Assembly: GCF_900186465.1 (NCBI RefSeq)
Contig: NZ_LT891957.1
Coordinates: 184,328 to 248,327, forward strand
Length of the DNA stretch: 64,000 nucleotides
DNA from: Centipeda felix
Lineage (GTDB): Bacteria; Bacillota; Negativicutes; Selenomonadales; Selenomonadaceae
Direction: 5' to 3'
The notes under the pieces were generated by a model. It ran no database searches, had not been told where the DNA came from, and worked only from the letters and a program-made list of their open reading frames with translations. A program made the translations under genes and the position numbers. Below, piece after piece: positions 1 to 64,000 of this stretch. Every line of letters starts with the position of its first letter. Within the stretch, counting starts at the first letter, position 1.

Positions 1-1301
1 GTTGCGCTCCCCATGATGAGGATCGCCCCATGCCGACGTGCCAGGATCTCTGCGACAACGCGTGCGTGATAGCGTGGGGACTCATCCTGCTTATAGGACA
101 TATCCTGTTCCTCATCGAGGATGATGCAGCCGACGTTCCCCGCCGGCGTAAAGAGCGCGGACCGTGCGCCGATGATGACCCCCGCTTCGCCGCGCCGCAC
201 GCGGAAGATGGCATCGTTGCGCTCGGCAAGTGAAAGGCGGCTGTGCAAGACGACAATATCTCCGGCAAAGCTCTCTTGAAACGCCGTGATGAGCTGACCC
301 GTGAGCGCGATCTCCGGCACGAGTACGATGACCTGCCGCCCTGCGCGCCGAACGGCTCGAGCTGTCTCCATGTAGACACGCGTCTTGCCGCTCCCTGTCA
401 CCCCATGAAGGAGATAGCCGTGAAACGTCTCCGCGGCAGCGCCTGCCTGCAGTGCGGCGACGGCATGCTGCTGCGCCTCCGTCAGCGTCTCCCCGCACGT
501 CTCACGCGCCCCTGCCGCATAGCTGTCACGCACCTGACGGCGCAGGTGCTCCATGAGAATATGCGCATCGGTCAGATGTCGGATGGTCGCGGTCGTAATC
601 CCTGCCTGCTTCAGTTCTGCGAGCGTGTGCTCGCGCTCCATGCGAAAGAGCTCCAATGCGCGCCGCTGCGCCGGTCTCCGCGTGAATGCACGGAGCAGTT
701 CCTCCGTAATCTCGCCCGCCGTATAGTACTTCTCATACTTTGCCTTGTCACGCCGATCGGCACGGTATTCCTTGCGTATGAGGCCATAGCGCAGGAGCTT
801 TTCCAATGCCCCATCCACATCGCACGCCGGCAGAGCCGTCCGCAGCTGTGCCCCGCGCTGCTCGCCATACTCGCAGAGGCAGTCGTAAACGGCGCGTGCT
901 GCCGCATCCATGAGGATGGGATGCGTTTCATCCACATCCTCTGCCGGCACATAGGCGGAAAAAATACGCAGCCCACTCTTGCCCGGCATAAAGAGCCGCA
1001 TCATCTCTGCCGCAGAGCAGAGATAAAATGCCGCCAGCTCCTGTGCCGCTGCAAGCAGCTGCGGCGTAAACCACGCCTCCTCATCCACAGGCTCGAGAAT
1101 CGCGCGCAGACGATGTGCGCCATCACGTGCCGCATCGTAGGGGCGTACGGCGACGACGAATCCCTCAACACGCACCTTGCCAAACGGGACGAAGACACGC
1201 CATCCTACATCGATCTGCGGCAGCGCATCCGGCACGACATAGGTAAACGCCGTGGCAATACTCTTGACGGGAATGTTGACATAGACATCGGCAACCGTCA
1301 T
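1..1301 (-). CDS. priA: Primosomal protein N' (replication restart helicase), 3' part outside window
   Basis: PriA is a superfamily 2 helicase that recognises stalled forks and starts primosome assembly. The frame runs open from an ATG at 1299-1301, preceded by a GGGGAAGG ribosome site, to the window edge. The start MTVADVYVNIP is the usual PriA N-terminus. Visible motifs are Walker A GVTGSGKT near residue 300, VPEIALT just after it, and the DExH box near residue 395, followed by SYKQDESPRYHAR, a PriA signature. The box reads DEEQ rather than the usual DEEH. The C-terminal helicase lobe and zinc-binding cysteines lie beyond base 1. The upstream gene at 1380-1733 lies 78 bases away in the same direction and may share its promoter. 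Confidence 0.95.
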   Translation of the reverse strand, partial: MTVADVYVNIPVKSIATAFTYVVPDALPQIDVGWRVFVPFGKVRVEGFVVAVRPYDAARDGAHRLRAILEPVDEEAWFTPQLLAAAQELAAFYLCSAAEMMRLFMPGKSGLRIFSAYVPAEDVDETHPILMDAAARAVYDCLCEYGEQRGAQLRTALPACDVDGALEKLLRYGLIRKEYRADRRDKAKYEKYYTAGEITEELLRAFTRRPAQRRALELFRMEREHTLAELKQAGITTATIRHLTDAHILMEHLRRQVRDSYAAGARETCGETLTEAQQHAVAALQAGAAAETFHGYLLHGVTGSGKTRVYMETARAVRRAGRQVIVLVPEIALTGQLITAFQESFAGDIVVLHSRLSLAERNDAIFRVRRGEAGVIIGARSALFTPAGNVGCIILDEEQDMSYKQDESPRYHARVVAEILARRHGAILIMGSA

Positions 1302-1379
1302 GCCTTCCCCTTTTCCGCAAAAAAGAAGCCGTCACACGAACACATCCGTGCAGCAGCTCCTTCCCTCCCGTTCGTCTGA

Positions 1380-1733
1380 TTATCCAATGACCGCCTGATT
1401 GGCGAGAATCGCCTTGCCTGCCTGACAGGCAGGACAGATACAGGTATCCTCGCCCTGCTCTTTTGCCTTCTTCGCAGCAGCTGCCAGTTCCTGCGCTTTC
1501 TTTTCACCAAAGACCTTGACGCCGTCCGGTGAATCCGTGAACCCAATGAGCTGATCAATCGTCAGCACATCGCCCTTCAATTCCTCGACCAGCGTGTGGA
1601 AGGAAGCGTGCTCCTCTGCAGTTCCCGCTGCGCGGAGAAAATACTCTGCCTTCTCCTTCAGTCCCGCATAGACCGACGGTGCTTCTGCCAATTTCTTTAC
1701 TTGAGCAATCACCTCTTCACGACTGAGTGCCAT
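1380..1733 (-). CDS. Small conserved-looking protein of unknown function with CxxC motif
   Basis: A 117-residue acidic, helix-rich protein. The ATG at 1731-1733 is preceded by GGGAGA at good spacing; a longer frame exists upstream but has no ribosome site. The C-terminal part contains CICPAC, a possible thiol or metal pair, within an Ala/Lys-rich region. I do not recognise the family. It is the first gene after a strong minus-strand promoter (1784-1812) and precedes priA, so the two may be co-transcribed. No signal peptide or membrane segment is visible, so it is probably cytoplasmic. Confidence 0.75.
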   Translation of the reverse strand: MALSREEVIAQVKKLAEAPSVYAGLKEKAEYFLRAAGTAEEHASFHTLVEELKGDVLTIDQLIGFTDSPDGVKVFGEKKAQELAAAAKKAKEQGEDTCICPACQAGKAILANQAVIG

Positions 1734-1783
1734 AACAACATCTCCCTTCGAAGTCATTGATACGATAACATAATCTATTTGTT

Positions 1784-1812
1784 ATTATAGGGCATGACAC
1801 AGTGTTTGACAA
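1784..1812 (-). promoter_or_regulatory. Promoter for the 1380-1733 gene and possibly priA
   Basis: Read on the minus strand: TTGTCA, a 17-base spacer, then TATAAT. It lies about 50 bases before the start codon of the small gene and is divergent from the cupin promoter. Confidence 0.8.
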
Positions 1813-1885
1813 CAGAAAACAGCCAAATAAACATAACTATTATAAATCTTTATTTGAGAATAAATATTATTTTTTCTGCACATCT

Positions 1886-1915
1886 TTGACTTTTTGACAA
1901 ACCAGATGTTATACT
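1886..1915 (+). promoter_or_regulatory. Promoter for the cupin gene
   Basis: TTGACT, an 18-base spacer, TATACT, ending 23 bases before the cupin ATG. A second TTGACA lies at 1894-1899 but is too close to the -10 to be used with it. Confidence 0.7.
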
Positions 1916-1938
1916 ATCAGCATAAAGGAGGGATTACC

Positions 1939-2283
1939 ATGTCAATCTTAAACAATATCGAGGACGCACAGGTGCTGTCACTCAAGGACCAGGTTGCCTA
2001 TGCAGACGGACAGGTCGTCAGCAAGACGCTCGTCCAAAATAAAGGTCTCGGCATCACACTCTTTGCCTTCGCCAAGGGCGAGGGCATCAGCACGCACGAA
2101 TCCAAGGGAGACGCGTTCGTCACAGCGCTCGACGGTGCGGGCATCATCACCATCGACGGTGAGAAATACGAACTCCACGCCGGTGAGAGCATCGTCATGC
2201 CCGCCAACCACCCGCATTCCGTCTATGCGACAAAAGATGTGCCGTTTAAGATGCTTCTCGTCGTCGCATTCCCCGAGGCTTAG
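1939..2283 (+). CDS. Single-domain cupin protein
   Basis: A 114-residue small beta-barrel of the cupin superfamily. The ATG at 1939 follows AAAGGAGGG; the longer frame from 1894 begins inside the promoter and is rejected. The two cupin motifs are recognisable: G-x5-H-x3-D (GISTHESKGDAF) and the second motif around GESIVMPANHPHSV, supplying histidines for a possible metal site. The substrate cannot be told from sequence; such proteins are often annotated as cupin-domain or ethanolamine-utilisation-like proteins. It is monocistronic, with its own promoter, and its stop codon forms the edge of a MITE-like repeat. Confidence 0.85.
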   Translation: MSILNNIEDAQVLSLKDQVAYADGQVVSKTLVQNKGLGITLFAFAKGEGISTHESKGDAFVTALDGAGIITIDGEKYELHAGESIVMPANHPHSVYATKDVPFKMLLVVAFPEA

Positions 2284-2447
2284 GGAAACACTGATAAATT
2301 CAGCACCGCCGTCTTAGCACATCTTTTTCGCCCTGTCTGTGTCGACAAATCCTCCACATAGCCTCTGCTATGCGTCCGGTTTGTCTCCTTGACAGGACAA
2401 AAAATCTGTACCAATCCGACGGACTGCATTTTATCAGCGATTCCCTA
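2281..2447. repeat. MITE-like repeat, copy 1
   Basis: About 167 bp, nearly identical over most of its length to 4993-5162. The ends are imperfect inverted repeats: TAGGGAAACACTGATAAA on the left and, read inverted, TAGGGAATCGCTGATAAA on the right. Internal palindromes include CATAGC/GCTATG (2357-2372) and TTTGTC/GACAAA. It begins at the cupin stop codon and ends before the response-regulator terminator, between converging genes. No coding sequence is seen. Confidence 0.85.
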
Positions 2448-2465
2448 GAGAATCACTGATTCGCG

Positions 2466-2505
2466 AAAATAGAGCTGCGTTCCATAACACAGTTCTATTT
2501 TTTTT
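2466..2505. terminator. Bidirectional intrinsic terminator
   Basis: Imperfect hairpin with arms AAAATAGAGCTG and CAGTTCTATTTT, followed by eight T on the plus strand and TTTT on the minus strand. It serves the cupin gene and the response regulator, whose stop codon overlaps the stem. Confidence 0.75.
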
Positions 2506-3259
2506 GCCGCTCCTGCATGAAGGCACGCGGCGACGTGTGCATATACTTTTTGAACACACTGCAAAAATTCTTATAGTCGCCAAATCCATTCGCCTCGGCG
2601 ACCTCGTAGACGCGATATTTTCCTGATGCCAGCTGACTTACTGCCTTATGCAGACGCTCCCGCGTCAGCGCCTCGAGGAATGTCTGACCCGTCGTCTCTT
2701 TGAACTTGCGGCTGAGATAGCTCGCACTCACACCAGCTTCCTCCGCCAGCTGTTCAATGCTGAGTTTTTCATGATAATCGCTGCGAATCCGCTCCATCGC
2801 ATGGCGGACGTAGGGGTTCAGCCCCTCATCCGAAAAATATCGTGCCCAATCGAGCCCCTCCGACAGTGGAGCAGGCTCTATTTTTTCTTTGCCGTGCTCT
2901 GCAAGGCGATGCAGAAGCGCTGCTAGTTCTTCCTCGTTGACCGGTTTCAGCAAATAATCTGCGGCATGGAGTTCAATCGCCTTTTTGGCATAATCGAACT
3001 CCGCATAGCTCGTGAGAAAGATGAGCTGCGGCAGAATCCCCTCATCGCGTGCGTGCTCTGCCATCGTGATCCCATCCATGCGCGGCATACGGATGTCCGT
3101 CAGGAGGATGTCGGGATGCGTTGTGCGCAGCAGCTCCAGCCCAGCCGCACCGTCGGCGGCATCACCGACGACAACGCAGTCCATCGCCGCCCAGTCAATG
3201 GTACATACCAGTCCCTTGCGAATGATCTCCTCATCCTCGACAATCAGCACACGCTGCAT
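2495..3259 (-). CDS. Response regulator, REC plus AraC-type DNA-binding domain (YesN type)
   Basis: A 254-residue cytoplasmic transcription regulator. Residues 1-120 form a receiver domain with acidic pair EDEE near the start, phospho-acceptor Asp in LLTDIRMPRMDG and the Lys of LLKPVNEEE. Residues about 150-250 are two AraC-type helix-turn-helix motifs (LAEEAGVSASYLSRKFKE and VAEANGFGDYKNFCSVFKK). The start is the ATG at 3257-3259, placed by GGAGG eight bases upstream; a GTG three codons earlier is possible. It overlaps the 3' end of the kinase gene by about 29 bases, so the pair is translationally coupled. It probably controls the adjacent ABC importer. Confidence 0.93.
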   Translation of the reverse strand: MQRVLIVEDEEIIRKGLVCTIDWAAMDCVVVGDAADGAAGLELLRTTHPDILLTDIRMPRMDGITMAEHARDEGILPQLIFLTSYAEFDYAKKAIELHAADYLLKPVNEEELAALLHRLAEHGKEKIEPAPLSEGLDWARYFSDEGLNPYVRHAMERIRSDYHEKLSIEQLAEEAGVSASYLSRKFKETTGQTFLEALTRERLHKAVSQLASGKYRVYEVAEANGFGDYKNFCSVFKKYMHTSPRAFMQERQKK

Positions 3260-4961
3260 TTTCCTCACCTCCGCTGCGTCGAATCGGCAGCACCATCTCC
3301 ACGCGCGTACCGCCCGATGGTGGGCACGAAATCTTCACACCGTATTCCACGCCATAGAGCAGGCGAATCCGACGGTCGATATTATAAAGCCCCGTATGCA
3401 CGGAGCGGTTCTCCCCCTCCGCCATCATCGTCCGCAGACGATGCAGCGTTTCTGCATCCATCCCCAGCCCTCTGTCCTCAATGACAATATGCAGCTGCTC
3501 TGCCTCCATGGTCATCCGCGACACGATCTCTATGTTCCCCTCTGCATCCGCACCATAGTGGATGGCATTTTCCACAATGGGCTGAAGGAACAGCTTTGGG
3601 ACGAGACAAGTCTCTGCCCCTTCCTCCATCTCCTCGCGATAGGAAAACCGCGCCCCAAAACGCAGCCGCTGAATCTCAATATAGCGTTCCAGATGACAGA
3701 GATCCTCGGCGAGCGTCACCTGCCGCACACGATTGTCAATGCTGTAGCGCAGGAGTGTCGAAAGAGCAGAAATCATACGCACGGCATCGTCGGGGGCGAG
3801 CTTCGTCATGAACTTGATATTCTCGAGCGTGTTAAAGAGAAAGTGCGGATTGAACTGTGACTCAAGCTGGCGGAGTTCCGAGATAACCCCCGCGCGCGCC
3901 TCCTCCTCGTTCTCACGCATCAGGCGGACGAGACTCTCCGCCATGCGGTTATAGGCGGCGGCAATCTCCTCAAACTCATTATCTGAGCGGATCACAAGTC
4001 TCCTCTGCAGATCGCCGTGGCGCACCGCGCGAAACGCATCCACGATTTCGCTGACCGCCTGTGTCTTATCGCACGTCTCACGCCGCACACTGACGACAAT
4101 CAGCGGCAGCATGAGCAAAAAGACGCCGAGAAGAATCGCCGCCCCCGTTGCAAATTGAGCGATTCGACTGCCGAGCGGAAAAAGCGCATAGATGGTAAAT
4201 CCCCCGTCCAACACCTCAGATGCCGCATAATAGTGCTGCCCATCCACGCTGACCAGCCCCGTCCTACCGTCCAATGCGGGCACGATTTTTTGAAACGCAC
4301 TGTCCCGCAGTGTGGGCATTGTGACAAATGGTGCACGTTCCGCGCGGTCGGTAATGACGATGTGTAACTTCTCCCCCGTCTGCAAATGCTGTCCCAGTTC
4401 CCGCGCGGGCAGGACAAAGACGGCATAGCCTTCGATTGTCGATGTAGCGTCCCCCGTGCTAGGAGCATAGCGAACTGCCTGCCCGACAACATAGTCCCAA
4501 TCCTGCGCGCCGTTTGGGACAAACTCCGCTACGCTCCCCTCCTGTCGCTCCATGCGCGAGAGTACGCCCCAGTGCATTGACGGAGGCAGAAGATATGGCG
4601 GAACCTCTTGCTCTGTGGAAAAGAGAACGTGCCGCTCCACGTCTAGGAGGAAGAAATGCGGCTGTGAACCATAGCGGTTGAGCTGTGCGTAGATGCGCTC
4701 CATCGCGGCACTTCGCCCATTTCCGTCCGCATGGAATCCATCGAGTCCACCCGCTGCGATCGCTGCGGCACGCTCCTCATAGTCCTGCGTCAGCTCCGTA
4801 AAGATTGCCCCTGTTGCCCGTACCTCCTCCTCCGTGTGGGCGGCAACATTCCGTTGCCAGTATAACGCTGCCAGCAACAGACAGATCACCGTGATGAGCA
4901 CGACGGGTACAATGGCATACAGAAGGAGTGCACTACGCACCTCATCTTGAAATTTCCGCAC
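3231..4961 (-). CDS. Membrane sensor histidine kinase (YesM/LytS-like, His_kinase family)
   Basis: About 576 residues. A membrane segment near residues 12-36 and a second near 265-285 flank an extracytoplasmic sensor domain. HAMP follows (near 300-345), then a His_kinase domain with phospho-acceptor in QFNPHFLFNTLENI, and an HATPase domain with N-box VENAIHYG and DRGLGMD. The first ATG (4976) lies on the ribosome site itself; AGGAGG followed six bases later by GTG at 4961 makes GTG the better start. Its partner is the overlapping response regulator. The neighbouring importer suggests that it senses that importer's substrate or its loaded binding protein. Confidence 0.92.
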   Translation of the reverse strand: MRKFQDEVRSALLLYAIVPVVLITVICLLLAALYWQRNVAAHTEEEVRATGAIFTELTQDYEERAAAIAAGGLDGFHADGNGRSAAMERIYAQLNRYGSQPHFFLLDVERHVLFSTEQEVPPYLLPPSMHWGVLSRMERQEGSVAEFVPNGAQDWDYVVGQAVRYAPSTGDATSTIEGYAVFVLPARELGQHLQTGEKLHIVITDRAERAPFVTMPTLRDSAFQKIVPALDGRTGLVSVDGQHYYAASEVLDGGFTIYALFPLGSRIAQFATGAAILLGVFLLMLPLIVVSVRRETCDKTQAVSEIVDAFRAVRHGDLQRRLVIRSDNEFEEIAAAYNRMAESLVRLMRENEEEARAGVISELRQLESQFNPHFLFNTLENIKFMTKLAPDDAVRMISALSTLLRYSIDNRVRQVTLAEDLCHLERYIEIQRLRFGARFSYREEMEEGAETCLVPKLFLQPIVENAIHYGADAEGNIEIVSRMTMEAEQLHIVIEDRGLGMDAETLHRLRTMMAEGENRSVHTGLYNIDRRIRLLYGVEYGVKISCPPSGGTRVEMVLPIRRSGGEENAACADCRG

Positions 4962-4992
4962 GCACTCCCTCCTCATACGGCATACGAACTAA

Positions 4993-5162
4993 TTAAGGAA
5001 GCACTGATAAATTCAGCACCGCCGTCTTAGTACATCTTTTTCGCCCTGTCTGTGCCCTAGAATCCTCCACATAGCCTCTGCTATGCGTCCGGTTTGTCTC
5101 CTTGACAGGACAAAAAAATCTGCACCAATCCGACGGACTTCATTTTATCAGCGATTCCTTAA
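4993..5162. repeat. MITE-like repeat, copy 2
   Basis: About 170 bp, close copy of 2281-2447. Termini are TTAAGGAAGCACTGATAAA and, inverted, TTAAGGAATCGCTGATAAA, giving roughly 19-bp terminal inverted repeats beginning with TTAA. It sits between a probable minus-strand promoter (5174-5202) and the sensor kinase gene, so it would lie in the kinase leader RNA. Confidence 0.85.
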
Positions 5163-5173
5163 CATCCGACTCT

Positions 5174-5202
5174 ATTATACCAAATTTGGGCAAAAACAAA
5201 AA
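5174..5202 (-). promoter_or_regulatory. Possible promoter for the two-component genes
   Basis: Perfect TATAAT on the minus strand (5174-5179) with only a weak TTTTTG at 17-base spacing. It is located just after the terminator of the binding-protein gene and just before the repeat. Confidence 0.45.
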
Positions 5203-5226
5203 TACCGAGGTGTTGCGCCTCGGTAT
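5191..5226 (-). terminator. Terminator after the ABC binding-protein gene
   Basis: Minus-strand hairpin with 9-bp arms ATACCGAGG/CCTCGGTAT and a 7-base loop, followed by TTTTTGTTTTT. Confidence 0.85.
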
Positions 5227-5245
5227 CTTTATCCTCACACAGCGT

Positions 5246-6286
5246 TTACTGGACGCTCGTAAAGATGTCCTTGAACTTGTCCAGCCACGACTTCTTATTC
5301 TTCTCGACAACCTGCTCATTATCATCGATGATCTTGATCTGATCCTTCGGCAGGAGGCCGACAGGCGGATCCACATCGTCACGCACGGAGCGGCGATGGA
5401 GCTGCGAGGCGATAATGCTCTGTGCCTCTTTGCTCGTAATGAAGTCGATGAACTTCTTCGCATTCTCCATGTGCTTTGCATTCTTGATGATATAGATGCC
5501 GTCCGGCTTTGAGATAACGCCTTCCTTCATGTAGACGAGCTTGACGGGAGCGCCGTCGGCGACGTATTTCGCGCCGCCCTCTTCAAAGGTCAGACCGACA
5601 GCGTACTCACCGTCAGCAACGCCCTTGTAAACGGCAGACGAACCGGAGAGGAGCTTGCCGTCCAGATTGCGGCAGAGCTTCTCCACATAGTCCCAGCCCT
5701 TGTCCGGATCACCGTTCCCCATCGCATAGAGCATATTGATGAGATGCTCATAGGAGGACGAGGACTTCGACGGATCGGCAAACGCGATCTTGCCCTTGAG
5801 CGCAGGGTTCAGCAGATCCTCATAGCCCTCAACCTTCACATCGCCGATGAGGTTCGTATTAATCATGATAACGCTCGGAATATCCGTAAAGCGCGTCATC
5901 GGTCCCTCGGTGTTCTTGAACGCGGGCTGAATGTGATCCTCGTTCACCGAAGTATAGTTCTCAAAGAGCGCCGCCTTCGGCTTCATCGTATTGAGTGAGC
6001 CGCCCCAGAAAATATCCCCGAGAGGATTTGCCTTCTCGGACTCGACGCGCTTTAGGAGCTCGCCCGTACCGGCGGCGATGACCTCCACCTTTACACCGCT
6101 CTCTTTCTCAAACTCCTCGACAAGAGGGTTGATGAAGGCAAGTGGATGCGGGCAGTAGATGACGAGACTGTTGTCGTCTGCCTTTGCCGCCTGCTTCTCA
6201 CCACCGCTCCCGCCGCCGCAGCCACTGAGCGCGGTGCCGAGAACGAGGGATGCCGCGACGGCGGCAATCACCTTTTTGAATCGCAT
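5246..6286 (-). CDS. ABC transporter substrate-binding lipoprotein (ferric iron/Afu-like family)
   Basis: A 346-residue extracytoplasmic lipoprotein. The signal peptide has lipobox LSGC near residue 23, then a Gly-rich linker. The mature part begins LVIYCPHP and belongs to the type 2 periplasmic-binding fold used for ferric iron, phosphonates or phosphorylated sugars. Features such as GDIFWGGS and SGSSAVYKGVADGEYAVGLT are typical of that group. The start is secured by AAAGGAGGT. It follows the ATPase and permease genes and ends at a clear terminator. The substrate is undecided: fused permease plus YesMN system resembles hexose-phosphate (Afu) importers as much as iron importers. Confidence 0.88.
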   Translation of the reverse strand: MRFKKVIAAVAASLVLGTALSGCGGGSGGEKQAAKADDNSLVIYCPHPLAFINPLVEEFEKESGVKVEVIAAGTGELLKRVESEKANPLGDIFWGGSLNTMKPKAALFENYTSVNEDHIQPAFKNTEGPMTRFTDIPSVIMINTNLIGDVKVEGYEDLLNPALKGKIAFADPSKSSSSYEHLINMLYAMGNGDPDKGWDYVEKLCRNLDGKLLSGSSAVYKGVADGEYAVGLTFEEGGAKYVADGAPVKLVYMKEGVISKPDGIYIIKNAKHMENAKKFIDFITSKEAQSIIASQLHRRSVRDDVDPPVGLLPKDQIKIIDDNEQVVEKNKKSWLDKFKDIFTSVQ

Positions 6287-6354
6287 GAGATGACCTCCTT
6301 TGACAAAACTGCCAAACCTATAACATCATCGGGAACGTGCCCGAAAAAAACGCA

Positions 6355-8010
6355 TTAGAGGGTAACGTCGCGGCTGCCCGACACGCGGAAGAAGATCAGC
6401 ATCGCGGCGATCGTCGTGAGCGTCAAGATCGTCGAGAGTGCTGCCGCCGTACCGTAGCTTGCACGAATGACCTCCGTGTAGATGGCGACCGACATGGTCT
6501 TGGTCGCGCCCGTGAAGAGGATGACCGAGGAACTGAGCTCATTGATCGCCGTAATCCACGAGAGGATCGCGCCGCTCATGACACCCGGGAGCATCATCAC
6601 CGCCGTCACCTTAAAGAAGGTTTTCAGCGGGGACGCACCAAGACTGATAGACGCCTCCTCGATGCTCGGACTGATCTGATAGAGAATCGCCGAACTTGAG
6701 CGCAGGGTATACGGGAGGCGACGGATCACGAGAGAGATGATGATGATGAGTGCCGTCCCCGAGAGGAGCAGCGGTTCTTCATTGAACGCGAGGAGCAGCG
6801 TGATACCAAGAACAGAGCCCGGGATGATGTACGGGAACATTGTCAGCGTATCGATGATGTCCGTGAGCAGGCTCTTGCGCCGCGTTGTCAGATAAGCGAC
6901 CGTCATACCGAGGAAGACGATGATGAGGATGGCCGCCGTACTGTAAAGATAGGTGTTCGAGATCGCCGTCCCCAGACTACTGAAGATCGTCGTATAGCTC
7001 TCAAGTGAGTAGCCGCCCGTAAAGACCGCACCATTTGTCTCCAGGAATGAGGTGTAGACCACAACGAGCTGCGGGATGAGCGACAGTGCGACGAGCAGAT
7101 AGATGGCGGCGTGCATCAGTACATTCCGTGCACCGTGCAGCTCTTTCACCGCAATCGGGCGCAGGGAGCTCATCGTAAACGACTTGCGGCTCACCACATA
7201 CTTTTGCAGCAGGAAGATCGTCGAGGTGATGACGACCATGATCGCCGCCATCGCTGCCGCGAAATTCGCCTGATCGCCGACCTCGTTGATGAACTCCGAG
7301 TAGATCATGACGGGCATGACGTTGAACCCCTCACCGATCAGCATCGGCGTACCGAAGTCCGCCATCGCATTCATGAACACCATGAGTGCCCCTGCGAGAA
7401 TGGTCGGTGTGATGAGCGGTACAATGACCGTCGCCACTTTGCGGATACCGCTGCAGCCAAGACTCTCTGCCGCCTCCACCAAGGCCGCATCGATACTCTT
7501 CATCGCACCGGCGGCATAGAGGTAGATGAATGGATAGAGCTTCAACGTCAGCACGAGCAGAATGCCTGAAAAGCCGTAGATCGACGGGAACTCATAGTGG
7601 AACGTCGTCTGCAGCCACTGCGTCAGAATGCCGCTGCGCCCGCCGATGAGAATCCATGAGTACGCGCCGATGAAGGGCGGCGAGAGCAGCGAGATGATGA
7701 TGCAGATCTCGAGTGCCGTCTTGCCACGCACACGGAAGAGTGTCATACAGTACGCGAGTGCCGTTCCGATTACGATGGCAAGCACCGTCACACAGGCCGT
7801 CACGCTGAAACTGTTGATCATCGACTGATAGTAATATTTTCGCTCGAAGAAATGTGTGAAGTGCTCAAGCGTGAACTCCCCCGTTACGGCATCCTGAAAC
7901 GCCGAGATGAAGAGGGAAAAGAGCGGATAGATGAGGAAGAGTCCGAACACGGCAATCGACAGAGCCGTGATGCCCGTCCAGAAGTCGAGGCGCACGCCAT
8001 GCTTACTCAT
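6355..8010 (-). CDS. ABC transporter permease, two permease domains fused
   Basis: A 551-residue inner-membrane protein with about 12 hydrophobic segments, formed by two tandem binding-protein-dependent permease domains. Both carry the EAA loop that docks the ATPase (EAAESLGCSGIRKVATVIVPL near 190 and EEASISLGASPLKTFFKVTAVML-like near 450). The ATG at 8010 overlaps the ATPase stop (ATGAGTAA), so translation is coupled; an upstream ATG in the ATPase gene is rejected. Fused permeases of this sort occur in FbpB/AfuB-type importers, where a single polypeptide makes the whole channel. Confidence 0.92.
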   Translation of the reverse strand: MSKHGVRLDFWTGITALSIAVFGLFLIYPLFSLFISAFQDAVTGEFTLEHFTHFFERKYYYQSMINSFSVTACVTVLAIVIGTALAYCMTLFRVRGKTALEICIIISLLSPPFIGAYSWILIGGRSGILTQWLQTTFHYEFPSIYGFSGILLVLTLKLYPFIYLYAAGAMKSIDAALVEAAESLGCSGIRKVATVIVPLITPTILAGALMVFMNAMADFGTPMLIGEGFNVMPVMIYSEFINEVGDQANFAAAMAAIMVVITSTIFLLQKYVVSRKSFTMSSLRPIAVKELHGARNVLMHAAIYLLVALSLIPQLVVVYTSFLETNGAVFTGGYSLESYTTIFSSLGTAISNTYLYSTAAILIIVFLGMTVAYLTTRRKSLLTDIIDTLTMFPYIIPGSVLGITLLLAFNEEPLLLSGTALIIIISLVIRRLPYTLRSSSAILYQISPSIEEASISLGASPLKTFFKVTAVMMLPGVMSGAILSWITAINELSSSVILFTGATKTMSVAIYTEVIRASYGTAAALSTILTLTTIAAMLIFFRVSGSRDVTL

Positions 8011-9121
8011 AGTGCACCACATCCTTCAAAATATTGCGTGAGCCGTCTGCCGTGAAGACATTGACACGCTTTGCATTGGGGCGCAGACAGACCGTATCCC
8101 CAACCTCCAGCTGCTGCTCAGCATGGCCGAGATCCTGTGAGAACTCGATGGATGCCTGATGCGGCAGGATCATCTCATCGGCGAAGCCGAGGCTGTAGTT
8201 GATGTACTTGCCGAGGAACACCTTTGTGCGCACCTCACACGAAAGTCCTTCGGACTGAATGGACAGTTCCTCGGGGCGCACGGAGACGACGACCTCCATT
8301 CCGTCCTCTGCCGCATCCTCGATCCCCTCCATGGGCATCTCCCAGCCATTGCGGAAGACGACGCTCGTCTTCTCTCCCGCCCGCTTCACCGTGGCGCGGA
8401 AGAGATTGGAGTGCCCGATGAAGGTCGAGACAAAGATGTTCCACGGGCGCTCGTAGATGGTCTGCGGACGCGCCGTCTGCTGGATCTCGCCCTTGTTCAT
8501 GACAGCAATGCGGTCGGAGATCGAGAGTGCCTCCTCCTGATCATGGGTGACATAGACCGTCGTGATGCCAACCTGTTTCTGTACCGCGCGGATCGCGGAA
8601 CGCATCTCCACGCGCAGCTTTGCATCGAGATTGGAAAGCGGTTCATCCATGAGCAGTACGCTCGGATGGATGACGATGGCACGGGCAAGTGCAACGCGCT
8701 GCTGCTGACCGCCCGAGAGACGTTCAGGAAGGCGATCCTGATAGTCCGTGATCTGTACCACGTCGAGGATTTTATCGACGCGCTCCTTCATCTCCGCCTT
8801 TGGCACCTTACGCAGCTTCAGCCCATATTCTACATTCTCCCGCACGGTGAGATGCGGGAAGATCGCATAGCTCTGGAACACCATGCCGATGTTGCGCTGA
8901 TGCGCGGGAATGTCATTGATGCGCTTCTCGTTGAAGCAGATGTCGCCACCCTCGATGCTGTTGAATCCTGCGATCATGCGCAGGAGCGTCGTCTTGCCGC
9001 AGCCTGAGGGACCAAGCAGGGTAAAAAACTCTCCATTTCGGATATGCTCCGTGATCCCCGGGATAATGGTGAGATCACCGTATTTCTTGACGGCATTCTC
9101 GATCTCTATCGCTACGCTCAT
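8003..9121 (-). CDS. ABC transporter ATP-binding protein with TOBE domain
   Basis: 372 residues. Walker A GPSGCGKTT, Q-loop, signature LSGGQQQRVALARA, Walker B LLMDEPLSNLD and switch His in THDQEEAL are all present. The last third is a TOBE-type regulatory domain (VRPEELSI). It is the energy subunit for the fused permease and the binding protein in the same operon. ATG at 9121 is chosen by GGAGG seven bases upstream; a GTG two codons earlier is possible. It is the first gene of the importer operon, following an AT-rich leader (9122-9246) with a TATAAT box but no convincing -35. Confidence 0.94.
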   Translation of the reverse strand: MSVAIEIENAVKKYGDLTIIPGITEHIRNGEFFTLLGPSGCGKTTLLRMIAGFNSIEGGDICFNEKRINDIPAHQRNIGMVFQSYAIFPHLTVRENVEYGLKLRKVPKAEMKERVDKILDVVQITDYQDRLPERLSGGQQQRVALARAIVIHPSVLLMDEPLSNLDAKLRVEMRSAIRAVQKQVGITTVYVTHDQEEALSISDRIAVMNKGEIQQTARPQTIYERPWNIFVSTFIGHSNLFRATVKRAGEKTSVVFRNGWEMPMEGIEDAAEDGMEVVVSVRPEELSIQSEGLSCEVRTKVFLGKYINYSLGFADEMILPHQASIEFSQDLGHAEQQLEVGDTVCLRPNAKRVNVFTADGSRNILKDVVHYE

Positions 9122-9246
9122 TTTCACTCCTCCAATCGGAAATACGCACGATCACACTATTATTTATTTAATTGTATGTATTATACAAATATTTGCGATA
9201 GAATAATATCCTTAAAACTGCAAAAATATCCGGAAAACTGAACATA

Positions 9247-9276
9247 CAAAAACAGCCCATCCTCGCGAATGAGCTG
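9247..9276 (-). terminator. Terminator of the cheR-pyr operon
   Basis: Minus-strand hairpin CAGCTCAT/ATGGGCTG with an 8-base loop followed by TTTTTG, just after the zinc-ribbon gene. Confidence 0.8.
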
Positions 9277-9295
9277 CAGCGCATTGAGAACTATA

Positions 9296-9571
9296 CTACC
9301 GTCCTCGATGGAACGATCCCCCGCCGCGGTACGTATTGACAACGCAGGTGAATACTTGTCCGCACGTCGGACACTGAATCACATGATCGATGATGTCGTC
9401 CACCCAACATCCATCTTTTTTCTCTTCTCCGAGAGGACAGGTTCCCTCCACGAGGATAAAGCCCTCGTCGGCGACCAATCGCTTCATCTGCTCAATCGTT
9501 CGCTCATACTGGCGCGGAGAGGAGAAATGAGGCACTTCCTCGACCTCTGAGCAATGTCCGCACACATTCAT
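9296..9571 (-). CDS. Small zinc-ribbon-like protein
   Basis: A 91-residue protein, function unknown. Two cysteine pairs are visible, CGHC near the N-terminus and CPTCGQVF near residue 69, plus isolated Cys at 44 and 54, arranged like a zinc ribbon. The N-terminal half has a helical stretch that could be a regulator or adaptor surface. The annotated ATG is only one base after GGAGG, so initiation may instead be at the GTG two codons in, at ideal spacing. It is the last gene of the operon and lies 15 bases after the methionine gamma-lyase-like gene. Confidence 0.75.
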   Translation of the reverse strand: MNVCGHCSEVEEVPHFSSPRQYERTIEQMKRLVADEGFILVEGTCPLGEEKKDGCWVDDIIDHVIQCPTCGQVFTCVVNTYRGGGSFHRGR

Positions 9572-9586
9572 TCCTCCCAGTGAAAT

Positions 9587-10825
9587 CTACTGCGTCAGGA
9601 TAGCTTCTGCTGCCGCCATCACGCCGAGCGCTGCGTGCTCGAACGTCAGCCCGCCCTGCAGATAGATGCAATATGGCGCGCGCATGGGGCCATCGGCACT
9701 CAGTTCGATCGACGCCCCCTGCACGAATGTCCCTGCCGCCATGATGATCTGATCGGTATAGCCCGGCATATCCCACGGCTCCGGTGCGGCAAATGCATCG
9801 ACCGGGGACATCGCCTGAATGGCACGTGCAAACGCCTTCATCCGCGCAGCATCCCCGAGCTCAATCGCCTGGATGATGTCGCCGCGCACCTCGTCAAAGC
9901 GTGGAAACGTACGGCAGCCAAGCCCCTCAAAGATACCAGCGGCAAAGACCGCTCCCTTGAGTGCCTGTGCCACAACATGTGGGGCAAGAAATAGCCCCTG
10001 AAAGAGGAGGCGATTCGAGATGAGACTCGCACCGAGTTCATCGCCCATCCCCGGTGCAGTGAGGCGGTAGGACGCCATCTCGACGAGGTCACCGCGCCCT
10101 GCGATATAGCCGCCCGTCGGGGCAAGTCCGCCGCCGGGATTCTTGATGAGAGACCCCGCCATGATGTCCACATCCGCGATTGCCGTCGGCTCCTCCGTCT
10201 CCACAAACTCGCCATAGCAGTTATCCACAAAGACAATGCAGTTGGGATTCGCCGCCTTGATGCGCGCGCTGACGGCACGGATATCTGCGATGCTGAGCGG
10301 CTGACGCTCACTGTAGCCGCGCGAACGCTGGACGAGTGCCACCTTCGTCTCGGGCGTCACGATGCGTGCGATACCGGCCAGATCCACGCGCCCATCACGC
10401 ATGGGCAGTTCATCGTAGGAGACGCCGAACTCCTTCAGCGATCCACAGCTTTCATGTGCCCACCCGATCACCGTCTGCATCGTATCGTAGGGGGTGCCCG
10501 TGACGGAGACGAGGCGGTCGCCGGGACGGAGAATCCCGAACAACACCGTCGCGAGAGCGTGCGTCCCCGAGACGAACTGCGTCCGCACGAGAGCACGCTC
10601 CGCACCAAAGACGCGTGCATAGAGCTCATCCAGTTTCTCGCGCCCGAGATCGCTGTACGCATAGCCCGCACTCACGTTAAAATGCGCATCGGAGACACGG
10701 CATTCCCGCATCGCATCGAGCACCTTCTTCGTGTTCTCTTCCGCGACTGCATCCATGCGCTCAAACGCACTGCGCGCGCGTGCCAGTACATCCGCCCGCA
10801 GGCTGCTCAGTTCATCTCTCTGCAC
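9587..10825 (-). CDS. Methionine gamma-lyase family protein (often called aluminium resistance protein)
   Basis: A 412-residue PLP-dependent enzyme, fold type I. It matches the Met_gamma_lyase family found across Firmicutes: VSAGYAYSDLGREKLDELYARVFG near residue 50, QFVSGTHALATVLFGILRPGD near 85-105, the Asp region IVFVDNCYGEFVE near 200 and the likely PLP lysine in GSLIKNPGGGLAPTGGYIAG near 225. Its physiological reaction is not established; cysteine/methionine lyase chemistry is the usual inference. The gene is in the same run as pyrFE and an unknown protein, with 18 bases to the gene before it. Confidence 0.9.
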   Translation of the reverse strand: MQRDELSSLRADVLARARSAFERMDAVAEENTKKVLDAMRECRVSDAHFNVSAGYAYSDLGREKLDELYARVFGAERALVRTQFVSGTHALATVLFGILRPGDRLVSVTGTPYDTMQTVIGWAHESCGSLKEFGVSYDELPMRDGRVDLAGIARIVTPETKVALVQRSRGYSERQPLSIADIRAVSARIKAANPNCIVFVDNCYGEFVETEEPTAIADVDIMAGSLIKNPGGGLAPTGGYIAGRGDLVEMASYRLTAPGMGDELGASLISNRLLFQGLFLAPHVVAQALKGAVFAAGIFEGLGCRTFPRFDEVRGDIIQAIELGDAARMKAFARAIQAMSPVDAFAAPEPWDMPGYTDQIIMAAGTFVQGASIELSADGPMRAPYCIYLQGGLTFEHAALGVMAAAEAILTQ

Positions 10826-10843
10826 AATGTCCTCCCGTTTCCA

Positions 10844-11545
10844 TCATCCGCGATTTTCCTCCTGCTCCCTCGCCCATTGTTCCGCTGTAAGATGCAGATA
10901 GCGCACGAGATGCAGCTCCAGCCGCTGCTCCAGCTCTTCCAGATCGGACGCATCAAAGTCATAGCTCACATAGGGCATCCCTGCCACATGGTACTCACCA
11001 AAGAACTCATTGCGATAGCAGTTATAATAGATGCCGACGTCGTTCCCCTTGGCAAAGTCCACATAGTCGATGATGAGGAATGAACCGTTCGTCAGCTGTG
11101 CCGGAGCCGCAGGTCGGACGAAGAGCGAAAATCCCTCCATCTCCTCGGCAAGAGCTGCTCCATACGCCCACGTACGGATCGCATCACACACGGGAGCAAG
11201 CTCCTGCGTCGCCAACGCCTCCGCATGCAGCTCCGCCGTCACACGCGGCAGATTCCGTGTGAGCTCCCGCCCGAACGTCTCCAAATCCCCACAGACAAAG
11301 GAGGGCAGGGCAAAACTCACCACCCCGACCGCAACGCGCACCTTGTAAGTCTTTGTGCCGTCGTCATAGAAGCCCACGATCGCACGGTGCTCTGCAGGCG
11401 CGTCATAGCGAAAGAAATCATACTGCCCCTCATGCTCCTGCCGCATCTTGGAGAGTGTAAACCCATCCAATTCCTTCGGCAGTGTATCGAGCACCGTCCA
11501 TGCCGCAAGCGCTTCGTCTACTTCCTTCGTAAACTCCTCCGCCAT
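10844..11545 (-). CDS. Uncharacterised 233-residue protein
   Basis: No family is recognised with confidence. The protein is acidic, soluble, without signal peptide, rich in aromatic residues in the second half (DYVDFAKGNDVGIYYNCYRNEFFGEYH) and ends in a charged helix. The ribosome site before the ATG at 11545 is weak, and the pyrE stop lies 12 bases upstream, so it probably depends on coupling from pyrE. It is clearly a real gene: the frame spans nearly all the space between pyrE and the lyase, with normal codon bias. Confidence 0.75.
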   Translation of the reverse strand: MAEEFTKEVDEALAAWTVLDTLPKELDGFTLSKMRQEHEGQYDFFRYDAPAEHRAIVGFYDDGTKTYKVRVAVGVVSFALPSFVCGDLETFGRELTRNLPRVTAELHAEALATQELAPVCDAIRTWAYGAALAEEMEGFSLFVRPAAPAQLTNGSFLIIDYVDFAKGNDVGIYYNCYRNEFFGEYHVAGMPYVSYDFDASDLEELEQRLELHLVRYLHLTAEQWAREQEENRG

Positions 11546-11557
11546 CGTACGCGTCCG

Positions 11558-12136
11558 TTACTTCCCCGTACGACCGCGCTTCGTCATGGGGATTCCCTTG
11601 GCGCAGAGCGGGCAATGCTCGGGCGTATAGGTCTCCACATCCATCGTGAGGAGGGCGGTCGCAGGCACATCACCGAACGTCGCCTTGCCGCCGCTGCGAT
11701 CAACGAGCATCGAGACCGCCACGGGGACAGCACCCGCCGCCTTCACCACGTCGATCACCTCTTTGATCGAGCCGCCCGTCGTCACGATGTCCTCGACAAT
11801 CAGCACACGCTCGCCCTCACGCAGGGAGAAACCGCGGCGGAATGTCATCTTGCCGTCCACGCGCTCCGTGAAGATTGCACGGGTTACGAGTGCCTTCCCC
11901 GTCTCATGCGCAAGCAGGATGCCGCCCGTCACGGGGCCAACGACCGTCTCAATCCGCGCATCCTTGAACTTCTCCGCCATCGCCTCACAGAGCTGCTGCG
12001 TGTACTGCGGATGCTGCAGCACGTTAAACTTCTCCACATAGTGCGGGCTATGCAGCCCCGATGTCAGCAGAAAATGCCCGTCCATAATCGCGCCTGTCTG
12101 AACCAGCAGTGCGCGCACCTCATCCTGCGTCATCAT
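11558..12136 (-). CDS. pyrE: Orotate phosphoribosyltransferase
   Basis: A 192-residue enzyme converting orotate and PRPP to OMP, step five of pyrimidine synthesis. The PRPP-binding signature VLIVEDIVTTGGS is near residue 105-117, with TSGLHSPHYVEKF and GPVTGGILLAHE upstream as expected. The extended C-terminus containing CPLC is characteristic of the shorter PyrE type seen in Clostridia and Negativicutes. Two ATGs in tandem can serve as start, and the first overlaps the pyrF stop by four bases (ATGA). It acts with PyrF, encoded directly upstream; the rest of the pyrimidine operon is not in the window. Confidence 0.96.
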   Translation of the reverse strand: MMTQDEVRALLVQTGAIMDGHFLLTSGLHSPHYVEKFNVLQHPQYTQQLCEAMAEKFKDARIETVVGPVTGGILLAHETGKALVTRAIFTERVDGKMTFRRGFSLREGERVLIVEDIVTTGGSIKEVIDVVKAAGAVPVAVSMLVDRSGGKATFGDVPATALLTMDVETYTPEHCPLCAKGIPMTKRGRTGK

Positions 12137-12849
12137 ATCTCCTCCAACTCCTTCAAAACAGCCTCTGCGGCCGCACGCGGATCCTCCGACGCATAGATGG
12201 CACGCCCCACCACGATCTGCGACGAGCCGGCGCGAAGTGCTGCCGCCGGAGTCATTACCCTGCGCTGATCGTCATGCGCCGCACCGGCGGGACGAATTCC
12301 CGGTGTCACGATCCAAAAATCGCGGCCGCAGGCGCGTCGAATCGCCTCCGCCTCCACGGGGGAGGCAACGACACCATCCAGTCCCGCCTCCTGCGCCAGC
12401 GATGCACGGCGCAGCACTGCATCCGCGACGGTTCCCGTATGACCGAGCCCCGTCCAGTCCTCCGCATCCATGCTCGTGAGCACCGTCACACCGATCAGCT
12501 TCGGACAGGGGACGCCCTCCTCCTCTGCCGCGCGGTGCAGTGCCTCTGCGGCTGTCCGCATCATGCGCAGACCCCCCGCCGTATGGACATTCAGAATGTC
12601 GGGACGCAGACGCAGCAGAGAGCAGAGCCCGCCTGCTACAGTATTCGGTATATCGTGCAGCTTTAGATCGAGAAATACCTTCTTTCCCTCTCCTTTCAGC
12701 CATGTGACAACGTCACCGCCGAGCGCATAGAAGAGCTCCATGCCAACTTTGTAGTAGGAAACACTGTCCCCCAACTGTCCGACCAGTCTCTCTACAGCCT
12801 CGCGTGTATGGACATCCAGTGCAGCAATCAGACGTTCATCTGCCATCAT
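12133..12849 (-). CDS. pyrF: Orotidine 5'-phosphate decarboxylase
   Basis: A 238-residue TIM-barrel enzyme converting OMP to UMP. The start is one of two tandem ATGs at 12844-12849 after GGAGGAG; the upstream extension of the frame is not used. The catalytic tetrad region DLKLHDIPNT (Asp-x-Lys-x2-Asp) is near residue 60, and the phosphate loop PGIRPAG near 180. It starts two bases after the stop of the PaaK-like gene and overlaps pyrE by four bases, so all three are coupled. Confidence 0.96.
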   Translation of the reverse strand: MMADERLIAALDVHTREAVERLVGQLGDSVSYYKVGMELFYALGGDVVTWLKGEGKKVFLDLKLHDIPNTVAGGLCSLLRLRPDILNVHTAGGLRMMRTAAEALHRAAEEEGVPCPKLIGVTVLTSMDAEDWTGLGHTGTVADAVLRRASLAQEAGLDGVVASPVEAEAIRRACGRDFWIVTPGIRPAGAAHDDQRRVMTPAAALRAGSSQIVVGRAIYASEDPRAAAEAVLKELEEI

Positions 12850-12850
12850 A

Positions 12851-13774
12851 TCACTCCTCCACCATCCGCACCTGCTCATATCCCCTACGATCCTGCTCTC
12901 GTAAGAGGCGCACGTGCAGTCCCGTACGACAACGCAGGACAGGTTCGGCCTCAGCCGTCAGTGAGGAGAGGACAAGCTCCCCACACGCCCCATCCGCAGC
13001 AGAGCCCTGGCCTGCTGCATCAATGACCTCAGCAAAAAGCAGACGTCCATCGAGATGAATGCCCGTACCATCATCGTCGCTGCATCCAATCAGCACCCCC
13101 ATCGAGGCACGTGTAAAGATGTGCGTATGATGCGCTCCCATGCGTGCCACCATCCGCTGCGTACGCTCCTGCGGACATGGGTGTGCACCGATGGAGATCA
13201 GCCGATAGAGTGCCATCCTATCCAATGTCTCTTCGAGCAGAGGAATATCCTGCTCCCATGCGATCACCGTATCGGGGACAACGGCATCCATGAGCCGCAC
13301 AGCATCTGCCGCCGAGGCACAGGGGAGAACCGTCGCGCCGAGACCGTCGAGCGCATATTGGAGATCGAGTGTGCGGCTGTCCGCAGCATTCCCGACGAGC
13401 AGCACCGTACTCGCACGGTGCACGTCGCAGGTACGGAGCATATCTGTCGCTGCCTGCACCTGCCGCACCACATCGCCCTGCGTATAGCAGTGCACCTGCC
13501 CGCCAACACCAGTGGTATCCCGCAGCACACTCACGCGCATAAGTCCCGATAAGGGCAACGTAAGCATGAAAAAAGGGGCGTTCGCCCCCTCCTCTGCCAC
13601 GGCATCCAAGAACGGGAGCCGCACCATATCTGCGAAATCCTTCACGTCAGCATGGGACACACCGGCACGTGCGAACGCGCCACGGTATGCCGCTGACTTT
13701 TCCTCTGCCCACTTGACCTCGCGCAGGAGCAGCGCGCGCCGCTGTTCCTGCGTGAGCTGCGGTGCACCGCTCAT
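12851..13774 (-). CDS. Truncated PaaK-like adenylate-forming protein
   Basis: 307 residues resembling the N-terminal two thirds of phenylacetate-CoA ligase-type enzymes (usual length about 430). The start of the PaaK fold is visible (LREVKWAEEKSAAYRGAFARAGV, then LPFLDAVAEEG). The ATP-binding Ser/Thr/Gly loop is eroded to RDTTGVGGQ, and the protein stops soon after LRCRTG, so the mobile C-terminal domain carrying the catalytic lysine is absent. It may be catalytically dead, a scaffold, or a sensor of acyl-adenylates. Its ATG overlaps the cheR stop by four bases and its stop precedes pyrF by one base. No frameshift is seen, so the shortened form is probably stable. Confidence 0.75.
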   Translation of the reverse strand: MSGAPQLTQEQRRALLLREVKWAEEKSAAYRGAFARAGVSHADVKDFADMVRLPFLDAVAEEGANAPFFMLTLPLSGLMRVSVLRDTTGVGGQVHCYTQGDVVRQVQAATDMLRTCDVHRASTVLLVGNAADSRTLDLQYALDGLGATVLPCASAADAVRLMDAVVPDTVIAWEQDIPLLEETLDRMALYRLISIGAHPCPQERTQRMVARMGAHHTHIFTRASMGVLIGCSDDDGTGIHLDGRLLFAEVIDAAGQGSAADGACGELVLSSLTAEAEPVLRCRTGLHVRLLREQDRRGYEQVRMVEE

Positions 13775-14559
13775 GACTCGAGCGGCCGCTGATAGAAGAA
13801 CGGCTGAAAGCTCGTATAGCCCATCTTGCGGAAGTTGAGAATCGACTCCGTCGCACCGACAAAGAGAATGCCGCCCGGTTTCAGCGCCTCAAAGAAGTGG
13901 CGATAGAGCTGCTCCTTTGCCTCATCCGTGAAATAGATGACCACATTGCGGCAGAGAATGAGATCGAAGCCCGTCTCGAACTTATCCTGCAGGAGATTGT
14001 GACGCTTAAACTCGATCATACTTTTGATCTCCTGCTTGACGGCATAGTGGTCACCGTCCTCATCAAAGTATTTACGACGGCGCTCTGGTGACATACACTT
14101 GATTTCATCCGCCGTATAAACGCCGCGCTTCGCCTTCGCCAGGATCTCGATATCGAGATCAGACGCAAGGATACGGTGACGCGTCCCGGGCGTCATCTCC
14201 TTCATAATGATGGCAAGCGAGTACGGCTCTGCGCCGATGGAGCAGCCAGCGCTCCAAATATTGAGCTTCGACGAGCGTTTTAGGAGGTCAGGGATGACAT
14301 CCGTCTCGAGTTTGCCGAATTTCTCCGGCGTGCGGAAGAACTCCGACACGTTGATCGTCAGATACTCGATAAACGCAGCAAAATCGTCCTTGTTCCCGCA
14401 CACATGGTCAAAGTACTCGCTGCATTCCTTGTAGCCGGCGCGCGTGATCAGATTGTTGATACGTCGCTTCATCTGCGGTTCTTTGTAGAGATCCAGATCA
14501 ATCTCCGTCTTTGCCTTGAGCTTCTGCTTGAAAAGCTCCCAATCGCGATCCTCCGACAT
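13771..14559 (-). CDS. cheR: Chemotaxis receptor methyltransferase
   Basis: A 262-residue enzyme methylating glutamates of chemoreceptors with S-adenosylmethionine. The CheR N-terminal helical domain (residues 1-70) contains the basic KRRINNLITRAGY segment. The methyltransferase domain has NVSEFFRTPEKF, the SAM motif IWSAGCSIGAEPYSLA and LILCRNVVIYF. Start at 14559 is fixed by GGGAGG; a longer frame upstream is rejected. It is not with other che genes but heads the PaaK-like/pyrFE run, an unusual neighbourhood. A second chemotaxis gene, cheV, is 42 kb to the right. Confidence 0.95.
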   Translation of the reverse strand: MSEDRDWELFKQKLKAKTEIDLDLYKEPQMKRRINNLITRAGYKECSEYFDHVCGNKDDFAAFIEYLTINVSEFFRTPEKFGKLETDVIPDLLKRSSKLNIWSAGCSIGAEPYSLAIIMKEMTPGTRHRILASDLDIEILAKAKRGVYTADEIKCMSPERRRKYFDEDGDHYAVKQEIKSMIEFKRHNLLQDKFETGFDLILCRNVVIYFTDEAKEQLYRHFFEALKPGGILFVGATESILNFRKMGYTSFQPFFYQRPLES

Positions 14560-14602
14560 AACGTCCTCCCGTTCTACCTCTCTCGATCTGCTCCCGTCCA
14601 AA

Positions 14603-15049
14603 TTATTGTATCGTAAAGACGCGGCGCGACTGCTTCTCCGCCAGCTTCGGCAGGATCACATGAAGAATGCCCGCCTCATAGGAAACGGATGCATCCGCAT
14701 CGTTTACATCGTCGATGAGGAAAGAGCGCTCAAAAGCCCCCGTCCTGCGCTCGTGGCAGAGGTACCGCGTCTCCGGAACATCGGCCGCACTGCGCTCCGC
14801 CTTGATCTTCAGCCGGTCGTCCTCACTGTACGACACCTCGATTGCATCCTTGGAGAAGCCCGGCAGCTCGGCAAAGATCTCGTACTGCGTCTCCGTATCA
14901 ATCACATCGACACGAAACGGAAAGAGCACGCCGCCGACCTTGTCCAACGGATTGAAGGAATGTTCCATCACCGTATCCAACGCCTTGCTCAGCATCTCCT
15001 GCCCCTTCTCGGCATTCTCCTTCAAATTAAATGGCAATGGACGAAACAT
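14603..15049 (-). CDS. Small heat shock protein, Hsp20/alpha-crystallin family
   Basis: A 148-residue ATP-independent holdase. The alpha-crystallin domain spans about residues 45-145: VDVIDTETQYEIFAELPGFSKDAIEVSY, KAERS and the C-terminal AGILHVILPKL, with the conserved G-x-L pattern. The start at 15049 has GGAGG eight bases upstream; the longer frame runs into the promoter. It has its own near-perfect promoter and lies 43 bases upstream of cheR, so read-through into the cheR operon is possible. No CIRCE element is seen. Confidence 0.93.
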   Translation of the reverse strand: MFRPLPFNLKENAEKGQEMLSKALDTVMEHSFNPLDKVGGVLFPFRVDVIDTETQYEIFAELPGFSKDAIEVSYSEDDRLKIKAERSAADVPETRYLCHERRTGAFERSFLIDDVNDADASVSYEAGILHVILPKLAEKQSRRVFTIQ

Positions 15050-15091
15050 AACAGCCACCTCCGACCCTATAACGTACCAATCTACCGTATC

Positions 15092-15120
15092 ATTATAGCA
15101 ATAACCCGCCTTTTTTTCAA
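15092..15120 (-). promoter_or_regulatory. Promoter for hsp20
   Basis: Minus strand TTGAAA, 17 bases, TATAAT, about 40 bases before the ATG. It may also drive cheR and the genes after it. Confidence 0.85.
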
Positions 15121-15242
15121 TATGGCACATACGCATAAGAAAAGGGTTGTTCAACGAAAAACAGGAGCTTCGTCAAACAACCCTATAGCGGTTCCTCTTC
15201 CTCGTAAAACACTGATGCCATGTTATAAGAAACGTAGGTATA

Positions 15243-15272
15243 CAAAAAAGGAGTGACATAACATCACTCCTT
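15243..15272 (-). terminator. Terminator of rpsA
   Basis: Minus-strand hairpin AAGGAGTGA/TCACTCCTT with a 7-base loop followed by TTTTTTG, 23 bases after the stop. The remaining space to the hsp20 promoter (15121-15242) holds a second hairpin, GGGTTGTT/AACAACCC at 15144-15183, but no gene. Confidence 0.9.
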
Positions 15273-15295
15273 CAAGTCTCTATCGAGTTATACGA

Positions 15296-16426
15296 TCAGT
15301 CCGTCACCGTCTCGTCGCCCTCGGATGCACTCTCCGCCGCATACTTCTTGATGTCAGCACTGTCTGCATCACGCTTTGCCTTCGTGATGGAGAGGGAGAT
15401 GCGCTTGCGCTTCGTGTCGATGCGGAGCACCTTGACCACAACGACGTCGCCCGTGTGGACTGCCTCGTCCGCACGCTCAATGCGCTTTTCGGCGAGCTCA
15501 CCCATCGGGATCAGTCCATCAAAGCCCGGCTCGATTTCCATAAATGCACCGAAGTCAGTCAGCTTAATGATCTTGCCTTCGATGAAGTCGCCCTCTGCGT
15601 ACTTCTCTGCCTTTTCGACCCACGGATCCGGAAGGGTATCCTTGACCGAGAGGGAAATGCGCTTCGCATCGCGATCCACGCTCTTTACGTAGACGTCGAG
15701 CTCCTGCCCAACCTCGAGCACCTCTGACGGATGCTTGACGCGATGCCACGCGAGATCAGAGATATGTGCCAGACCATCCACACCGCCGATGTCGATGAAG
15801 GCTCCGTAGTCCACGAGACGCTTGACCGTACCGCGTACGATCTGCTCCGGCTCGATGGCAGAGAACACAGCCTCTTCCTTCTCCGCGCGGTCACGCTCGA
15901 GCAGCTTACGGCGCGAAAGGACGAGACGGCGCTTCTGCACGTCGATCTCGATGATCTCCGCCTCAACCGTCTGGTCAACGTAGACCGAAAGATCCTTCAC
16001 GAAGTGAAGCTCCATCTGGGAGGCAGGAATGAAGCCGCGCAGTCCCATGACGTAGGCGACAAGTCCACCCTTGACCTCTTTGGCGACCTTCGCCTCGACG
16101 GTCTCGCCCTTCTCCTTGATGACCTCGATGTCCTTCCATGCGGCCATCTTGTCAGCTTCGACCTTCGAGAGGCTGCCGCCGTTATCGCCGCCGAGAGACT
16201 TGATGTAGACATCAATCTCATCGCCGACCTTCACGACATCGCGTGCATCGTCCGGCGCAGGAACGGCAAGATCCCTCTTGGAGACAGGAATTTCCTGCTT
16301 GTAGCCAATATCCACATACGCCTCATCACGGGATACCTGGACAACAACCCCTTTGACCACGGTGCGCTCTTGGATATCGGGCATATCTTCCTGTTCCAAA
16401 AGTTCCTTCATGCTCTGCTCTGACAC
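15296..16426 (-). CDS. rpsA: 30S ribosomal protein S1-like protein, four S1 domains
   Basis: 376 residues with four tandem S1 RNA-binding repeats beginning near residues 22, 105, 193 and 278 (for example VRGTVKRLVDYGAFIDIGGVDGLAHIS and IEGKIIKLTDFGAFMEI). The short four-repeat form is usual in Firmicutes, where it assists translation initiation or RNA metabolism. Start: AAGGAGG lies 10 bases before a GTG at 16426, favouring it over the ATG five codons later that overlaps the ispH stop. The gene begins inside ispH, an arrangement related to the ispH-S1 fusions known in Clostridia. Confidence 0.93.
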   Translation of the reverse strand: MSEQSMKELLEQEDMPDIQERTVVKGVVVQVSRDEAYVDIGYKQEIPVSKRDLAVPAPDDARDVVKVGDEIDVYIKSLGGDNGGSLSKVEADKMAAWKDIEVIKEKGETVEAKVAKEVKGGLVAYVMGLRGFIPASQMELHFVKDLSVYVDQTVEAEIIEIDVQKRRLVLSRRKLLERDRAEKEEAVFSAIEPEQIVRGTVKRLVDYGAFIDIGGVDGLAHISDLAWHRVKHPSEVLEVGQELDVYVKSVDRDAKRISLSVKDTLPDPWVEKAEKYAEGDFIEGKIIKLTDFGAFMEIEPGFDGLIPMGELAEKRIERADEAVHTGDVVVVKVLRIDTKRKRISLSITKAKRDADSADIKKYAAESASEGDETVTD

Positions 16427-17241
16427 TGTTTAAAAACCTCCTTGATAATCCAGTCCGGTGTAGAAGCACCGGCTGTAATACCAATTTTATTAATATGATT
16501 CAACCAATCAGACTGCAGTTCATCTGCTGTCTCAATGTGATAGGTTCGACATTTTTCGCTGCACAGCTGCGCGAGTCGCATCGTATTTGCGCTGTTCTTC
16601 CCCCCGACGACAATCATTGCATCCACGTGCTCTGCCAGATCCATCGCCGCCGACTGACGCATATCCGTCGCCGTGCAGATCGTCCGCAGGATCTTGATGT
16701 CGCGCGACTTTTCCAGAAGGACAGACGCGATGCGCCGAAAGCGATCACTCGAAAACGTTGTCTGACAGACGACGCCGAGCTTCCCAAAGGTTGGCAGCGC
16801 CGCTGCCTCCTCCTCGCTCTCAATAATGTGTGCCCGCTGTGCTGTCCACTCGAAGATACTCTTGACCTCCGGGTGATTTTTTTCGCCGATGATGACAACG
16901 GTATAGCCCTCCTCCGAGAGCTGCTTTGCCGAAAGCTGCGCCTTCTTGACGTGCGGACAGGTTGCATCCACAAGATTCAGACCGCGTTGCTCCGCCTGTG
17001 CATACACCGACGGACCCACGCCATGCGAACGGATGATGACCGTCGTCCCATCCTGCATCTCGTCCAGTGTGCTGACCGTGCCGACGCCCTCCTCTTTCAG
17101 GCGTTCCACCATCTGCGGATTATGGATGATCGGACCGAGTGTACTGGATGTCCCATCGGGGGAAGCGTTCTCTCTGGCAATCTCAATGGCGCGTTTGACG
17201 CCATAACAAAAGCCGAGATGTTCCGCTAAAATAACCTCCAT
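16408..17241 (-). CDS. ispH: 4-hydroxy-3-methylbut-2-enyl diphosphate reductase
   Basis: 277 residues. It is the last enzyme of the MEP pathway, a [4Fe-4S] protein giving IPP and DMAPP. The three cluster cysteines are seen in LGFCYGVKRAI near residue 12, DATCPHVKKA near 95 and NAAETV-position equivalents around the TICTATDMRQ segment near 190. Catalytic Glu region GEKNHPEV and SHGVGP are present. The ATG at 17241 follows GAGAGG. The long extension upstream passes through the promoter and is not coding. It is co-transcribed with rpsA, overlapping by 19 bases. Confidence 0.95.
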   Translation of the reverse strand: MEVILAEHLGFCYGVKRAIEIARENASPDGTSSTLGPIIHNPQMVERLKEEGVGTVSTLDEMQDGTTVIIRSHGVGPSVYAQAEQRGLNLVDATCPHVKKAQLSAKQLSEEGYTVVIIGEKNHPEVKSIFEWTAQRAHIIESEEEAAALPTFGKLGVVCQTTFSSDRFRRIASVLLEKSRDIKILRTICTATDMRQSAAMDLAEHVDAMIVVGGKNSANTMRLAQLCSEKCRTYHIETADELQSDWLNHINKIGITAGASTPDWIIKEVFKQCQSRA

Positions 17242-17305
17242 AGACCTCTCCAACACATACCGAAATACACGGCGACTCTTATCCCACTCACACAATCTGT
17301 TGAAC

Positions 17306-17334
17306 AGTATAACACGGCTATCGCGGGCGTGCAA
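17306..17334 (-). promoter_or_regulatory. Promoter for ispH-rpsA
   Basis: Minus strand TTGCAC, 17 bases, TATACT; about 65 bases upstream of the ispH start. Confidence 0.75.
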
Positions 17335-17374
17335 ATAAATTTTTTCAATTCGCGCAAAAACTTTGGCGCGGGGT

Positions 17375-17890
17375 TTAGTTCCACGCGATCGTGGTGACGA
17401 TTGCCTCCACGGCCTCAACGGAAACCGGCTCCTCAAAGGAGAGGGAGAAGGTATACCCGCCGCGCGACCAAAGGGCAAGATGCACCAGCCGCCCCGACCC
17501 CTTGACGCGGATGTACTGCCGTCCGGCCTGAACGACCTGGTTCACTTCGTACGCCGTGCTGTCACCGCTGATATCTGCATTCCCCGCCGCCATGCGGAAG
17601 AGGATCTCCTTGCCGTCGCTGTTGCGATAAAAGATTTCGGCGAGGCTTTTGTCGATTACGATAACATTCTTCTGTGCATAGCCCACAGGAAGGAGTGTCG
17701 GTGTGTAGACCGGCAGTCCTGCCACCGCCCATGCGTCACGGACGCTCGGATACTCCACGAGCGGCGACGGCATTCCGACCATCGGCTCTGCACTGACGGC
17801 CGTCGGCATTGCCTCTGCCGCTGTGGCAAACGCTGCACACGAAGCAATCAAACCAGCCATCATCAGACGTTTTACATCATTGTACTTCAT
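17375..17890 (-). CDS. Secreted protein of unknown function, DUF4367-like
   Basis: 171 residues. The N-terminal 28 residues form a signal peptide ending near AEA, without lipobox cysteine, so the protein is exported. The remainder resembles DUF4367-type domains: a stretch on passing from a predicted membrane-proximal value (LPVGYAQKNVIVIDKSLAEIFYRN) to VHLALWSRGGYTFSLSFEEPVSVEAVEAIV. These domains are often found in anti-sigma or sporulation-related exported proteins. The ATG overlaps the recN stop by one base (TGATG), so it is the last gene of the recN unit. Confidence 0.7.
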   Translation of the reverse strand: MKYNDVKRLMMAGLIASCAAFATAAEAMPTAVSAEPMVGMPSPLVEYPSVRDAWAVAGLPVYTPTLLPVGYAQKNVIVIDKSLAEIFYRNSDGKEILFRMAAGNADISGDSTAYEVNQVVQAGRQYIRVKGSGRLVHLALWSRGGYTFSLSFEEPVSVEAVEAIVTTIAWN

Positions 17891-19611
17891 CAAGATATCG
17901 TTCCTATTTCCGACTGCTTCAACTCATTCTTCTTCGTCGCTGCGCCCGCGAGCATGGTACGGGCATTCGCAAGTGCCGCCCATGTGACATCGTCCCCCGA
18001 TGCCATGCGTGCGATCTCGCGGACGCGCTCCTTCTCACTGAGCGGCTCGACGCGCGTCACTGTCGCTCCGTCGACGACGGATTTTGCGATATAGAGATGC
18101 ACATCCGCCATGCAGGCGATCTGCGGCAAATGCGTGATGCAGAGCACCTGCTTATACTGCGCGACGAACGCAATCCGCTCTGCGACCATCTGCGCAGTGC
18201 GCCCGCCGATCCCCGTGTCGATTTCATCAAACACCATGCTTGTCCCATCGGTATCCCGTGCCGCAACGATGGACTTGATGGCGAGTGCAATGCGCGAGAG
18301 TTCACCGCCCGAGGCGATTTTCTCCAGAGGCTTTTCCACCTCGCCGACATTTGCGGAAAACAGCATCGTGAGACGATCTGCACCATGGGTTGTATACTGC
18401 TCCTCCGGCGTGACAACAATGTGAAAACGTGCCTGCTTCATGCCAAGCCCCTGCAGCTCCCGTTCGATCTTCGCGGAGAGCGCCGCACCGACCTTCTGCC
18501 GTTGTTTCGTCAGCTCCGCGGCGCATTGTTCCATGCGCTGCCGGAGCCTTGCAATCGCCGCATTCAGTTCCTCTATGTCCATATCATAGCGTTCAGCGGA
18601 GGAGATCTCTGTTCGCAGTGCTTCGAGGCGCGCTAGGACAGCAGAGATGCTTCCGCCGTATTTTTTCTTAAGGCGCTCGATCACATCCATGCGCAGCTGG
18701 ATCTTGTCCAGCGAGGCGGGATCCGCGTCGATGCCCTCTAGGTAGTCCCGCACCTCATAGGATGCCTCCTGCAGGGAGATATACGCTTCCTCGATCATTG
18801 CCTGCGCCCCCGCAAGGCTCTCATCGTAGCGTGCAATCTCCTCCAGTGCGTGCGTGACGCGCGATAGTGCCGTCAGGACGGCAGCCCCCTCCTCCGTATC
18901 CTCACTGAGGAGATTACTCGCCTCGGCAGCGTGCTCCACCAAGCGTTCCGCATGGGAGAGACGTCGAATCTCGGTCTCGAGTTCCTCATCCTCTCCCTCT
19001 GTGAGTTCCGCCTCTGCGATTTCCTGCTCCTGCCAGCGGAGCATATCCAGACGCTCGGCGATCTCCGCATTTTCCTCCGTACGCATCTCACGCTCTTTCG
19101 TCCGCGCCTTCCAGGCCCGATAGACATCCTGATAGGCACATAGGCGCTCCGCGAGATCGGCATCATCGCCTTCAAGGAGGCTGCGCTGCGCTTCCTCGCG
19201 CAGGAGTGCCAAGTTCTCGTTCTGTCCATGGATATCCACGAGATGCGGCGCAAGTTTTTTGAGAAAGGTCAGCGTCACATGGGCACCGTTGACAAGAATG
19301 GAGCTTTTCCCCGCACGTGATACCTTGCGTACGATGATCAGCTCATCATCGTATTCGATCTCCTGTTCGGCGAGCAATGCGGACACGACAGAGTTTTCCT
19401 CGATGGAAAAAACAGCCTCCACACGCAGAAAATCACAGCCGCTGCGTATGACGTCGGCAAGGACACGCTGACCGAGGATTGTCCCCAGTGCACCAATCAG
19501 AATGGACTTGCCCGCACCGGTTTCACCCGTGAGGATGTTCAGCCCCGTGCCGAACTTGACGGTCACCTCTTCCAAAAGGGCAAAATTCTGAATCCGTAGG
19601 CTGTGCAGCAC
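17890..19611 (-). CDS. recN: DNA repair protein RecN
   Basis: About 573 residues. It is an SMC-like ATPase acting early at double-strand breaks. Walker A GETGAGKSIL is near residue 30, followed by a long coiled coil about 170-370. The signature LSRIALAIKS, Walker B MVFDEIDTGIGG and the switch region ITHLPQIA are in the last third. AGGAGGG precedes two GTG codons; the second (19611) gives the better spacing and the family-typical start LHSLRIQNFALLEE. It follows argR, as ahrC-recN does in Bacillus. Confidence 0.95.
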   Translation of the reverse strand: MLHSLRIQNFALLEEVTVKFGTGLNILTGETGAGKSILIGALGTILGQRVLADVIRSGCDFLRVEAVFSIEENSVVSALLAEQEIEYDDELIIVRKVSRAGKSSILVNGAHVTLTFLKKLAPHLVDIHGQNENLALLREEAQRSLLEGDDADLAERLCAYQDVYRAWKARTKEREMRTEENAEIAERLDMLRWQEQEIAEAELTEGEDEELETEIRRLSHAERLVEHAAEASNLLSEDTEEGAAVLTALSRVTHALEEIARYDESLAGAQAMIEEAYISLQEASYEVRDYLEGIDADPASLDKIQLRMDVIERLKKKYGGSISAVLARLEALRTEISSAERYDMDIEELNAAIARLRQRMEQCAAELTKQRQKVGAALSAKIERELQGLGMKQARFHIVVTPEEQYTTHGADRLTMLFSANVGEVEKPLEKIASGGELSRIALAIKSIVAARDTDGTSMVFDEIDTGIGGRTAQMVAERIAFVAQYKQVLCITHLPQIACMADVHLYIAKSVVDGATVTRVEPLSEKERVREIARMASGDDVTWAALANARTMLAGAATKKNELKQSEIGTIS

Positions 19612-19626
19612 CACACATCCCTCCTT

Positions 19627-20079
19627 TTAGTGCATGAGTTTTTGAATACGTGCAACGATATCCGCCGCTGCCTCCTTCGGGCGGATGAGCACGAAAATAT
19701 GGTCGTCGCCTGCAATCGTTCCGATGACTTCCGACCATGCCGACGCGTCGAGCGCGGATGCCACCGTTCCCGCTGCCCCTGGCGCAGTGCGCACGACGAC
19801 GATGTTCTCACTGAAATCGCAGCTCTGCACATTGTCTTTGAAGACACGACGCATGCGTGCCTCGGAAAAACGCTGTCCCTCTTGCGGCGCGACAGCATAG
19901 CGATAGCGTCCGCCGCCTGCCGGTACCTTGATGAGCAGGAGTTCCTTGATGTCCCGCGAGATCGTCGCCTGCGTGACGTGCACATGGCGCGCACAGAGCG
20001 CTGCCGCAAGTGCCTCCTGTGTCTCGATGATTTCTTCACGGATGATCTGTTTGATGAGGTCGTGACGACGACGTTTCAT
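19627..20079 (-). CDS. argR: Arginine repressor
   Basis: 150 residues. The N-terminal winged helix domain (residues 1-70) has the conserved VTQATISRDIKELLLIKV. The C-terminal oligomerisation and arginine-binding domain has the GTIAGDDHIFVLIR segment. As a hexamer it represses arginine synthesis and activates catabolism. No arg genes are in the window, so it acts in trans. It sits 12 bases after nadK and 15 bases before recN. Confidence 0.96.
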   Translation of the reverse strand: MKRRRHDLIKQIIREEIIETQEALAAALCARHVHVTQATISRDIKELLLIKVPAGGGRYRYAVAPQEGQRFSEARMRRVFKDNVQSCDFSENIVVVRTAPGAAGTVASALDASAWSEVIGTIAGDDHIFVLIRPKEAAADIVARIQKLMH

Positions 20080-20090
20080 TCCGCTCTCTC

Positions 20091-20945
20091 CTAGCAGTTT
20101 CTCCAGAGTTTTGTCCGCAGCGTCTGATAGTAGTCTTTGTCCTCAAATTTGATGATGCCCGCCCGCACGTCGGAACAGCGTACCGTCACGGTATCGTCAG
20201 GACGGATCGGCGTGGTCTCCTGCCCATCGATGGTGACGATGATGCTCTGGCGCGTATCGAGCAGATGGATGTGCACCACGTCCTCCTCGCGTATGACTAG
20301 CGGGCGGATGTTTAGCGTATGTGCGCAGATGGGCGTGAGCAGAATGCCGCGCACCATCGGGTTCATGATTGGCCCGCCCGCCGAAAGGGAGTAGGCCGTT
20401 GAGCCCGTCGGCGAGGCAACGATAAATCCGTCCGCCTTGCATGCAACCAGCGGTGTACTGTTCACCGTCAGCCCCAGCGTGATAACGCGCGCCACATCGC
20501 CCTTGGTCACCACAATGTCGTTGATCGCATAGCCGAGAAAATGCTCTTCTCCGCATGGATGCGTCACATAGCCCGCGAGCAGCGGCCGTTGCTCCACGCG
20601 GTAATCTCCCGCACAGAGCTGTTTCAGACGCCGTTCCAGCTCATTGAGCTCAATATCCGCCATAAAGCCGAGTGTCCCCAAATTGATGCCACAGACCGGC
20701 ACGGGGTTCTCCGCGTAGCGTCGGCAGATGCCGAGCAGTGTACCGTCTCCGCCGAGACTCAGGGCAAAGTCGGCGGGCAGACGCTCGATGTCGTCTGCAC
20801 CGCACTCCTCCATGCCGAACTCCGCCGCGCGCGCACGCGGCAGGATGATACGCGCGCCCCGTGCCGTAAGAAAGCTGCGGATGCGCAGGACAATATCCCG
20901 CATCTCCGGACGCTCGACATAGGGAAAAACTGCAACCGTCAACAT
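20091..20945 (-). CDS. nadK: NAD kinase
   Basis: 284 residues. It phosphorylates NAD to NADP. The diagnostic GGDGTLLG (near residue 65), the loop AINDIVVTKG with the catalytic-region Asp (near 150), and SPTGSTAYSLSAGGP (near 185) are all intact. It follows tlyA by 15 bases and belongs to the same transcription unit as in many Firmicutes. Confidence 0.96.
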   Translation of the reverse strand: MLTVAVFPYVERPEMRDIVLRIRSFLTARGARIILPRARAAEFGMEECGADDIERLPADFALSLGGDGTLLGICRRYAENPVPVCGINLGTLGFMADIELNELERRLKQLCAGDYRVEQRPLLAGYVTHPCGEEHFLGYAINDIVVTKGDVARVITLGLTVNSTPLVACKADGFIVASPTGSTAYSLSAGGPIMNPMVRGILLTPICAHTLNIRPLVIREEDVVHIHLLDTRQSIIVTIDGQETTPIRPDDTVTVRCSDVRAGIIKFEDKDYYQTLRTKLWRNC

Positions 20946-20960
20946 AATCCGCTCCGCATC

Positions 20961-21767
20961 TCATCCATCCAGTGTACGATGTGCCTCTGCCACCACAGCG
21001 GCGATCTCCTCATCCGCGATAGCCGTACGTCCGCCCTGCATCCCCAGATAGAGGAGATACTCGATATTCCCCTTTGGTCCCTTGACCGGAGAAAAGGTCA
21101 GTCCGCGCGGAACAAAGCCCAGCCCCTCTGCGGTGGCAAGGACGCGTGCAATCACTTCCTCGTGCACTGCAGGGTCACGCACAACACCGTTCTTTCCGAC
21201 GCGATCCTTTCCCGCCTCGAATTGCGGCTTGATGAGGGCGAGCACCTCTCCCTCCGGTGAGAGGAGCGTCCGCACAACGGGGAGCACCTTATCCAGCGAG
21301 ATGAATGCCACATCGATCGAGGCAAAGTCCGGCGCATGATCCAGCATATCCGGCGTTACCTTGCGGATGTTCGTACGCTCCATGTTAATGACGCGTGCAT
21401 CCGTGCGCAGTTTCCAGTCGAGCTGTCCATATCCCACATCAATCGCATAGACCTTGACCGCGCCATTCTGCAGCATACAGTCCGTAAATCCGCCCGTGGA
21501 CGCACCAATGTCTGCCGCTGTCCGCCCCGCAAGGCAAATGCCGAACGCAGTGATCCCCTTTGCGAGCTTCAGTCCGCCGCGGCTGACATACGGAAGATCT
21601 TCTCCCACGACGCGCAGTACTGCATCAGCGGGAACGGTTGCGCCTGCTTTATCCACACGCTGCTCGTTGACAAGCACCTGTCCTGCCATAATGAGGCGCT
21701 TCGCGCGCTCACGGCTCGGTGCAAGCCCTTGTACGGTGAGCAGCACATCCAAACGCTCTTTCTTCAA
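20961..21767 (-). CDS. tlyA: TlyA family rRNA 2'-O-methyltransferase / haemolysin A-like
   Basis: 268 residues: an S4 RNA-binding domain at the N-terminus (RLDVLLTVQGLAPSRERAKRLIMAGQVLVN) joined to an FtsJ-type methyltransferase fold with SAM motif IGASTGGFTDCMLQNGA near residue 90. Family members methylate 16S and 23S rRNA riboses and influence capreomycin sensitivity; haemolysis is a historical label. It lies directly after ispA without the dxs gene that separates them in several Firmicutes. Confidence 0.93.
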   Translation of the reverse strand: MKKERLDVLLTVQGLAPSRERAKRLIMAGQVLVNEQRVDKAGATVPADAVLRVVGEDLPYVSRGGLKLAKGITAFGICLAGRTAADIGASTGGFTDCMLQNGAVKVYAIDVGYGQLDWKLRTDARVINMERTNIRKVTPDMLDHAPDFASIDVAFISLDKVLPVVRTLLSPEGEVLALIKPQFEAGKDRVGKNGVVRDPAVHEEVIARVLATAEGLGFVPRGLTFSPVKGPKGNIEYLLYLGMQGGRTAIADEEIAAVVAEAHRTLDG

Positions 21768-21776
21768 CGGCGCCCC

Positions 21777-22652
21777 CTACTGCTTCCGATACACGAGATA
21801 GGACACCAGTTCACGCAGAAAATCTGCCTCCGCGCCGAAATCACGGAGCGCCGCACACGCATCCTTCACCGTCTGTGCTGCAAGTTCCTGCGCCTCATCG
21901 AGCGAGGTCAGGGAGACATAGGTCGACTTGTGGTTTTTCTCATCGCTTCCAACGGGCTTACCGATGTCCTCTGCTGTCCCGACGACATCGAGAATGTCGT
22001 CCGTGATCTGAAAGGCAAGCCCGAACTGCTCCGCATACGTTGTAAGTGATGCAAGCTGTGCCTCGGACGCACCGCCAAGGATTGCGCCGCTGCGCAGCGC
22101 TGCACGAAAGAGTGCCCCCGTTTTACCCATGTGGACACGGCGCATCTCCTCCATCGAGATGCGATGTTCCTCTGCACGCAGGTCGAGCACCTGACCGCCC
22201 ACCATGCCCTCAGCACCGGCAGCACGACTGATCTCATCCACCACGCGCAGAAGTGTATCGGCGGATACATCCTGCTGGCGCAGGATGACCGTAAACGCTA
22301 GCGTTAGAAGTCCGTCACCTGCAAGGATGGCAATGCCGTCGCCAAAGACCTTGTGATTGGTCAATTTGCCGCGCCGATAGTCGTCGTTGTCCATCGCCGG
22401 GAGATCGTCGTGAATGAGGGAATACGTGTGAATCATCTCAAGTGCACACGCCACGGACAGGAACTTGGCGCCATCCGCTCCTACCGCATCCGCTGCCGCC
22501 ATGAGGAGCACAGGTCGCAGACGTTTCCCGCCTGCCATCAGACTGTACGCCATCGCCTGCCGCAGCGTATCATCGAGCACATCCGTCCGATCCAGCTCCG
22601 CCTGCAGCGCACGCTCCACCAGCTCCTGCCGCGCCCGCCAACGTTCCTTCAT
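21777..22652 (-). CDS. ispA: Farnesyl (geranyl) diphosphate synthase
   Basis: 291 residues, all-helical prenyltransferase. The first aspartate-rich motif HDDLPAMDNDDYRRG near residue 85 has the bacterial DDxxxxD form, and the second, FQITDDILDVVG, is near 220. KRLRP and GGQVLDLRAE are also present. It condenses IPP with DMAPP and GPP, downstream of the IspH product made by the gene at 16408-17241. It begins one base after the xseB stop. Confidence 0.95.
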   Translation of the reverse strand: MKERWRARQELVERALQAELDRTDVLDDTLRQAMAYSLMAGGKRLRPVLLMAAADAVGADGAKFLSVACALEMIHTYSLIHDDLPAMDNDDYRRGKLTNHKVFGDGIAILAGDGLLTLAFTVILRQQDVSADTLLRVVDEISRAAGAEGMVGGQVLDLRAEEHRISMEEMRRVHMGKTGALFRAALRSGAILGGASEAQLASLTTYAEQFGLAFQITDDILDVVGTAEDIGKPVGSDEKNHKSTYVSLTSLDEAQELAAQTVKDACAALRDFGAEADFLRELVSYLVYRKQ

Positions 22653-22653
22653 C

Positions 22654-22890
22654 TCAGCCTCCGATCTTCAGTGGTTCTTGTGCAACGCCGTCCGCCGTCT
22701 CCCGCACGAGGAGATCCATCGTCTCCTCCGCGCGCCGCAGCGACGTGGCGCAGAACTCCGAGAGCTTAATTCCTTCGGAGTACTTTGCCATGAGATCAGA
22801 AAGGGCCAAATCACCCGCCTCGATCTCAGCAACAATCTGCTCCAACGCCCCCAGTGCTTCCTCAAACGCCATCTCTTTTTTACGCGCCAT
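22654..22890 (-). CDS. xseB: Exodeoxyribonuclease VII small subunit
   Basis: 78 residues. The typical FEEALGALEQIVAEIEAGDLALSDLMAKYSEGIKL helix pair identifies XseB, which binds the large subunit in a multi-copy complex. The gene overlaps the 3' end of xseA by 11 bases. Confidence 0.95.
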   Translation of the reverse strand: MARKKEMAFEEALGALEQIVAEIEAGDLALSDLMAKYSEGIKLSEFCATSLRRAEETMDLLVRETADGVAQEPLKIGG

Positions 22891-24088
22891 TCTGCTGCTC
22901 CTTTGCCTGTTCTACGACGGCAGATATCTTGCCGTCCGCAAATGTAATGTTCACGCGGTCACCCGCCGTGACGTCCTTCACGCGGCTCACGGCACGCCCG
23001 TCCTTCTCCACAATGCTGAACCCACGATAGAGAACCCGTACGGGGTTGAGCAGCTCCAGTCGCTTCAGCACGAGCTCAAGACGATGCCGCGCTGCGACGC
23101 TCTGCTCCTTTGCCACACGATGGAGCTCTGCCGTGGCACGGTCACTGCGCTGCATCAGCGGGGCGATCAACATGCGCGGATTGGTGCACCAAGGCCGCTG
23201 AACGAGCGTGCTCAGGCGCGCGACGGCGTGATCGATCTGTCGCTTCCGCCCCGCGTCAAGACGTGCACGCAGCCCCATGAGGAATCGCTCCATTTCCGCC
23301 GCATCAGGAACGGCAAACTCCGCCGCCTGCGAGGGTGTCGCCGCACGCCGGTCGCTGACGAAATCCACAAGTGTCGTATCCGTCTCATGCCCCACGGCCG
23401 AAATCACGGGAATACGCGACCGATAGACGGCGCGGACGACGACCTCCTCATTAAACGCCCAGAGATCCTCTGCACTCCCGCCGCCGCGGCCAACGATCAG
23501 GACATCCACCGGATATTTCTCATTGAAAAACGCCACGGCATCTGCAATCTGCTCCGCCGCTCCTGCGCCCTGCACCAGAACGGGATGAAGGATGAGCTGC
23601 ACACCCGGCCAGCGTCGCTTGGAGACATTGTGGATATCGCGCAGCACCGCTCCTGCCGACGACGTGACAATCCCAATGCGTCGCGGAAAGCACGGCAGCG
23701 GCTGTTTATGTCCTTCATCAAAAAGCCCCTCGGCGGCGAGGCGATCGCGCATCTGCTCAAAGGCGAGGGCGAGCGCCCCCGCGCCCTCGGGTGTCAAGAA
23801 GCTGACATAGAGCTGATATGCTCCGTCACGCTCATAGACGGAGATATTGCCGCCCGCGATCACCTGCATCCCGTTCTCGGGTGCAAAGCGCAGATTTCGC
23901 GCATAGCCGTTGAACATGACGCACTTCATACTTGAGCCTGCATCTTTTAGGGTAAAGTAGGCATGTCCCGACGGATAGCGTTTATAGTTGGACACCTCGC
24001 CGCGTATCAAAAGATCCGACAGAATCGGCTCATGCTCAAACATCCCCTTGATATAGCGCGTTACATCACTGACACTGTGAACGGTCAT
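22880..24088 (-). CDS. xseA: Exodeoxyribonuclease VII large subunit
   Basis: 402 residues. An N-terminal OB-fold (VSDVTRYIKGMFEHEPILSDLLIRGEVSNYK...) is followed by the catalytic domain with GRGGGSAEDLWAFNEE, ISAVGHETDTTLVDFVSDRRAATPSQAAE, and a C-terminal coiled coil. The complex degrades single-stranded DNA to oligonucleotides. ATG at 24088 has GGGGGAGAGG upstream; the 14-codon longer form is unsupported. A terminator separates it from nusB. Confidence 0.95.
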   Translation of the reverse strand: MTVHSVSDVTRYIKGMFEHEPILSDLLIRGEVSNYKRYPSGHAYFTLKDAGSSMKCVMFNGYARNLRFAPENGMQVIAGGNISVYERDGAYQLYVSFLTPEGAGALALAFEQMRDRLAAEGLFDEGHKQPLPCFPRRIGIVTSSAGAVLRDIHNVSKRRWPGVQLILHPVLVQGAGAAEQIADAVAFFNEKYPVDVLIVGRGGGSAEDLWAFNEEVVVRAVYRSRIPVISAVGHETDTTLVDFVSDRRAATPSQAAEFAVPDAAEMERFLMGLRARLDAGRKRQIDHAVARLSTLVQRPWCTNPRMLIAPLMQRSDRATAELHRVAKEQSVAARHRLELVLKRLELLNPVRVLYRGFSIVEKDGRAVSRVKDVTAGDRVNITFADGKISAVVEQAKEQQNGA

Positions 24089-24111
24089 AACCACCTCTCC
24101 CCCATGACGAT

Positions 24112-24152
24112 AAAAAAAGAACCATTGCACCGACTGTGCAACGGATTCTTTT
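24112..24152 (-). terminator. Intrinsic terminator between nusB and xseA
   Basis: Minus-strand hairpin with arms AAAGAATCCGTTGCAC and GTGCAATGGTTCTTT (one mismatch and a G-U pair) followed by a run of T. It marks the end of the nusB transcription unit, possibly leaky because xseA starts 24 bases on. Confidence 0.85.
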
Positions 24153-24159
24153 TCATCAG

Positions 24160-24573
24160 TTATCCCATTGATTTCTGCAACGCAGCAAGGATACCGTTTA
24201 CATAGCGGCCCGCATCGTCCGACCCATATTTTTTTGCCAGCTCCACTGCTTCGTTAATGGCAATCGGAGGGTCAATGCGTTCCTCCTGATAGCACATCTC
24301 ATAGTACGCCATGCGGATGAGATTGCGATCCACGGGCGCCATGCGATGGAGCTTCCACTCCTTCGCCATGCGCTCAATCGCCGCATCGATCTCCGGCTGA
24401 ACGGAGCACGTACCCTGCACGAGCCCGTTTGCATAGGCAAGATCCTTCTCCGTCAACCCGTCCACAGCGTCGCTGGCAAGATCCCCTGCCGCGACAGTCG
24501 GCGGACGATCCTGATCGAACTCCCGCTGAAAAAGTGTCAAAAGCGCCGCCTCACGCGCGTGTCTGCGGCTCAT
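24160..24573 (-). CDS. nusB: Transcription antitermination factor NusB
   Basis: 137 residues. The helical NusB fold is recognised by SRRHAREAALLTLFQREFD at the N-terminus, WKLHRMAPVDRNLIRMAYYEM and the closing PIAINEAVELAKKYGSDDAGRYVNGIL. It binds boxA with S10 for rRNA antitermination. It overlaps the DUF2273 gene by four bases, coupling it to the Asp23/AmaP group. Confidence 0.96.
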   Translation of the reverse strand: MSRRHAREAALLTLFQREFDQDRPPTVAAGDLASDAVDGLTEKDLAYANGLVQGTCSVQPEIDAAIERMAKEWKLHRMAPVDRNLIRMAYYEMCYQEERIDPPIAINEAVELAKKYGSDDAGRYVNGILAALQKSMG

Positions 24574-24812
24574 GACATCCTCCGAAAGAGATTCCGCAGT
24601 CCCGACAGATCAATGATCTCTGACCAATGTCGATGCTCTGACTGCAATCCAATATACATGCCGATACCGGCACAGAGAATCACAAAGACAATATTCCAAA
24701 AACCAAACAGCAGGACACAGACGCCGAACAGGGTTCCGAGCACCAGTCCGCCTGTCCGTCCGCGATGGTACATCCACTGTTCCTGCAGGAGCTGCAGCAG
24801 ATATTCTTTCAT
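24570..24812 (-). CDS. DUF2273 small membrane protein
   Basis: 80 residues with a central pair of hydrophobic segments (GGLVLGTLFGVCVLLFGF and WNIVFVILCAGIGMYIGL) matching DUF2273 proteins, which accompany Asp23 and AmaP in Firmicutes. Function is unknown; by context it belongs to the envelope-stress module. ATG at 24812 is preferred over a GTG two codons earlier because of GGGAGG. Confidence 0.88.
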   Translation of the reverse strand: MKEYLLQLLQEQWMYHRGRTGGLVLGTLFGVCVLLFGFWNIVFVILCAGIGMYIGLQSEHRHWSEIIDLSGLRNLFRRMS

Positions 24813-24824
24813 GCGCACCTCCCA

Positions 24825-25400
24825 CTACGCCACAGAGCGTTTTGCCGCACCGGACGCGCCGATTTCCGTCACACTGATCTTGACCGGCACCTCGGCTACA
24901 CCGAGGACCTCATGAATATGCTGCTGCACACTCTGCGTCAGCTGCTCCGTCACCTGTCCCAATGCTGCGTGATCCGCAATGCTGATCTTCAGCTCAATAT
25001 GCATGGGCGGATCTGCGCTGTCCTTCCGCTGCTCATGCACCACAATGACTGCCGCTGCCTCACGCACTTCCTGCATAGCCAGCGTGGTACGCTCGACGAT
25101 GCCCTGCACGGCAGGGAGTGCTACCTGAACGGAACCGGCCGGTGTCTCGATCACCATAAACTCCCCGTCCGTACGTGTAGAAGATGAGAAACGCGAAAAC
25201 ACCGCAAAGAAGAACTTTAGGCTGAACAGAAAATACACCGCACAGCCTATAAGGAGTTCCTGACGGGACAGTGCATAGCGCAGTTCATTCAGCCAGATAC
25301 TCTCCGGCAGGATACGCAGTACTGCCGCTGCGACGGCAACGGCGAGTGCCATGCCGAGAATCGCATACGGCAGGAGAAGCAGACGGTTAAGAATCCCCAT
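24825..25400 (-). CDS. amaP: Alkaline shock response membrane anchor protein
   Basis: 191 residues. Two N-terminal membrane helices (residues 5-30 and 48-68) are followed by a cytoplasmic Asp23-like domain. AmaP-type proteins tether Asp23 to the membrane. Neighbours on both sides, Asp23/Gls24 and DUF2273, support the assignment. It starts 22 bases after the asp23 stop. Confidence 0.88.
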   Translation of the reverse strand: MGILNRLLLLPYAILGMALAVAVAAAVLRILPESIWLNELRYALSRQELLIGCAVYFLFSLKFFFAVFSRFSSSTRTDGEFMVIETPAGSVQVALPAVQGIVERTTLAMQEVREAAAVIVVHEQRKDSADPPMHIELKISIADHAALGQVTEQLTQSVQQHIHEVLGVAEVPVKISVTEIGASGAAKRSVA

Positions 25401-25422
25401 GGTTCATAGCCCCCGACTGCAC

Positions 25423-25824
25423 TTAGTGTACACGCGACTCCTCGACCTTCGGCTCCTCCTCAGGGAATCCGACGCCCTGCACATGCACGTTCACCTCGAC
25501 CACAGACAGCCCCGTCATCGTCTCGATGGCGCGCTTGACATTCTCCTGCGCCGCAAGGGCAACTTCAGGAATGCGAATGCCATACTTGACGATGATGTAG
25601 AGATCAACCGCAGCCTCTTTCTCACCGACTTCGACCTTGACCCCCTTGGAGAAATTCTTACGCCCCAGGATCTCAGCGATGCCGCCGGCGATACCACCGC
25701 TCATGCCCGCAATTCCATCGACTTCCGTCGTGGCAAGCCCCGCGATAATGCTGACGACCTCATCGGCAACGCGAATCGTCCCAAGGCCTGTTTCCTTCTT
25801 TACAACATCCTTCTCATTGTCCAT
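25423..25824 (-). CDS. Asp23/Gls24 family envelope stress protein
   Basis: 133 residues. The family pattern VADEVVSIIAGLATTEVDGIAGMSGG, then KGVKVEVGEKEAAVDLYIIVKYGIRIPEVA, is intact. Asp23 proteins are abundant, membrane-associated through AmaP and linked to cell-wall stress. Of several in-frame ATGs, the one at 25824 is at the right distance from GGAGG. Confidence 0.92.
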   Translation of the reverse strand: MDNEKDVVKKETGLGTIRVADEVVSIIAGLATTEVDGIAGMSGGIAGGIAEILGRKNFSKGVKVEVGEKEAAVDLYIIVKYGIRIPEVALAAQENVKRAIETMTGLSVVEVNVHVQGVGFPEEEPKVEESRVH

Positions 25825-25856
25825 GTTCATACCCTCCAAATTTAATATGATTATAC

Positions 25857-26414
25857 TCAGGCGCGCTCGATGTAGTTGCCCGTGCGCGTATCAATGCGCA
25901 GAACATCTCCCTCGTTGATGAAGAGGGGCACACGCACCTCATAACCGGTCTCAACCTTTGCCATCTTCGTCGCGCCCGTCGCCGTATTTCCCTTGACACT
26001 CGGCTCGCACTCGACGACCTTCAGATTGACGGAGTTCGGCAGCTGGATGCCAATGATGCGCCCCTTGAACTGCTGCACCGCCACCTCCATGTTCTCCATG
26101 AGGTAGTTCAGCGCATCGCCCAGCTGTTCGCGCGTCAGCTCCGTCTGCTCATAGGTCTCCGTGTTCATGAACGTATAGACGCCGTCCGCCTCATAGAGGT
26201 ACTGCATGGTATGCGTCTCGAGATGCGCCGCAGGCATCTTCTCGTTCGGATTGAACGTGCGCTCCACCACAGCACCGGTCTCGACGTTCTTGATCTTCGT
26301 ACGGACGAACGCGGCACCCTTTCCCGGTTTCACGTGCTGAAAATCAACAATCTGCCAGACACCCCCATCGTACTCAATGGTCAGGCCTGTGCGGAAATCG
26401 GTGCTGTTAATCAT
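25857..26414 (-). CDS. efp: Elongation factor P
   Basis: 185 residues with the KOW-like N-terminal domain and two OB domains. The loop residue that is modified in EF-P lies in HVKPGKGAAFVRTK: a Lys follows PG, so a lysine-type or unmodified EF-P is expected. It relieves ribosome stalling at polyproline. The gene has its own promoter overlapping the end of pepQ and continues into asp23-amaP. Confidence 0.97.
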   Translation of the reverse strand: MINSTDFRTGLTIEYDGGVWQIVDFQHVKPGKGAAFVRTKIKNVETGAVVERTFNPNEKMPAAHLETHTMQYLYEADGVYTFMNTETYEQTELTREQLGDALNYLMENMEVAVQQFKGRIIGIQLPNSVNLKVVECEPSVKGNTATGATKMAKVETGYEVRVPLFINEGDVLRIDTRTGNYIERA

Positions 26415-26450
26415 ATTGTTCGTTCCTCCATATCTGTTATACCTTTACAC

Positions 26451-26479
26451 ATTATAGCGGGTTTATATACATATTTCAA
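26451..26479 (-). promoter_or_regulatory. Promoter for efp and the Asp23/AmaP module
   Basis: Minus strand TTGAAA, 17 bases, TATAAT. The -35 lies inside the last codons of pepQ. Confidence 0.85.
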
Positions 26480-27539
26480 TAAATTCTTTTGGCGCGTGCG
26501 TCAGCGGCTCCGCTCCGTCATGTGTGATGAGCACCGTGTCCTCGATGCGGATTCCGCCCCAGCCCGGAATATAGATTCCCGGCTCATCGGTAATCAGCAT
26601 ATTCTCCTGCAGTGCGACAGGACAGGACTTCGAAAGGCGCGGCTCCTCGTGGATCTCAAGCCCAAGGCTATGCCCGAGCCCATGTCCAAAATACTGTGCA
26701 AGATTCTTCTCAGCGAGAGCATCGCGTGCCACGCGGTCTGCCTCGATCCCTGTGACCCCGGGATGCAGTGCCGCGAGTGCACGTTCCTGCGCCGCAAGCA
26801 CAGCATCATAGCGCTCGCGCTGATGCGCGTCTGCCCGTCCGACGCAGATGGTCCGCGTGATGTCTGAGCAGTAGCCCTCATAGACCGCGCCGAAGTCCAT
26901 CGTCACGAGCTCGCCGCGCGCGATCTCCTTCGTACTTGCCACGCCGTGCGGCAGACTGCCCCGCACCCCCGAGGCGACAATCGTCGTAAAGGCAGGGCGC
27001 TCCGAGCCCTCACGCCGCATGAAGTACTCCATCTCAGCGGCCACCTCACACTCCGTCATGCCGGGGCGAATAACGGTGATGATGTGCGCGAATGCCGCAT
27101 CGGCAATCGCACAGGCACGGCGAATGGCGGCGATCTCATCCGCATCCTTGACCATGCGCAGTGCATCAAGGGAGAGCGACGTGTCAAAGGAGATCTCTCC
27201 CAGCATAGATTTCAGCTGTTCATACCGATCACAGGTCAGTGCACCGCCCTCAAAGCCAAGCGCAAGAATCCCAATATCCTGCGCGGCCTCTGCAATCTTT
27301 TTGCTCAGCCCCTCATGCTGTTCGACGACATCATAGCTTGGTGCCTGCAGCTGCGCCTGCTCCGTATAGCGATTGTCTGTCATGAGAAGAAGCCGCTCGG
27401 GGGTTATAAGGAGTGCCGTGGAGTCACCGCGAAAACCGCTAAAATAATGGACACTCTCCTCTTTCGTGACAAGCACCCCGTCCAGAACCTTCTCTGCCAT
27501 GAGCGCACGCAGTCGCGCGACTCGTCTCTCAATCTCCAT
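26463..27539 (-). CDS. pepQ: Xaa-Pro aminopeptidase/dipeptidase (M24)
   Basis: 358 residues: a creatinase-like N-terminal domain, then the pita-bread M24 domain. The metal ligands are visible as Asp in MDFGAVYEG and YCSDITRT, His in GHGLGHSLGLEIHE, and Glu in TDEPGIYIPGWGGIRIED. It releases N-terminal residues ahead of proline. The start ATG at 27539, with GGAGGG upstream, overlaps the aroQ end by 11 bases; the longer frame reading into aroQ is rejected. PepQ next to efp is the common Firmicutes order. Confidence 0.94.
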   Translation of the reverse strand: MEIERRVARLRALMAEKVLDGVLVTKEESVHYFSGFRGDSTALLITPERLLLMTDNRYTEQAQLQAPSYDVVEQHEGLSKKIAEAAQDIGILALGFEGGALTCDRYEQLKSMLGEISFDTSLSLDALRMVKDADEIAAIRRACAIADAAFAHIITVIRPGMTECEVAAEMEYFMRREGSERPAFTTIVASGVRGSLPHGVASTKEIARGELVTMDFGAVYEGYCSDITRTICVGRADAHQRERYDAVLAAQERALAALHPGVTGIEADRVARDALAEKNLAQYFGHGLGHSLGLEIHEEPRLSKSCPVALQENMLITDEPGIYIPGWGGIRIEDTVLITHDGAEPLTHAPKEFIEICI

Positions 27540-27978
27540 TGTATCCCTCCATGCGGCAGATGATTGCCTCAAGTGCCGCCATATAGCTCTCCGCCCCCAG
27601 CCCTGCAACCTGCCCCCAAACGACCGGCGCAATCACCGAGTGATGCCGAAACTCCTCGCGCTGATGGATATTCGAGAGGTGTACCTCGATGACGGGAACC
27701 TCAGCGGCAGAAATGGCGTCGCGGATGGCAATACTGTAATGCGTGAAGGCAGCGGCATTCAGGATAATGTAGTTCGTGTTCCCGCGCGCTGCCTGAATGG
27801 CATCCACCAAGACGCCCTCGTGATTCGACTGCAGAAATGTGATGGCAAGGCCTGCACGCTCCGCACGACGGCGCAGGCGTTCGTTGATGTCGGCGAGCGT
27901 CAGCGCGCCGTAAATCTCAGGCTCACGTGTCCCGAGCATATTGAGGTTCGGCCCATTCAGCACCAATATTTTTCCCAT
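27529..27978 (-). CDS. aroQ: 3-dehydroquinate dehydratase type II
   Basis: 149 residues. LVLNGPNLNMLGTREPEIYG, catalytic Tyr in the flexible loop, LNAAAFTHYSIAIRDAI and EVHLSNIHQREEFRHHS are diagnostic. It dehydrates 3-dehydroquinate in the shikimate pathway as a dodecamer. Two tandem ATGs follow GAGGAG; the second gives better spacing. It directly precedes pepQ. Confidence 0.96.
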   Translation of the reverse strand: MGKILVLNGPNLNMLGTREPEIYGALTLADINERLRRRAERAGLAITFLQSNHEGVLVDAIQAARGNTNYIILNAAAFTHYSIAIRDAISAAEVPVIEVHLSNIHQREEFRHHSVIAPVVWGQVAGLGAESYMAALEAIICRMEGYNGD

Positions 27979-27987
27979 CATACTCCT

Positions 27988-28269
27988 CTAATAGCGCACG
28001 TCAAAGCTGCGCTCCCCCTCAAGCAGAGCGCGTTCCTCGACCGTGAGATGATTCACGTGGATAAACATATTTCCTGCACGCATGGCGTCAAATGCCGCCT
28101 CGACGGCATCCGCTGCGCCCTGCAGTTCCATTGTCACCGTGCCGTCCGACATATTCTTGACCCACCCCGTGATGTCACGCATCACCGCCTGCTGGCGGAC
28201 AAACATGCGAAAGCCCACGCCCTGCACACGCCCTTCGGCACATGCAAAGCGGCGAATCACCGTGCTCAT
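27988..28269 (-). CDS. acyP: Acylphosphatase
   Basis: 93 residues. The catalytic loop GRVQGVGFRMFVRQQA with its Arg and GWVKNMSDGTV with its Asn are intact. It hydrolyses acyl phosphates. It overlaps the U32 gene by four bases (ATGA). Confidence 0.95.
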   Translation of the reverse strand: MSTVIRRFACAEGRVQGVGFRMFVRQQAVMRDITGWVKNMSDGTVTMELQGAADAVEAAFDAMRAGNMFIHVNHLTVEERALLEGERSFDVRY

Positions 28270-29507
28270 GATCCATCCCCCTTTTTCATTGGCACATCGC
28301 GGCGCAGGATGCTGTATGGCTCTGCCGGACGCACCAGCCGAATGCGCACGATCTGCTGCGGGTGCGGTGCGGCGTCGATTGGCGTCCCCTCCTCATCCCA
28401 CATGGCATCGAGAATTTGGCGAAAGGACGGCCCCTTCGGCTGAAAGATCTCAATCTCCTGACCGACGCGCATGTGATTGCGCTGCTCCACCTCTGCCAGC
28501 CCTGTCGTGGCATCATAGGCACGCACCAGCCCGACGAACTCCGAGTTCTGCTCATAGGACGAAGACCCATAGATCTGATCCTCTGCCGTCGTCTTTCCGA
28601 AGAAAAAGCCTGTCGTGTACGCACGGTGGGATACCTTGTTCAATTCCTCCAGCCACGATGCTTCGACATGGTAGGGCTGCTCTGACAGGCAGGCATCCAG
28701 CGCCATGCGATACGCCTTCACAACGCTCGCCACATAGTGAACGCTCTTCATGCGTCCCTCGATCTTCAGGCTGTCCACACCGCATGCGACGACCTCGTCC
28801 AGATACGTGAGCAGGCACAGGTCTTTCGAGTTCATGATATAGGTGCCGCGCTCATCCTCGGCGATGGGATAGTACTCTCCGGGACGGGATTCCTCGACCA
28901 GTGCATACTTCCATCGGCAGGACTGGGCACAGCTTCCGCGGTTCGCATCGCGCCCCGTGAAGTAACTGCTGAGCAGACATCGTCCGGAATAGGAGATGCA
29001 CATCGCACCGTGCACGAACAGCTCCAGCTCCACGTCCGTTGCCCGCCGAATCTCCCGTATCTCCGCCGCCGAGAGCTCGCGTGCGAGCACGACGCGCGCC
29101 GCGCCAAGCTCCTGCCACGCGCGCACCGTGCGCCAGTTGACATTGTTCGCCTGTGTGCTGACATGGATGGGAAGTCCGGGGGCCGCCTCGCGTGCACACA
29201 TAAAGACACCGAGGTCGGCAACGAGGACGGCATCTGCCCCTGCCTCCTTAAGAAAGCGCAGATAGTCCGGCAGTGACACCAGATCCTCATTGTGCGGGAA
29301 CACATTGACCGTCACATAGATCTTCTTTCCCATCCCATGAGCAAGGCGAACGGCCGCCGCAATCTCGTCCTCTGTAAAGTTTCCGCCAAAGGCACGCAGG
29401 CCGAACTGCCGTCCGCCGAGATACGCCGCATCCGCACCATAGCGGAGCGCCGCCTCCAGTTTCTCCATCGTCCCCGCAGGGGCAAGGAGCTCAGGTCTGC
29501 GCGTCAT
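28266..29507 (-). CDS. Peptidase U32 family protein, tRNA/rRNA hydroxylation type
   Basis: 413 residues. The N-terminal ELLAPAGTMEKLEAALRYGADAAYLGG and the signature ELFVHGAMCISYSGRCLLSSYFTGRDANRGSCAQSCRW identify family U32. Related proteins (TrhP, RlhA) hydroxylate RNA using prephenate-derived chemistry; the conserved cysteines are probably metal or cluster ligands. No protease activity need be assumed. It lies between mltG and acyP. Confidence 0.92.
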   Translation of the reverse strand: MTRRPELLAPAGTMEKLEAALRYGADAAYLGGRQFGLRAFGGNFTEDEIAAAVRLAHGMGKKIYVTVNVFPHNEDLVSLPDYLRFLKEAGADAVLVADLGVFMCAREAAPGLPIHVSTQANNVNWRTVRAWQELGAARVVLARELSAAEIREIRRATDVELELFVHGAMCISYSGRCLLSSYFTGRDANRGSCAQSCRWKYALVEESRPGEYYPIAEDERGTYIMNSKDLCLLTYLDEVVACGVDSLKIEGRMKSVHYVASVVKAYRMALDACLSEQPYHVEASWLEELNKVSHRAYTTGFFFGKTTAEDQIYGSSSYEQNSEFVGLVRAYDATTGLAEVEQRNHMRVGQEIEIFQPKGPSFRQILDAMWDEEGTPIDAAPHPQQIVRIRLVRPAEPYSILRRDVPMKKGDGS

Positions 29508-29525
29508 CGGAGCACCTTCACTGCA

Positions 29526-30629
29526 TCAGCGCACCTGATCGACAAGGGCGAGGTGATCCGCATAATTCGTTGCATAGTAATTCTTTCCATTCCGATCCGC
29601 CACGAAATACAGATAGTTCGTATGTGCGGGATGCAGCACGGCCATCAGCGACGCTGTACCGGGGCTTGCAATCGGTCCTGGCGGCAGGCCGACATTCTGA
29701 TAGGTATTATAGGGCGACGCGACCTCCGTGTCGCTGTAGAGAAGATCCTCCTTCGGCTCATCGAGCAGATACTGCACCGTCGGGTCAGCCTGCAGCGGCA
29801 TACCAAGGCGCAGACGCTTCAAAAAGATCTGCGCGATGATCGGGCGATCCTCATCATGATACGCCTCCTTCTCCACGAGGGACGCGAGCGTCACGAGTTC
29901 ATAGATTGAGAGGTGCATCTCCTTGGCGCGGTCTCGCATCTCCTTCGTCAGGCGATGATCGAAATTCTCCGCCATCATCGTCATGATCGAGTCGGCATCG
30001 AACGAATCGCTCAGCTCATAGGTGTCGGGGAAAAGGAATCCCTCCGCCGCATAGCGTACATTCTCATGCTGTTCCATATAGGGGTAGGGGCGAAAGGTCT
30101 TGGCTCGCTCCATAAAGTCATCCGCGCGCACGAGCCCTTCCTTTTCCAACCGCTCGGCGATCTCCTTCACGCCGAACCCTTCGGGAATCACGAAGCGGAT
30201 CGTAACGGTATTGCCATAGACGAGTTTTTCCAGCGCATCACGCGGCGTCATCCCGGTCTGCATGGCGAACGTACCAGTCTTGACCTTGTTTTCAAGTCCG
30301 TTCAGCTTCGCCGTCCACCAGAACTTCATCTCGCTGTCGATCACACCGCGTTCGTGCAGTTCCTTGCCGATGCTGCTGACACTCATCCCGGGGCGTACGG
30401 TAAAGTATACAGGCGTCCCCTCATTGGTGGGCGAGGCGGACGGCGACGCAATCAAAAACACAAAAACAAGGAAGAGGAGGGCGACCGCAGCCGCCCCGCC
30501 GAATATCATTCTCTTTTGCTTTGGGGTTCCCTTTCCGCGGTAAACCGCCCGCAGGGCCTCCTGCCATTCGGCGTGCTCCAGAAAGTCGCGTGTCTTCTGC
30601 CACAACTCCTGCAATGACTCCCGCAACAA
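29526..30629 (-). CDS. mltG: Endolytic murein transglycosylase MltG
   Basis: 367 residues: cytoplasmic N-terminus, one membrane helix near residues 43-62, a LysM-like subdomain and the YceG catalytic domain. The catalytic Glu is in ASLVEKEAYHDEDRPIIAQIF, and LQADPTVQY and SPYNTY follow as in the family. It cuts nascent glycan strands in the periplasm. The start is a TTG at 30629, seven bases after GAGAGG; the ATG eight bases upstream is out of frame. Confidence 0.94.
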   Translation of the reverse strand: MLRESLQELWQKTRDFLEHAEWQEALRAVYRGKGTPKQKRMIFGGAAAVALLFLVFVFLIASPSASPTNEGTPVYFTVRPGMSVSSIGKELHERGVIDSEMKFWWTAKLNGLENKVKTGTFAMQTGMTPRDALEKLVYGNTVTIRFVIPEGFGVKEIAERLEKEGLVRADDFMERAKTFRPYPYMEQHENVRYAAEGFLFPDTYELSDSFDADSIMTMMAENFDHRLTKEMRDRAKEMHLSIYELVTLASLVEKEAYHDEDRPIIAQIFLKRLRLGMPLQADPTVQYLLDEPKEDLLYSDTEVASPYNTYQNVGLPPGPIASPGTASLMAVLHPAHTNYLYFVADRNGKNYYATNYADHLALVDQVR

Positions 30630-30725
30630 AATCCATCCTCTCTTGTCTCAGTGTCGTAGGCCCACGCAGTCTCCTGCTCCACAGAACATCATGGTCCGCT
30701 GATGCGGCGGCGATCTGCGAGTCCC

Positions 30726-31031
30726 TTATTCTTCCTCCTGCTCTGCAAGACGCTCATAGGCGCGGCAGACCGCCTCGAACTCCTCGTCTGTCGGATCTGT
30801 GTAGATGTCCTCGCCGCTCTCATCCACGATGATCTTGGCAATCGTCGCCTCGTCCTCATCGTCGCTGTCTTTAAGTGCTCCATCCGCATCCATGTGGAGT
30901 GCCACGAGCACGGCAAATCGCTCCGTTCCGAGCGGCACGATCATCTCCTCGCGATAGTAGTGTTCCACTCCCTCCTCATCGGAGATAACGACAATAACGT
31001 CCTCGTCGTGAAGTTCTTCCTGCTCAGTCAT
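30726..31031 (-). CDS. DUF1292 family protein
   Basis: 101 residues, very acidic. The DUF1292 pattern EEGVEHYYREEMIVPLGTERFAVLVAL and the acidic DEDEATIAKI tail are clear. In Firmicutes it is encoded with ireB, ruvX and mltG, as here; function unknown. Start at 31031 after GGAG; the longer form is unsupported. Confidence 0.9.
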   Translation of the reverse strand: MTEQEELHDEDVIVVISDEEGVEHYYREEMIVPLGTERFAVLVALHMDADGALKDSDDEDEATIAKIIVDESGEDIYTDPTDEEFEAVCRAYERLAEQEEE

Positions 31032-31094
31032 CTTCTCTGCTCCTTCAATCAAGGAAGCCCGGATAAATACTGTGTGCGTCTCCCGGCGCATCTT

Positions 31095-31526
31095 TTATCC
31101 GTGATTTTCCATATTCTGTCGATCCAAAAATCCCTGTAAAATATAGACCGCCGCCATCTTATCGATCACCTTGCGGCGTTTTTTGCGTGAGACATCTCCG
31201 GCAATGAGCGCGCGCGAGGCGGCGACGGTCGAGAGGCGCTCATCCCAGTAGTGTACCTCCGTCCTCGGAAAGTGCTCCTCCACCTCCGCCATAAAGGCAC
31301 GCACAATGCTGCAGCGCTCGCCCTCATCGCCGTTCATGTGCTTTGGCAGACCGGCCACGAGCGCATCGACCTCATACTCCTGCATGAGCTGTCCGAGGCG
31401 GGCAATGTCTGCCTCGAGTGTCGTGCGCCGCACTGTCTCAACGCCCTGCGCCGTCAGCCCGAGAAGGTCACTGACCGCAACCCCGATCGTCGCATCACCG
31501 AGATCGAGTGACATATAGCGTTTCAT
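31095..31526 (-). CDS. ruvX: Holliday junction resolvase-like / pre-16S rRNA nuclease
   Basis: 143 residues, RNase H-like fold of the YqgF family. [26 protein letters not shown] and the last acidic motif [15 protein letters not shown] are present. It probably matures the 16S rRNA 5' end. It overlaps ireB by four bases. Confidence 0.94.
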
Positions 31527-31774
31527 TTCTCGTGTTCCAGATAGAAGCGCACGAGCTCATCGAGCAGATCGTCCCGCTCAAGACTCCGTATCTTGCTCCG
31601 CGCGTCGCGGTGACTCGTCACATACGCGGGATCACCGGACAGCAAATAGCCGACCAGCTGGTTGATCGGGTTATACCCTTTCTCCCGCATCGCCGCACTC
31701 ACATCCCGTATGACGACATCTGCCTTTGGCTTATCCTCCCCGAAGGAGAACATCATGGTTTTCTGTTCGTCCAT
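31523..31774 (-). CDS. ireB: IreB family regulatory phosphoprotein
   Basis: 83 residues. [39 protein letters not shown] is the DUF965/IreB signature. In enterococci IreB is a substrate of the IreK Ser/Thr kinase, phosphorylated at N-terminal Thr residues; here TMMF near residue 6 contains a candidate Thr. It is translationally coupled to ruvX. Confidence 0.95.
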
Positions 31775-31798
31775 TACCTTACCTCACTATGGAAATAG

Positions 31799-32449
31799 TC
31801 ACAGCTTCCCTTGCTTGATCGCATCCAGCGCCGCGTGCAGCGATGGATAAATCCCCGTGCAGATTCCCCGCATCTCCTCTGTCGGCGGCAATGTGTCGGG
31901 AATCATCACCGCCACACAGCCCGCTGTCGATGCACCGCGCAGCCCATTGTAGCCATCCTCAAAGACATAGCAGTCCGCCGGTGCGATCTGGATTGCCGCG
32001 GCCGCGCGCAGAAAAATATCAGGGGCGGGTTTCCCACGCTCGACCATATCCCCGCCGACAATGGCATCAAAGTACTCTCTCAGGCCGCTCTGCGCGAGAT
32101 TTTTCTCGATCTGCGTCACCGTCGAACTGCTTGCCGTTGCGATACGGACGCCATGCGCACGAAAATAATGGAGCAGCTCACGCGCCCCCGGCATGATCGG
32201 CAAGTTCTTCGCTGCCTCATCACGAACGTACTCCGCCACACGGCGCGAATAGGCGTAGGCATCTACCATTGGATAGAAGGAATGCACCACCGCCGCCATC
32301 GTCTCCCCACTCGTGCCGCAGCATGCCTTGCCCAGTTCCGGGCTGCGCGGCACACCAAATTCATCGGCGACGACCAGCCATCCATGCTGATACATCTTCT
32401 CCGTATCAAAGAGCAGTCCATCCATATCAAAGATCGCGCCTTGCTGCAT
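31799..32449 (-). CDS. HAD-superfamily phosphatase/phosphomutase-like hydrolase
   Basis: 216 residues. The HAD motifs are DMDGLLFDTE (nucleophile and acid Asp), TASSSTVTQIEKNL, the Lys in GKPAPDIFLRAA and FEDGYNGLRGA. The cap insertion after motif I is of the beta-phosphoglucomutase type, so the substrate is probably a small phosphoester. It is first in the run leading to ireB, 24 bases upstream of it. Confidence 0.9.
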   Translation of the reverse strand: MQQGAIFDMDGLLFDTEKMYQHGWLVVADEFGVPRSPELGKACCGTSGETMAAVVHSFYPMVDAYAYSRRVAEYVRDEAAKNLPIMPGARELLHYFRAHGVRIATASSSTVTQIEKNLAQSGLREYFDAIVGGDMVERGKPAPDIFLRAAAAIQIAPADCYVFEDGYNGLRGASTAGCVAVMIPDTLPPTEEMRGICTGIYPSLHAALDAIKQGKL

Positions 32450-32553
32450 ATCTCCTCCGCCATACTGCAGAAATGAATCCGCACCGGATCAGCCAAATGT
32501 CATTCCATCCGTGATTCCCCAAAATCCTATGGTTGATATTACCACAAAATGTG

Positions 32554-32587
32554 AAAAAAGAAAAGGCGCACTCGCCGTGCGTCTTTT
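32554..32587 (-). terminator. Terminator of the IMP dehydrogenase gene
   Basis: Minus-strand hairpin AAAAGACGCAC/GTGCGCCTTTT with a short loop and one mismatch, followed by CTTTTTTC. Confidence 0.85.
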
Positions 32588-32597
32588 CTGATCTTCG

Positions 32598-34103
32598 TCA
32601 ATCCCGTCCGAGTTTATCGCGCAGGATTACATCGTGTGCGCCGCCCTCGACGATGCTGGTCGAGGAGACGAGGGTGAGCTTTGCCTTGTCACGGAACTCC
32701 GGGAGGCTGAGCGCACCACAGTTGCACATCGTAGAGCGGATCTTGGAGAGTGTCGTCTGCACGTTCTCCTTCAGCGGTCCTGCATAGGGGACGTAGGAAT
32801 CAACCCCCTCCTCAAAGGAGAGCTTCTTGCTCCCGCCGAGATCATACCGCTGCCAGTTGCGCGCGCGGTTCGAACCCTCGCCCCAATATTCCTTATAGTA
32901 GGTGCCGTTCACCATGACGCGGTCCGTCGGGCTCTCATCGAAGCGTGAGAAGTACCGCCCCAGCATGAGGAAGTCCGCGCCCATGGCAAGCGCGAGCGTC
33001 ATGTGATAGTCGTAGACGATGCCGCCGTCGGAGCAGATGGGGATGTAGACCCCCGTCTCCTTGTAGTATTTGTCACGCTCGGCACACACGTCGATGAGTG
33101 CCGTGGCCTGTCCGCGCCCGATGCCCTTCGTCTCGCGCGTAATGCAGATCGAGCCGCCACCAATGCCGACCTTGATAAAGTCTGCCCCCGCATTTGCGAG
33201 GAAACGGAAGCCCTCACCGTCCACGACGTTGCCCGCGCCAACCTTAACCGAATCACCGAACTCCTCGCGGATGTACTGGATTGTCATGCGCTGCCACTCG
33301 GAGAACCCCTCCGAGGAGTCAATGCAGAGGACATCGACGCCCGCGTCGATGAGCGCGGGAACACGCTCCGTATAGTCGCGCGTATTGATGCCCGCGCCGA
33401 CAATGTAGCTCTTGTTGTCGTCGGTCAGCTCCAACTCATTTTCCTTGTTGTCCGTGTAGTCTTTGCGGAACACCATATAGCGCAGGCGCTGATTCTTGTC
33501 GATGAGCGGCAGCATGTTGAGCTTGTGCTCCCAGATGAGATCGTTGGCGAGCGTCAGTGAGGTCGCATCCGCATCGGCCCAGACGAGCTTCTCGAACGGC
33601 GTCATGAACGTATGCGCTTTCGTATCGAGCGACATGCGGGAGACACGGTAGTCACGGCTCGTCACGATGCCGACGAGCTTGCCGTTCGCGGAGCCATCCT
33701 CCGTGACCGCCATAGTCGAATGTCCCGTCTTAGCGAGAAGATCGAGCACCCCACCGAGTGTCGTGTCAGGACTGATGTTCGAGTCACTGCTGACAAAGCC
33801 CGATTTATAGTTCTTCACACGCGAGACCATCGCCGCCTCTGCCTCGATGGACTGCGAGCCGTAGATGAACGATACACCGCCCTGCTTGGCGAGGGCAATC
33901 GCCATCGTGTCGTTGGAGACCGCCTGCATGATCGCAGAGGTCAGCGGGATATTCATCGTGAGCGCCGGCTCTTCATCACGACGAAATTTGACGAGCGGCG
34001 TGCGCAGAGAAACATTTGCGGGGAAGCATTCCGCCGAGGAGTAGCCGGGTACGAGCAGATACTCTCCGAACGTATGCGACGGTTCAGTGTAATAATGCGC
34101 CAA
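32598..34103 (-). CDS. guaB: IMP dehydrogenase
   Basis: 501 residues. It oxidises IMP to XMP, the branch point to GMP; guaA, which acts next, is at 45153-46709. The barrel carries the catalytic Cys loop [12 protein letters not shown], and [11 protein letters not shown] and GRYFSRF are phosphate-binding and flap regions. A CBS pair is inserted near residues 95-210. The first ATG (34154) is made from the end of a repeat and lacks a ribosome site; TTG at 34103 lies nine bases after AAGGA and starts the protein at AHYYTEP, so it is preferred. Confidence 0.92.
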
Positions 34104-34152
34104 GGGAACCCATCCTTTCCACTTTTCGAAGAAAGTACTGAAAAATTCACCC

Positions 34153-34206
34153 ATTTATCAGTGCTTACCTAAGATGGCGGTACTGAATTTATCAGTGCTT
34201 CCTTAA
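34153..34206. repeat. Partial MITE-like repeat, copy 3 (inverted)
   Basis: Read on the minus strand, the first 37 bases match the left end of the copies at 2281 and 4993. They are directly followed by a second shorter end, GGTAAGCACTGATAAAT. It therefore contains two tandem left ends and no body. It lies in the guaB leader. Confidence 0.75.
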
Positions 34207-34218
34207 ATTTTTCTGTTA

Positions 34219-34247
34219 AATATACGCGCTTCCACGCGCTGTGTCAA
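34219..34247 (-). promoter_or_regulatory. Promoter for guaB
   Basis: Minus strand TTGACA, 17 bases, TATATT. The spacer contains a direct repeat, AGCGCGT-GGA-AGCGCGT, which could be an operator. The leader then runs through the repeat remnant. Confidence 0.8.
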
Positions 34248-34283
34248 CCAATAAATCAGTATGAGAAATATAGGTGTATGGAT

Positions 34284-34320
34284 AAAAACTCCCTAAGAGT
34301 TTCACATTCTCTTAGGGAGT
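34284..34320 (-). terminator. Terminator of tRNA-Leu
   Basis: Perfect 12-bp stem ACTCCCTAAGAG/CTCTTAGGGAGT with a 9-base loop and TTTTT on the minus strand. Confidence 0.9.
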
Positions 34321-34350
34321 TTTCGGAAGCCATAATGGCTGATCTTCAAA

Positions 34351-34439
34351 TGGTGCCGAAGGCCGGGGTCGAACCGGCACGCTGCTCACACAGCGGCAGA
34401 TTTTGAGTCTGCTGCGTCTGCCAATTCCGCCACTTCGGC
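34351..34439 (-). tRNA. tRNA-Leu (anticodon CAA)
   Basis: 89 nt with encoded CCA. Acceptor stem GCCGAAG/CTTCGGC, long variable arm as expected for leucine, anticodon loop CTCAAAA, and T-loop GGTTCGACCCC. It has its own promoter and terminator. Confidence 0.95.
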
Positions 34440-34459
34440 TTGGGGGAAATACGAGATGT

Positions 34460-34489
34460 ATTATAGCATTCCGCACGGTCTCTTGTCAA
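34460..34489 (-). promoter_or_regulatory. Promoter for tRNA-Leu
   Basis: Minus strand TTGACA, 18 bases, TATAAT, beginning just after the Nudix gene stop. Confidence 0.9.
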
Positions 34490-34492
34490 ATA

Positions 34493-34891
34493 TCAGCGCA
34501 GGCGCGGCTCGATCTTCCGGATGAGATCCATGTCTGCCGCAAACCACGGGACACTGTAGAGATCGGCGCGCCCGAGCCACCGCCCCTCGGAGTGGACACG
34601 CAGCTGCGGCTCTCCCGCTGCGAGTCGGCAGAGGTAGAGGCGCATGTTCATGTGGTACTCCGGATAATCGTGGTCAACCGTGCCGAGGAGTTCCTCCACT
34701 GTGACCATAACGCCGAGCTCCTCCTGCATCTCACGCACAAGTGCCGCCGCATCCGTCTCCCCCGGCTCAACCTTTCCGCCCGCGAATTCCCACGTGCCCG
34801 CATACGCTCCATAGGAGCGGCATGCGCCAAACACCTTCCCGTCACGCAGGATCGCTCCTGCGACGACATCGATGTGCTTTCGCTCCTCCAT
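34493..34891 (-). CDS. Nudix hydrolase, MutT-like
   Basis: 132 residues. The Nudix box is complete: GGKVEPGETDAAALVREMQEELGV, given here as G-x5-E-x7-REMQEELGV starting near residue 38. Length and the start IDVVAGAILRDGKVFGACRS fit (d)NTP pyrophosphohydrolases that clean oxidised nucleotides. It begins three bases after the gpsA stop and ends the tcdA-gpsA-nudix unit. Confidence 0.92.
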   Translation of the reverse strand: MEERKHIDVVAGAILRDGKVFGACRSYGAYAGTWEFAGGKVEPGETDAAALVREMQEELGVMVTVEELLGTVDHDYPEYHMNMRLYLCRLAAGEPQLRVHSEGRWLGRADLYSVPWFAADMDLIRKIEPRLR

Positions 34892-34894
34892 GCC

Positions 34895-35875
34895 CTACTC
34901 CTTCTCGCTCTTATTGCGCCGCAGAAACAGCTGCATCAGCTGTGCACGCGGGTCGCATCCATGCGCGACGATCTCGTATACCGTCGTGCAGATGGGCAGC
35001 TCAACACGATACTCCGCGGCAAGAGCCATCAATGCCTCAGCGGTGTAGACCCCCTCGGCGATCTTATGAAAGTCGCCTGCCGTACCGCGCACAACAGCCT
35101 CCCCATAGCGGCGGTTGTTGCTGTGCGGAGAAAAGAGCGTTGCCTCGTAGTCACCAAGATGCGACAGCCCGTAGATGGTGTCCCCATCGCCACCCATCGC
35201 ATGCACCAAACGCGAGAGCTCACGCGCACCGCGCGCCATAAGTGCCCCCTTCAGGCTGCCGTAGGAAAAGCCGTCGAGCATCCCCGCCGCGAGCCCTACC
35301 ACATTCTTCGCCGCTGCGCCGACCTCTGTGCCGAGGAGATCATCCCCATAATAGAAGCGGATGAGTGGACTGCCAAGCACGTCCACCAGATCGTGCAGCA
35401 CTGCCCGCTCCTCCCCTGCGAGCACCATGCAGTTCGGAATGCCGCGCACAAAGTCCTGCACATGCCCAGGGCCAACCCAGACGACGGGCTGTATGTCTGC
35501 GCCGAGCTCTTCCTTGACCACGGTGGTCAGACGCTTTCCCGTGCCGATCTCAAGCCCTTTCATACAGAGGATCATCCGCTTGGTGCGGAGCTCCTCCATA
35601 AGGCCGTGTGCGCATACATCGTGCAGGAAGGCACGCAGTGCCTGTGCATGGATGGAGATGATAACGATCTCCGCCGTCTGCAGCACCGCTGCGAGATCAT
35701 CCGTCAGATGAACCTCTGGTGGGAGAGTCAGAAACTCATTCGTCCGTGTCTTCTCCAGTGCCGCGAGATGTTCTGACCCGCTGCGCCCCCACAGCGTCAC
35801 CGCATGACCGACACGCTGGGCATACCATGCGTGAAACGAGCCCCAACGCCCACATCCGAGAACCGTAACCCTCAT
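34895..35875 (-). CDS. gpsA: Glycerol-3-phosphate dehydrogenase [NAD(P)+]
   Basis: 326 residues. N-terminal Rossmann motif VLGCGRWGSFHA (G-x-G-x2-G type), KGLEIGTGKRLTTV, the catalytic Lys region GAAAKNVVGLAAGM near residue 190 and GDYEATLFSPHSNNRRYGEA are present. It makes sn-glycerol-3-phosphate for phospholipids. It overlaps tcdA by four bases. The Arg in CGRWGSFHA is slightly unusual but occurs in the family. Confidence 0.93.
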   Translation of the reverse strand: MRVTVLGCGRWGSFHAWYAQRVGHAVTLWGRSGSEHLAALEKTRTNEFLTLPPEVHLTDDLAAVLQTAEIVIISIHAQALRAFLHDVCAHGLMEELRTKRMILCMKGLEIGTGKRLTTVVKEELGADIQPVVWVGPGHVQDFVRGIPNCMVLAGEERAVLHDLVDVLGSPLIRFYYGDDLLGTEVGAAAKNVVGLAAGMLDGFSYGSLKGALMARGARELSRLVHAMGGDGDTIYGLSHLGDYEATLFSPHSNNRRYGEAVVRGTAGDFHKIAEGVYTAEALMALAAEYRVELPICTTVYEIVAHGCDPRAQLMQLFLRRNKSEKE

Positions 35876-36609
35876 GACGATACCTCCACCGCTGCACCCG
35901 TCAGCACACGTACGACAACCCCCCCCATAATCCCCCCCGCCACAGGCGGTACAAAGGACACACTGCCCGGTGCCAGATGCCGTCCCGGTGCCGGCGCACA
36001 GATGCCCGCGGCGGGACGCTTCGGACGCTCGCGCGAGCAGACGACCGTGAGACGCCGCACGCCGCGTTCCTTCAGCTTTTTCCGCAGAATACGTGCCAAT
36101 GGATCACCCTTAGTGCGATAGATGTCCATCACCTCAAAGAGCGTGGGGTCAAGTTTGTTGGCCGCTCCCATACTCGCAATCAGCGGTATATTCCTCACCT
36201 GACACTGCACGGCAAGATCCACCTTCGCCGTCACCGTATCCACTGCATCCACGGCATAGTCATAATGCGTCTCAAAAAAGGAATCCGCCTCCTCAGGCAG
36301 ATAAAACGCACGAATTTCGCGTACCTCACAATGGGGATTGATCGCTCGGATGCGCTCTGCCATGACCGTGGTCTTGGCTTTTCCCACCGTCTCGGTGAGT
36401 GCGTGAATCTGGCGGTTGATATTCGTCACGTCGATCGTATCGTGGTCGATGAGCGTCAGACTGCCTACACCGGCGCGCGCCAACGCCTCTGCCGTGAATG
36501 AGCCGACCCCGCCGACGCCGAACACAGCCACCGAGCTCGCTGCAAGGCGTGCAAGTCCTGTGTCGCCAAGCAGCATCTCTGTCCGCGCAAAGCGCTGATC
36601 CTCCATCAT
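35872..36609 (-). CDS. tcdA: tRNA threonylcarbamoyladenosine dehydratase
   Basis: 245 residues, ThiF/MoeB/E1-like. The ATP-binding GVGGVGSFTAEALARAGVG and DHDTIDVTNINRQ are followed by DAVDTVTAKVDLA and the C-terminal PPVAGGIMGGVVVR. It forms the cyclic ct6A modification of tRNA at position 37. The C-terminus has only the standard elements; no zinc cysteine pairs are seen. Two tandem ATGs are possible starts. Confidence 0.93.
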   Translation of the reverse strand: MMEDQRFARTEMLLGDTGLARLAASSVAVFGVGGVGSFTAEALARAGVGSLTLIDHDTIDVTNINRQIHALTETVGKAKTTVMAERIRAINPHCEVREIRAFYLPEEADSFFETHYDYAVDAVDTVTAKVDLAVQCQVRNIPLIASMGAANKLDPTLFEVMDIYRTKGDPLARILRKKLKERGVRRLTVVCSRERPKRPAAGICAPAPGRHLAPGSVSFVPPVAGGIMGGVVVRVLTGAAVEVSS

Positions 36610-36628
36610 TCCCTCCCCATTCTACATC

Positions 36629-36658
36629 GAAAAAGCTGCCGCAACTGAGCGGCAGCTT
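36629..36658 (-). terminator. Terminator of the universal stress genes
   Basis: 10-bp hairpin AAGCTGCCGC/GCGGCAGCTT followed by TTTTC on the minus strand. Confidence 0.85.
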
Positions 36659-36679
36659 GAAAGAATCAATCAACGGTCA

Positions 36680-37096
36680 TTACTTTACCACGAGAACAGG
36701 ACACTTGGACTGCTCGACCACATACTGGCTGACGCTGCCCAGCAGAACCCCCTTGACGACCCCAAGGCCGCGGCTGCCCATGACGATGAGATCGATGTCG
36801 TTCGTCTCTGCAAAATCGAGCACGACGACAGCGGGCGACCCCGTATCCGAGAACGACTCCTTCTCGATTCCCTCGGGCACCATCTCCATCGCGCGGTCGA
36901 GGACGACATTCCCCGCCTTTGTCACAGAGTCGAGAATCGCATCCGACAGGACGGCATTGATCGCGAGCTGGTTGATGTTTGCGACATAGAGAAAATTCAG
37001 CTTTGCACCGCAGATCTTCGCCAGCGTCACCGCCTGCTCAATCGCACGATCTGCTCCCTCGGAACCATCGACAGGAACTAAAATATTCTTCATCAT
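36680..37096 (-). CDS. Universal stress protein (UspA fold), first of a pair
   Basis: 138 residues. KNILVPVDGSEGADRAIEQA at the N-terminus and the ATP-binding pattern G-x2-G-x9-G-S/T seen as GSRGLGVVKGVLLGSVSQYV near residue 105 mark a nucleotide-binding Usp. GGAGG precedes tandem ATGs. It is encoded 28 bases after a second, divergent Usp; the pair may form heterodimers. Confidence 0.93.
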   Translation of the reverse strand: MMKNILVPVDGSEGADRAIEQAVTLAKICGAKLNFLYVANINQLAINAVLSDAILDSVTKAGNVVLDRAMEMVPEGIEKESFSDTGSPAVVVLDFAETNDIDLIVMGSRGLGVVKGVLLGSVSQYVVEQSKCPVLVVK

Positions 37097-37124
37097 GGAA
37101 GTACCTCCTCACTGTTCCTATACT

Positions 37125-37568
37125 TCAATCATTTCCCGCCACGAGGACACATGCATGTGCACGCTCCAAGACAGTCTGCATCACACTCCCGAGCAGCAGA
37201 CCGCTCACGCGTGAATGCTTGCGCCCGCTGATGGCAACCAGACGAATGCCCATCACGTCGATAAAGCGCAGGATCTCCTCCGCCGGCATCCCCGCACGAT
37301 GATGACATGCACGGGCGACCTCCTGCGGAAGCAGGGACTCCGCCACGGCAAAAATCTCCTGCGCCTCTTCTGCCGCAGGGCGTACAATACTCGCGGGAAG
37401 CCACGACGCATCCCCCTCGTCCGTGCTCTCGTCAAACGGGGAAACATAGAGGAAATCAACGGATGCCTCCATGAGACGCGCAAGCTCTCCCGCCGGACGA
37501 ATGACACGCAGCGCATCCTTGGTCCCATCCACGGGAATCAGGATGCGCCCATAGGGGGAATCTTCCAT
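37125..37568 (-). CDS. Universal stress protein, second of a pair
   Basis: 147 residues. GRILIPVDGTKDALRVIRPAG at the start and GRKHSRVSGLLLGSVMQTVL near residue 115 are Usp features; the ATP loop is less canonical than in its neighbour. Start at 37568 follows GCGGAGG. It is transcribed before the other Usp; no convincing promoter is read in 37569-37694. Confidence 0.9.
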   Translation of the reverse strand: MEDSPYGRILIPVDGTKDALRVIRPAGELARLMEASVDFLYVSPFDESTDEGDASWLPASIVRPAAEEAQEIFAVAESLLPQEVARACHHRAGMPAEEILRFIDVMGIRLVAISGRKHSRVSGLLLGSVMQTVLERAHACVLVAGND

Positions 37569-37694
37569 CGCGCACCTCCGCTTCGTCTTGACACGGAAAG
37601 CACGGTATTTCATGCTTTCTTTTCCTTATTTTATTCGCGAAATACGGGCAAACTCCTTCTTTATTCCGACAATTTTTCGTTGATGGAAAAGAAT

Positions 37695-37723
37695 TTGACG
37701 CGCTTCATTGAACATGATAGACT
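37695..37723 (+). promoter_or_regulatory. Promoter for the threonine ammonia-lyase operon
   Basis: TTGACG, 17 bases, TAGACT, 31 bases before the ATG at 37755. Confidence 0.75.
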
Positions 37724-37754
37724 AACTTCATTAAATAGACAAGGGGAGATTATC

Positions 37755-39002
37755 ATGGGAGAAGAACAGCACGTACCGACCGATGAAGAGATCGTCGCAT
37801 CCACAGGCATATCCGATATATACGCCGCCGCCAAGAGGCTGGAGGGGATCGTCCGCAAGACGCCGCTGGTATACAGCGACTATTTCTCTGAGCTCTCGGG
37901 GAACGCGACCTATCTAAAGCTCGAAAACCTCCAGACGACGGGAGCATTTAAGCTGCGCGGTGCATACAACCGCATCAGCATGCTCACCGAGGAGGAGCGC
38001 GCACGCGGCGTCATCACCGCATCGGCCGGAAACCACGCGCAGGGCGTTGCCTACTCCGCGCAAAAGCTTGGGGTCAAGGCGGTCATCTGCATGCCGGCAA
38101 CGACACCGATCCTAAAGGTGGAGGCGACGCGGGCACTCGGCGCGACCGTCGTACTCCACGGCAACGGATTCGACGACGCCTATGCGCACAGCCTCGAACT
38201 GCAGAAAGAGCATGGCTACGTCTACATTCATCCGTTCAACGACCGCAACGTCATCGTCGGACAGGGCACGATCGCCCTTGAAGTAATCGACGCGCTCAAG
38301 GACGTAGATGCTATCCTCGTCCCCATCGGCGGTGGTGGACTCGCTTCCGGCATTGCCCTCGGGGCAAAAACCGTCAACCCGCAGGTGAAGGTCATCGGCG
38401 TCGAGCCAGAAAACGCCGCCTGTATGAAAGCAGCGCTCTCCTGCGGACACACCATCACCCTCCCGTCTGCCGATACCGTTGCGGATGGCTGCGCCGTACG
38501 CACGGCGGGCGCACTCACGCTCACGTTCTGCCGCCGCTACCTCGACGAGATCATCACCGTCTCCGAGATGGAGATCATGAGTGCCCTGCTCTCCCTCATC
38601 GAAAAACACAAGCTGATTGCCGAGGGCGCAGGCGTACTCTCACTCGCTGCACTGCAGAAGCTCCACATGAAGGACAAGAAGATCGCCGTCCTCATCAGCG
38701 GCGGCAACATCGACATCTCCACCATCTCCGCACTGATCTCCAAGGCACTCATCTCGCGCGGACGCGTCTTCCGCTTCGCCGTACAGTTGCCCGACAAGCC
38801 CGGACAGCTGCTCAATGTCGCTCAGATCCTCACAGAGCAGGACGCGAACGTCATCCGTCTTGACCACGATCAGACCATGGTGACTGACAGCTTCCAAAAG
38901 GTGCAGCTGACCGTTACCGTAGAGGCGCATGGACAGGATCACGTCGACCGCATCGTGCACGCACTGGAAGAAAATGGCTTTGAAATCAATAAGATCTACT
39001 GA
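37755..39002 (+). CDS. ilvA: Threonine ammonia-lyase with ACT domain
   Basis: 415 residues. It is a PLP enzyme converting threonine to 2-oxobutanoate. The PLP lysine is in TTGAFKLRGAYNR near residue 60, followed by SAGNHAQGVAYSA, and the phosphate loop GGGGLASGIALG near 195. The last 75 residues are a single ACT-like domain. This length and domain layout match the TdcB/IlvA type common in Firmicutes. AAGGGGAG precedes the ATG; the long upstream frame crosses the promoter and is rejected. The arsR-like and NlpC genes follow closely. Confidence 0.92.
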   Translation: MGEEQHVPTDEEIVASTGISDIYAAAKRLEGIVRKTPLVYSDYFSELSGNATYLKLENLQTTGAFKLRGAYNRISMLTEEERARGVITASAGNHAQGVAYSAQKLGVKAVICMPATTPILKVEATRALGATVVLHGNGFDDAYAHSLELQKEHGYVYIHPFNDRNVIVGQGTIALEVIDALKDVDAILVPIGGGGLASGIALGAKTVNPQVKVIGVEPENAACMKAALSCGHTITLPSADTVADGCAVRTAGALTLTFCRRYLDEIITVSEMEIMSALLSLIEKHKLIAEGAGVLSLAALQKLHMKDKKIAVLISGGNIDISTISALISKALISRGRVFRFAVQLPDKPGQLLNVAQILTEQDANVIRLDHDQTMVTDSFQKVQLTVTVEAHGQDHVDRIVHALEENGFEINKIY

Positions 39003-39026
39003 CCCCGCGAAAGGATATGGGAACGC

Positions 39027-39338
39027 ATGACCTCCGCCCCCGTAAAATCGATCGACGCAGATACAGCACAGCATCTCGCCGACCTCTTCAAAACACTCGG
39101 CGATCCGACCCGCATCAAAATTCTCTCCCTGCTCACAAAGACGGAGGAAATGCGTGTCTATGACATCGCCGACAGCCTGACGATGGGACAGTCGGCCATC
39201 TCCCATCAGCTCCGCGTGCTCCGCAGCGCGCGTCTGGTCAAGTTCCGTCGTGACGGCAAAGAAGTGCTCTACTCGATTGATGATGACCACGTGATGAAGC
39301 TGCTCGGCCAGGGACTCGAGCACGTACAGCACGCATAA
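39027..39338 (+). CDS. ArsR/SmtB-family metal-responsive repressor, CzrA-like site
   Basis: 103 residues, winged helix dimeric repressor. The DNA-reading helix is MGQSAISHQLRVLRSARLV. The alpha-3 Cys pair of arsenic or cadmium sensors is missing (MRVYDIAD). The C-terminal helix reads DDHVMKLLGQGLEHVQH, giving Asp-x-His-x10-His-x2-His, the zinc/cobalt site of SmtB and CzrA. Its target is therefore probably a zinc-efflux or related gene, but none adjoins it: threonine ammonia-lyase is 24 bases upstream and NlpC/P60 21 bases downstream. Confidence 0.9.
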   Translation: MTSAPVKSIDADTAQHLADLFKTLGDPTRIKILSLLTKTEEMRVYDIADSLTMGQSAISHQLRVLRSARLVKFRRDGKEVLYSIDDDHVMKLLGQGLEHVQHA

Positions 39339-39359
39339 CCGCATGAAAGGAAGATCGCG

Positions 39360-40097
39360 ATGAATCGCCTGTACCGCCTCCTCACCTGCATGGGCATCGC
39401 CCTGCTTCTCATTGGAGGAACGGCATCCGCCTCCCCCACCCTGCGCGAGGGCTCCCATGGACACGATGTGCTCGTCCTGCAGCGAGCCCTGCAGAATGCT
39501 GGCTACCAGATCAAATCGATCGACGGCAACTTCGGCAAGGAGACCGAACACGCCGTTGCTGCCTTTCAGCGTGACAATAAGATAAAAATCACAGGCGTCG
39601 TCAACAATGCGACGTGGCGTGCCCTGCGCAACGCACCAGCCAAGCGTCCATGGGGCATTGACGTGCCGCGCCCAGCGCCGAAAAAAATCCCACTCGCACC
39701 GAATGGGACACCGATCCTGCCCGCAAACAAGGTGCAGGATCTCATCAAGACGGCAAAGACGTATATGGGCACACCCTATGTCTTTGGCGGGGCTACCCCG
39801 AAGGGATTTGACTGCTCGGGCTACCTCCAGTACGTCTTTCAGAAGCAGGGAATCACGATCCCGCGCACCGCAGATGAACAGTACAAACTTGGTCTGCGCA
39901 CCAAGAGTACAAAGGAACTCGTGCCCGGCGACCTTGTCTTCTTCGAGACCTACGAAAAGGGCGCATCGCACTGCGGCATCTACCTTGGCAAGGGGGAGTT
40001 CATTCACGCCTCTACGAGCAAGGGCGTACGCATCGATGAACTCTCCAACGATTATTGGCAGCCACGCTTTCTCGGGGGAAAGCACATCGTAAAATGA
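39360..40097 (+). CDS. Secreted peptidoglycan hydrolase, PG-binding plus NlpC/P60
   Basis: 245 residues. Signal peptide of about 24 residues (LLLIGGTASA). A peptidoglycan-binding repeat covers residues 27-90 (REGSHGHDVLVLQRALQNAGYQIKSIDGNFGKETEHAV). The NlpC/P60 domain has catalytic Cys in GFDCSGYLQYVF near 155, His in ASHCGIYLG and the third residue near FIHASTSKG. It cuts stem peptides in the periplasmic wall. GAAAGGAAG is the ribosome site. Confidence 0.95.
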   Translation: MNRLYRLLTCMGIALLLIGGTASASPTLREGSHGHDVLVLQRALQNAGYQIKSIDGNFGKETEHAVAAFQRDNKIKITGVVNNATWRALRNAPAKRPWGIDVPRPAPKKIPLAPNGTPILPANKVQDLIKTAKTYMGTPYVFGGATPKGFDCSGYLQYVFQKQGITIPRTADEQYKLGLRTKSTKELVPGDLVFFETYEKGASHCGIYLGKGEFIHASTSKGVRIDELSNDYWQPRFLGGKHIVK

Positions 40098-40101
40098 TGA
40101 G

Positions 40102-40130
40102 TTGACTTTTCCCTAACCGCTCATTATAAT
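40102..40130 (+). promoter_or_regulatory. Promoter for tRNA-Pro/tRNA-Arg
   Basis: TTGACT, 17 bases, TATAAT, ending 10 bases before tRNA-Pro. Confidence 0.9.
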
Positions 40131-40140
40131 AATGCGGTAT

Positions 40141-40217
40141 CGGGATGTAGCGCAGTTTGGTAGCGCGCTTGCTTTGGGAGCAAGATGTCGCAGGTTCAAA
40201 TCCTGTCATCCCGACCA
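40141..40217 (+). tRNA. tRNA-Pro (anticodon TGG)
   Basis: 77 nt with encoded CCA. Acceptor CGGGATG/CATCCCG, anticodon stem CTTGC/GCAAG with loop TTTGGGA, T-loop GGTTCAAATCC. Confidence 0.96.
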
Positions 40218-40218
40218 T

Positions 40219-40295
<77 letters not shown>

Positions 40296-40306
40296 TCGGA
40301 GAGACG

Positions 40307-40354
40307 GGGCTGTTGAACGAAGGTAAATTTATCTTTGTGTAACGGCCTTTTTTT
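40307..40354 (+). terminator. Terminator of the tRNA pair
   Basis: Long hairpin: GGCTGTT/AACGGCC outer stem and AAGGTAAA/TTTATCTT inner stem, followed by seven T. Confidence 0.85.
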
Positions 40355-40499
40355 CGTATAGGGATGGATTGACGAAACAACGATAACGGAAACTTACACC
40401 TCTACAGAAATAGGGTACACGAACAAGGACGATAGTGACCATTACACCCACAGACTTGAACTTCACACCCGTATTCTTGATTAAAGAATCTTCATACAC

Positions 40500-40537
40500 A
40501 AAAACCTCGGACTTCCTATTCTCAGTCCGAGGTTTTT
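40500..40537. terminator. Bidirectional terminator
   Basis: Perfect 13-bp stem AAAACCTCGGACT/AGTCCGAGGTTTT with T-runs on both strands; mainly serves the 40553-40825 gene. The stretch 40355-40499 between the two terminators shows no gene. Confidence 0.85.
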
Positions 40538-40552
40538 GATTCTAAAATATTC

Positions 40553-40825
40553 TTAGCCGATCTTCGCCGCAAGCACATCTGCCTCGTACTCCTTCGTCGC
40601 CATACCGAGATAAGTCAATCCATAGAGATTGGCAAAACGATGCACTGTGTATTCACCCGCTCCCATCGCCCATGTCTCAGGGGATGCCCCTTGAAAAAGG
40701 GAAGCAAGATTCCAGGAGAGACTGCCCTTCTCCACAGGATCATAGAAACGATGAATAAACATTCGCCAAAACACAGCGCAAACATCCAAGGATGCGATCA
40801 TACCGGAACAAACAAAAAGCTGCAT
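40553..40825 (-). CDS. Small protein of unknown function
   Basis: 90 residues. AAGGAGGTGGT precedes the ATG at 40825, and codon use is normal, so translation is likely. The N-terminal 25 residues are hydrophobic and aromatic (MQLFVCSGMIASLDVCAVFW), the rest amphipathic with FYDPVEKGSLSWNLASLF. I do not recognise it. It follows the cupin remnant by 31 bases and may be the last member of that former operon or itself a fragment. Confidence 0.5.
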   Translation of the reverse strand: MQLFVCSGMIASLDVCAVFWRMFIHRFYDPVEKGSLSWNLASLFQGASPETWAMGAGEYTVHRFANLYGLTYLGMATKEYEADVLAAKIG

Positions 40826-40856
40826 ACCACCTCCTTTCACTTCGATGCCCCTCTCC

Positions 40857-41044
40857 TCAAAGTGCTTCGTAATTTTTATCCGTCGCCAGTTCACACCATT
40901 CGTTCGAGGCGTCTGTCCTCGGCACCTCGACAGCAATATGGCTGAACCAACGATCTACCTGTGCGCCATGCCAATCCTTCACGTTCGGTGGAATACGACA
41001 TCACCCACCCGGGGTCGACGTGCCGCCCTGCCCTCCTCCGGCAT
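40857..41044 (-). pseudogene. Remnant of a cupin-domain gene (C-terminal part, frameshifted)
   Basis: Reading minus-strand frames in turn gives EEGRAARRPRVGDVVF, then after a frame change near 40990 IPPNVKDWHGAQVDRWFSHIAVEVP and TDASNEWCELATDKNYEAL-stop. These are consecutive pieces of the C-terminal half of the cupin proteins often encoded beside aldo/keto reductases and flavodoxins. The N-terminal half is missing: the remnant begins four bases after the aldo/keto reductase stop. It is a non-functional decay product. Confidence 0.7.
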
Positions 41045-41047
41045 ATC

Positions 41048-41905
41048 TCAATCGTGAATCCTGAGCTCGTGCAGCCATTTCACGAACGCAGGGTCGTCGT
41101 GGTTGACGATCTCGCTGTGCCCGAGGTCGAGCTTTGCGATCTCTGCCATCTCCGCCTCGTTCAGTGCAAAGTCCCAGATATCGAGATTTACCGCGATGCG
41201 CTCAGCACGCACGGACTTCGGCAGGATCGACACGCCACGCTGCGTATTCCAGCGGAGTGCCACCTGCGCCGCCGTCTTTCCGTACTTCTCCCCGATCTTC
41301 GTCAGTACGGGATGCGTAAAGATGCCGTGTTTGCCCTCGGCGAGCGGTCCCCATGCCTGCGGCACGACACCGTACTCCTTCATCGTCGCGAGTGCCGCCT
41401 CCTGCTGAAAGAACGGATGCAGCTCCACCTGATTCACCATTGGCTTTATCTCCACCGTCTCACAGAAGTTCGCAAGCACGGCAGGATAGAAGTTCGACAC
41501 GCCGATCGCCCGAATCTTCCCCGCGTGGTGCAGCTCCTCGAGCCGCCGCCACGCGCCGAAGAAATCCCCCATCGGCTGATGAATGAGGTAGAGATCGAGA
41601 TAGTCCAACCCGAGTTTTTGCAGGGAACGCTCAAACGCCGTACCCGCCGCCTCATAGGAGATATCCTGCACCCAGAGCTTCGTTGTGATGAACAGTTCCT
41701 CACGCGGCACACCCGACTTTGCAATCGCCGCACCCACCGCCTCCTCGTTCTGATATGCTGCCGCCGTGTCGATCAGGCGGTAGCCCTGCCGAATCGCCTC
41801 GATGGTCACGCGCTCACACTCTGCAAGGTCGGGAATCTGGAACACGCCGAAGCCCTCAAGCGGCATCATTACACCATTATTGAGTTTTACATTTTCCACT
41901 GCCAT
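41048..41905 (-). CDS. Aldo/keto reductase (2,5-diketo-gluconate reductase-like)
   Basis: 285 residues, NADPH-dependent TIM barrel. The catalytic set is visible: Asp in YRLIDTAAAYQNE, Tyr in the same segment, Lys in FITTKLWVQD and His in LYLIHQPMGDF. The NADPH loop ILPKSVRAERIAVNLDIWDFAL is intact. Substrate unknown; such enzymes detoxify aldehydes. It is the intact member between the cupin remnant and the flavodoxin, 12 bases after the latter. Confidence 0.93.
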   Translation of the reverse strand: MAVENVKLNNGVMMPLEGFGVFQIPDLAECERVTIEAIRQGYRLIDTAAAYQNEEAVGAAIAKSGVPREELFITTKLWVQDISYEAAGTAFERSLQKLGLDYLDLYLIHQPMGDFFGAWRRLEELHHAGKIRAIGVSNFYPAVLANFCETVEIKPMVNQVELHPFFQQEAALATMKEYGVVPQAWGPLAEGKHGIFTHPVLTKIGEKYGKTAAQVALRWNTQRGVSILPKSVRAERIAVNLDIWDFALNEAEMAEIAKLDLGHSEIVNHDDPAFVKWLHELRIHD

Positions 41906-41917
41906 TTGAAATCCTCC

Positions 41918-42571
41918 TTAATATCCTTGTTTCGACATCCATTCATAGAGTGCCGTCCGCGCCTCCTCGGGCGACTTCTGCGCGATATGTCCCTGGAGTG
42001 CAAAGCCCTCCCTGACATCCGCCTTTGTCACGTCCGCAATCGACCGCTGCGTATCAGAGAGCCCGCTCCCTTCATGTGTGCAGAACGGCAGGATGATCTT
42101 GCCCACGAAATTCTCCCGATCGAGGAAGGTGTAGACAGGCATCGGCATGTCGCTCCACCAGATCGGATAACCGAGAAAGACGACATCGTACTTGCTGAGA
42201 TCGGGCAGCTCGCCGACGATTTCAGGACGGGCGTTTTCTTCCTTCTCTTGCTTGGCGGCTTCTGTCGCGGGACGGTATTCCTTCGGATACGGCTTGACGG
42301 TCTTGATTTCAAAGAGGTCACCGTGCGTGCGTTCGGCGATCATCTCTGCAAGAATCTTTGTGTTTCCCTTCTCGATGTAGCCGACACCGCCTGTGTTTTC
42401 GTCGGCGCGCGAGAAGTACACGACAAGGACACGCTGATCGCTTCGTGCAGATGCTGTCGTCTGTGTTTCTTTCTGTGCAGAAGTATCTGCGCCCGTTTGC
42501 GCATTGCCTCCGCCGCACGCTGTCAGCAGCAGCATCATCGTCGTCATCAGGATTGTCAATAGGGTTCTCAT
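41918..42571 (-). CDS. Flavodoxin-like lipoprotein
   Basis: 217 residues. Lipoprotein signal peptide with LLTAC near residue 19, then a Gly/Thr/Ala-rich linker and a flavodoxin domain of the four-family type: VLVVYFSRADENTGGVG replaces the classical P-loop, with VVFLGYPIWWSDMPMPVYTFL and PFCTHEGSGLSDT. Exported flavodoxins like this bind FMN and probably serve quinone or redox reactions outside the membrane with the neighbouring reductases. Confidence 0.9.
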   Translation of the reverse strand: MRTLLTILMTTMMLLLTACGGGNAQTGADTSAQKETQTTASARSDQRVLVVYFSRADENTGGVGYIEKGNTKILAEMIAERTHGDLFEIKTVKPYPKEYRPATEAAKQEKEENARPEIVGELPDLSKYDVVFLGYPIWWSDMPMPVYTFLDRENFVGKIILPFCTHEGSGLSDTQRSIADVTKADVREGFALQGHIAQKSPEEARTALYEWMSKQGY

Positions 42572-42619
42572 GTCATGACCTCCATTTCATTCGATTCCCA
42601 TATGTTTACTTTGCCAAAT

Positions 42620-43945
42620 CTATTGCGCAGGTGCGAGCAGTTTCAATAATTCTGCATCGTGGTGATGTACGAGCTTCGTATCAGCGTCAAACATCATGGT
42701 TGCGCCTCCTTGCAGTGTATAGGCATCTCAATTCGGCATGCTGGGTGCTTCGGGTTTTCCCGTGCGGGCGAAATTAATCCAAGCGCGGCTCATCTGCGCT
42801 TCGAGTTTCTTTGCCTCCGCGCTCCCGCCGATGCTTTTCTCCGCGCGGTCAATGTTGTGAAAAACAAAGGGGATCTCTGCCGTGTGGTAGGACATATAGA
42901 CTCCGCCCATCATCGGCGAATCCCACGCGAAGAGATAGGCGTAGACAGGTGCGCCGCCCTGCATTGCCTTGTGATCCATGATCTCTTTGATCGGCAGGCA
43001 GATCATCGTGTCGACATAGAGTGCATCTGCACGTTTCTTCTGCGGATAGGCGCGCAGGAATGCCGCCGCGATTTTCTCCGCCTTATCGCCGTATGCGTCC
43101 TTGAGACGACGGTCAACTTCCTCTGTGCTCCAGGTATTCTTGTTGTTGGACTGTGCTCTCTCCATCTCCATGATGTCGGAGAAATTCGTCCACTCCGTCC
43201 GATTCGAACCAATGAGCAGTGGGATGTCCTTCCCTGCGACGGCAAAGCTGTCTGCCGTTACAGGATTCGTCGGCATGAAGTCGCCGTCCACCACAGGCTC
43301 CCAGCTGAGCCCGTAGCCCGATCCCAGTGCACGCGGTACTTGGAACTCCTCGCCCGCCTGCTGCAGAGCGGTGTTCGATGCCTCCGTGAGGCGGTCGTAC
43401 GGAATCGTCTGAAGTTCTTCCACGCGGTCTGCGTCAAACCCCAGGTTCCTCAGCGTCAGCTCCGTCACACGCGCCGCCTCCTTTGGCATGAATACGGGTC
43501 CCATGGTCGCAGTTGCACCGCTCTCGACGATGCCCTTGTGAAACAGCCCCTTTGCATAGGGCGTCGTCATCAGTGCGAGCACTTTTGCACCGCCGCCCGA
43601 CTCACCGAAGATCGTGACGTTTGCAGGGTCGCCGCCGAACTGTGCGATGTTGTCCCGCACCCAGCGCAGCGCGTCAACGAGGTCATAGATACCGACGTTG
43701 GCGGAGTCCCGATACTTCTCCCCGTAGGCGGAGAGATCCATATAGCCGAGCACATTCAGACGATGATTGACAGAAACAACGATAACATCGCCCGCGCGGC
43801 TGAGATTGGCACCGTCATAGGCGAAAATCTCGGCAGACGAACCTGCGGAGAATCCGCCGCCGTGCAGCCAGACCATGACGGGGCATTTCTTGCCGTCCGC
43901 GATGCCGGGCGTCCAGATGTTGAGATTCTGACAGTTGTTGTCCAA
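42620..43945 (-). pseudogene. Type B carboxylesterase pseudogene (N-terminal deletion, internal UGA)
   Basis: The body is a clear carboxylesterase: CQNLNIWTP, oxyanion HGGGFSAGS, nucleophile TIFGESGGGA, then the acid and His regions (SYHTAEIPFVF). About 90 N-terminal residues normally preceding CxNLN are absent: the frame begins at 43945 with a TTG and fuses upstream to unrelated plus-strand sequence. At 42728-42730 an in-frame TGA interrupts MPN-stop-DAYTLQGGATMMFDADTKLV, where the family usually has Trp; the frame then continues to TAG at 42620. Both lesions suggest loss of function. Confidence 0.8.
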
Positions 43946-44080
43946 GCATCCATCGACTACATCGACTGGAAGCAGGGATTCTATGACGATGTGCTCTCAG
44001 GGCGCACGCCCTACATCAGCAATCTTCTCCTGAATGAAGCAGATGCAGAATCTGCAGAAGAGAGCTCTGCACATGGGTGA
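43940..44080 (+). pseudogene. C-terminal remnant of a divergent regulator, probably MerR family
   Basis: The plus-strand frame reads ASIDYIDWKQGFYDDVLSGR then TPYISNLL, ending at TGA 44080. This has protein character, unlike the shadow frame to its left. It resembles the C-termini of MerR-type regulators (TIDYIDWKxxFYDDVLSG), from memory of the family and not from a search. The N-terminus is gone where the esterase N-terminus is gone. A terminator follows immediately. Confidence 0.5.
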
Positions 44081-44095
44081 TTCTATAAGAAAATA

Positions 44096-44139
44096 ACTGC
44101 TGCACAAGGATACGTTTCCTTATGCGGCAGTCATTTTTT
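44096..44139 (+). terminator. Terminator after the regulator remnant
   Basis: Hairpin ACTGCTGCACAAGGA/TCCTTATGCGGCAGT (two wobble pairs) followed by CATTTTTT. Confidence 0.75.
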
Positions 44140-44223
44140 AAAGCTATTTTTAGGATATATTCCTGCATGCGAGCGGCATAGTCATATATCGTTTTGAACT
44201 CTTTGTCGATCGGAATACTTCAT
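44140..44223 (-). pseudogene. Remnant of a HEPN-domain toxin gene
   Basis: ATG at 44223 overlaps the MNT stop (ATGA). MKYSDRQRVQ then, after a one-base frame change, KTIYDYAARMQEYILKIAL resembles the start of HEPN toxins. The frame then runs into a terminator, so only about 30 residues survive. Confidence 0.5.
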
Positions 44224-44424
44224 GCCACCAAAACCTTTTCTTTCATAATTGTTTTGTAGAAATTACTGTCCGGGTTGACTTCACCGATCTCAAAAACATC
44301 TACTTTTTTCTCTAACGTTTCTCGCAAATCCTCTGCCAGAGCAAAAATCATCGTTCGCTTAAACTGTTCTCCACCGTAAACCAAAAATCCAAATCAATCC
44401 GACGATCTTCAATCGTGCAACAGC
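44220..44424 (-). pseudogene. Remnant of an MNT-type nucleotidyltransferase antitoxin gene
   Basis: Two frames join: CTIEDRRIDLDFWFTVENSL and, after a shift near 44345, MIFALAEDLRETLEKKVDVF then EIGEVNPDSNFYKTIMKEKVLVA-stop. The ending FYKxIMKExVLV and its four-base overlap with a HEPN-like start are typical of HEPN/MNT pairs. The N-terminus with the GSxxRG catalytic motif is missing. Confidence 0.55.
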
Positions 44425-44439
44425 CCCATTTATTCTTGC

Positions 44440-44473
44440 AAAAAAACGGATGCAGGATTTCTCTTGCATCCGT
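44440..44473 (-). terminator. Terminator of tRNA-Ala
   Basis: Minus-strand hairpin ACGGATGCA/TGCATCCGT with a 10-base loop followed by six T. Confidence 0.9.
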
Positions 44474-44483
44474 AAGTGTCGAT

Positions 44484-44559
<76 letters not shown>

Positions 44560-44584
44560 CGCGCTCTTCGCGCTGACAAAGGAA

Positions 44585-44613
44585 AGTATAGCGAAAAGCA
44601 GACAGCATGTCAA
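44585..44613 (-). promoter_or_regulatory. Promoter for tRNA-Ala
   Basis: Minus strand TTGACA, 17 bases, TATACT. The -35 overlaps the stop of the 44610-44810 frame. Confidence 0.88.
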
Positions 44614-44810
44614 TAGCTGCCAAAAATAAATACCTCCGCCTCATCTTCGAGTGCCGACATGAAATAGGACATGGCCGCATCATGATACTTGTATGCAGGA
44701 TCACGTAGATATCGGAAGAAATCCTGCCGTGTCACGCTCTGCAATCCGAAGGCCCTCTTAAACGGATCCAGCACCTGTTCAATTAGTGTAAGATGGTGGT
44801 AGTGGTACAT
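44610..44810 (-). CDS. Hypothetical 66-residue protein
   Basis: AAGGAGCATCCT precedes the ATG at 44810. The sequence (MYHYHHLTLIEQVLDPFKRA... ending EDEAEVFIFGSY) is soluble and His/Tyr-rich at its start. No family recognised. It lies just downstream of the terminator of the putative antisense RNA and has no evident promoter. Confidence 0.45.
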   Translation of the reverse strand: MYHYHHLTLIEQVLDPFKRAFGLQSVTRQDFFRYLRDPAYKYHDAAMSYFMSALEDEAEVFIFGSY

Positions 44811-44846
44811 AGGATGCTCCTTGATCAATGTTGTCTCGTCTCCAAC

Positions 44847-44869
44847 AAAAAAGACAGCGCAAAGCTGTC
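44847..44869 (-). terminator. Terminator of putative antisense RNA
   Basis: Minus-strand hairpin GACAGC/GCTGTC with a 5-base loop followed by six T. It ends a leftward transcript that would cross the small-peptide gene. Confidence 0.75.
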
Positions 44870-44874
44870 ATATA

Positions 44875-44883
44875 TGATATACT
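44875..44883 (+). promoter_or_regulatory. Extended -10 promoter for the small peptide
   Basis: TG-A-TATACT, an extended -10 without a good -35. Transcription would start near 44890 at the left inverted-repeat arm. Confidence 0.5.
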
Positions 44884-44938
44884 GTCAAAAGGTGCTGCCA
44901 AGACGGTAGGCGGTCAATCTTAGCCCCTAGAGAGGGCG

Positions 44939-45013
44939 ATGCTGATGACGATCAACGATTTACTCGCGTTGCTTCTCGTGACGCTGTTTATCCTCGTCGT
45001 TCTAAAAGCATAA
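44939..45013 (+). CDS. 24-residue hydrophobic peptide, putative type I toxin
   Basis: MLMTINDLLALLLVTLFILV followed by VLKA: a single predicted membrane helix with one C-terminal Lys, the make-up of type I toxins. ATG 44945 is eight bases after AGAGGG and is the better start; 44939 is too close. The ribosome site is partly sequestered by GCCC (44923-44926) pairing with GGGC (44934-44937). A hairpin terminator follows the stop. No homologue could be checked. Confidence 0.6.
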   Translation: MLMTINDLLALLLVTLFILVVLKA

Positions 45014-45015
45014 GA

Positions 45016-45053
45016 AAGCCCGCCTAGCCCCAGCAAAGTTTAGGCGGGTTTTC
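45016..45053 (+). terminator. Terminator of the small-peptide message
   Basis: 11-bp stem AAGCCCGCCTA/TAGGCGGGTTT with a 14-base loop, then TTCT. The T-run is short. Confidence 0.7.
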
Positions 45054-45111
45054 TAAACCAAAAGTCTAAATGGGGCTGCTGACCGTCTGCCGGCAGCACC
45101 TTTCTGTGTCT

Positions 45112-45140
45112 ATTATAATCTCTCTCCTCGTTTTCGTCAA
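45112..45140 (-). promoter_or_regulatory. Strong promoter for the antisense RNA
   Basis: Minus strand TTGACG, exactly 17 bases, TATAAT. It is downstream of the guaA stop and points away from guaA, so the only thing it can transcribe is the antisense strand of the small-peptide gene. Confidence 0.8.
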
Positions 45141-45152
45141 ATCGTTCTTCTC

Positions 45153-46709
45153 TCACTCGAACTCGATCGTTCCCGGCGGCTTCCCCGTGCAGTCATAGAG
45201 CACGCGGTTCACGCCGCGCACTTCGTTGACGATGCGCGTCGTCACGCGCGCAAGAAGTTCCCATGGGAGCTGCGCGGACTCCGCTGTCATGAAGTCGCTG
45301 GTCTCAACGGCGCGCAGGGCGATCGCATAGTCGTACGTACGCCCATCGCCCATGACCCCGACGGAACGCATATTGGTGAGTGCCGCGAAGTACTGCCCGA
45401 GATTTTTGTGGATGCCCGCCTTCTCAATCTCCTCACGGTAGATGGCGTCTGCCTCCTGAACGATATGTACCTTCTCCGCCGTAACCTCTCCGATGATGCG
45501 GATGCCGAGACCGGGCCCCGGAAACGGCTGACGATCAACAAGATAGTCAGGGATACCGAGCTCACGCCCCGCCGCACGCACCTCATCCTTAAAGAGGAGA
45601 CGCAGCGGCTCGACGATCTCCTTAAAGTCCACATGATCGGGCAATCCGCCAACGTTATGATGCGACTTGATCACCGCAGATTTTCCGAGTCCGCTCTCAA
45701 TGACATCGGGATAGATTGTCCCCTGCACGAGGAAATCCACCGCACCGATCTCACGTGCCGCCTCCTCAAAGACGCGGATAAACTCCTCGCCGATGATCTT
45801 GCGCTTCTGCTCTGGCTCCGTTACGCCCTTAAGCCGCGCATAGAAACGATCACGGGCGTTGATGCGGACAAAATTGACATCATAGGTGCCGCCGCGCCCA
45901 AAGACGGCCTCGACCTCATCGCCTTCATTCTTGCGCAGGAGACCATGATCGACAAAGACGCAGGTGAGCTGACTGCCGATTGCCTTGGAGAGGAGCACGG
46001 CGGCGACGGAGGAGTCCACACCGCCCGACAGGGCACAGAGAGCCCGCCCACCGCCGATCTGCTGACGCAGTTCCTCAATGGTCTTTTGCACGAAGGAATC
46101 CATGCGCCACGTTCCCGTGCATCCGCAGACATCATAGACAAAGCTGCGCAGCATCTCTGTCCCGTGCTCCGTGTGCATCACCTCGGGATGGAACTGCACG
46201 GCATAGAGACGCTCTGCGGGGTTATCCATCGCCGCGATGGGGCAGACGGGTGTGCGCGCCGTCACGTGAAAGCCGTGCGGCAGTCCGCTGATGTAGTCCG
46301 TATGACTCATCCAGCAGACGTTCGTCTGCGGTATCCCCTGAAAGAGAGGCGACGAGGTGTCGACGATCTCCACCTCCGTACGCCCGTACTCGCTCGTCGG
46401 CGCCGTCTCCACGCGTCCGCCGCAGAGATGCGCCATCAGTTGCGCTCCATAGCAGATACCGAGCACGGGGATGCCGAGGGCAAAGAGATCCTTGGGGGCG
46501 GTAACAGCCCCCTCGCCATAGACACTGTTCGGACCGCCCGTCAGGATAATACCGCGCGGAGCGAGTGCACGAATCTGCTCCAATGGCAGCGTATGCGGAT
46601 GCACCTCGCAGTAGACATGGTTCTCACGCACGCGGCGCGCGATGAGCTGATTGTACTGTCCGCCGAAGTCCAGCACCAAGATCATTTCTGTGGCATCGGG
46701 TCTGTTCAT
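45153..46709 (-). CDS. guaA: GMP synthase (glutamine-hydrolysing)
   Basis: 518 residues. The class I amidotransferase domain has [17 protein letters not shown], catalytic Cys in [16 protein letters not shown] and His in [12 protein letters not shown]. The ATP-pyrophosphatase domain has [10 protein letters not shown]. The C-terminal dimerisation domain ends [13 protein letters not shown]. It turns XMP into GMP. ATG at 46709 has AAGGGG upstream; the longer frame reads back into recX. It forms an operon with recA and recX and ends next to the antisense promoter. Confidence 0.97.
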
Positions 46710-46728
46710 CTTCGTTCCCCTTCTCACG

Positions 46729-47232
46729 TTATTCTTCCATATCCTCGGCAAAGGAATCCCTAAAGTGCCGAACGGCACTGTGTGCCACATCGACCGAAAA
46801 TCCCCGTTGGTAGAGCGTTGCCATCATCTTCTGTTCCCTGTCGCCCGCTTTGTACTTCATGGCAAGGACACGTTCTGCTGCCGCCACTTCACGCTCATCG
46901 ATATCCTCGGGAACAACGCTCCACACGAGATCATGATCAAACCCGCGCTGCATGAGCTTTACACAAATTTGACGCACAGAGCTGCAGCTTTCCTGATAAA
47001 GATACATGAACTGCTGAGCACACAGATCAGCATCATCGAGGTAATGTCGTTCGATCAGCCGTGCAATCGCAGCATCGACCTCCTCTGCCGAAAAGCCCTT
47101 ACGCATCAGTTTTTCCCGCAGCCTTTTTTCGCTGTGTGCCTGACGCGCAAGATAGTCCACCGCTGTCATGAGGGCTGTGCGCTCCTCCCGCTTTTTGCCC
47201 CCGCGCCCTGCTTCAGCCTGCGCAGGCGTCAT
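46729..47232 (-). CDS. recX: RecA regulatory protein RecX
   Basis: 167 residues, helical repeats. [37 protein letters not shown] is the diagnostic start, after a charged N-terminal tail. RecX modulates RecA filaments. It overlaps recA by four bases. Confidence 0.93.
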
Positions 47233-48368
47233 TCATCTTCTCCCATCGGCGGCTCCTGTGTCGGCAGATCCGAAGGATCCTGCGCTGCTGCCTCAGTGGC
47301 AGCAGTCTTCTTGCCTGCTCCCTTTTTCTTCGGCTTCACTCCCTCGACGAGGAGCTTCGTGCGGATCTTCTCCTCGATCTCGGCGATCATCTCGGGTTTT
47401 TCCTCAAGAGTCGCCTTGGCGTTTTCCTTGCCCTGTCCGAGGCGTGTTCCCTCGTAGGAGAACCATGCGCCGCTCTTATCGACGATGTCCAGCTCGACGC
47501 CCATGTCAATGATGCTGCCGAGACGTGAGACACCCTCCCCGTACATGATGTCAAACTCCGCTGTCTTGAACGGCGGCGCGACCTTGTTTTTAACGATCTT
47601 GGCACGCGTACGATTGCCGAGGGATTCCGTGCCCTGCTTGATGGAATCGGCGCGACGCACATCAATGCGCACTGATGCATAGAATTTCAGCGCGCGCCCA
47701 CCCGTCGTCACCTCCGGATTGCCATAGGTAACGCCGATCTTCTCGCGCAGCTGATTGATGAAGACGGCGGCCGTACGCGTCTTGCTGATGATGCCCGTCA
47801 GCTTGCGCATCGCCTGACTCATGAGTCGCGCCTGCAGACCGACCACAGAGGTGCCCATATCGCCCTCAATTTCGGACTTCGGCACGAGAGCTGCGACCGA
47901 GTCCACGACAATGATGTCAATCGCGGCACTGTGCACGAGCGCATCCACGATTTCAAGTGCCTGCTCGCCCGTATCCGGCTGTGAGATGAGGAGCTCCTCG
48001 ATGTTGACGCCGAGCTTGCGTGCATACTCCGGGTCAAGGGCATGCTCTGCGTCGATGAATGCCGCAATACCACCTGCCTTCTGCGCCTCGGCGATCATGT
48101 GCAGCGTGACCGTCGTCTTGCCCGAGGACTCGGGGCCAAACACCTCGATGATGCGTCCGCGCGGAATGCCGCCGACGCCAAGTGCGATATCGAGCGGCAG
48201 GATCCCCGTGGAGATCACCTCGACGTTCATGTTCGCCTTGGCTTCACCGAGGCGCATGATCGCCCCCTTGCCATGCGCCTTCTCGATGTTCTGCAGGGCA
48301 TTCTCAAGTGCCTCCTCACGCGTCATCGGCTTATCGAGTTTGCTTGCCCGCTTGTCCTTTTCTGCCAT
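47229..48368 (-). CDS. recA: Recombinase RecA
   Basis: 379 residues. Walker [24 protein letters not shown], Walker [13 protein letters not shown], loop L2 [23 protein letters not shown] are intact. The C-terminal tail is long and Lys/Ala-rich before an acidic end. It drives homologous recombination and SOS induction. Its promoter lies inside the yqeY terminator; no clear LexA box was found upstream. Confidence 0.98.
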
Positions 48369-48411
48369 CTGTATCTCCTTGTTCGTTTCTGTGAAAGAAT
48401 TCTCTCCTTCA

Positions 48412-48441
48412 ATTATATAAAAATCCCCGCTCCTTTGTCAA
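48412..48441 (-). promoter_or_regulatory. Promoter for recA-recX-guaA
   Basis: Minus strand TTGACA, 18 bases, TATAAT. The -35 falls in the loop and the spacer in the descending arm of the yqeY terminator. Confidence 0.85.
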
Positions 48442-48459
48442 AGAAAAGAATGCGGGGAT
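48417..48459 (-). terminator. Terminator of yqeY
   Basis: 8-bp stem ATCCCCGC/GCGGGGAT with a 21-base loop followed by TTTTAT on the minus strand, overlapping the recA promoter. Confidence 0.8.
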
Positions 48460-48476
48460 ATGTTCGGAAAAGAAGA

Positions 48477-48920
48477 TTATTTCAAATGGTCACGAACGAT
48501 CTCATTGATGAGCTTGCCGTCCGCACGTCCCTTCACGCGCGGCATGAGAACACCCATCACCTTGCCCATATCCTTTGCCGTCTCAGCACCGACCTCGGCG
48601 ACAACGTCCGCCACGATCTTTTTCAGCTCATCGACGCTGAGCTGAGCAGGCAGATACGGCATGAGGAGATCTATCTCCGCCTTGGTCTTGGCGACAAGAT
48701 CATCGCGCTTGCCGCGCGCAAACTCCTCAATGGAGTCGCGGCGCATCTTCACTTCCTTCGAGATGACACCGATCACCTCATCGTCCGTGAGCGTCTTCTT
48801 CCCGTCGATCTCCGCCTGACGCACCGCGCCACGCACGAGGCGAATGACGGAAAGGCGCTCCTTTTCGCCCTGCTTCATGGCTTCCTTCATATCCGCTGTG
48901 AGCTTTTCCATAAGTGACAT
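48477..48920 (-). CDS. yqeY: GatB/YqeY domain protein
   Basis: 147 residues. MEKLTADMKEAMKQGEKERLSVIRLVRGAVRQAEID and the C-terminal LMPRVKGRADGKLINEIVRDHL match the YqeY family, related to the tRNA-binding tail of GatB. Exact role unknown. Next to rpsU, as in most Firmicutes. ATG at 48920 follows AAAGGA; the upstream extension enters the rpsU terminator. Confidence 0.94.
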   Translation of the reverse strand: MSLMEKLTADMKEAMKQGEKERLSVIRLVRGAVRQAEIDGKKTLTDDEVIGVISKEVKMRRDSIEEFARGKRDDLVAKTKAEIDLLMPYLPAQLSVDELKKIVADVVAEVGAETAKDMGKVMGVLMPRVKGRADGKLINEIVRDHLK

Positions 48921-48943
48921 TGCTCTCATCCTTTCATAAAAAG

Positions 48944-48973
48944 AAAAACACCCGCAGCACTGCGCCACGGATG
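48944..48973 (-). terminator. Terminator after rpsU
   Basis: Minus-strand hairpin CATCCG/CGGGTG with inner GC pairs followed by TTTTTC; leaky read-through into yqeY is likely. Confidence 0.65.
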
Positions 48974-48983
48974 CCTTATGCAA

Positions 48984-49166
48984 TCAGCCCCTGTATTTGC
49001 GTTTGCGTGCCGCCTCAGACTTCTTCTTGCGGCGAACGCTCGGTTTCTCGTAATGTTCACGCTTACGAACTTCGGCAAGAGTACCGGCCTTCTGTGACAT
49101 ACGCTTAAAGCGGCGGAGAGCACTATCGATCGACTCATTTTTGCCGACCTTGATTTCATTTGCCAT
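48984..49166 (-). CDS. rpsU: 30S ribosomal protein S21
   Basis: 60 residues: [53 protein letters not shown]. The highly basic tail contacts 16S rRNA near the anti-Shine-Dalgarno. ATG at 49166 after GGAGGGG; the longer frame reads through the promoter. Confidence 0.97.
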
Positions 49167-49223
49167 GCATTTCCCCTCCCTCCACGCGCGGAGTATTTTT
49201 GCATCCAAAAATGATGCTCTGTC

Positions 49224-49253
49224 ATTATACTCCATGAAGATAATTCGTGTCAA
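49224..49253 (-). promoter_or_regulatory. Promoter for rpsU-yqeY
   Basis: Minus strand TTGACA, 18 bases, TATAAT. Confidence 0.88.
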
Positions 49254-49365
49254 TCATGTAATCAAATTTTCACAAAACGGAGCATGCTTCTCCCATCGAC
49301 ATCTGAACATTTATTTATATATAGTGTCTATTGATAAAAATTTTCTATATTTTGTGCTTTACCTA

Positions 49366-49395
49366 TTGACAATCTATCTCACTATGGCGTATCAT
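49366..49395 (+). promoter_or_regulatory. Promoter for the ZnuA-like gene
   Basis: TTGACA, 18 bases, TATCAT. The AT-rich region before it (49254-49365) holds no gene; inverted 10-bp half sites lie at 49303-49312 and 49424-49433, on both sides of the promoter. Confidence 0.75.
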
Positions 49396-49453
49396 TTTCC
49401 TATCATCGTTTCACCAATCTACCAAATGTTCAGTGTTTTAAGGAGCTGTATCC

Positions 49454-50359
49454 ATGAAAATCACAACGAAGATTCTATCCCTGCTGCTCGTCCTCCTCAC
49501 GACAGCACTCCTCGGCTGCGGCGGATCGCAGCAGCCCGCGGAGAAGAAAGCGGAGAAACCGTTCCGCATCGTCACGTCGTTTTATCCCATGTATTTGGCG
49601 ACCATCAACATCACGGACGGAGTGGACGGCGTTGAGGTCACCAACATGACGAAGCCGCAGACAGGCTGCCTGCACGACTACCAGCTCATGACCGAGGATA
49701 TGAAGACACTCGAACACGCCGATGCCTTTGTCATCAACGGTGCCGGCATGGAGGACTTCATGGACAAGGTAACGGGCGCACAGAAGGAAATGAAGATCAT
49801 CGATGCGTCGCGCGGCATCGAGCTGATCCACGACGACGAGGGCGACAACCCCCACGTCTGGCTGAGCGTCACCGACGCCATCGCGCAGGTGCGCAACATT
49901 GCCGATCAGCTGAAGGAAGCCGATCCTGCCCATGCAGACGCTTATGAGAAAAATGCTTCCGCCTACATCGAAAAACTCACGGCACTGAAAACAGAGATGC
50001 ACGCCGCGCTCGACGGTGTTCCACATAAGGACATTGTGACATTCCACGAGGCATTCCCCTACTTTGCGAAGGAGTTCCATCTGAACATCATTGCCGTCGT
50101 CGAGCGCGAGCCGGGGACGGAGCCGACACCGAGCGAGCTGCAGGAAACCATCGAGCAGGTAAATGCACTCCCGACCAAGGTGCTCTTTACCGAGCCGCAG
50201 TACTCCCCTGCCGCCGCAGAGACGATTGCACGTGAGACGGGCGCAAAGATCTATACGCTCGATCCCGTCGTCACGGGAGAAGCAACGCCTGCGGCAAAGG
50301 ATGCATACATCGACACCATGAAGAAGAATATGGAAGTACTGAAGGAAGCCCTTCAATAA
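49454..50359 (+). CDS. ZnuA/TroA-family metal-binding lipoprotein
   Basis: 301 residues. Lipobox LLGC near residue 22. Mature cluster A-I binding protein with metal ligands recognisable as His in GCLHDYQL, NPHVWLS and FHEAFPYFAKEF, plus Asp near TLDPVV. The ligand set suggests zinc (or manganese). No permease or ATPase is adjacent, and the gene is monocistronic with its own promoter and terminator, so it must work with a transporter encoded elsewhere. Confidence 0.9.
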   Translation: MKITTKILSLLLVLLTTALLGCGGSQQPAEKKAEKPFRIVTSFYPMYLATINITDGVDGVEVTNMTKPQTGCLHDYQLMTEDMKTLEHADAFVINGAGMEDFMDKVTGAQKEMKIIDASRGIELIHDDEGDNPHVWLSVTDAIAQVRNIADQLKEADPAHADAYEKNASAYIEKLTALKTEMHAALDGVPHKDIVTFHEAFPYFAKEFHLNIIAVVEREPGTEPTPSELQETIEQVNALPTKVLFTEPQYSPAAAETIARETGAKIYTLDPVVTGEATPAAKDAYIDTMKKNMEVLKEALQ

Positions 50360-50375
50360 CAGCATACACATATAG

Positions 50376-50409
50376 AAAAAGAGCTTGCCGAACACGGCAA
50401 GCTCTTTTT
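50376..50409. terminator. Bidirectional terminator between znuA-like gene and purD
   Basis: Stem AAAAAGAGCTTGCC/GGCAAGCTCTTTTT with a 6-base loop; T-runs on both strands. Confidence 0.92.
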
Positions 50410-50417
50410 CTGTGAAA

Positions 50418-51677
50418 TTATCGTCCGAGTGCGCGATGTGCAATATCCTTGCGATAGTAGACATCCTTAAAGGAGATCTTCGCTGCAGCGGCATAGGCGG
50501 CATCGACGGCGGAGGATATATCCGCACCGCGCCCAACCACGCCGAGCACGCGTCCGCCATTGGTGACGAGCTTCCCATCTTTCATCGCCGTTCCGGCATG
50601 GAAGACGAGTGCACCCATCGCCTCGGCGTCGGCAAGCCCATGGATCTCCTGCCCCTTGTCATAATGTCCCGGATAGCCGCCCGAAGCAAGCACGACACAG
50701 ACGGCCGCGCCGTCCTTCCAACGGATGGGAACGTCGGCGAGAGTTCCGTCTGCACAGGCACACATGATTGTCACGAGATCGCTGTCGAGAAGCGGAAGAA
50801 CAACCTGCGTCTCTGGATCGCCGAACCGCGCGTTGAACTCCACGACCTTCGGGCCATCCGCCGTCACCATCAGACCAAGATAGAGACAGCCGCGATAGAT
50901 GCGTCCTTCCTTCGCCATGGCGGCGATGGTCGGCTTTAGAATCTCCTCCACGGCACGCTCCGTCATCTCCGGTGTCATGACCGGCGCAGGCGCATAGGTC
51001 CCCATGCCGCCCGTATTCGGTCCGCGGTCACCGTCATAGGCACGCTTGTGATCCTGCGCGCTGATCATCGGACGGATCGTCGTCCCATCGGTAAAGGCGA
51101 GAAGGGATGCCTCCTCCCCCTCCATAAATTCCTCAATGACGACGCGTGCCCCCGCATCACCGAAGGAGTGATCCTCCATGATGGCATCGACGGCATCGAG
51201 TGCCTCCTGCTCCGTCATGGCGACGATAACGCCCTTGCCTGCCGCAAGGCCATCCGCCTTGACGACGATGGGAGCGCCCTCCTGACGGATGTAGGCGCGT
51301 GCGGGTTCTGCCGCGGTAAAGACCTCATAGCGCGCCGTCGGGATTCCATACTTTTTCATGAGATCCTTAGCGAAGGACTTCGAGCCCTCGATCTCCGCTG
51401 CGTTCGCGCGCGGGCCAAAGGCACGAATGCCCGCCGCCTCGAGCTCATCCACCAGCCCATTCATCAGCGGCACCTCGGGGCCAACGACGACAAGTCCGAT
51501 ATCTTTCTCCTTGACAAAGCGCAGGATCTTCGCATGATCGTCAAGTGCAATCGCCGCCGACGCGTCCATGCCGGGATTGCCGGGGATGGCGTAAATCTGC
51601 TCCGTCTGCGGGCTTTCCGAGAGTTTCCAATACAGAGCGTGCTCGCGCCCGCCCGAGCCGATGACAAGAATATTCAC
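50418..51677 (-). CDS. purD: Phosphoribosylamine-glycine ligase
   Basis: 419 residues, ATP-grasp. NILVIGSGGREHALYWKL, GPEVPLMNGLVDEL, PIVVKADGLAAGKGVIVA and LVEFNARFGDPETQ-like GPKVVEFNARFGDPETQVVL are present. It makes GAR, step two of purine synthesis. Last gene of the purine operon, 10 bases after purH. Confidence 0.97.
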   Translation of the reverse strand: MNILVIGSGGREHALYWKLSESPQTEQIYAIPGNPGMDASAAIALDDHAKILRFVKEKDIGLVVVGPEVPLMNGLVDELEAAGIRAFGPRANAAEIEGSKSFAKDLMKKYGIPTARYEVFTAAEPARAYIRQEGAPIVVKADGLAAGKGVIVAMTEQEALDAVDAIMEDHSFGDAGARVVIEEFMEGEEASLLAFTDGTTIRPMISAQDHKRAYDGDRGPNTGGMGTYAPAPVMTPEMTERAVEEILKPTIAAMAKEGRIYRGCLYLGLMVTADGPKVVEFNARFGDPETQVVLPLLDSDLVTIMCACADGTLADVPIRWKDGAAVCVVLASGGYPGHYDKGQEIHGLADAEAMGALVFHAGTAMKDGKLVTNGGRVLGVVGRGADISSAVDAAYAAAAKISFKDVYYRKDIAHRALGR

Positions 51678-51687
51678 GTCGTCTTCC

Positions 51688-52281
51688 TCATTTTTCTATC
51701 TGCTGTGAGAGATATGCTCCGATGGCACGGTCATACTCTGCCGTATGAGCAAATGCCTCCTGCGCCAGACGCATCCGCGTCATGCCGTCCACCGCACCGT
51801 CTTTTTCGATCATCGCGGCGATTTCTGCATAGCGCGACGGATTGGTAATGACAGTGACGAACTTAAAGTTCTTCGCTGCGGCACGAATCATCGCGGGACC
51901 GCCGATGTCGATCTGCTCGACCGCCTCGGCAAGTGTAACGTTGGGCTTCGCCACGGTCTCTACGAACGGATAGAGATTGACGACAACGAGATCAATCGGT
52001 GTGATCTTCAGCTCCCGCAGCGCCTTCTCGTGCTCCGGATTGCCGCGCACAGCGAGAATCCCGCCGTGCACGAGGGGATTCAAGGTCTTGACGCGGCCAT
52101 CCATAATCTCAGGAAACCCGGTGACATCACTGACATAGATAACGGGAATCCCCGCCTCACGCAGCGCCTTCATCGTCCCGCCCGTAGAGACGATCTCAAT
52201 GCCTGCCTTCTGCAGTGTCCGTGCGAATTCGACGACACCACTCTTATCGGATACGCTGATCAGGGCACGTTTTATCTTCAT
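51688..52281 (-). CDS. purH: IMP cyclohydrolase, stand-alone N-terminal domain of PurH
   Basis: 197 residues, covering only the MGS-like cyclohydrolase half of bifunctional PurH (usual length over 500). [49 protein letters not shown] and [15 protein letters not shown] are intact. It closes FAICAR to IMP. The AICAR transformylase half is absent and purD follows after 10 bases, so that activity must be encoded elsewhere. It overlaps purN by four bases. There is no sign of a frameshift, so the split is genuine. Confidence 0.93.
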
Positions 52282-52910
52282 AATGCTCCTCCTTCGGCAG
52301 GGGGCAGGATGTGTACCTGTCTGCCGTCTGTACGAAGTCTGCCATCAACATAGAGTCGAATTGCTGCAGGAAAGATCCGATGTTCCTCCTTTAGAACGCG
52401 TGCGGCAAGGCTGTCCTCCGTATCCCCTTCTGCTACAGGCACAGCTGCCTGAAGAATGATGGGGCCGGAGTCCGTCCCCTCATCCACAAAGTGCACCGTA
52501 CATCCGCTGACCTTCACCCCGTAGGCCAATGCATCTCGATGGGCATGTGCCCCCGGGAAACTTGGCAGCAGAGCGGGGTGGATATTGAGGATGCGTCCCG
52601 CATAAGCACGCACGAAAAGCGGTGACAGGATTCGCATAAACCCTGCCAGCACGACGAGGGTGACCCCGTGCGCGTGCAGTTGTTCAAGCAGGGCGCGCTC
52701 AAAGTCCTCGCGCGCAGCGTACGCTTTGCGTACAACAGCAACATCAGGGATGCCATGTTCCCGTGCACGCGTGAGCGCATAGGCATCCGCCTTGTCCGCA
52801 AGGACGACAGCAATCTCCGCACGAATGTCTCCGCGCTCCATAGCGTCGATGATGGACGCAAGGTTCGACCCGCGCCCCGAGCAGAGCACACCGATTTTTT
52901 CCTTAGGCAT
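52278..52910 (-). CDS. purN: Phosphoribosylglycinamide formyltransferase
   Basis: 210 residues. [60 protein letters not shown] with catalytic Asn-x-His, and [16 protein letters not shown] are present. It uses 10-formyl-THF. The ATG at 52910 is eight bases after AAGGGCGG and overlaps the purM end; a GTG three codons earlier is the alternative. Confidence 0.96.
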
Positions 52911-53958
52911 CAAAGGCACCGCCCTTGATCGTCACCTCATGTGCGCCCTCGGTCACGCGTCCGATTCGGAAGACCGCCTCATGCTGTGCACCGAGATGCG
53001 CCTCGATGCGTGCCGCCACCTCCTCAGAGGCAATGAGCACCATGCCGATCCCCATGTTGAACGTGCGGTACATCTCCGCCCAGTCAACGTTGCCCCACTC
53101 CTGCAGAAGGCGGAAGACCGCAGGCATCTCCCACGCAGCGGCATCGACCTCCGCGCCCATCCCATCGGGGAGGGCACGCGGGATGTTTTCATAGAAACCG
53201 CCGCCCGTGATGTGCACCATACCGTGAAGATCAAATTCACGAATCAGCGGCAGGCACACCTGCGGATAGAGACGCGTCGGCGTCAGCAGCTCCTCGCCGA
53301 TGCTGCGTCCCAATTCCTCCATATACTCATCGCCGCGGAAGCCCTTGTGCTCAAAGACGATCTTGCGCACGAGGGAGTATCCGTTGGAATGTACGCCCGA
53401 GGAAGGCAGTCCGAGCAGGACGTCTCCTACCTTCACACGCGCACTCGTGATGAGGCGTTCGCGCTCGACGACACCGACGGCAAACCCCGCGATATCGTAC
53501 TCACCCACGGGGTAGAACCCCGCCATCTCCGCCGTCTCACCGCCGATGAGCGCACAGCCGGATTCCTTGCAGGCTCGGGCAACACCCGAGACCACATCGG
53601 CAACCTGCGTTGGCTCAAGTTTGCCGACGGCGAGGTAGTCGAGGAAAAACAGGGGCTCTGCCCCCTGCACGAGGATGTCGTTGACACACATCGCCACGGC
53701 ATCCTGCCCAATGGTATCATGCCGATGCAGCAGGAAGGCAAGCCGCAGCTTCGTCCCGACTCCATCCGTTCCGGAGACGAGCACGGGTTCACGATAGTCC
53801 TGCGCACGCAGGGCAAACAGACCGCCGAAGCCGCCCAGATCGCCGAGCACCTCCGGACGATAGGTCGCACGCACGCTGTCTTTGATCAGCGATACGGATT
53901 CGTTGCCCGCATCGATGTCGACCCCCGCATCACGATAGGTCATCTTTTCCATGGACAC
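52903..53958 (-). CDS. purM: Phosphoribosylformylglycinamidine cyclo-ligase
   Basis: 351 residues. [59 protein letters not shown] and [15 protein letters not shown] mark AIR synthetase. Initiation is probably at the GTG of 53958, placed by AGGGGG overlapping the purF end; an ATG two codons later is possible. Confidence 0.96.
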
Positions 53959-55410
53959 TTACATCCCCCTTTCGCGCTGTGCAAGCCGCTGCTGCTCACG
54001 CGTGATCGCGTCGCCCGCGTCGAGGGCGGCATCTTCCTCGGGAACCGGGTACTGATTGTTAAAACATGCGTAGCACATGTGATCCGGATTGAGGGCAGGT
54101 ACGCATGTCCGCAATCCCTCGATGGAGATGAAGTGAAGGGAATCCGCACCGATGAAATCGCGAATCTCCTCAAGGCTCTTCGTCGCCGAGATCAGCTCCT
54201 TGCGCACCGACGTATCGATGCCGTAGTAGCAGGGATCGGTGATCGGCGGGCTGCTGATGCAAACATGGATTTCACGCGCTCCGGCATTCCGCAGGAGCCG
54301 TACGATCTTGCCGCTCGTCGTGCCGCGCACGATGGAGTCATCCACCATGATGACGGACTTTCCCTCAACAACAGAGCGCACGGGGCTCAGCTTCAGCTTG
54401 ACCGCCGTATCGCGCTGTTTCTGCGTCGGCTGGATGAACGTCCGTCCGATGTAGCGGTTCTTGATGAGGCCCTCCGCAAACGGGATGCCCGTCTCATAGG
54501 CGAATCCCGTCGCTGCCGTCGTTCCCGAGTCCGGCACCGAGATGACCACATCACCGCGAAGCCCGGACTCGCGCGCCAGAACACGCCCCATCTCGAAGCG
54601 TGCTGCATGAACACTCTGTCCATCGATGATCGAGTCGGGGCGTGCAAAATAGATGTACTCGAAGATGCAGGAAGCAACATCCTGCCCATTGGTGAAACGG
54701 TAGGACCTAAGTGCGCCGTTCTCCACGACGACCATCTCTCCCGGCAGCACATCGCGCACGAAGGAAGCTCCGTTGACATCGAGCGCACATGTCTCGGAGG
54801 AAAGCACCCAGCCGCCCTCCTCCGTCCGTCCGATACAAAGCGGACGAAAGCCCTGCGGATCGCGCACACCGATGAGCTTGTTCTCGGTCATGATGGTCAG
54901 GCAGAATGCGCCGCGTACCTTCTGCGCGGTCTCCAAGATGCGCTCCTCGATGGTCGCCTTCTGTGAGCGTGCGATCAGATGGACAAAGACCTCCGAGTCG
55001 ATCGTCGTCTGGAACACCGTACCCTTGCTCTCAAGGTCACGGCGAATCCATGCTGCATTGGTGAGGTCGCCGTTATGCGCCAGTGCCAGCGCACCGCCGG
55101 CATAGTTGACGCGCAGCGGCTGTGCATTCGCCGCAAGGCTGAACCCCGTCGTCGCATAGCGCACATGGCCGATGGCAATTTTGGCATGGTCAAGATGAGG
55201 CAGTTCCGAGCGAAACACCTCGGTCACCAGCCCCATCCCTTTTTTGACGTCAATCCATGCACCGTCCGTCAGCGCAATACCCGCACTCTCCTGTCCGCGA
55301 TGCTGGAGCGCAAAGAGACCGAGATACGTCATCTCGGACACATCCTCCGTCGGAGAATACACGCCGTAGATGCCGCACTCTTCCTTCCACTTTGGCACTT
55401 TTTCGTACAT
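53959..55410 (-). CDS. purF: Amidophosphoribosyltransferase
   Basis: 483 residues. It is the first committed enzyme of purine synthesis. The propeptide MYEKVPKWKEE is followed by the catalytic N-terminal Cys of CGIYGVY, as in the Bacillus type. LQHRGQESAGIAL and the PRPP motif VIMVDDSIVRGTTSG follow. C-terminal cysteines (TCVPALN, CYACFNNQYP) fit the [4Fe-4S] form. Confidence 0.97.
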   Translation of the reverse strand: MYEKVPKWKEECGIYGVYSPTEDVSEMTYLGLFALQHRGQESAGIALTDGAWIDVKKGMGLVTEVFRSELPHLDHAKIAIGHVRYATTGFSLAANAQPLRVNYAGGALALAHNGDLTNAAWIRRDLESKGTVFQTTIDSEVFVHLIARSQKATIEERILETAQKVRGAFCLTIMTENKLIGVRDPQGFRPLCIGRTEEGGWVLSSETCALDVNGASFVRDVLPGEMVVVENGALRSYRFTNGQDVASCIFEYIYFARPDSIIDGQSVHAARFEMGRVLARESGLRGDVVISVPDSGTTAATGFAYETGIPFAEGLIKNRYIGRTFIQPTQKQRDTAVKLKLSPVRSVVEGKSVIMVDDSIVRGTTSGKIVRLLRNAGAREIHVCISSPPITDPCYYGIDTSVRKELISATKSLEEIRDFIGADSLHFISIEGLRTCVPALNPDHMCYACFNNQYPVPEEDAALDAGDAITREQQRLAQRERGM

Positions 55411-55415
55411 CGCTC

Positions 55416-56129
55416 TTATGCTTCTCCCGTCAGCCTGCGGAGCATCTCCTTATAGGCATCCTCTACGTTGCCGAGGTCGCGGCGGAAACGATCCTTATCC
55501 AGTTTCTCCTTCGTATCGCTGTCCCAGAAACGGCAGTTGTCCGGCGAAATCTCATCGGCAAGGATGATCTTCCCGTCGGCATCTCTGCCGAACTCCAGCT
55601 TGAAGTCAATGAGATCCACCTTCTTGGACTTGAGGAACTTCGTGAGGATATCATTGATCTTCAGCGACATGCGTTCGATCTCGTCCAGTTCCGCATCCGT
55701 CGCGATCTTCATGGCGCGGATATGATAGCGGTTGAGCATCGGATCGCCGAGATCGTCGTTCTTATAGCAGTACTCGATGACCGGGAACGGCATCAGAACG
55801 CCTTCCTCGAGTCCAAGACGCTTGGCGAGTGAACCGGCCGCCACGTTGCGGATGATGACCTCAAGCGGAATAATCGTGAGCTTCTTCACGAGCATCTCAC
55901 GATCGCTCGGCATGGAGATATAGTGATGAGCGATGCCCTCCTTCGCCAGCAGGTCGAAGAAAAATGCCGACATCTTGTTGTTCATGATCCCCTTGCCCAC
56001 GATCGTGCCGCGCTTGGCACCGTTCCCCGCCGTCGCGTCGTCCTTGTAGTAGACAAGGTACTCATTCGGATTGTCCGTGGCATAAATGATCTTTGCTTTT
56101 CCCTCATAAAGAGCCTCTTTACGCTCCAT
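55416..56129 (-). CDS. purC: Phosphoribosylaminoimidazole-succinocarboxamide synthase
   Basis: 237 residues, the usual short bacterial length. [52 protein letters not shown] and [31 protein letters not shown] are the SAICAR synthetase signatures. It starts 39 bases after purE. Confidence 0.98.
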
Positions 56130-56168
56130 CGTTGTCCTGCCTTTCTTCCCAAATAATAGAAAAATCCC

Positions 56169-56657
56169 TTAGAGCTGTGCCGCGACGCGATCTGCCTTCT
56201 TCTCGACCTCCAGCACCATCTTTTCCCGATAGTCCATGAGTGCCTCGGCGATGGCAGTATCGTATACGGCGAGGATCTCCGCTGCAAAGATTGCCGCATT
56301 CTTCGCACCATTGACCGCCATGGTCGCTACGGGTACGCCCGACGGCATCTGCACCGTGCTGAGCAGCGCATCCATCCCGTTCAGCGGCGTCGCATTGACC
56401 GGAACTCCGATCACCGGTTTGATCGTATAGCTCGCTACGACACCTGCGAGATGCGCCGCTGCCCCTGCCGCCACAATAAATGCGGCAAATTCTTTGTCGT
56501 GATCTGCCTCCATAACAAAATCACGAACGATAGACGGCGTACGATGTGCTGACGCCACCTTAACAACTGGCTCGATACCAAAGTGTTTCAGGAGCTCAAC
56601 TGCCGGCTTCAGAATCGGCCAATCAGAATCGCTGCCCATCAAAACTGCTACCTTCAT
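56169..56657 (-). CDS. purE: N5-carboxyaminoimidazole ribonucleotide mutase
   Basis: 162 residues. [56 protein letters not shown] and [29 protein letters not shown] are class I PurE features; no PurK is in the window. First gene of the purine operon. Confidence 0.97.
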
Positions 56658-56677
56658 ATTATCATCTCCTCATGCCT

Positions 56678-56706
56678 ATGATAGCGAGATTTCAAATTCA
56701 TGTCAA
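56678..56706 (-). promoter_or_regulatory. Promoter of the purine operon
   Basis: Minus strand TTGACA, 17 bases, TATCAT, with a leader of only about 15-20 bases; there is no room for a purine riboswitch. Confidence 0.85.
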
Positions 56707-56713
56707 TAGAACG

Positions 56714-56750
56714 AAAAAAGGACTGCCGTATCGCAGGATACAGCAGTCCC
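56714..56750 (-). terminator. Terminator of cheV
   Basis: Hairpin GGACTGC/GCAGTCC with an extended inner stem GTATC/GATAC and a run of six T on the minus strand. Confidence 0.9.
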
Positions 56751-56762
56751 ATAGAACAAGTC

Positions 56763-57713
56763 TCAATTTTCTTTGCTTGTATCGTGCAGGGGCTCACCAA
56801 AGATCAGTGTGTCCAGAAGATCGATCAGTTGATTGATCTCTGGTTTCGATACCTGTCCCGATGCACCGAGGCTCTCGCCCTTGCGCCTCATCTCCTCGCT
56901 GATGAGCGAGGAGAAGAGAACAAGCGGAACCTCCCCAAGGCGGTCATCCTCGCGCACGAGCTTCAGTAGACGATGTCCATCCATCTTTGGCATCTCTACA
57001 TCGGAGATGATGATACGGACGTGGTTCTCGATCGGCCCATTCTTGCGTGCAAGATCCTGCAGATAATCCCATGCATCCTGTCCGTTGCCGAAGTCACGAA
57101 TGAACTTGTAGCCTGCCTCATGCAGTGTCGTCACGAGGAGTTCACGCAGCATCTTGGAGTCCTCGGCAACGACGACATGCGCCGTACCGCGCCGCGTTTT
57201 GGCATCCTGTGTTGCCTCGGCAACCGTCGTGAGCTTCTGGTTGATCTCGGGATTGATCTCCGCGATGATCGTCTCAAAGTCCAGCAGTAGAACGATACGA
57301 TCTTCCATCTTGATGATGCCGACCACGCGCGACCCTTCACCAACATTCGGTGCCGGCTCCATATTTTTCCACGAGATACGATGGATACGGTAAACACTGC
57401 CAACGAGGAAACCGATGTCATAGTTATTGATCTCTGTCACGATGATGTTCTGCAGCTCATCCGACGTCTGGAGATTAAGGCAGCGTGCCATATTGACAAG
57501 AGGGATTGCCTTACCGCGCAGTGTGAACAAGCCATCGACATAGGGATGGGCCTCTGGCATGGCAGTCACCGGCACACGCGTAATGACCTCGCGTACCTTC
57601 GCGACATTGATGCCGTAGTTCACTTTCCCTATGCTGAACTCAACAATCTCAAATTCGTTTGTTCCTGTCTCAAGCAGGATGCCCTTTTTCTCTTCGGTTA
57701 CCGTATCTGCCAT
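56763..57713 (-). CDS. cheV: Chemotaxis protein CheV (CheW domain plus receiver)
   Basis: 316 residues. The CheW-like domain (residues 18-160) contains FSIGKVNYGINVAKVREVI and VDGLFTLRGKAIPLVNMARCL. The receiver (178-305) has AEDSKMLRELL, phospho-acceptor Asp in IIISDVEMPKMDG and the Lys in QVSKPE. It couples chemoreceptors to CheA and adapts. Monocistronic by terminator, start after GGGGAGAG. Confidence 0.95.
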   Translation of the reverse strand: MADTVTEEKKGILLETGTNEFEIVEFSIGKVNYGINVAKVREVITRVPVTAMPEAHPYVDGLFTLRGKAIPLVNMARCLNLQTSDELQNIIVTEINNYDIGFLVGSVYRIHRISWKNMEPAPNVGEGSRVVGIIKMEDRIVLLLDFETIIAEINPEINQKLTTVAEATQDAKTRRGTAHVVVAEDSKMLRELLVTTLHEAGYKFIRDFGNGQDAWDYLQDLARKNGPIENHVRIIISDVEMPKMDGHRLLKLVREDDRLGEVPLVLFSSLISEEMRRKGESLGASGQVSKPEINQLIDLLDTLIFGEPLHDTSKEN

Positions 57714-57800
57714 TTATCTCTCCCCCTGCACGTCAACATTCTTCGCTATGCTCTCTATTCGCCCTTGGAAGAAAAAATCCTTCCTTGGATTAAGAAAAAA

Positions 57801-58700
57801 CTAGTTCTTTTTGTGTTCTTCCAATAAGTACGTCCATCCATCCTCTTGATGGATGCGGCCTTCCTTCATCAACCGCCCAAGGGCGCGCTTAAATGCGGCC
57901 TTACTGATCCCGAAACGATCCTTAAGCACCGCAGGAGATGTCGCGTCCGTATACGGCATCTTTCCGCCATGTTCCATCAAAAGTGCGAGCAGGCGATCAG
58001 CATCCAGCTTGCGCGCGTCCTCTTTCGGGGGGCGCAGGGACGCGTTCAGCCGCCCGTCCTCACGCAGATAAGTCACGCGAATCTCGACGGTCTCGCCGAC
58101 GCGTGGCCGCCACGGAGCCTCCTGATGATCGATGAACGCAATATAGTGCTCCTCAGTAAAGAGAAAAATACCGCGTTCTGTAATGTTATAGACAGAGCCT
58201 CTCAGCCGATCGCCTACATGCACACCCGTGGCAGGGCGAGAGGCACGGCGCAGCTCATCCTCCACCTCCATCGTTACGGCAAGGCGCCCGGACTTATCCG
58301 TATAGAGCTTCGCCCAAACTACCTCACCGACCTGCGGCCGTCCGCGCATCCCTGCGTAAGGCAGAAAAATGCCGCGCTCTGCTCCGACATCGAGAAAGGC
58401 GCCTTCCTTCGTCACGTTGATGACACGCAGACGAGCAACCTGCCCTTCCTTCATGCGCGGTGTACGCATACTCGCCGTCAGCCGCCGTTTCGGATCGAGG
58501 TAAAGAAAGACGCGGACGCGGTCGCCCACCTTGACCGGTGCAGTCTGCTGCATCGTGTGCAGCAGAATATCATCACTCGTATTGCCCGTTTCTGCATCCA
58601 AAAAGACGCCCCACTCGGATTCGCGCACAGCAGTGAGTTCCGCCACCTGACTGGGGCCGTATTTACGGTGCGCAGGCACGGGCTTTTGCAGCTCCGCCAC
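57801..58700 (-). CDS. CvfB-type S1 RNA-binding protein
   Basis: 299 residues. Three S1-like folds (near residues 15-60, 85-135 and 150-215) are followed by a C-terminal winged helix (DKFGISKAAFKRALGRLMKEGRIHQEDGWTYL-like). This is the CvfB/YitL layout, RNA-binding proteins affecting virulence and translation in staphylococci. It starts with GTG four bases after the rsfS stop and so is part of the nadD-rsfS unit. Confidence 0.9.
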   Translation of the reverse strand: MAELQKPVPAHRKYGPSQVAELTAVRESEWGVFLDAETGNTSDDILLHTMQQTAPVKVGDRVRVFLYLDPKRRLTASMRTPRMKEGQVARLRVINVTKEGAFLDVGAERGIFLPYAGMRGRPQVGEVVWAKLYTDKSGRLAVTMEVEDELRRASRPATGVHVGDRLRGSVYNITERGIFLFTEEHYIAFIDHQEAPWRPRVGETVEIRVTYLREDGRLNASLRPPKEDARKLDADRLLALLMEHGGKMPYTDATSPAVLKDRFGISKAAFKRALGRLMKEGRIHQEDGWTYLLEEHKKN

Positions 58701-58703
58701 GGC

Positions 58704-59048
58704 CTATTCTTCATAGGGCGTAAGTTTGGCATCGCCCCAGAGCCGCTCCAGCGCATAGTACTCGCGCGCATCCTGCTGAAATATGTGTGCCACCGTATCA
58801 CCGTAGTCGAGCAGCACCCACTCGCCCTCTCGGTAGCCCTCCTTGTGGAGAAAGTTCACCCCTGCCTCCTCCATCTTCTCCTCGATATTGTCTGCGATCG
58901 CGCGCACCTGCGTCGCAGTATTTGCGGAGCAAATAATAAAATAGTCATTGGTCGACATCAGTCCGACCATATCCATCTGTACGATGTCGCGCGCCTTCTT
59001 TTCATCCGCTGCCGCCTGAATCACACGGCTTTTTTCCTGCTCTGTCAA
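58704..59048 (-). CDS. rsfS: Ribosomal silencing factor RsfS
   Basis: 114 residues. DEKKARDIVQMDMVGLMSTNDYFIICSANTATQVRAIADNIEEK and EGEWVLLDYGDTVAHIFQQDAREYYALERLWGDA are the RsfS core. It binds L14 and blocks subunit joining in starvation. Starts with TTG after GAGGAG, four bases after the LCP gene. Confidence 0.96.
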   Translation of the reverse strand: MTEQEKSRVIQAAADEKKARDIVQMDMVGLMSTNDYFIICSANTATQVRAIADNIEEKMEEAGVNFLHKEGYREGEWVLLDYGDTVAHIFQQDAREYYALERLWGDAKLTPYEE

Positions 59049-59051
59049 ACT

Positions 59052-60116
59052 CTACTCCTCCTTCTTCTGCTCTCCTTCCGTCTCCTCCGACGGAAAGAGT
59101 TCACGTATGATCTTATCGGTCGCCGCACGATCCATAATCCACACCGTATCATCATCCCGCGCAAAATCGCCCGGCAGCATGATGGTGCGCGGCGGCTGTG
59201 CATTCAGCTTCCGCACCACATTCCCGATGTGCACCGAGTCAAAGAGCTCGGCACTCGTGGTGACATCCTGTTTCAGTATATCGGCAAGCTGTGGGATCTT
59301 GGGCAGCGTATCTACACGGAGCAGCTTGGCGTAGAACGCCTTGACAAACTTTTGCTGCCGCTGCGTACGCCCGAGATCGCCGAGATCATCCCCACGATAG
59401 CGCAGGTACTGTTCCGCCTCTGCCCCATCGAGATGGCGATATCCCTGACGCATGTGAATGGAAAGACCCGCCTCCGGATCGTCATAGTCCATATCCCGCT
59501 CAACGTAGAGATCGACCCCCCCGACAGCATCGACAATCTTCTCAAAGGTATCCATATCGATGACAACGTACTGATGAATCGAGATGTCGAACATCTGATT
59601 GATCGTCCGCACCATCAACGGTGCTCCGCCCACTGCATAGACGTGGGAAAGGCGCGTCTCCCCCTTCCCCTGAGCCATGGGCACCCACGTATCGCGCGGG
59701 ATATTGAGGATGCGTACCTTGCCCGTCGCATTCTCCATGCTCATGAGCAGAATGGCGTCCGCACGCTTTTCCGATGCTTCGTCCATATTCACTGCATCGT
59801 CGAGACCGAGCACGAGAACATTCGTATAGCCGTCAAACCGCACATCGACCTCGCCGCGGTTTTCCTCCTGACGAACGAGATATGCCTCATACATTTCCCG
59901 TATATCATGGTACGCCTCAACACCCCATCCGATCAGATAATAGCCCGAGATGCCGACAAAGACGAGGAGAAAGACCGTGCAGATCAGGCGAAAAAGTCCG
60001 CGCAGGACGGCCATGCGTCGGCGGCGTGCACGCTGTGTGCGGCGTCGCTTTATGTTCTCGCGCGAGTTTTCGCTTGCCAGCTGTGCCGCGAGATCCTCCG
60101 TATCATAATCGGACAA
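59052..60116 (-). CDS. LytR-CpsA-Psr (LCP) family protein
   Basis: 354 residues. An N-terminal basic cytoplasmic tail, one membrane helix near 45-70, then the LCP domain with VLVLGLDDAVN, ADAILLMSMENATGKVRILNIPRDTWVP and the RYRGDDLGDLGRTQRQQ arginine-rich motif. LCP enzymes attach glycopolymers to peptidoglycan or lipid carriers. The start is a TTG at 60116. It sits between yqeK and rsfS as in many Firmicutes. Confidence 0.94.
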   Translation of the reverse strand: MSDYDTEDLAAQLASENSRENIKRRRTQRARRRRMAVLRGLFRLICTVFLLVFVGISGYYLIGWGVEAYHDIREMYEAYLVRQEENRGEVDVRFDGYTNVLVLGLDDAVNMDEASEKRADAILLMSMENATGKVRILNIPRDTWVPMAQGKGETRLSHVYAVGGAPLMVRTINQMFDISIHQYVVIDMDTFEKIVDAVGGVDLYVERDMDYDDPEAGLSIHMRQGYRHLDGAEAEQYLRYRGDDLGDLGRTQRQQKFVKAFYAKLLRVDTLPKIPQLADILKQDVTTSAELFDSVHIGNVVRKLNAQPPRTIMLPGDFARDDDTVWIMDRAATDKIIRELFPSEETEGEQKKEE

Positions 60117-60144
60117 CGCCCCTCTCCCCCCTTTTTCCCTCTGT

Positions 60145-60726
60145 TCAGCGCTGCCGCAAAAGCAGTTCGTTCCGTGCCGCCACCGTATCCGGATGAACGA
60201 GCCCTCCCTTTTTCAGAACGAATTGGATGGACTCCGTGAGTCCGACCAGCAGCATCGCGTCGAGTGATGCCGTACGCGCGAGCTCCCGCAGATGCTCCAC
60301 CTCCGGATATTCACGCGACGGCTCAATCATATCTGCAAAGTAGATGATCTGATCGAGCGCGGTCATCCCTCTTCCCCCAACCGTATGCCGCCAGATCGCC
60401 TGCGCAATGCCCGCGTCATCGACGCCATAGTCCTCATAGATGAGATAGGCGCCCACGTAGGCGTGCAGGAGCAGGGGCATCGCCGCCTCGATCCTGCCGA
60501 TGGGAATCCCGCGCCGCCGCGCCTCTCCGGGAAGCTCCGCTGTCGCGTAGGTGCGCCCGCAGTCATGCAGAAGCCCTGCGGTACGTGCGCGTTCCTCGTC
60601 CATGCCGAAGCGTCGTGCCAGTTCCGCCGCCGTATCCGCCACCCCGAGCGAATGCTGATAGCGTCCCGGCGCAAGACGTTCTTCCAGACGAGCGCGCATC
60701 TCCTCATACGTCATGTCCATGCGCAC
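60145..60726 (-). CDS. yqeK: HD-domain nucleotide hydrolase YqeK
   Basis: 193 residues. RYQHSLGVADTAAELARRFG, the HD pair in AGLLHDCGR and IWRHTVGGRGMTALDQIIYFADMIEPSR are YqeK features. It probably hydrolyses Ap4A symmetrically. GTG at 60726 is better spaced from GGAGG than the ATGs following at codons 3 and 5. It overlaps nadD. Confidence 0.93.
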   Translation of the reverse strand: MRMDMTYEEMRARLEERLAPGRYQHSLGVADTAAELARRFGMDEERARTAGLLHDCGRTYATAELPGEARRRGIPIGRIEAAMPLLLHAYVGAYLIYEDYGVDDAGIAQAIWRHTVGGRGMTALDQIIYFADMIEPSREYPEVEHLRELARTASLDAMLLVGLTESIQFVLKKGGLVHPDTVAARNELLLRQR

Positions 60727-61324
60727 GATATAACCCCCTCCCTACAATATACTCCTCTACGGCACGCGGTACAAGATGCCGGATGGATTTTCCTGCGCGT
60801 ACGCGTGCGCGGATCATCGTCGACGAGATCTCCAGATGTGGCGTCGGAACGACGTCAATGTGGCGGCGCTCCTCCGCTGTAAACTGCTCCGCGAGAAGCG
60901 TCTCATCAAGCGGAGTCCCCTGCCGCGTCGCCACGATGAACTGACAGGACTGCAAGAGGCGATGCGGTTCATGCCATCGGTACAGATCATTCATCGCATC
61001 CGCACCCGTAATAAAGAAAAGCGCCGCCCCGTCAAATTGGTCGTGGAGCGCCGCTATGGTATCCACCGTATAGGACGGTCCCTCCCGACGCAGTTCCATG
61101 TCCGAAAGAGAAAAGTTCGGATTGTCCTGTATGGCACACGCCGTCATGGCAAAACGATCCGCAATGGATGCCGCACGTGTGCCGTCCTTGTGCGGGGGAC
61201 GTGCGGAAGGGATAAAGAGCACCTCATTCAGCTCCGCCTCCGCGCGCACCATCTCCGCCGTAATCAGATGTCCCATGTGAATTGGGTCGAACGTTCCACC
61301 CATGATTCCGATGCGCTTTTCCAT
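60704..61324 (-). CDS. nadD: Nicotinate-nucleotide adenylyltransferase
   Basis: 206 residues. RIGIMGGTFDPIHMGHLITAE (nucleotidyltransferase HxGH-type motif) and EISSTMIRARVRAGKSIRHLVP (ISSTxxR) are diagnostic. It makes deamido-NAD. ATG at 61324 lies eight bases after GAGG; the GTG three codons upstream overlaps the small ORF stop. Confidence 0.96.
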   Translation of the reverse strand: MEKRIGIMGGTFDPIHMGHLITAEMVRAEAELNEVLFIPSARPPHKDGTRAASIADRFAMTACAIQDNPNFSLSDMELRREGPSYTVDTIAALHDQFDGAALFFITGADAMNDLYRWHEPHRLLQSCQFIVATRQGTPLDETLLAEQFTAEERRHIDVVPTPHLEISSTMIRARVRAGKSIRHLVPRAVEEYIVGRGLYRAHGHDV

Positions 61325-61329
61325 CTGAT

Positions 61330-61479
61330 TCACCTCACGATGCAGACTGCCAGCAAAAGAACGGTGCAGAGCAGTAGGAAGGTCGCCCCCGCATACAGAT
61401 AGTCACGCAGATCATGCCGTCCCTTCGGCGATTCTGCATACTGCCGCATGGTGCGCCAATATCCGATCAGGCGCCGCAT
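61330..61479 (-). CDS. Tiny membrane protein between proA and nadD
   Basis: A 49-residue frame too small for automatic detection. MRRLIGYWRTMRQYAESPKG then RHDLRDYLYAGA and one hydrophobic helix (TFLLLCTVLLLAVCIV) before the stop. It fills exactly the space between proA and nadD, overlapping proA by 13 bases and stopping five bases before the nadD start. The ribosome site (GGAG, 11 bases) is weak, so coupling to proA would be required. Function unknown. Confidence 0.55.
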   Translation of the reverse strand: MRRLIGYWRTMRQYAESPKGRHDLRDYLYAGATFLLLCTVLLLAVCIVR

Positions 61480-62762
61480 CCGCCGCACGACTCCGATGCA
61501 GCAGGCGTATTTTCCCGCACCTGCCCCTCGCCATAGACAAGATACTTCGTACTCGTCAGAGCCTCGAGCCCCATCGGACCGCGTGCATGAAGTTTCTGTG
61601 TGCTGATGCCGATCTCCGCACCAAAGCCAAACTCGAACCCGTCCGTAAACCGCGTCGAAGCATTGACATAAACCGTCGAGGCATCTGCCCTCTGCTGAAA
61701 GGCATGTGCCGTACGGATGTCATTCGTCACAATCGCCTCGGAATGCCCTGTCCCATAGCGATTGATGTGACGCAGTGCGGCATCCATATCCGCGACGACA
61801 CGGACGGAGAGGATGAGGTCACCGTACTCCGTCGCCCAGTCCTCCTCCGTTGCCGCAGCCACGTCGCTGAGAATCGCACACGTCTCTGCACAGCCGCGCA
61901 GCTCCACTCCATCGACACTCAGTTGCTCTGCCATCTGCGTCAAAAATGCAGCGGCAATATCACGATGCACGAGCACGGTCTCTGCCGCGTTGCAGACCGA
62001 GGGGCGCGAGACCTTGGCATTCCTCACGATACGGCACGCCATCGTGAGGTCCGCGCCGCGGTCAACATAGATATGACAGATGCCGGATCCCGTCTCGATC
62101 ACAGGGACGCTGCTGCTCTCCACGATGTGGCGGATCAGCCCCGCCCCGCCGCGAGGAATAAGGACATCCAGCAGCCCTGTGAGATGCGTCATCACATCCA
62201 CGGCACTGCGCTCCTTCATCGCGAGCATCTGAACGGCTCCCGCAGGAATGCCGGCAGCATAGGCAGCGCGTGAAAGGACATCGGCAATAACAGCGTTGGA
62301 GCGCAGTGCATCCGAGCCGCCGCGCAGGAGCACGGCATTTCCTGACTTCAGACAGAGCCCGATCGCATCCGCCGTCACATTCGGGCGCGCCTCGTAGATC
62401 ATGCCGACAACCCCGAGCGGTACGCGGACACGGTGAATCTCCAGACCATTCGGACGGCGCACAGCGTAGTCCTCCCGCCCAAGCGGGTCAGGAAGCGCTG
62501 CGGTCAGCCGCAGCCCCTCCGCCATCGCATGAATGCGCTCCGACGTGAGCCGCAGGCGGTCGATGTAGGAAGCACGCACACCCGCCGCCTCGGCGTCTGC
62601 CACATCGGCGGCGTTCTCATGCAGGATCTCCGCCGCATGTTCCGTCAGTGCCGCCGCCATCGCATGCAGCGCCGCATCACGCACATCGCTGCGGAGCACC
62701 GCAAGGGCATAGGATGCCTCCTTTGCCGCTTCTGCCTGTGCCCGCACTGCCTGCTCCATCAT
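61467..62762 (-). CDS. proA: Gamma-glutamyl phosphate reductase
   Basis: 431 residues, aldehyde dehydrogenase-like. VPLGVVGMIYEARPNVTADAIGLCLKSGNAVLLRGG, catalytic Cys in SRPSVCNAAETVLVH and YVNASTRFTDGFEFGFGAEIGISTQKLHARGPMGL are diagnostic. It produces glutamate semialdehyde for proline. It ends in a short Cys/Gly-rich tail. 12 bases after proB. Confidence 0.96.
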   Translation of the reverse strand: MMEQAVRAQAEAAKEASYALAVLRSDVRDAALHAMAAALTEHAAEILHENAADVADAEAAGVRASYIDRLRLTSERIHAMAEGLRLTAALPDPLGREDYAVRRPNGLEIHRVRVPLGVVGMIYEARPNVTADAIGLCLKSGNAVLLRGGSDALRSNAVIADVLSRAAYAAGIPAGAVQMLAMKERSAVDVMTHLTGLLDVLIPRGGAGLIRHIVESSSVPVIETGSGICHIYVDRGADLTMACRIVRNAKVSRPSVCNAAETVLVHRDIAAAFLTQMAEQLSVDGVELRGCAETCAILSDVAAATEEDWATEYGDLILSVRVVADMDAALRHINRYGTGHSEAIVTNDIRTAHAFQQRADASTVYVNASTRFTDGFEFGFGAEIGISTQKLHARGPMGLEALTSTKYLVYGEGQVRENTPAASESCGGCGA

Positions 62763-62774
62763 CGCCGTCGCTCC

Positions 62775-63899
62775 TTACTGCATCAGCACCAAATTATCCC
62801 GGTGTATGATCTCCTCATGTGATGCGTCCGAGACAAGGCCTTGAAAGTCCTGTGTCTGATGCCCCATCAGCCGCGCTGTATCCGCCGCACCGTAGGCAGT
62901 GATCCCACGCGCAATCTCCTGCCCCAGGGGGCTGAGCACACGTACCATCTCGCCCGCAACAAAGTCGCCGTCCACTGCCGTCACACCGACAGCGAGAACA
63001 CTCGCGCCGCGCCGCATCGCTGCCGCGCACCCGGCATCGACAGAAAGCTCTCCCGCGAGCTTCTTGCCAAAGGCGAGCCAGCTCTTGCGCGTCCTGAGAT
63101 GCGCCTCACGCGCAGGGAAGATCGTCCCGATCTCCTCCCCACGCAGAATGTTGCGGATGATGCCGTCCTCATCACCGCGCGCAATCACCATCGTCGCACC
63201 GGCATTGCGCGCAATTTTCGCCGCCTCGATCTTCGTCTGCATCCCGCCCGTGCCCTGCACTGATCCGGCACCGCCCGCAAGATGCTCAATCTCGGGCGTA
63301 ATCTCTGCGATCTCGGAGATCAGCTGCGCCGACGCATCCGTCCGCGGGTTTGCCGTATAGACTCCGTCGATATCCGAAAGGATAATGAGCGCATCGGCAT
63401 CGACAAGTGCCGCGACAACCGCCGAAAGGCTGTCGTTGTCTCCGATTTTGATCTCATCCACCGCCACAGCGTCGTTCTCATTGATGACGGGAATGACCTG
63501 CATATCGAGCAGGGCGAGAAGGGCACGGCGCGAGTTGATGTACTGATGATGACGCGCCGCATTCTCCTTGGTCAGGAGCACCTGTGCCATCGTTCGTCCA
63601 TACTCATGAAAGAGCTTTTCATAAATGTGGAGAAGGTATCCCTGACCGATCGCTGCAAGGGCCTGCCGCGCAGGCACCGCTGCAGGACGTTCCTTCATGC
63701 CGAGCGCATTCATCCCCGCCGCAATCGCACCGGAGGAAACGAGGAGAATCTCCTTGCCCTGATTGGCCTCGTCGATCAGCTCACGCACAAGATGCTCGAT
63801 GCGGCGCAGATTCATTCCGCCCGAGGGATGCGTCAGCGTACTTGTTCCAACCTTTACGACAATGCGCTTCGCCTCGGAGAGACGCGCCCGCGCATTCAC
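62775..63899 (-). CDS. proB: Glutamate 5-kinase with PUA domain
   Basis: 374 residues. Kinase domain with IVVKVGTSTLTHPSGG, VSSGAIAAGMNAL, INENDAVAVDEIKIGDNDSLSA and GTGGMQTKIEAAKIA; PUA domain from about residue 280. It is the feedback-controlled first step to proline. The start is a GTG that overlaps the yhbY stop, eight bases after GAGG. Confidence 0.96.
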   Translation of the reverse strand: MNARARLSEAKRIVVKVGTSTLTHPSGGMNLRRIEHLVRELIDEANQGKEILLVSSGAIAAGMNALGMKERPAAVPARQALAAIGQGYLLHIYEKLFHEYGRTMAQVLLTKENAARHHQYINSRRALLALLDMQVIPVINENDAVAVDEIKIGDNDSLSAVVAALVDADALIILSDIDGVYTANPRTDASAQLISEIAEITPEIEHLAGGAGSVQGTGGMQTKIEAAKIARNAGATMVIARGDEDGIIRNILRGEEIGTIFPAREAHLRTRKSWLAFGKKLAGELSVDAGCAAAMRRGASVLAVGVTAVDGDFVAGEMVRVLSPLGQEIARGITAYGAADTARLMGHQTQDFQGLVSDASHEEIIHRDNLVLMQ

Positions 63900-64000
63900 A
63901 GCTCAATCCTCGGCTTGTCAAAATTTCGTTTGAACAGGAGCCCGTTCCTGCCGATCACCTGAACGAGGTTGGCGTCGGCGCGCTCGGCAAGCATGGTAAT
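63896..64000 (-). CDS. yhbY: YhbY-family RNA-binding protein, C-terminal end only
   Basis: The frame entering from the right edge reads ITMLAERADANLVQVIGRNG then LLFKRNFDKPRIEL-stop, matching the tail of CRM-domain YhbY proteins associated with pre-50S ribosomes. The N-terminus lies outside. It is translationally coupled to proB. Confidence 0.85.
   Translation of the reverse strand: MTMLAERADANLVQVIGRNGLLFKRNFDKPRIEL

Follow-up and report, generated by a model that had tools for sequence, protein, structure and literature searches.

The remains of a carboxylesterase gene and of a regulator gene meet, inside to inside, at positions 43939–43944 of the window, the whole 64,000-nucleotide stretch of Centipeda felix DNA analysed here (G000:C15:184328-248327, from a 2.4-Mb genome assembled in 17 contigs). 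They were very probably joined by a single illegitimate deletion that removed about 3.96 kb between TGTCCA repeats, in a displaced and decaying operon copy. The locus is a redundant second copy of a MerR-regulated accessory operon and carries further lesions besides this deletion: HEPN and MNT remnants, a cut FMN reductase gene and a premature stop in the esterase. Coordinates are collected in Table 1.

Table 1. Features of the displaced operon copy and its flanks (window coordinates)
Feature	Position	Strand	Remarks
Deletion junction, TGTCCA 6-bp microhomology common to the esterase and merR ancestors	43939..43944	.	By comparison with relatives
Carboxylesterase (PF00135) remnant	42728..43944	-	Without residues 1-128 of 570 and the last 36
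MerR-family regulator gene, 3' end (residues 99-144 of 144), DNA-binding part gone	43939..44080	+	
HEPN (HepT-like, PF01934) gene remnant	44134..44223	-	About 317 bp of C17 sequence absent at 44134-44138
MNT nucleotidyltransferase gene remnant, C-terminal half only	44220..44396	-	Right limit of similarity to C17
Flavodoxin (PF12682) gene, open	41918..42571	-	99.5% identity to C17 copy
Aldo-keto reductase (PF00248) gene, open	41048..41905	-	99.3% identity to C17 copy
NADPH-dependent FMN reductase homologue, C-terminal remnant and sequence after it	40436..40752	-	Coding 40553-40752; 80-86% identity to other loci
tRNA-Pro and tRNA-Arg, left flank of displaced segment	40141..40295	+	
tRNA-Ala, right flank of displaced segment	44485..44560	-	

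Identity of the two gene remnants

The plus-strand frame that runs from 43939 to a stop at 44080 corresponds to the C-terminal end of a gene that is intact on contig C17 of the same genome (96% identity over 47 aa, E 3.2e-26), and the two are identical at 140 of 142 bases. Since a Pfam scan of the 44-aa fragment alone matched no family, its assignment to the MerR family comes from the intact copies: the 144-aa ortholog of the C17 gene in the relative G013 matches both MerR_1 (PF13411, E 1.7e-14) and MerR-DNA-bind. About two-thirds of the gene (residues 1–98 of 144) are gone from the window, including nearly all of the stretches that matched MerR domains; the N-terminal DNA-binding domain is present in the G013 relative and absent from the window fragment. 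An earlier reading made from the letters of the window alone (hereafter the sequence-only reading) had taken this frame for a regulator C-terminus, as is borne out here.

On the minus strand, the esterase frame 42728–43945 is open over 405 codons and matches PF00135 (E 4.2e-78) from profile position 82 onwards. Coverage of the profile extends over positions 82–476 of 515, versus 5–501 for the G013 relative, and thus falls short of an intact member of the family. Aligned with the 570-aa G013 protein, the frame starts at residue 129, the first 128 residues being absent; the sequence-only reading had placed this loss at about 43945, 1–6 bases from the join. The TTG ‘start’ of the open reading frame (43943–43945) overlaps the junction. 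At the other end, a premature stop replaces Trp 535 and removes the final 36 residues.

Two long plus-strand frames cross the same region. The 473-aa frame 42659–44080 is mostly antisense to the esterase, with the regulator making up its last 46 codons only, while a 533-aa frame at 40961–42562 is a mechanical frame antisense to the aldo-keto reductase and flavodoxin genes. Both are prone to mis-annotation.

Organization of the operon in relatives

We observed the same gene order in three relatives, Selenomonas massiliensis (L003/G005), G013 and G140, the last belonging to another genus of the family: after a divergent MerR gene come hydrolase 1, hydrolase 2, cupin, esterase, flavodoxin, aldo-keto reductase, hydrolase 3 and FMN reductase. 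In S. massiliensis and G013, hydrolase 1 has 358 aa, hydrolase 2 371, flavodoxin 217, aldo-keto reductase 285, hydrolase 3 337 and FMN reductase 149. The cupin has 302 aa in S. massiliensis and is represented by a 263-aa frame only in G013. The 570-aa carboxylesterase is open in G013, and the S. massiliensis copy has an in-frame TAG (L003 8016–8018), another lesion of the same gene, which lies a few codons from the end of the window deletion. G140 holds the whole gene set, with a MerR protein of 80% aa identity and a cupin matched in pieces.

MerR and hydrolase 1 lie on opposite strands in S. massiliensis, in G013 and on contig C17. The sequence-only reading had pictured a divergent regulator/esterase pair. 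The regulator is indeed divergent from the operon that holds the esterase, but its direct neighbour is the alpha/beta hydrolase 1. The PF00135 esterase comes fourth among the operon genes, so that three whole genes lie inside the missing 3,964 bp. The synteny check proposed by the sequence-only reading, for an intact merR-type gene divergent from a carboxylesterase-flavodoxin-reductase operon, had a positive outcome: relatives have such a gene, with carboxylesterase, flavodoxin and aldo-keto reductase in the order and orientation of the window. The window copy shares order and orientation with the operons of the three relatives, at about 80–97% DNA identity per aligned block. Their gene sets are complete as to order, with the region between MerR and hydrolase 1 preserved, in contrast to the window copy, which is displaced and gutted.

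The TGTCCA repeat at the junction

At the join, the esterase ancestors read ..CAGTTGTTGTCCATCGGG.. and the MerR ancestors ..CACTGCTGTCCAAGCATCC.., while the window reads ..CAGTTGTTGTCCAAGCATCC... The word common to all is TGTCCA, at 43939–43944. Its two copies are 3,964 bp apart in G005 and likewise in G013, and a single copy stands at the window join; in the more distant G140 the exact MerR-side TGTCCA was not found. In a control on G005, with breakpoint pairs drawn from up to 200 bases on each side, 286 of 159,981 (0.18%) showed microhomology of at least 6 bases. The two flanks of the junction fall within a single colinear locus in G005 and in G013, and are also colinear in G140. An inversion or translocation as origin of the join was ruled out by the ancestral order and orientation of both halves. 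A 6-bp repeat at both ancestral breakpoints, together with colinear relatives, makes a single deletion the simplest history.

Such a deletion would have taken esterase codons 1–128, the cupin gene, hydrolases 1 and 2, the divergent control region and the DNA-binding part of the regulator. The displaced copy would once have carried the whole operon, and the missing segment would have been lost in one event, by slipped mispairing or by end joining. The proposal of the sequence-only reading that one deletion removed both 5' ends and the shared control region agrees with the spacing, the repeat and the relatives; the event was, however, larger than envisaged and extended over the three whole genes as well.

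Distribution of the junction and of the operon genes

A 221-base probe across the junction gave matches in 37 of the 189 family genomes. Among the places listed, with at most four candidates scored per genome, the only match spanning the junction was the genome's own; all other listed matches covered one side only. The sequence-only reading had named as grounds against it the same junction in relatives with functional, expressed proteins, or a plus-strand peptide without homologues: the junction recurs in no other genome among these places, and the peptide has homologues.

The esterase occurs in 4 of 14 genus genomes, this one included (in G003 as a C-terminal piece only). MerR matches were found in seven of the 14 and were strong (95–100%) in four. 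This patchy presence indicates that the operon is accessory. Among 80 loci around distant esterases, some with short flanks where absence is a weak result, a MerR match at E 1e-8 was found only in S. massiliensis (L003). Loci L004 and L005, with esterases of 67–68% identity, keep parts of the neighbourhood and show no MerR match, while locus L166 (G040) has a MerR gene of 61% identity and several operon genes, with no esterase match at E 1e-8. Among the papers listed on NmlR, esterases and MerR and on Selenomonas pseudogenes, no title or abstract start concerns this locus.

A displaced copy between two tRNA genes

The displaced segment (40302–44428, as delimited against G003) lies between tRNA-Arg and tRNA-Ala, with about 4.2 kb separating these two genes in the window. 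In all 12 genus relatives examined, the two tRNA blocks are separated by 24–104 bp (roughly 85–115 bp from tRNA to tRNA); the count omits a thirteenth relative, G004, in which the flanks are on different contigs. Beyond MerR, about 317 bases of the C17 sequence are missing; the similarity then picks up at 44134 and ends at 44396, taking in what is left of the neighbouring HEPN/MNT pair. Hydrolase 3, located between FMN reductase and aldo-keto reductase in relatives, is missing. The products of the window copy would be non-functional.

Several observations concern the edges and interior of this segment. Sequence like the ~128 bp beside tRNA-Arg (40306–40433) is present five times in G013, once only in part, with 82–87% identity, and may represent a small repeat element that borders the inserted segment. 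For the ~295 bp at 40753–41047, there was one short weak match among the genus-search matches listed. On the right, a second rearrangement was seen at 44561–45150: the sequence that follows tRNA-Ala in G003 matches only G000:C17:376109-377505 in this genome, at 74%. The guaA gene is near tRNA-Ala in the window and about 180 kb from it in G013.

The C17 locus and the mosaic history of the copy

Deletions aside, the operon and its flanks on C17 are colinear with those of G013 and G003, and C17 was therefore taken as the original place. Its MerR gene is intact; most of its esterase was lost through a different deletion, about 2.2 kb long, whose breakpoint is the same in G003. This other deletion joins the cupin gene to the esterase C-terminus (8041–8130 of locus L101 in C17, 7780–7875 of L104 in G003). 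A direct origin of the window locus from C17 in its present form was ruled out, C17 being without the esterase stretch 42898–43944.

Identity to C17 is 97–100% per 100 bases in the aldo-keto reductase and flavodoxin genes, versus 68–96% to G013, G005 and G140 in the esterase stretch 43248–43944. Over 440 codons the window esterase differs from that of G013 with dS 0.28 and dN 0.05; between G005 and G013, dS is 0.02. Genes more than 99% identical to C17 beside a diverged esterase show that the window copy combines alleles of different age, and the diverged stretch would be a sign of recombination between alleles. As a consequence of this mosaic identity, no genome examined equals the exact pre-deletion copy, and we infer its spacing from the relatives.

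Alternative origins of the junction

Could the junction be older than the insertion? It is possible, if rather doubtful, that an acquired or recombined piece already had it on entering the tRNA site. The mosaic identity and the diverged esterase do point to a partly foreign origin of the copy, but the junction was found in no other genome among the places listed for the 189 family genomes, and this history bears on the time and place of the deletion rather than on its nature. We consider it unlikely that successive deletions emptied the middle of the operon and the last one left the present join: losses elsewhere in the operon (~2.2 kb in C17 and G003, ~317 bp around HEPN, and hydrolase 3 in the window copy) give this stepwise course some plausibility, but the 6-bp repeat at both presumed ancestral breakpoints is accounted for by one event.

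That an assembly artefact joined unrelated pieces is very improbable. Part of the segment has a near-identical second copy on another contig, which can mislead assemblers; however, the esterase stretch 42898–43944 is absent from C17, the MerR fragment differs from C17 at 2 of 142 bases, and the site sits inside a 347-kb contig. It is scarcely credible, finally, that the junction is an adaptive fusion or a new promoter arrangement with functional, if truncated, proteins. The esterase frame, open over its 405 codons, keeps HGGG and GESGG stretches (whose meaning is taken from general knowledge), and its dN/dS to relatives is 0.17–0.18, a low value that can nevertheless stem from selection predating the deletion. 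Against function, this esterase is missing its N-terminal end, PF00135 positions 1–81 and the last 36 residues, the regulator fragment is without nearly all MerR-domain stretches, and promoter-like sites in the window locus are at chance level (2 found versus 1.3 expected). One weak site at 42646–42617, considered as a surviving flavodoxin/aldo-keto reductase promoter, was also at chance level and was rejected.

Discussion

Deletion between short direct repeats is a class of illegitimate recombination, with independence of RecA among its criteria. The window junction resembles it in that one copy of a 6-bp repeat is left at the join and the intervening segment is gone; it differs in that the repeat is short, the pre-deletion copy is reconstructed from relatives and the mechanism is a presumed one. 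With a single deletion in the displaced copy as the preferred reading, the core of the sequence-only reading stands. It was incomplete as to the setting: the locus is a displaced extra copy with further lesions, and an intact regulator is kept on C17.

NmlR loci have been described in which a MerR-family regulator is divergent from adhC-estD, a detoxification operon with an esterase (PMC4776306). The present operon is similar in having a MerR regulator divergent from a hydrolase/oxidoreductase operon, the best NCBIfam match of the G013 regulator being NmlR (NF041849). This match reaches 69.9 bits, below the cut-off of 175, and in contrast to the described loci there is no adhC or estD among the operon genes scanned. 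A cysteine is conserved in the NmlR clade as described (Cys54 in Haemophilus influenzae, Cys52 in Bacillus subtilis; PMC4776306), and the G013 regulator has Cys53 by position count in the translation alone. By analogy, carbonyl or thiol stress may be what the operon responds to. Loss of control in the window copy probably costs little, because C17 has an intact MerR gene and near-identical flavodoxin and aldo-keto reductase genes.

One could also imagine that the tRNA-Arg/tRNA-Ala gap is a landing site in this lineage for incoming or duplicated accessory operons, whose redundant copies recombine with alleles of other species and are then stripped by short-repeat deletions, with repeated loss of the esterase favoured; we regard this broader scenario as quite improbable. 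Only four genus genomes have any part of the esterase gene, and three separate lesions of it were found among them.

Taken together, this is the ordinary gene decay of a redundant accessory operon, and a worked case in which a deletion junction read from raw sequence was borne out by relatives, with little import beyond this genome. For annotation it carries a warning: neither the 405-aa esterase nor the 473-aa plus-strand frame is a complete gene. That a few Selenomonas relatives have repeatedly lost this one esterase offers a minor lead.
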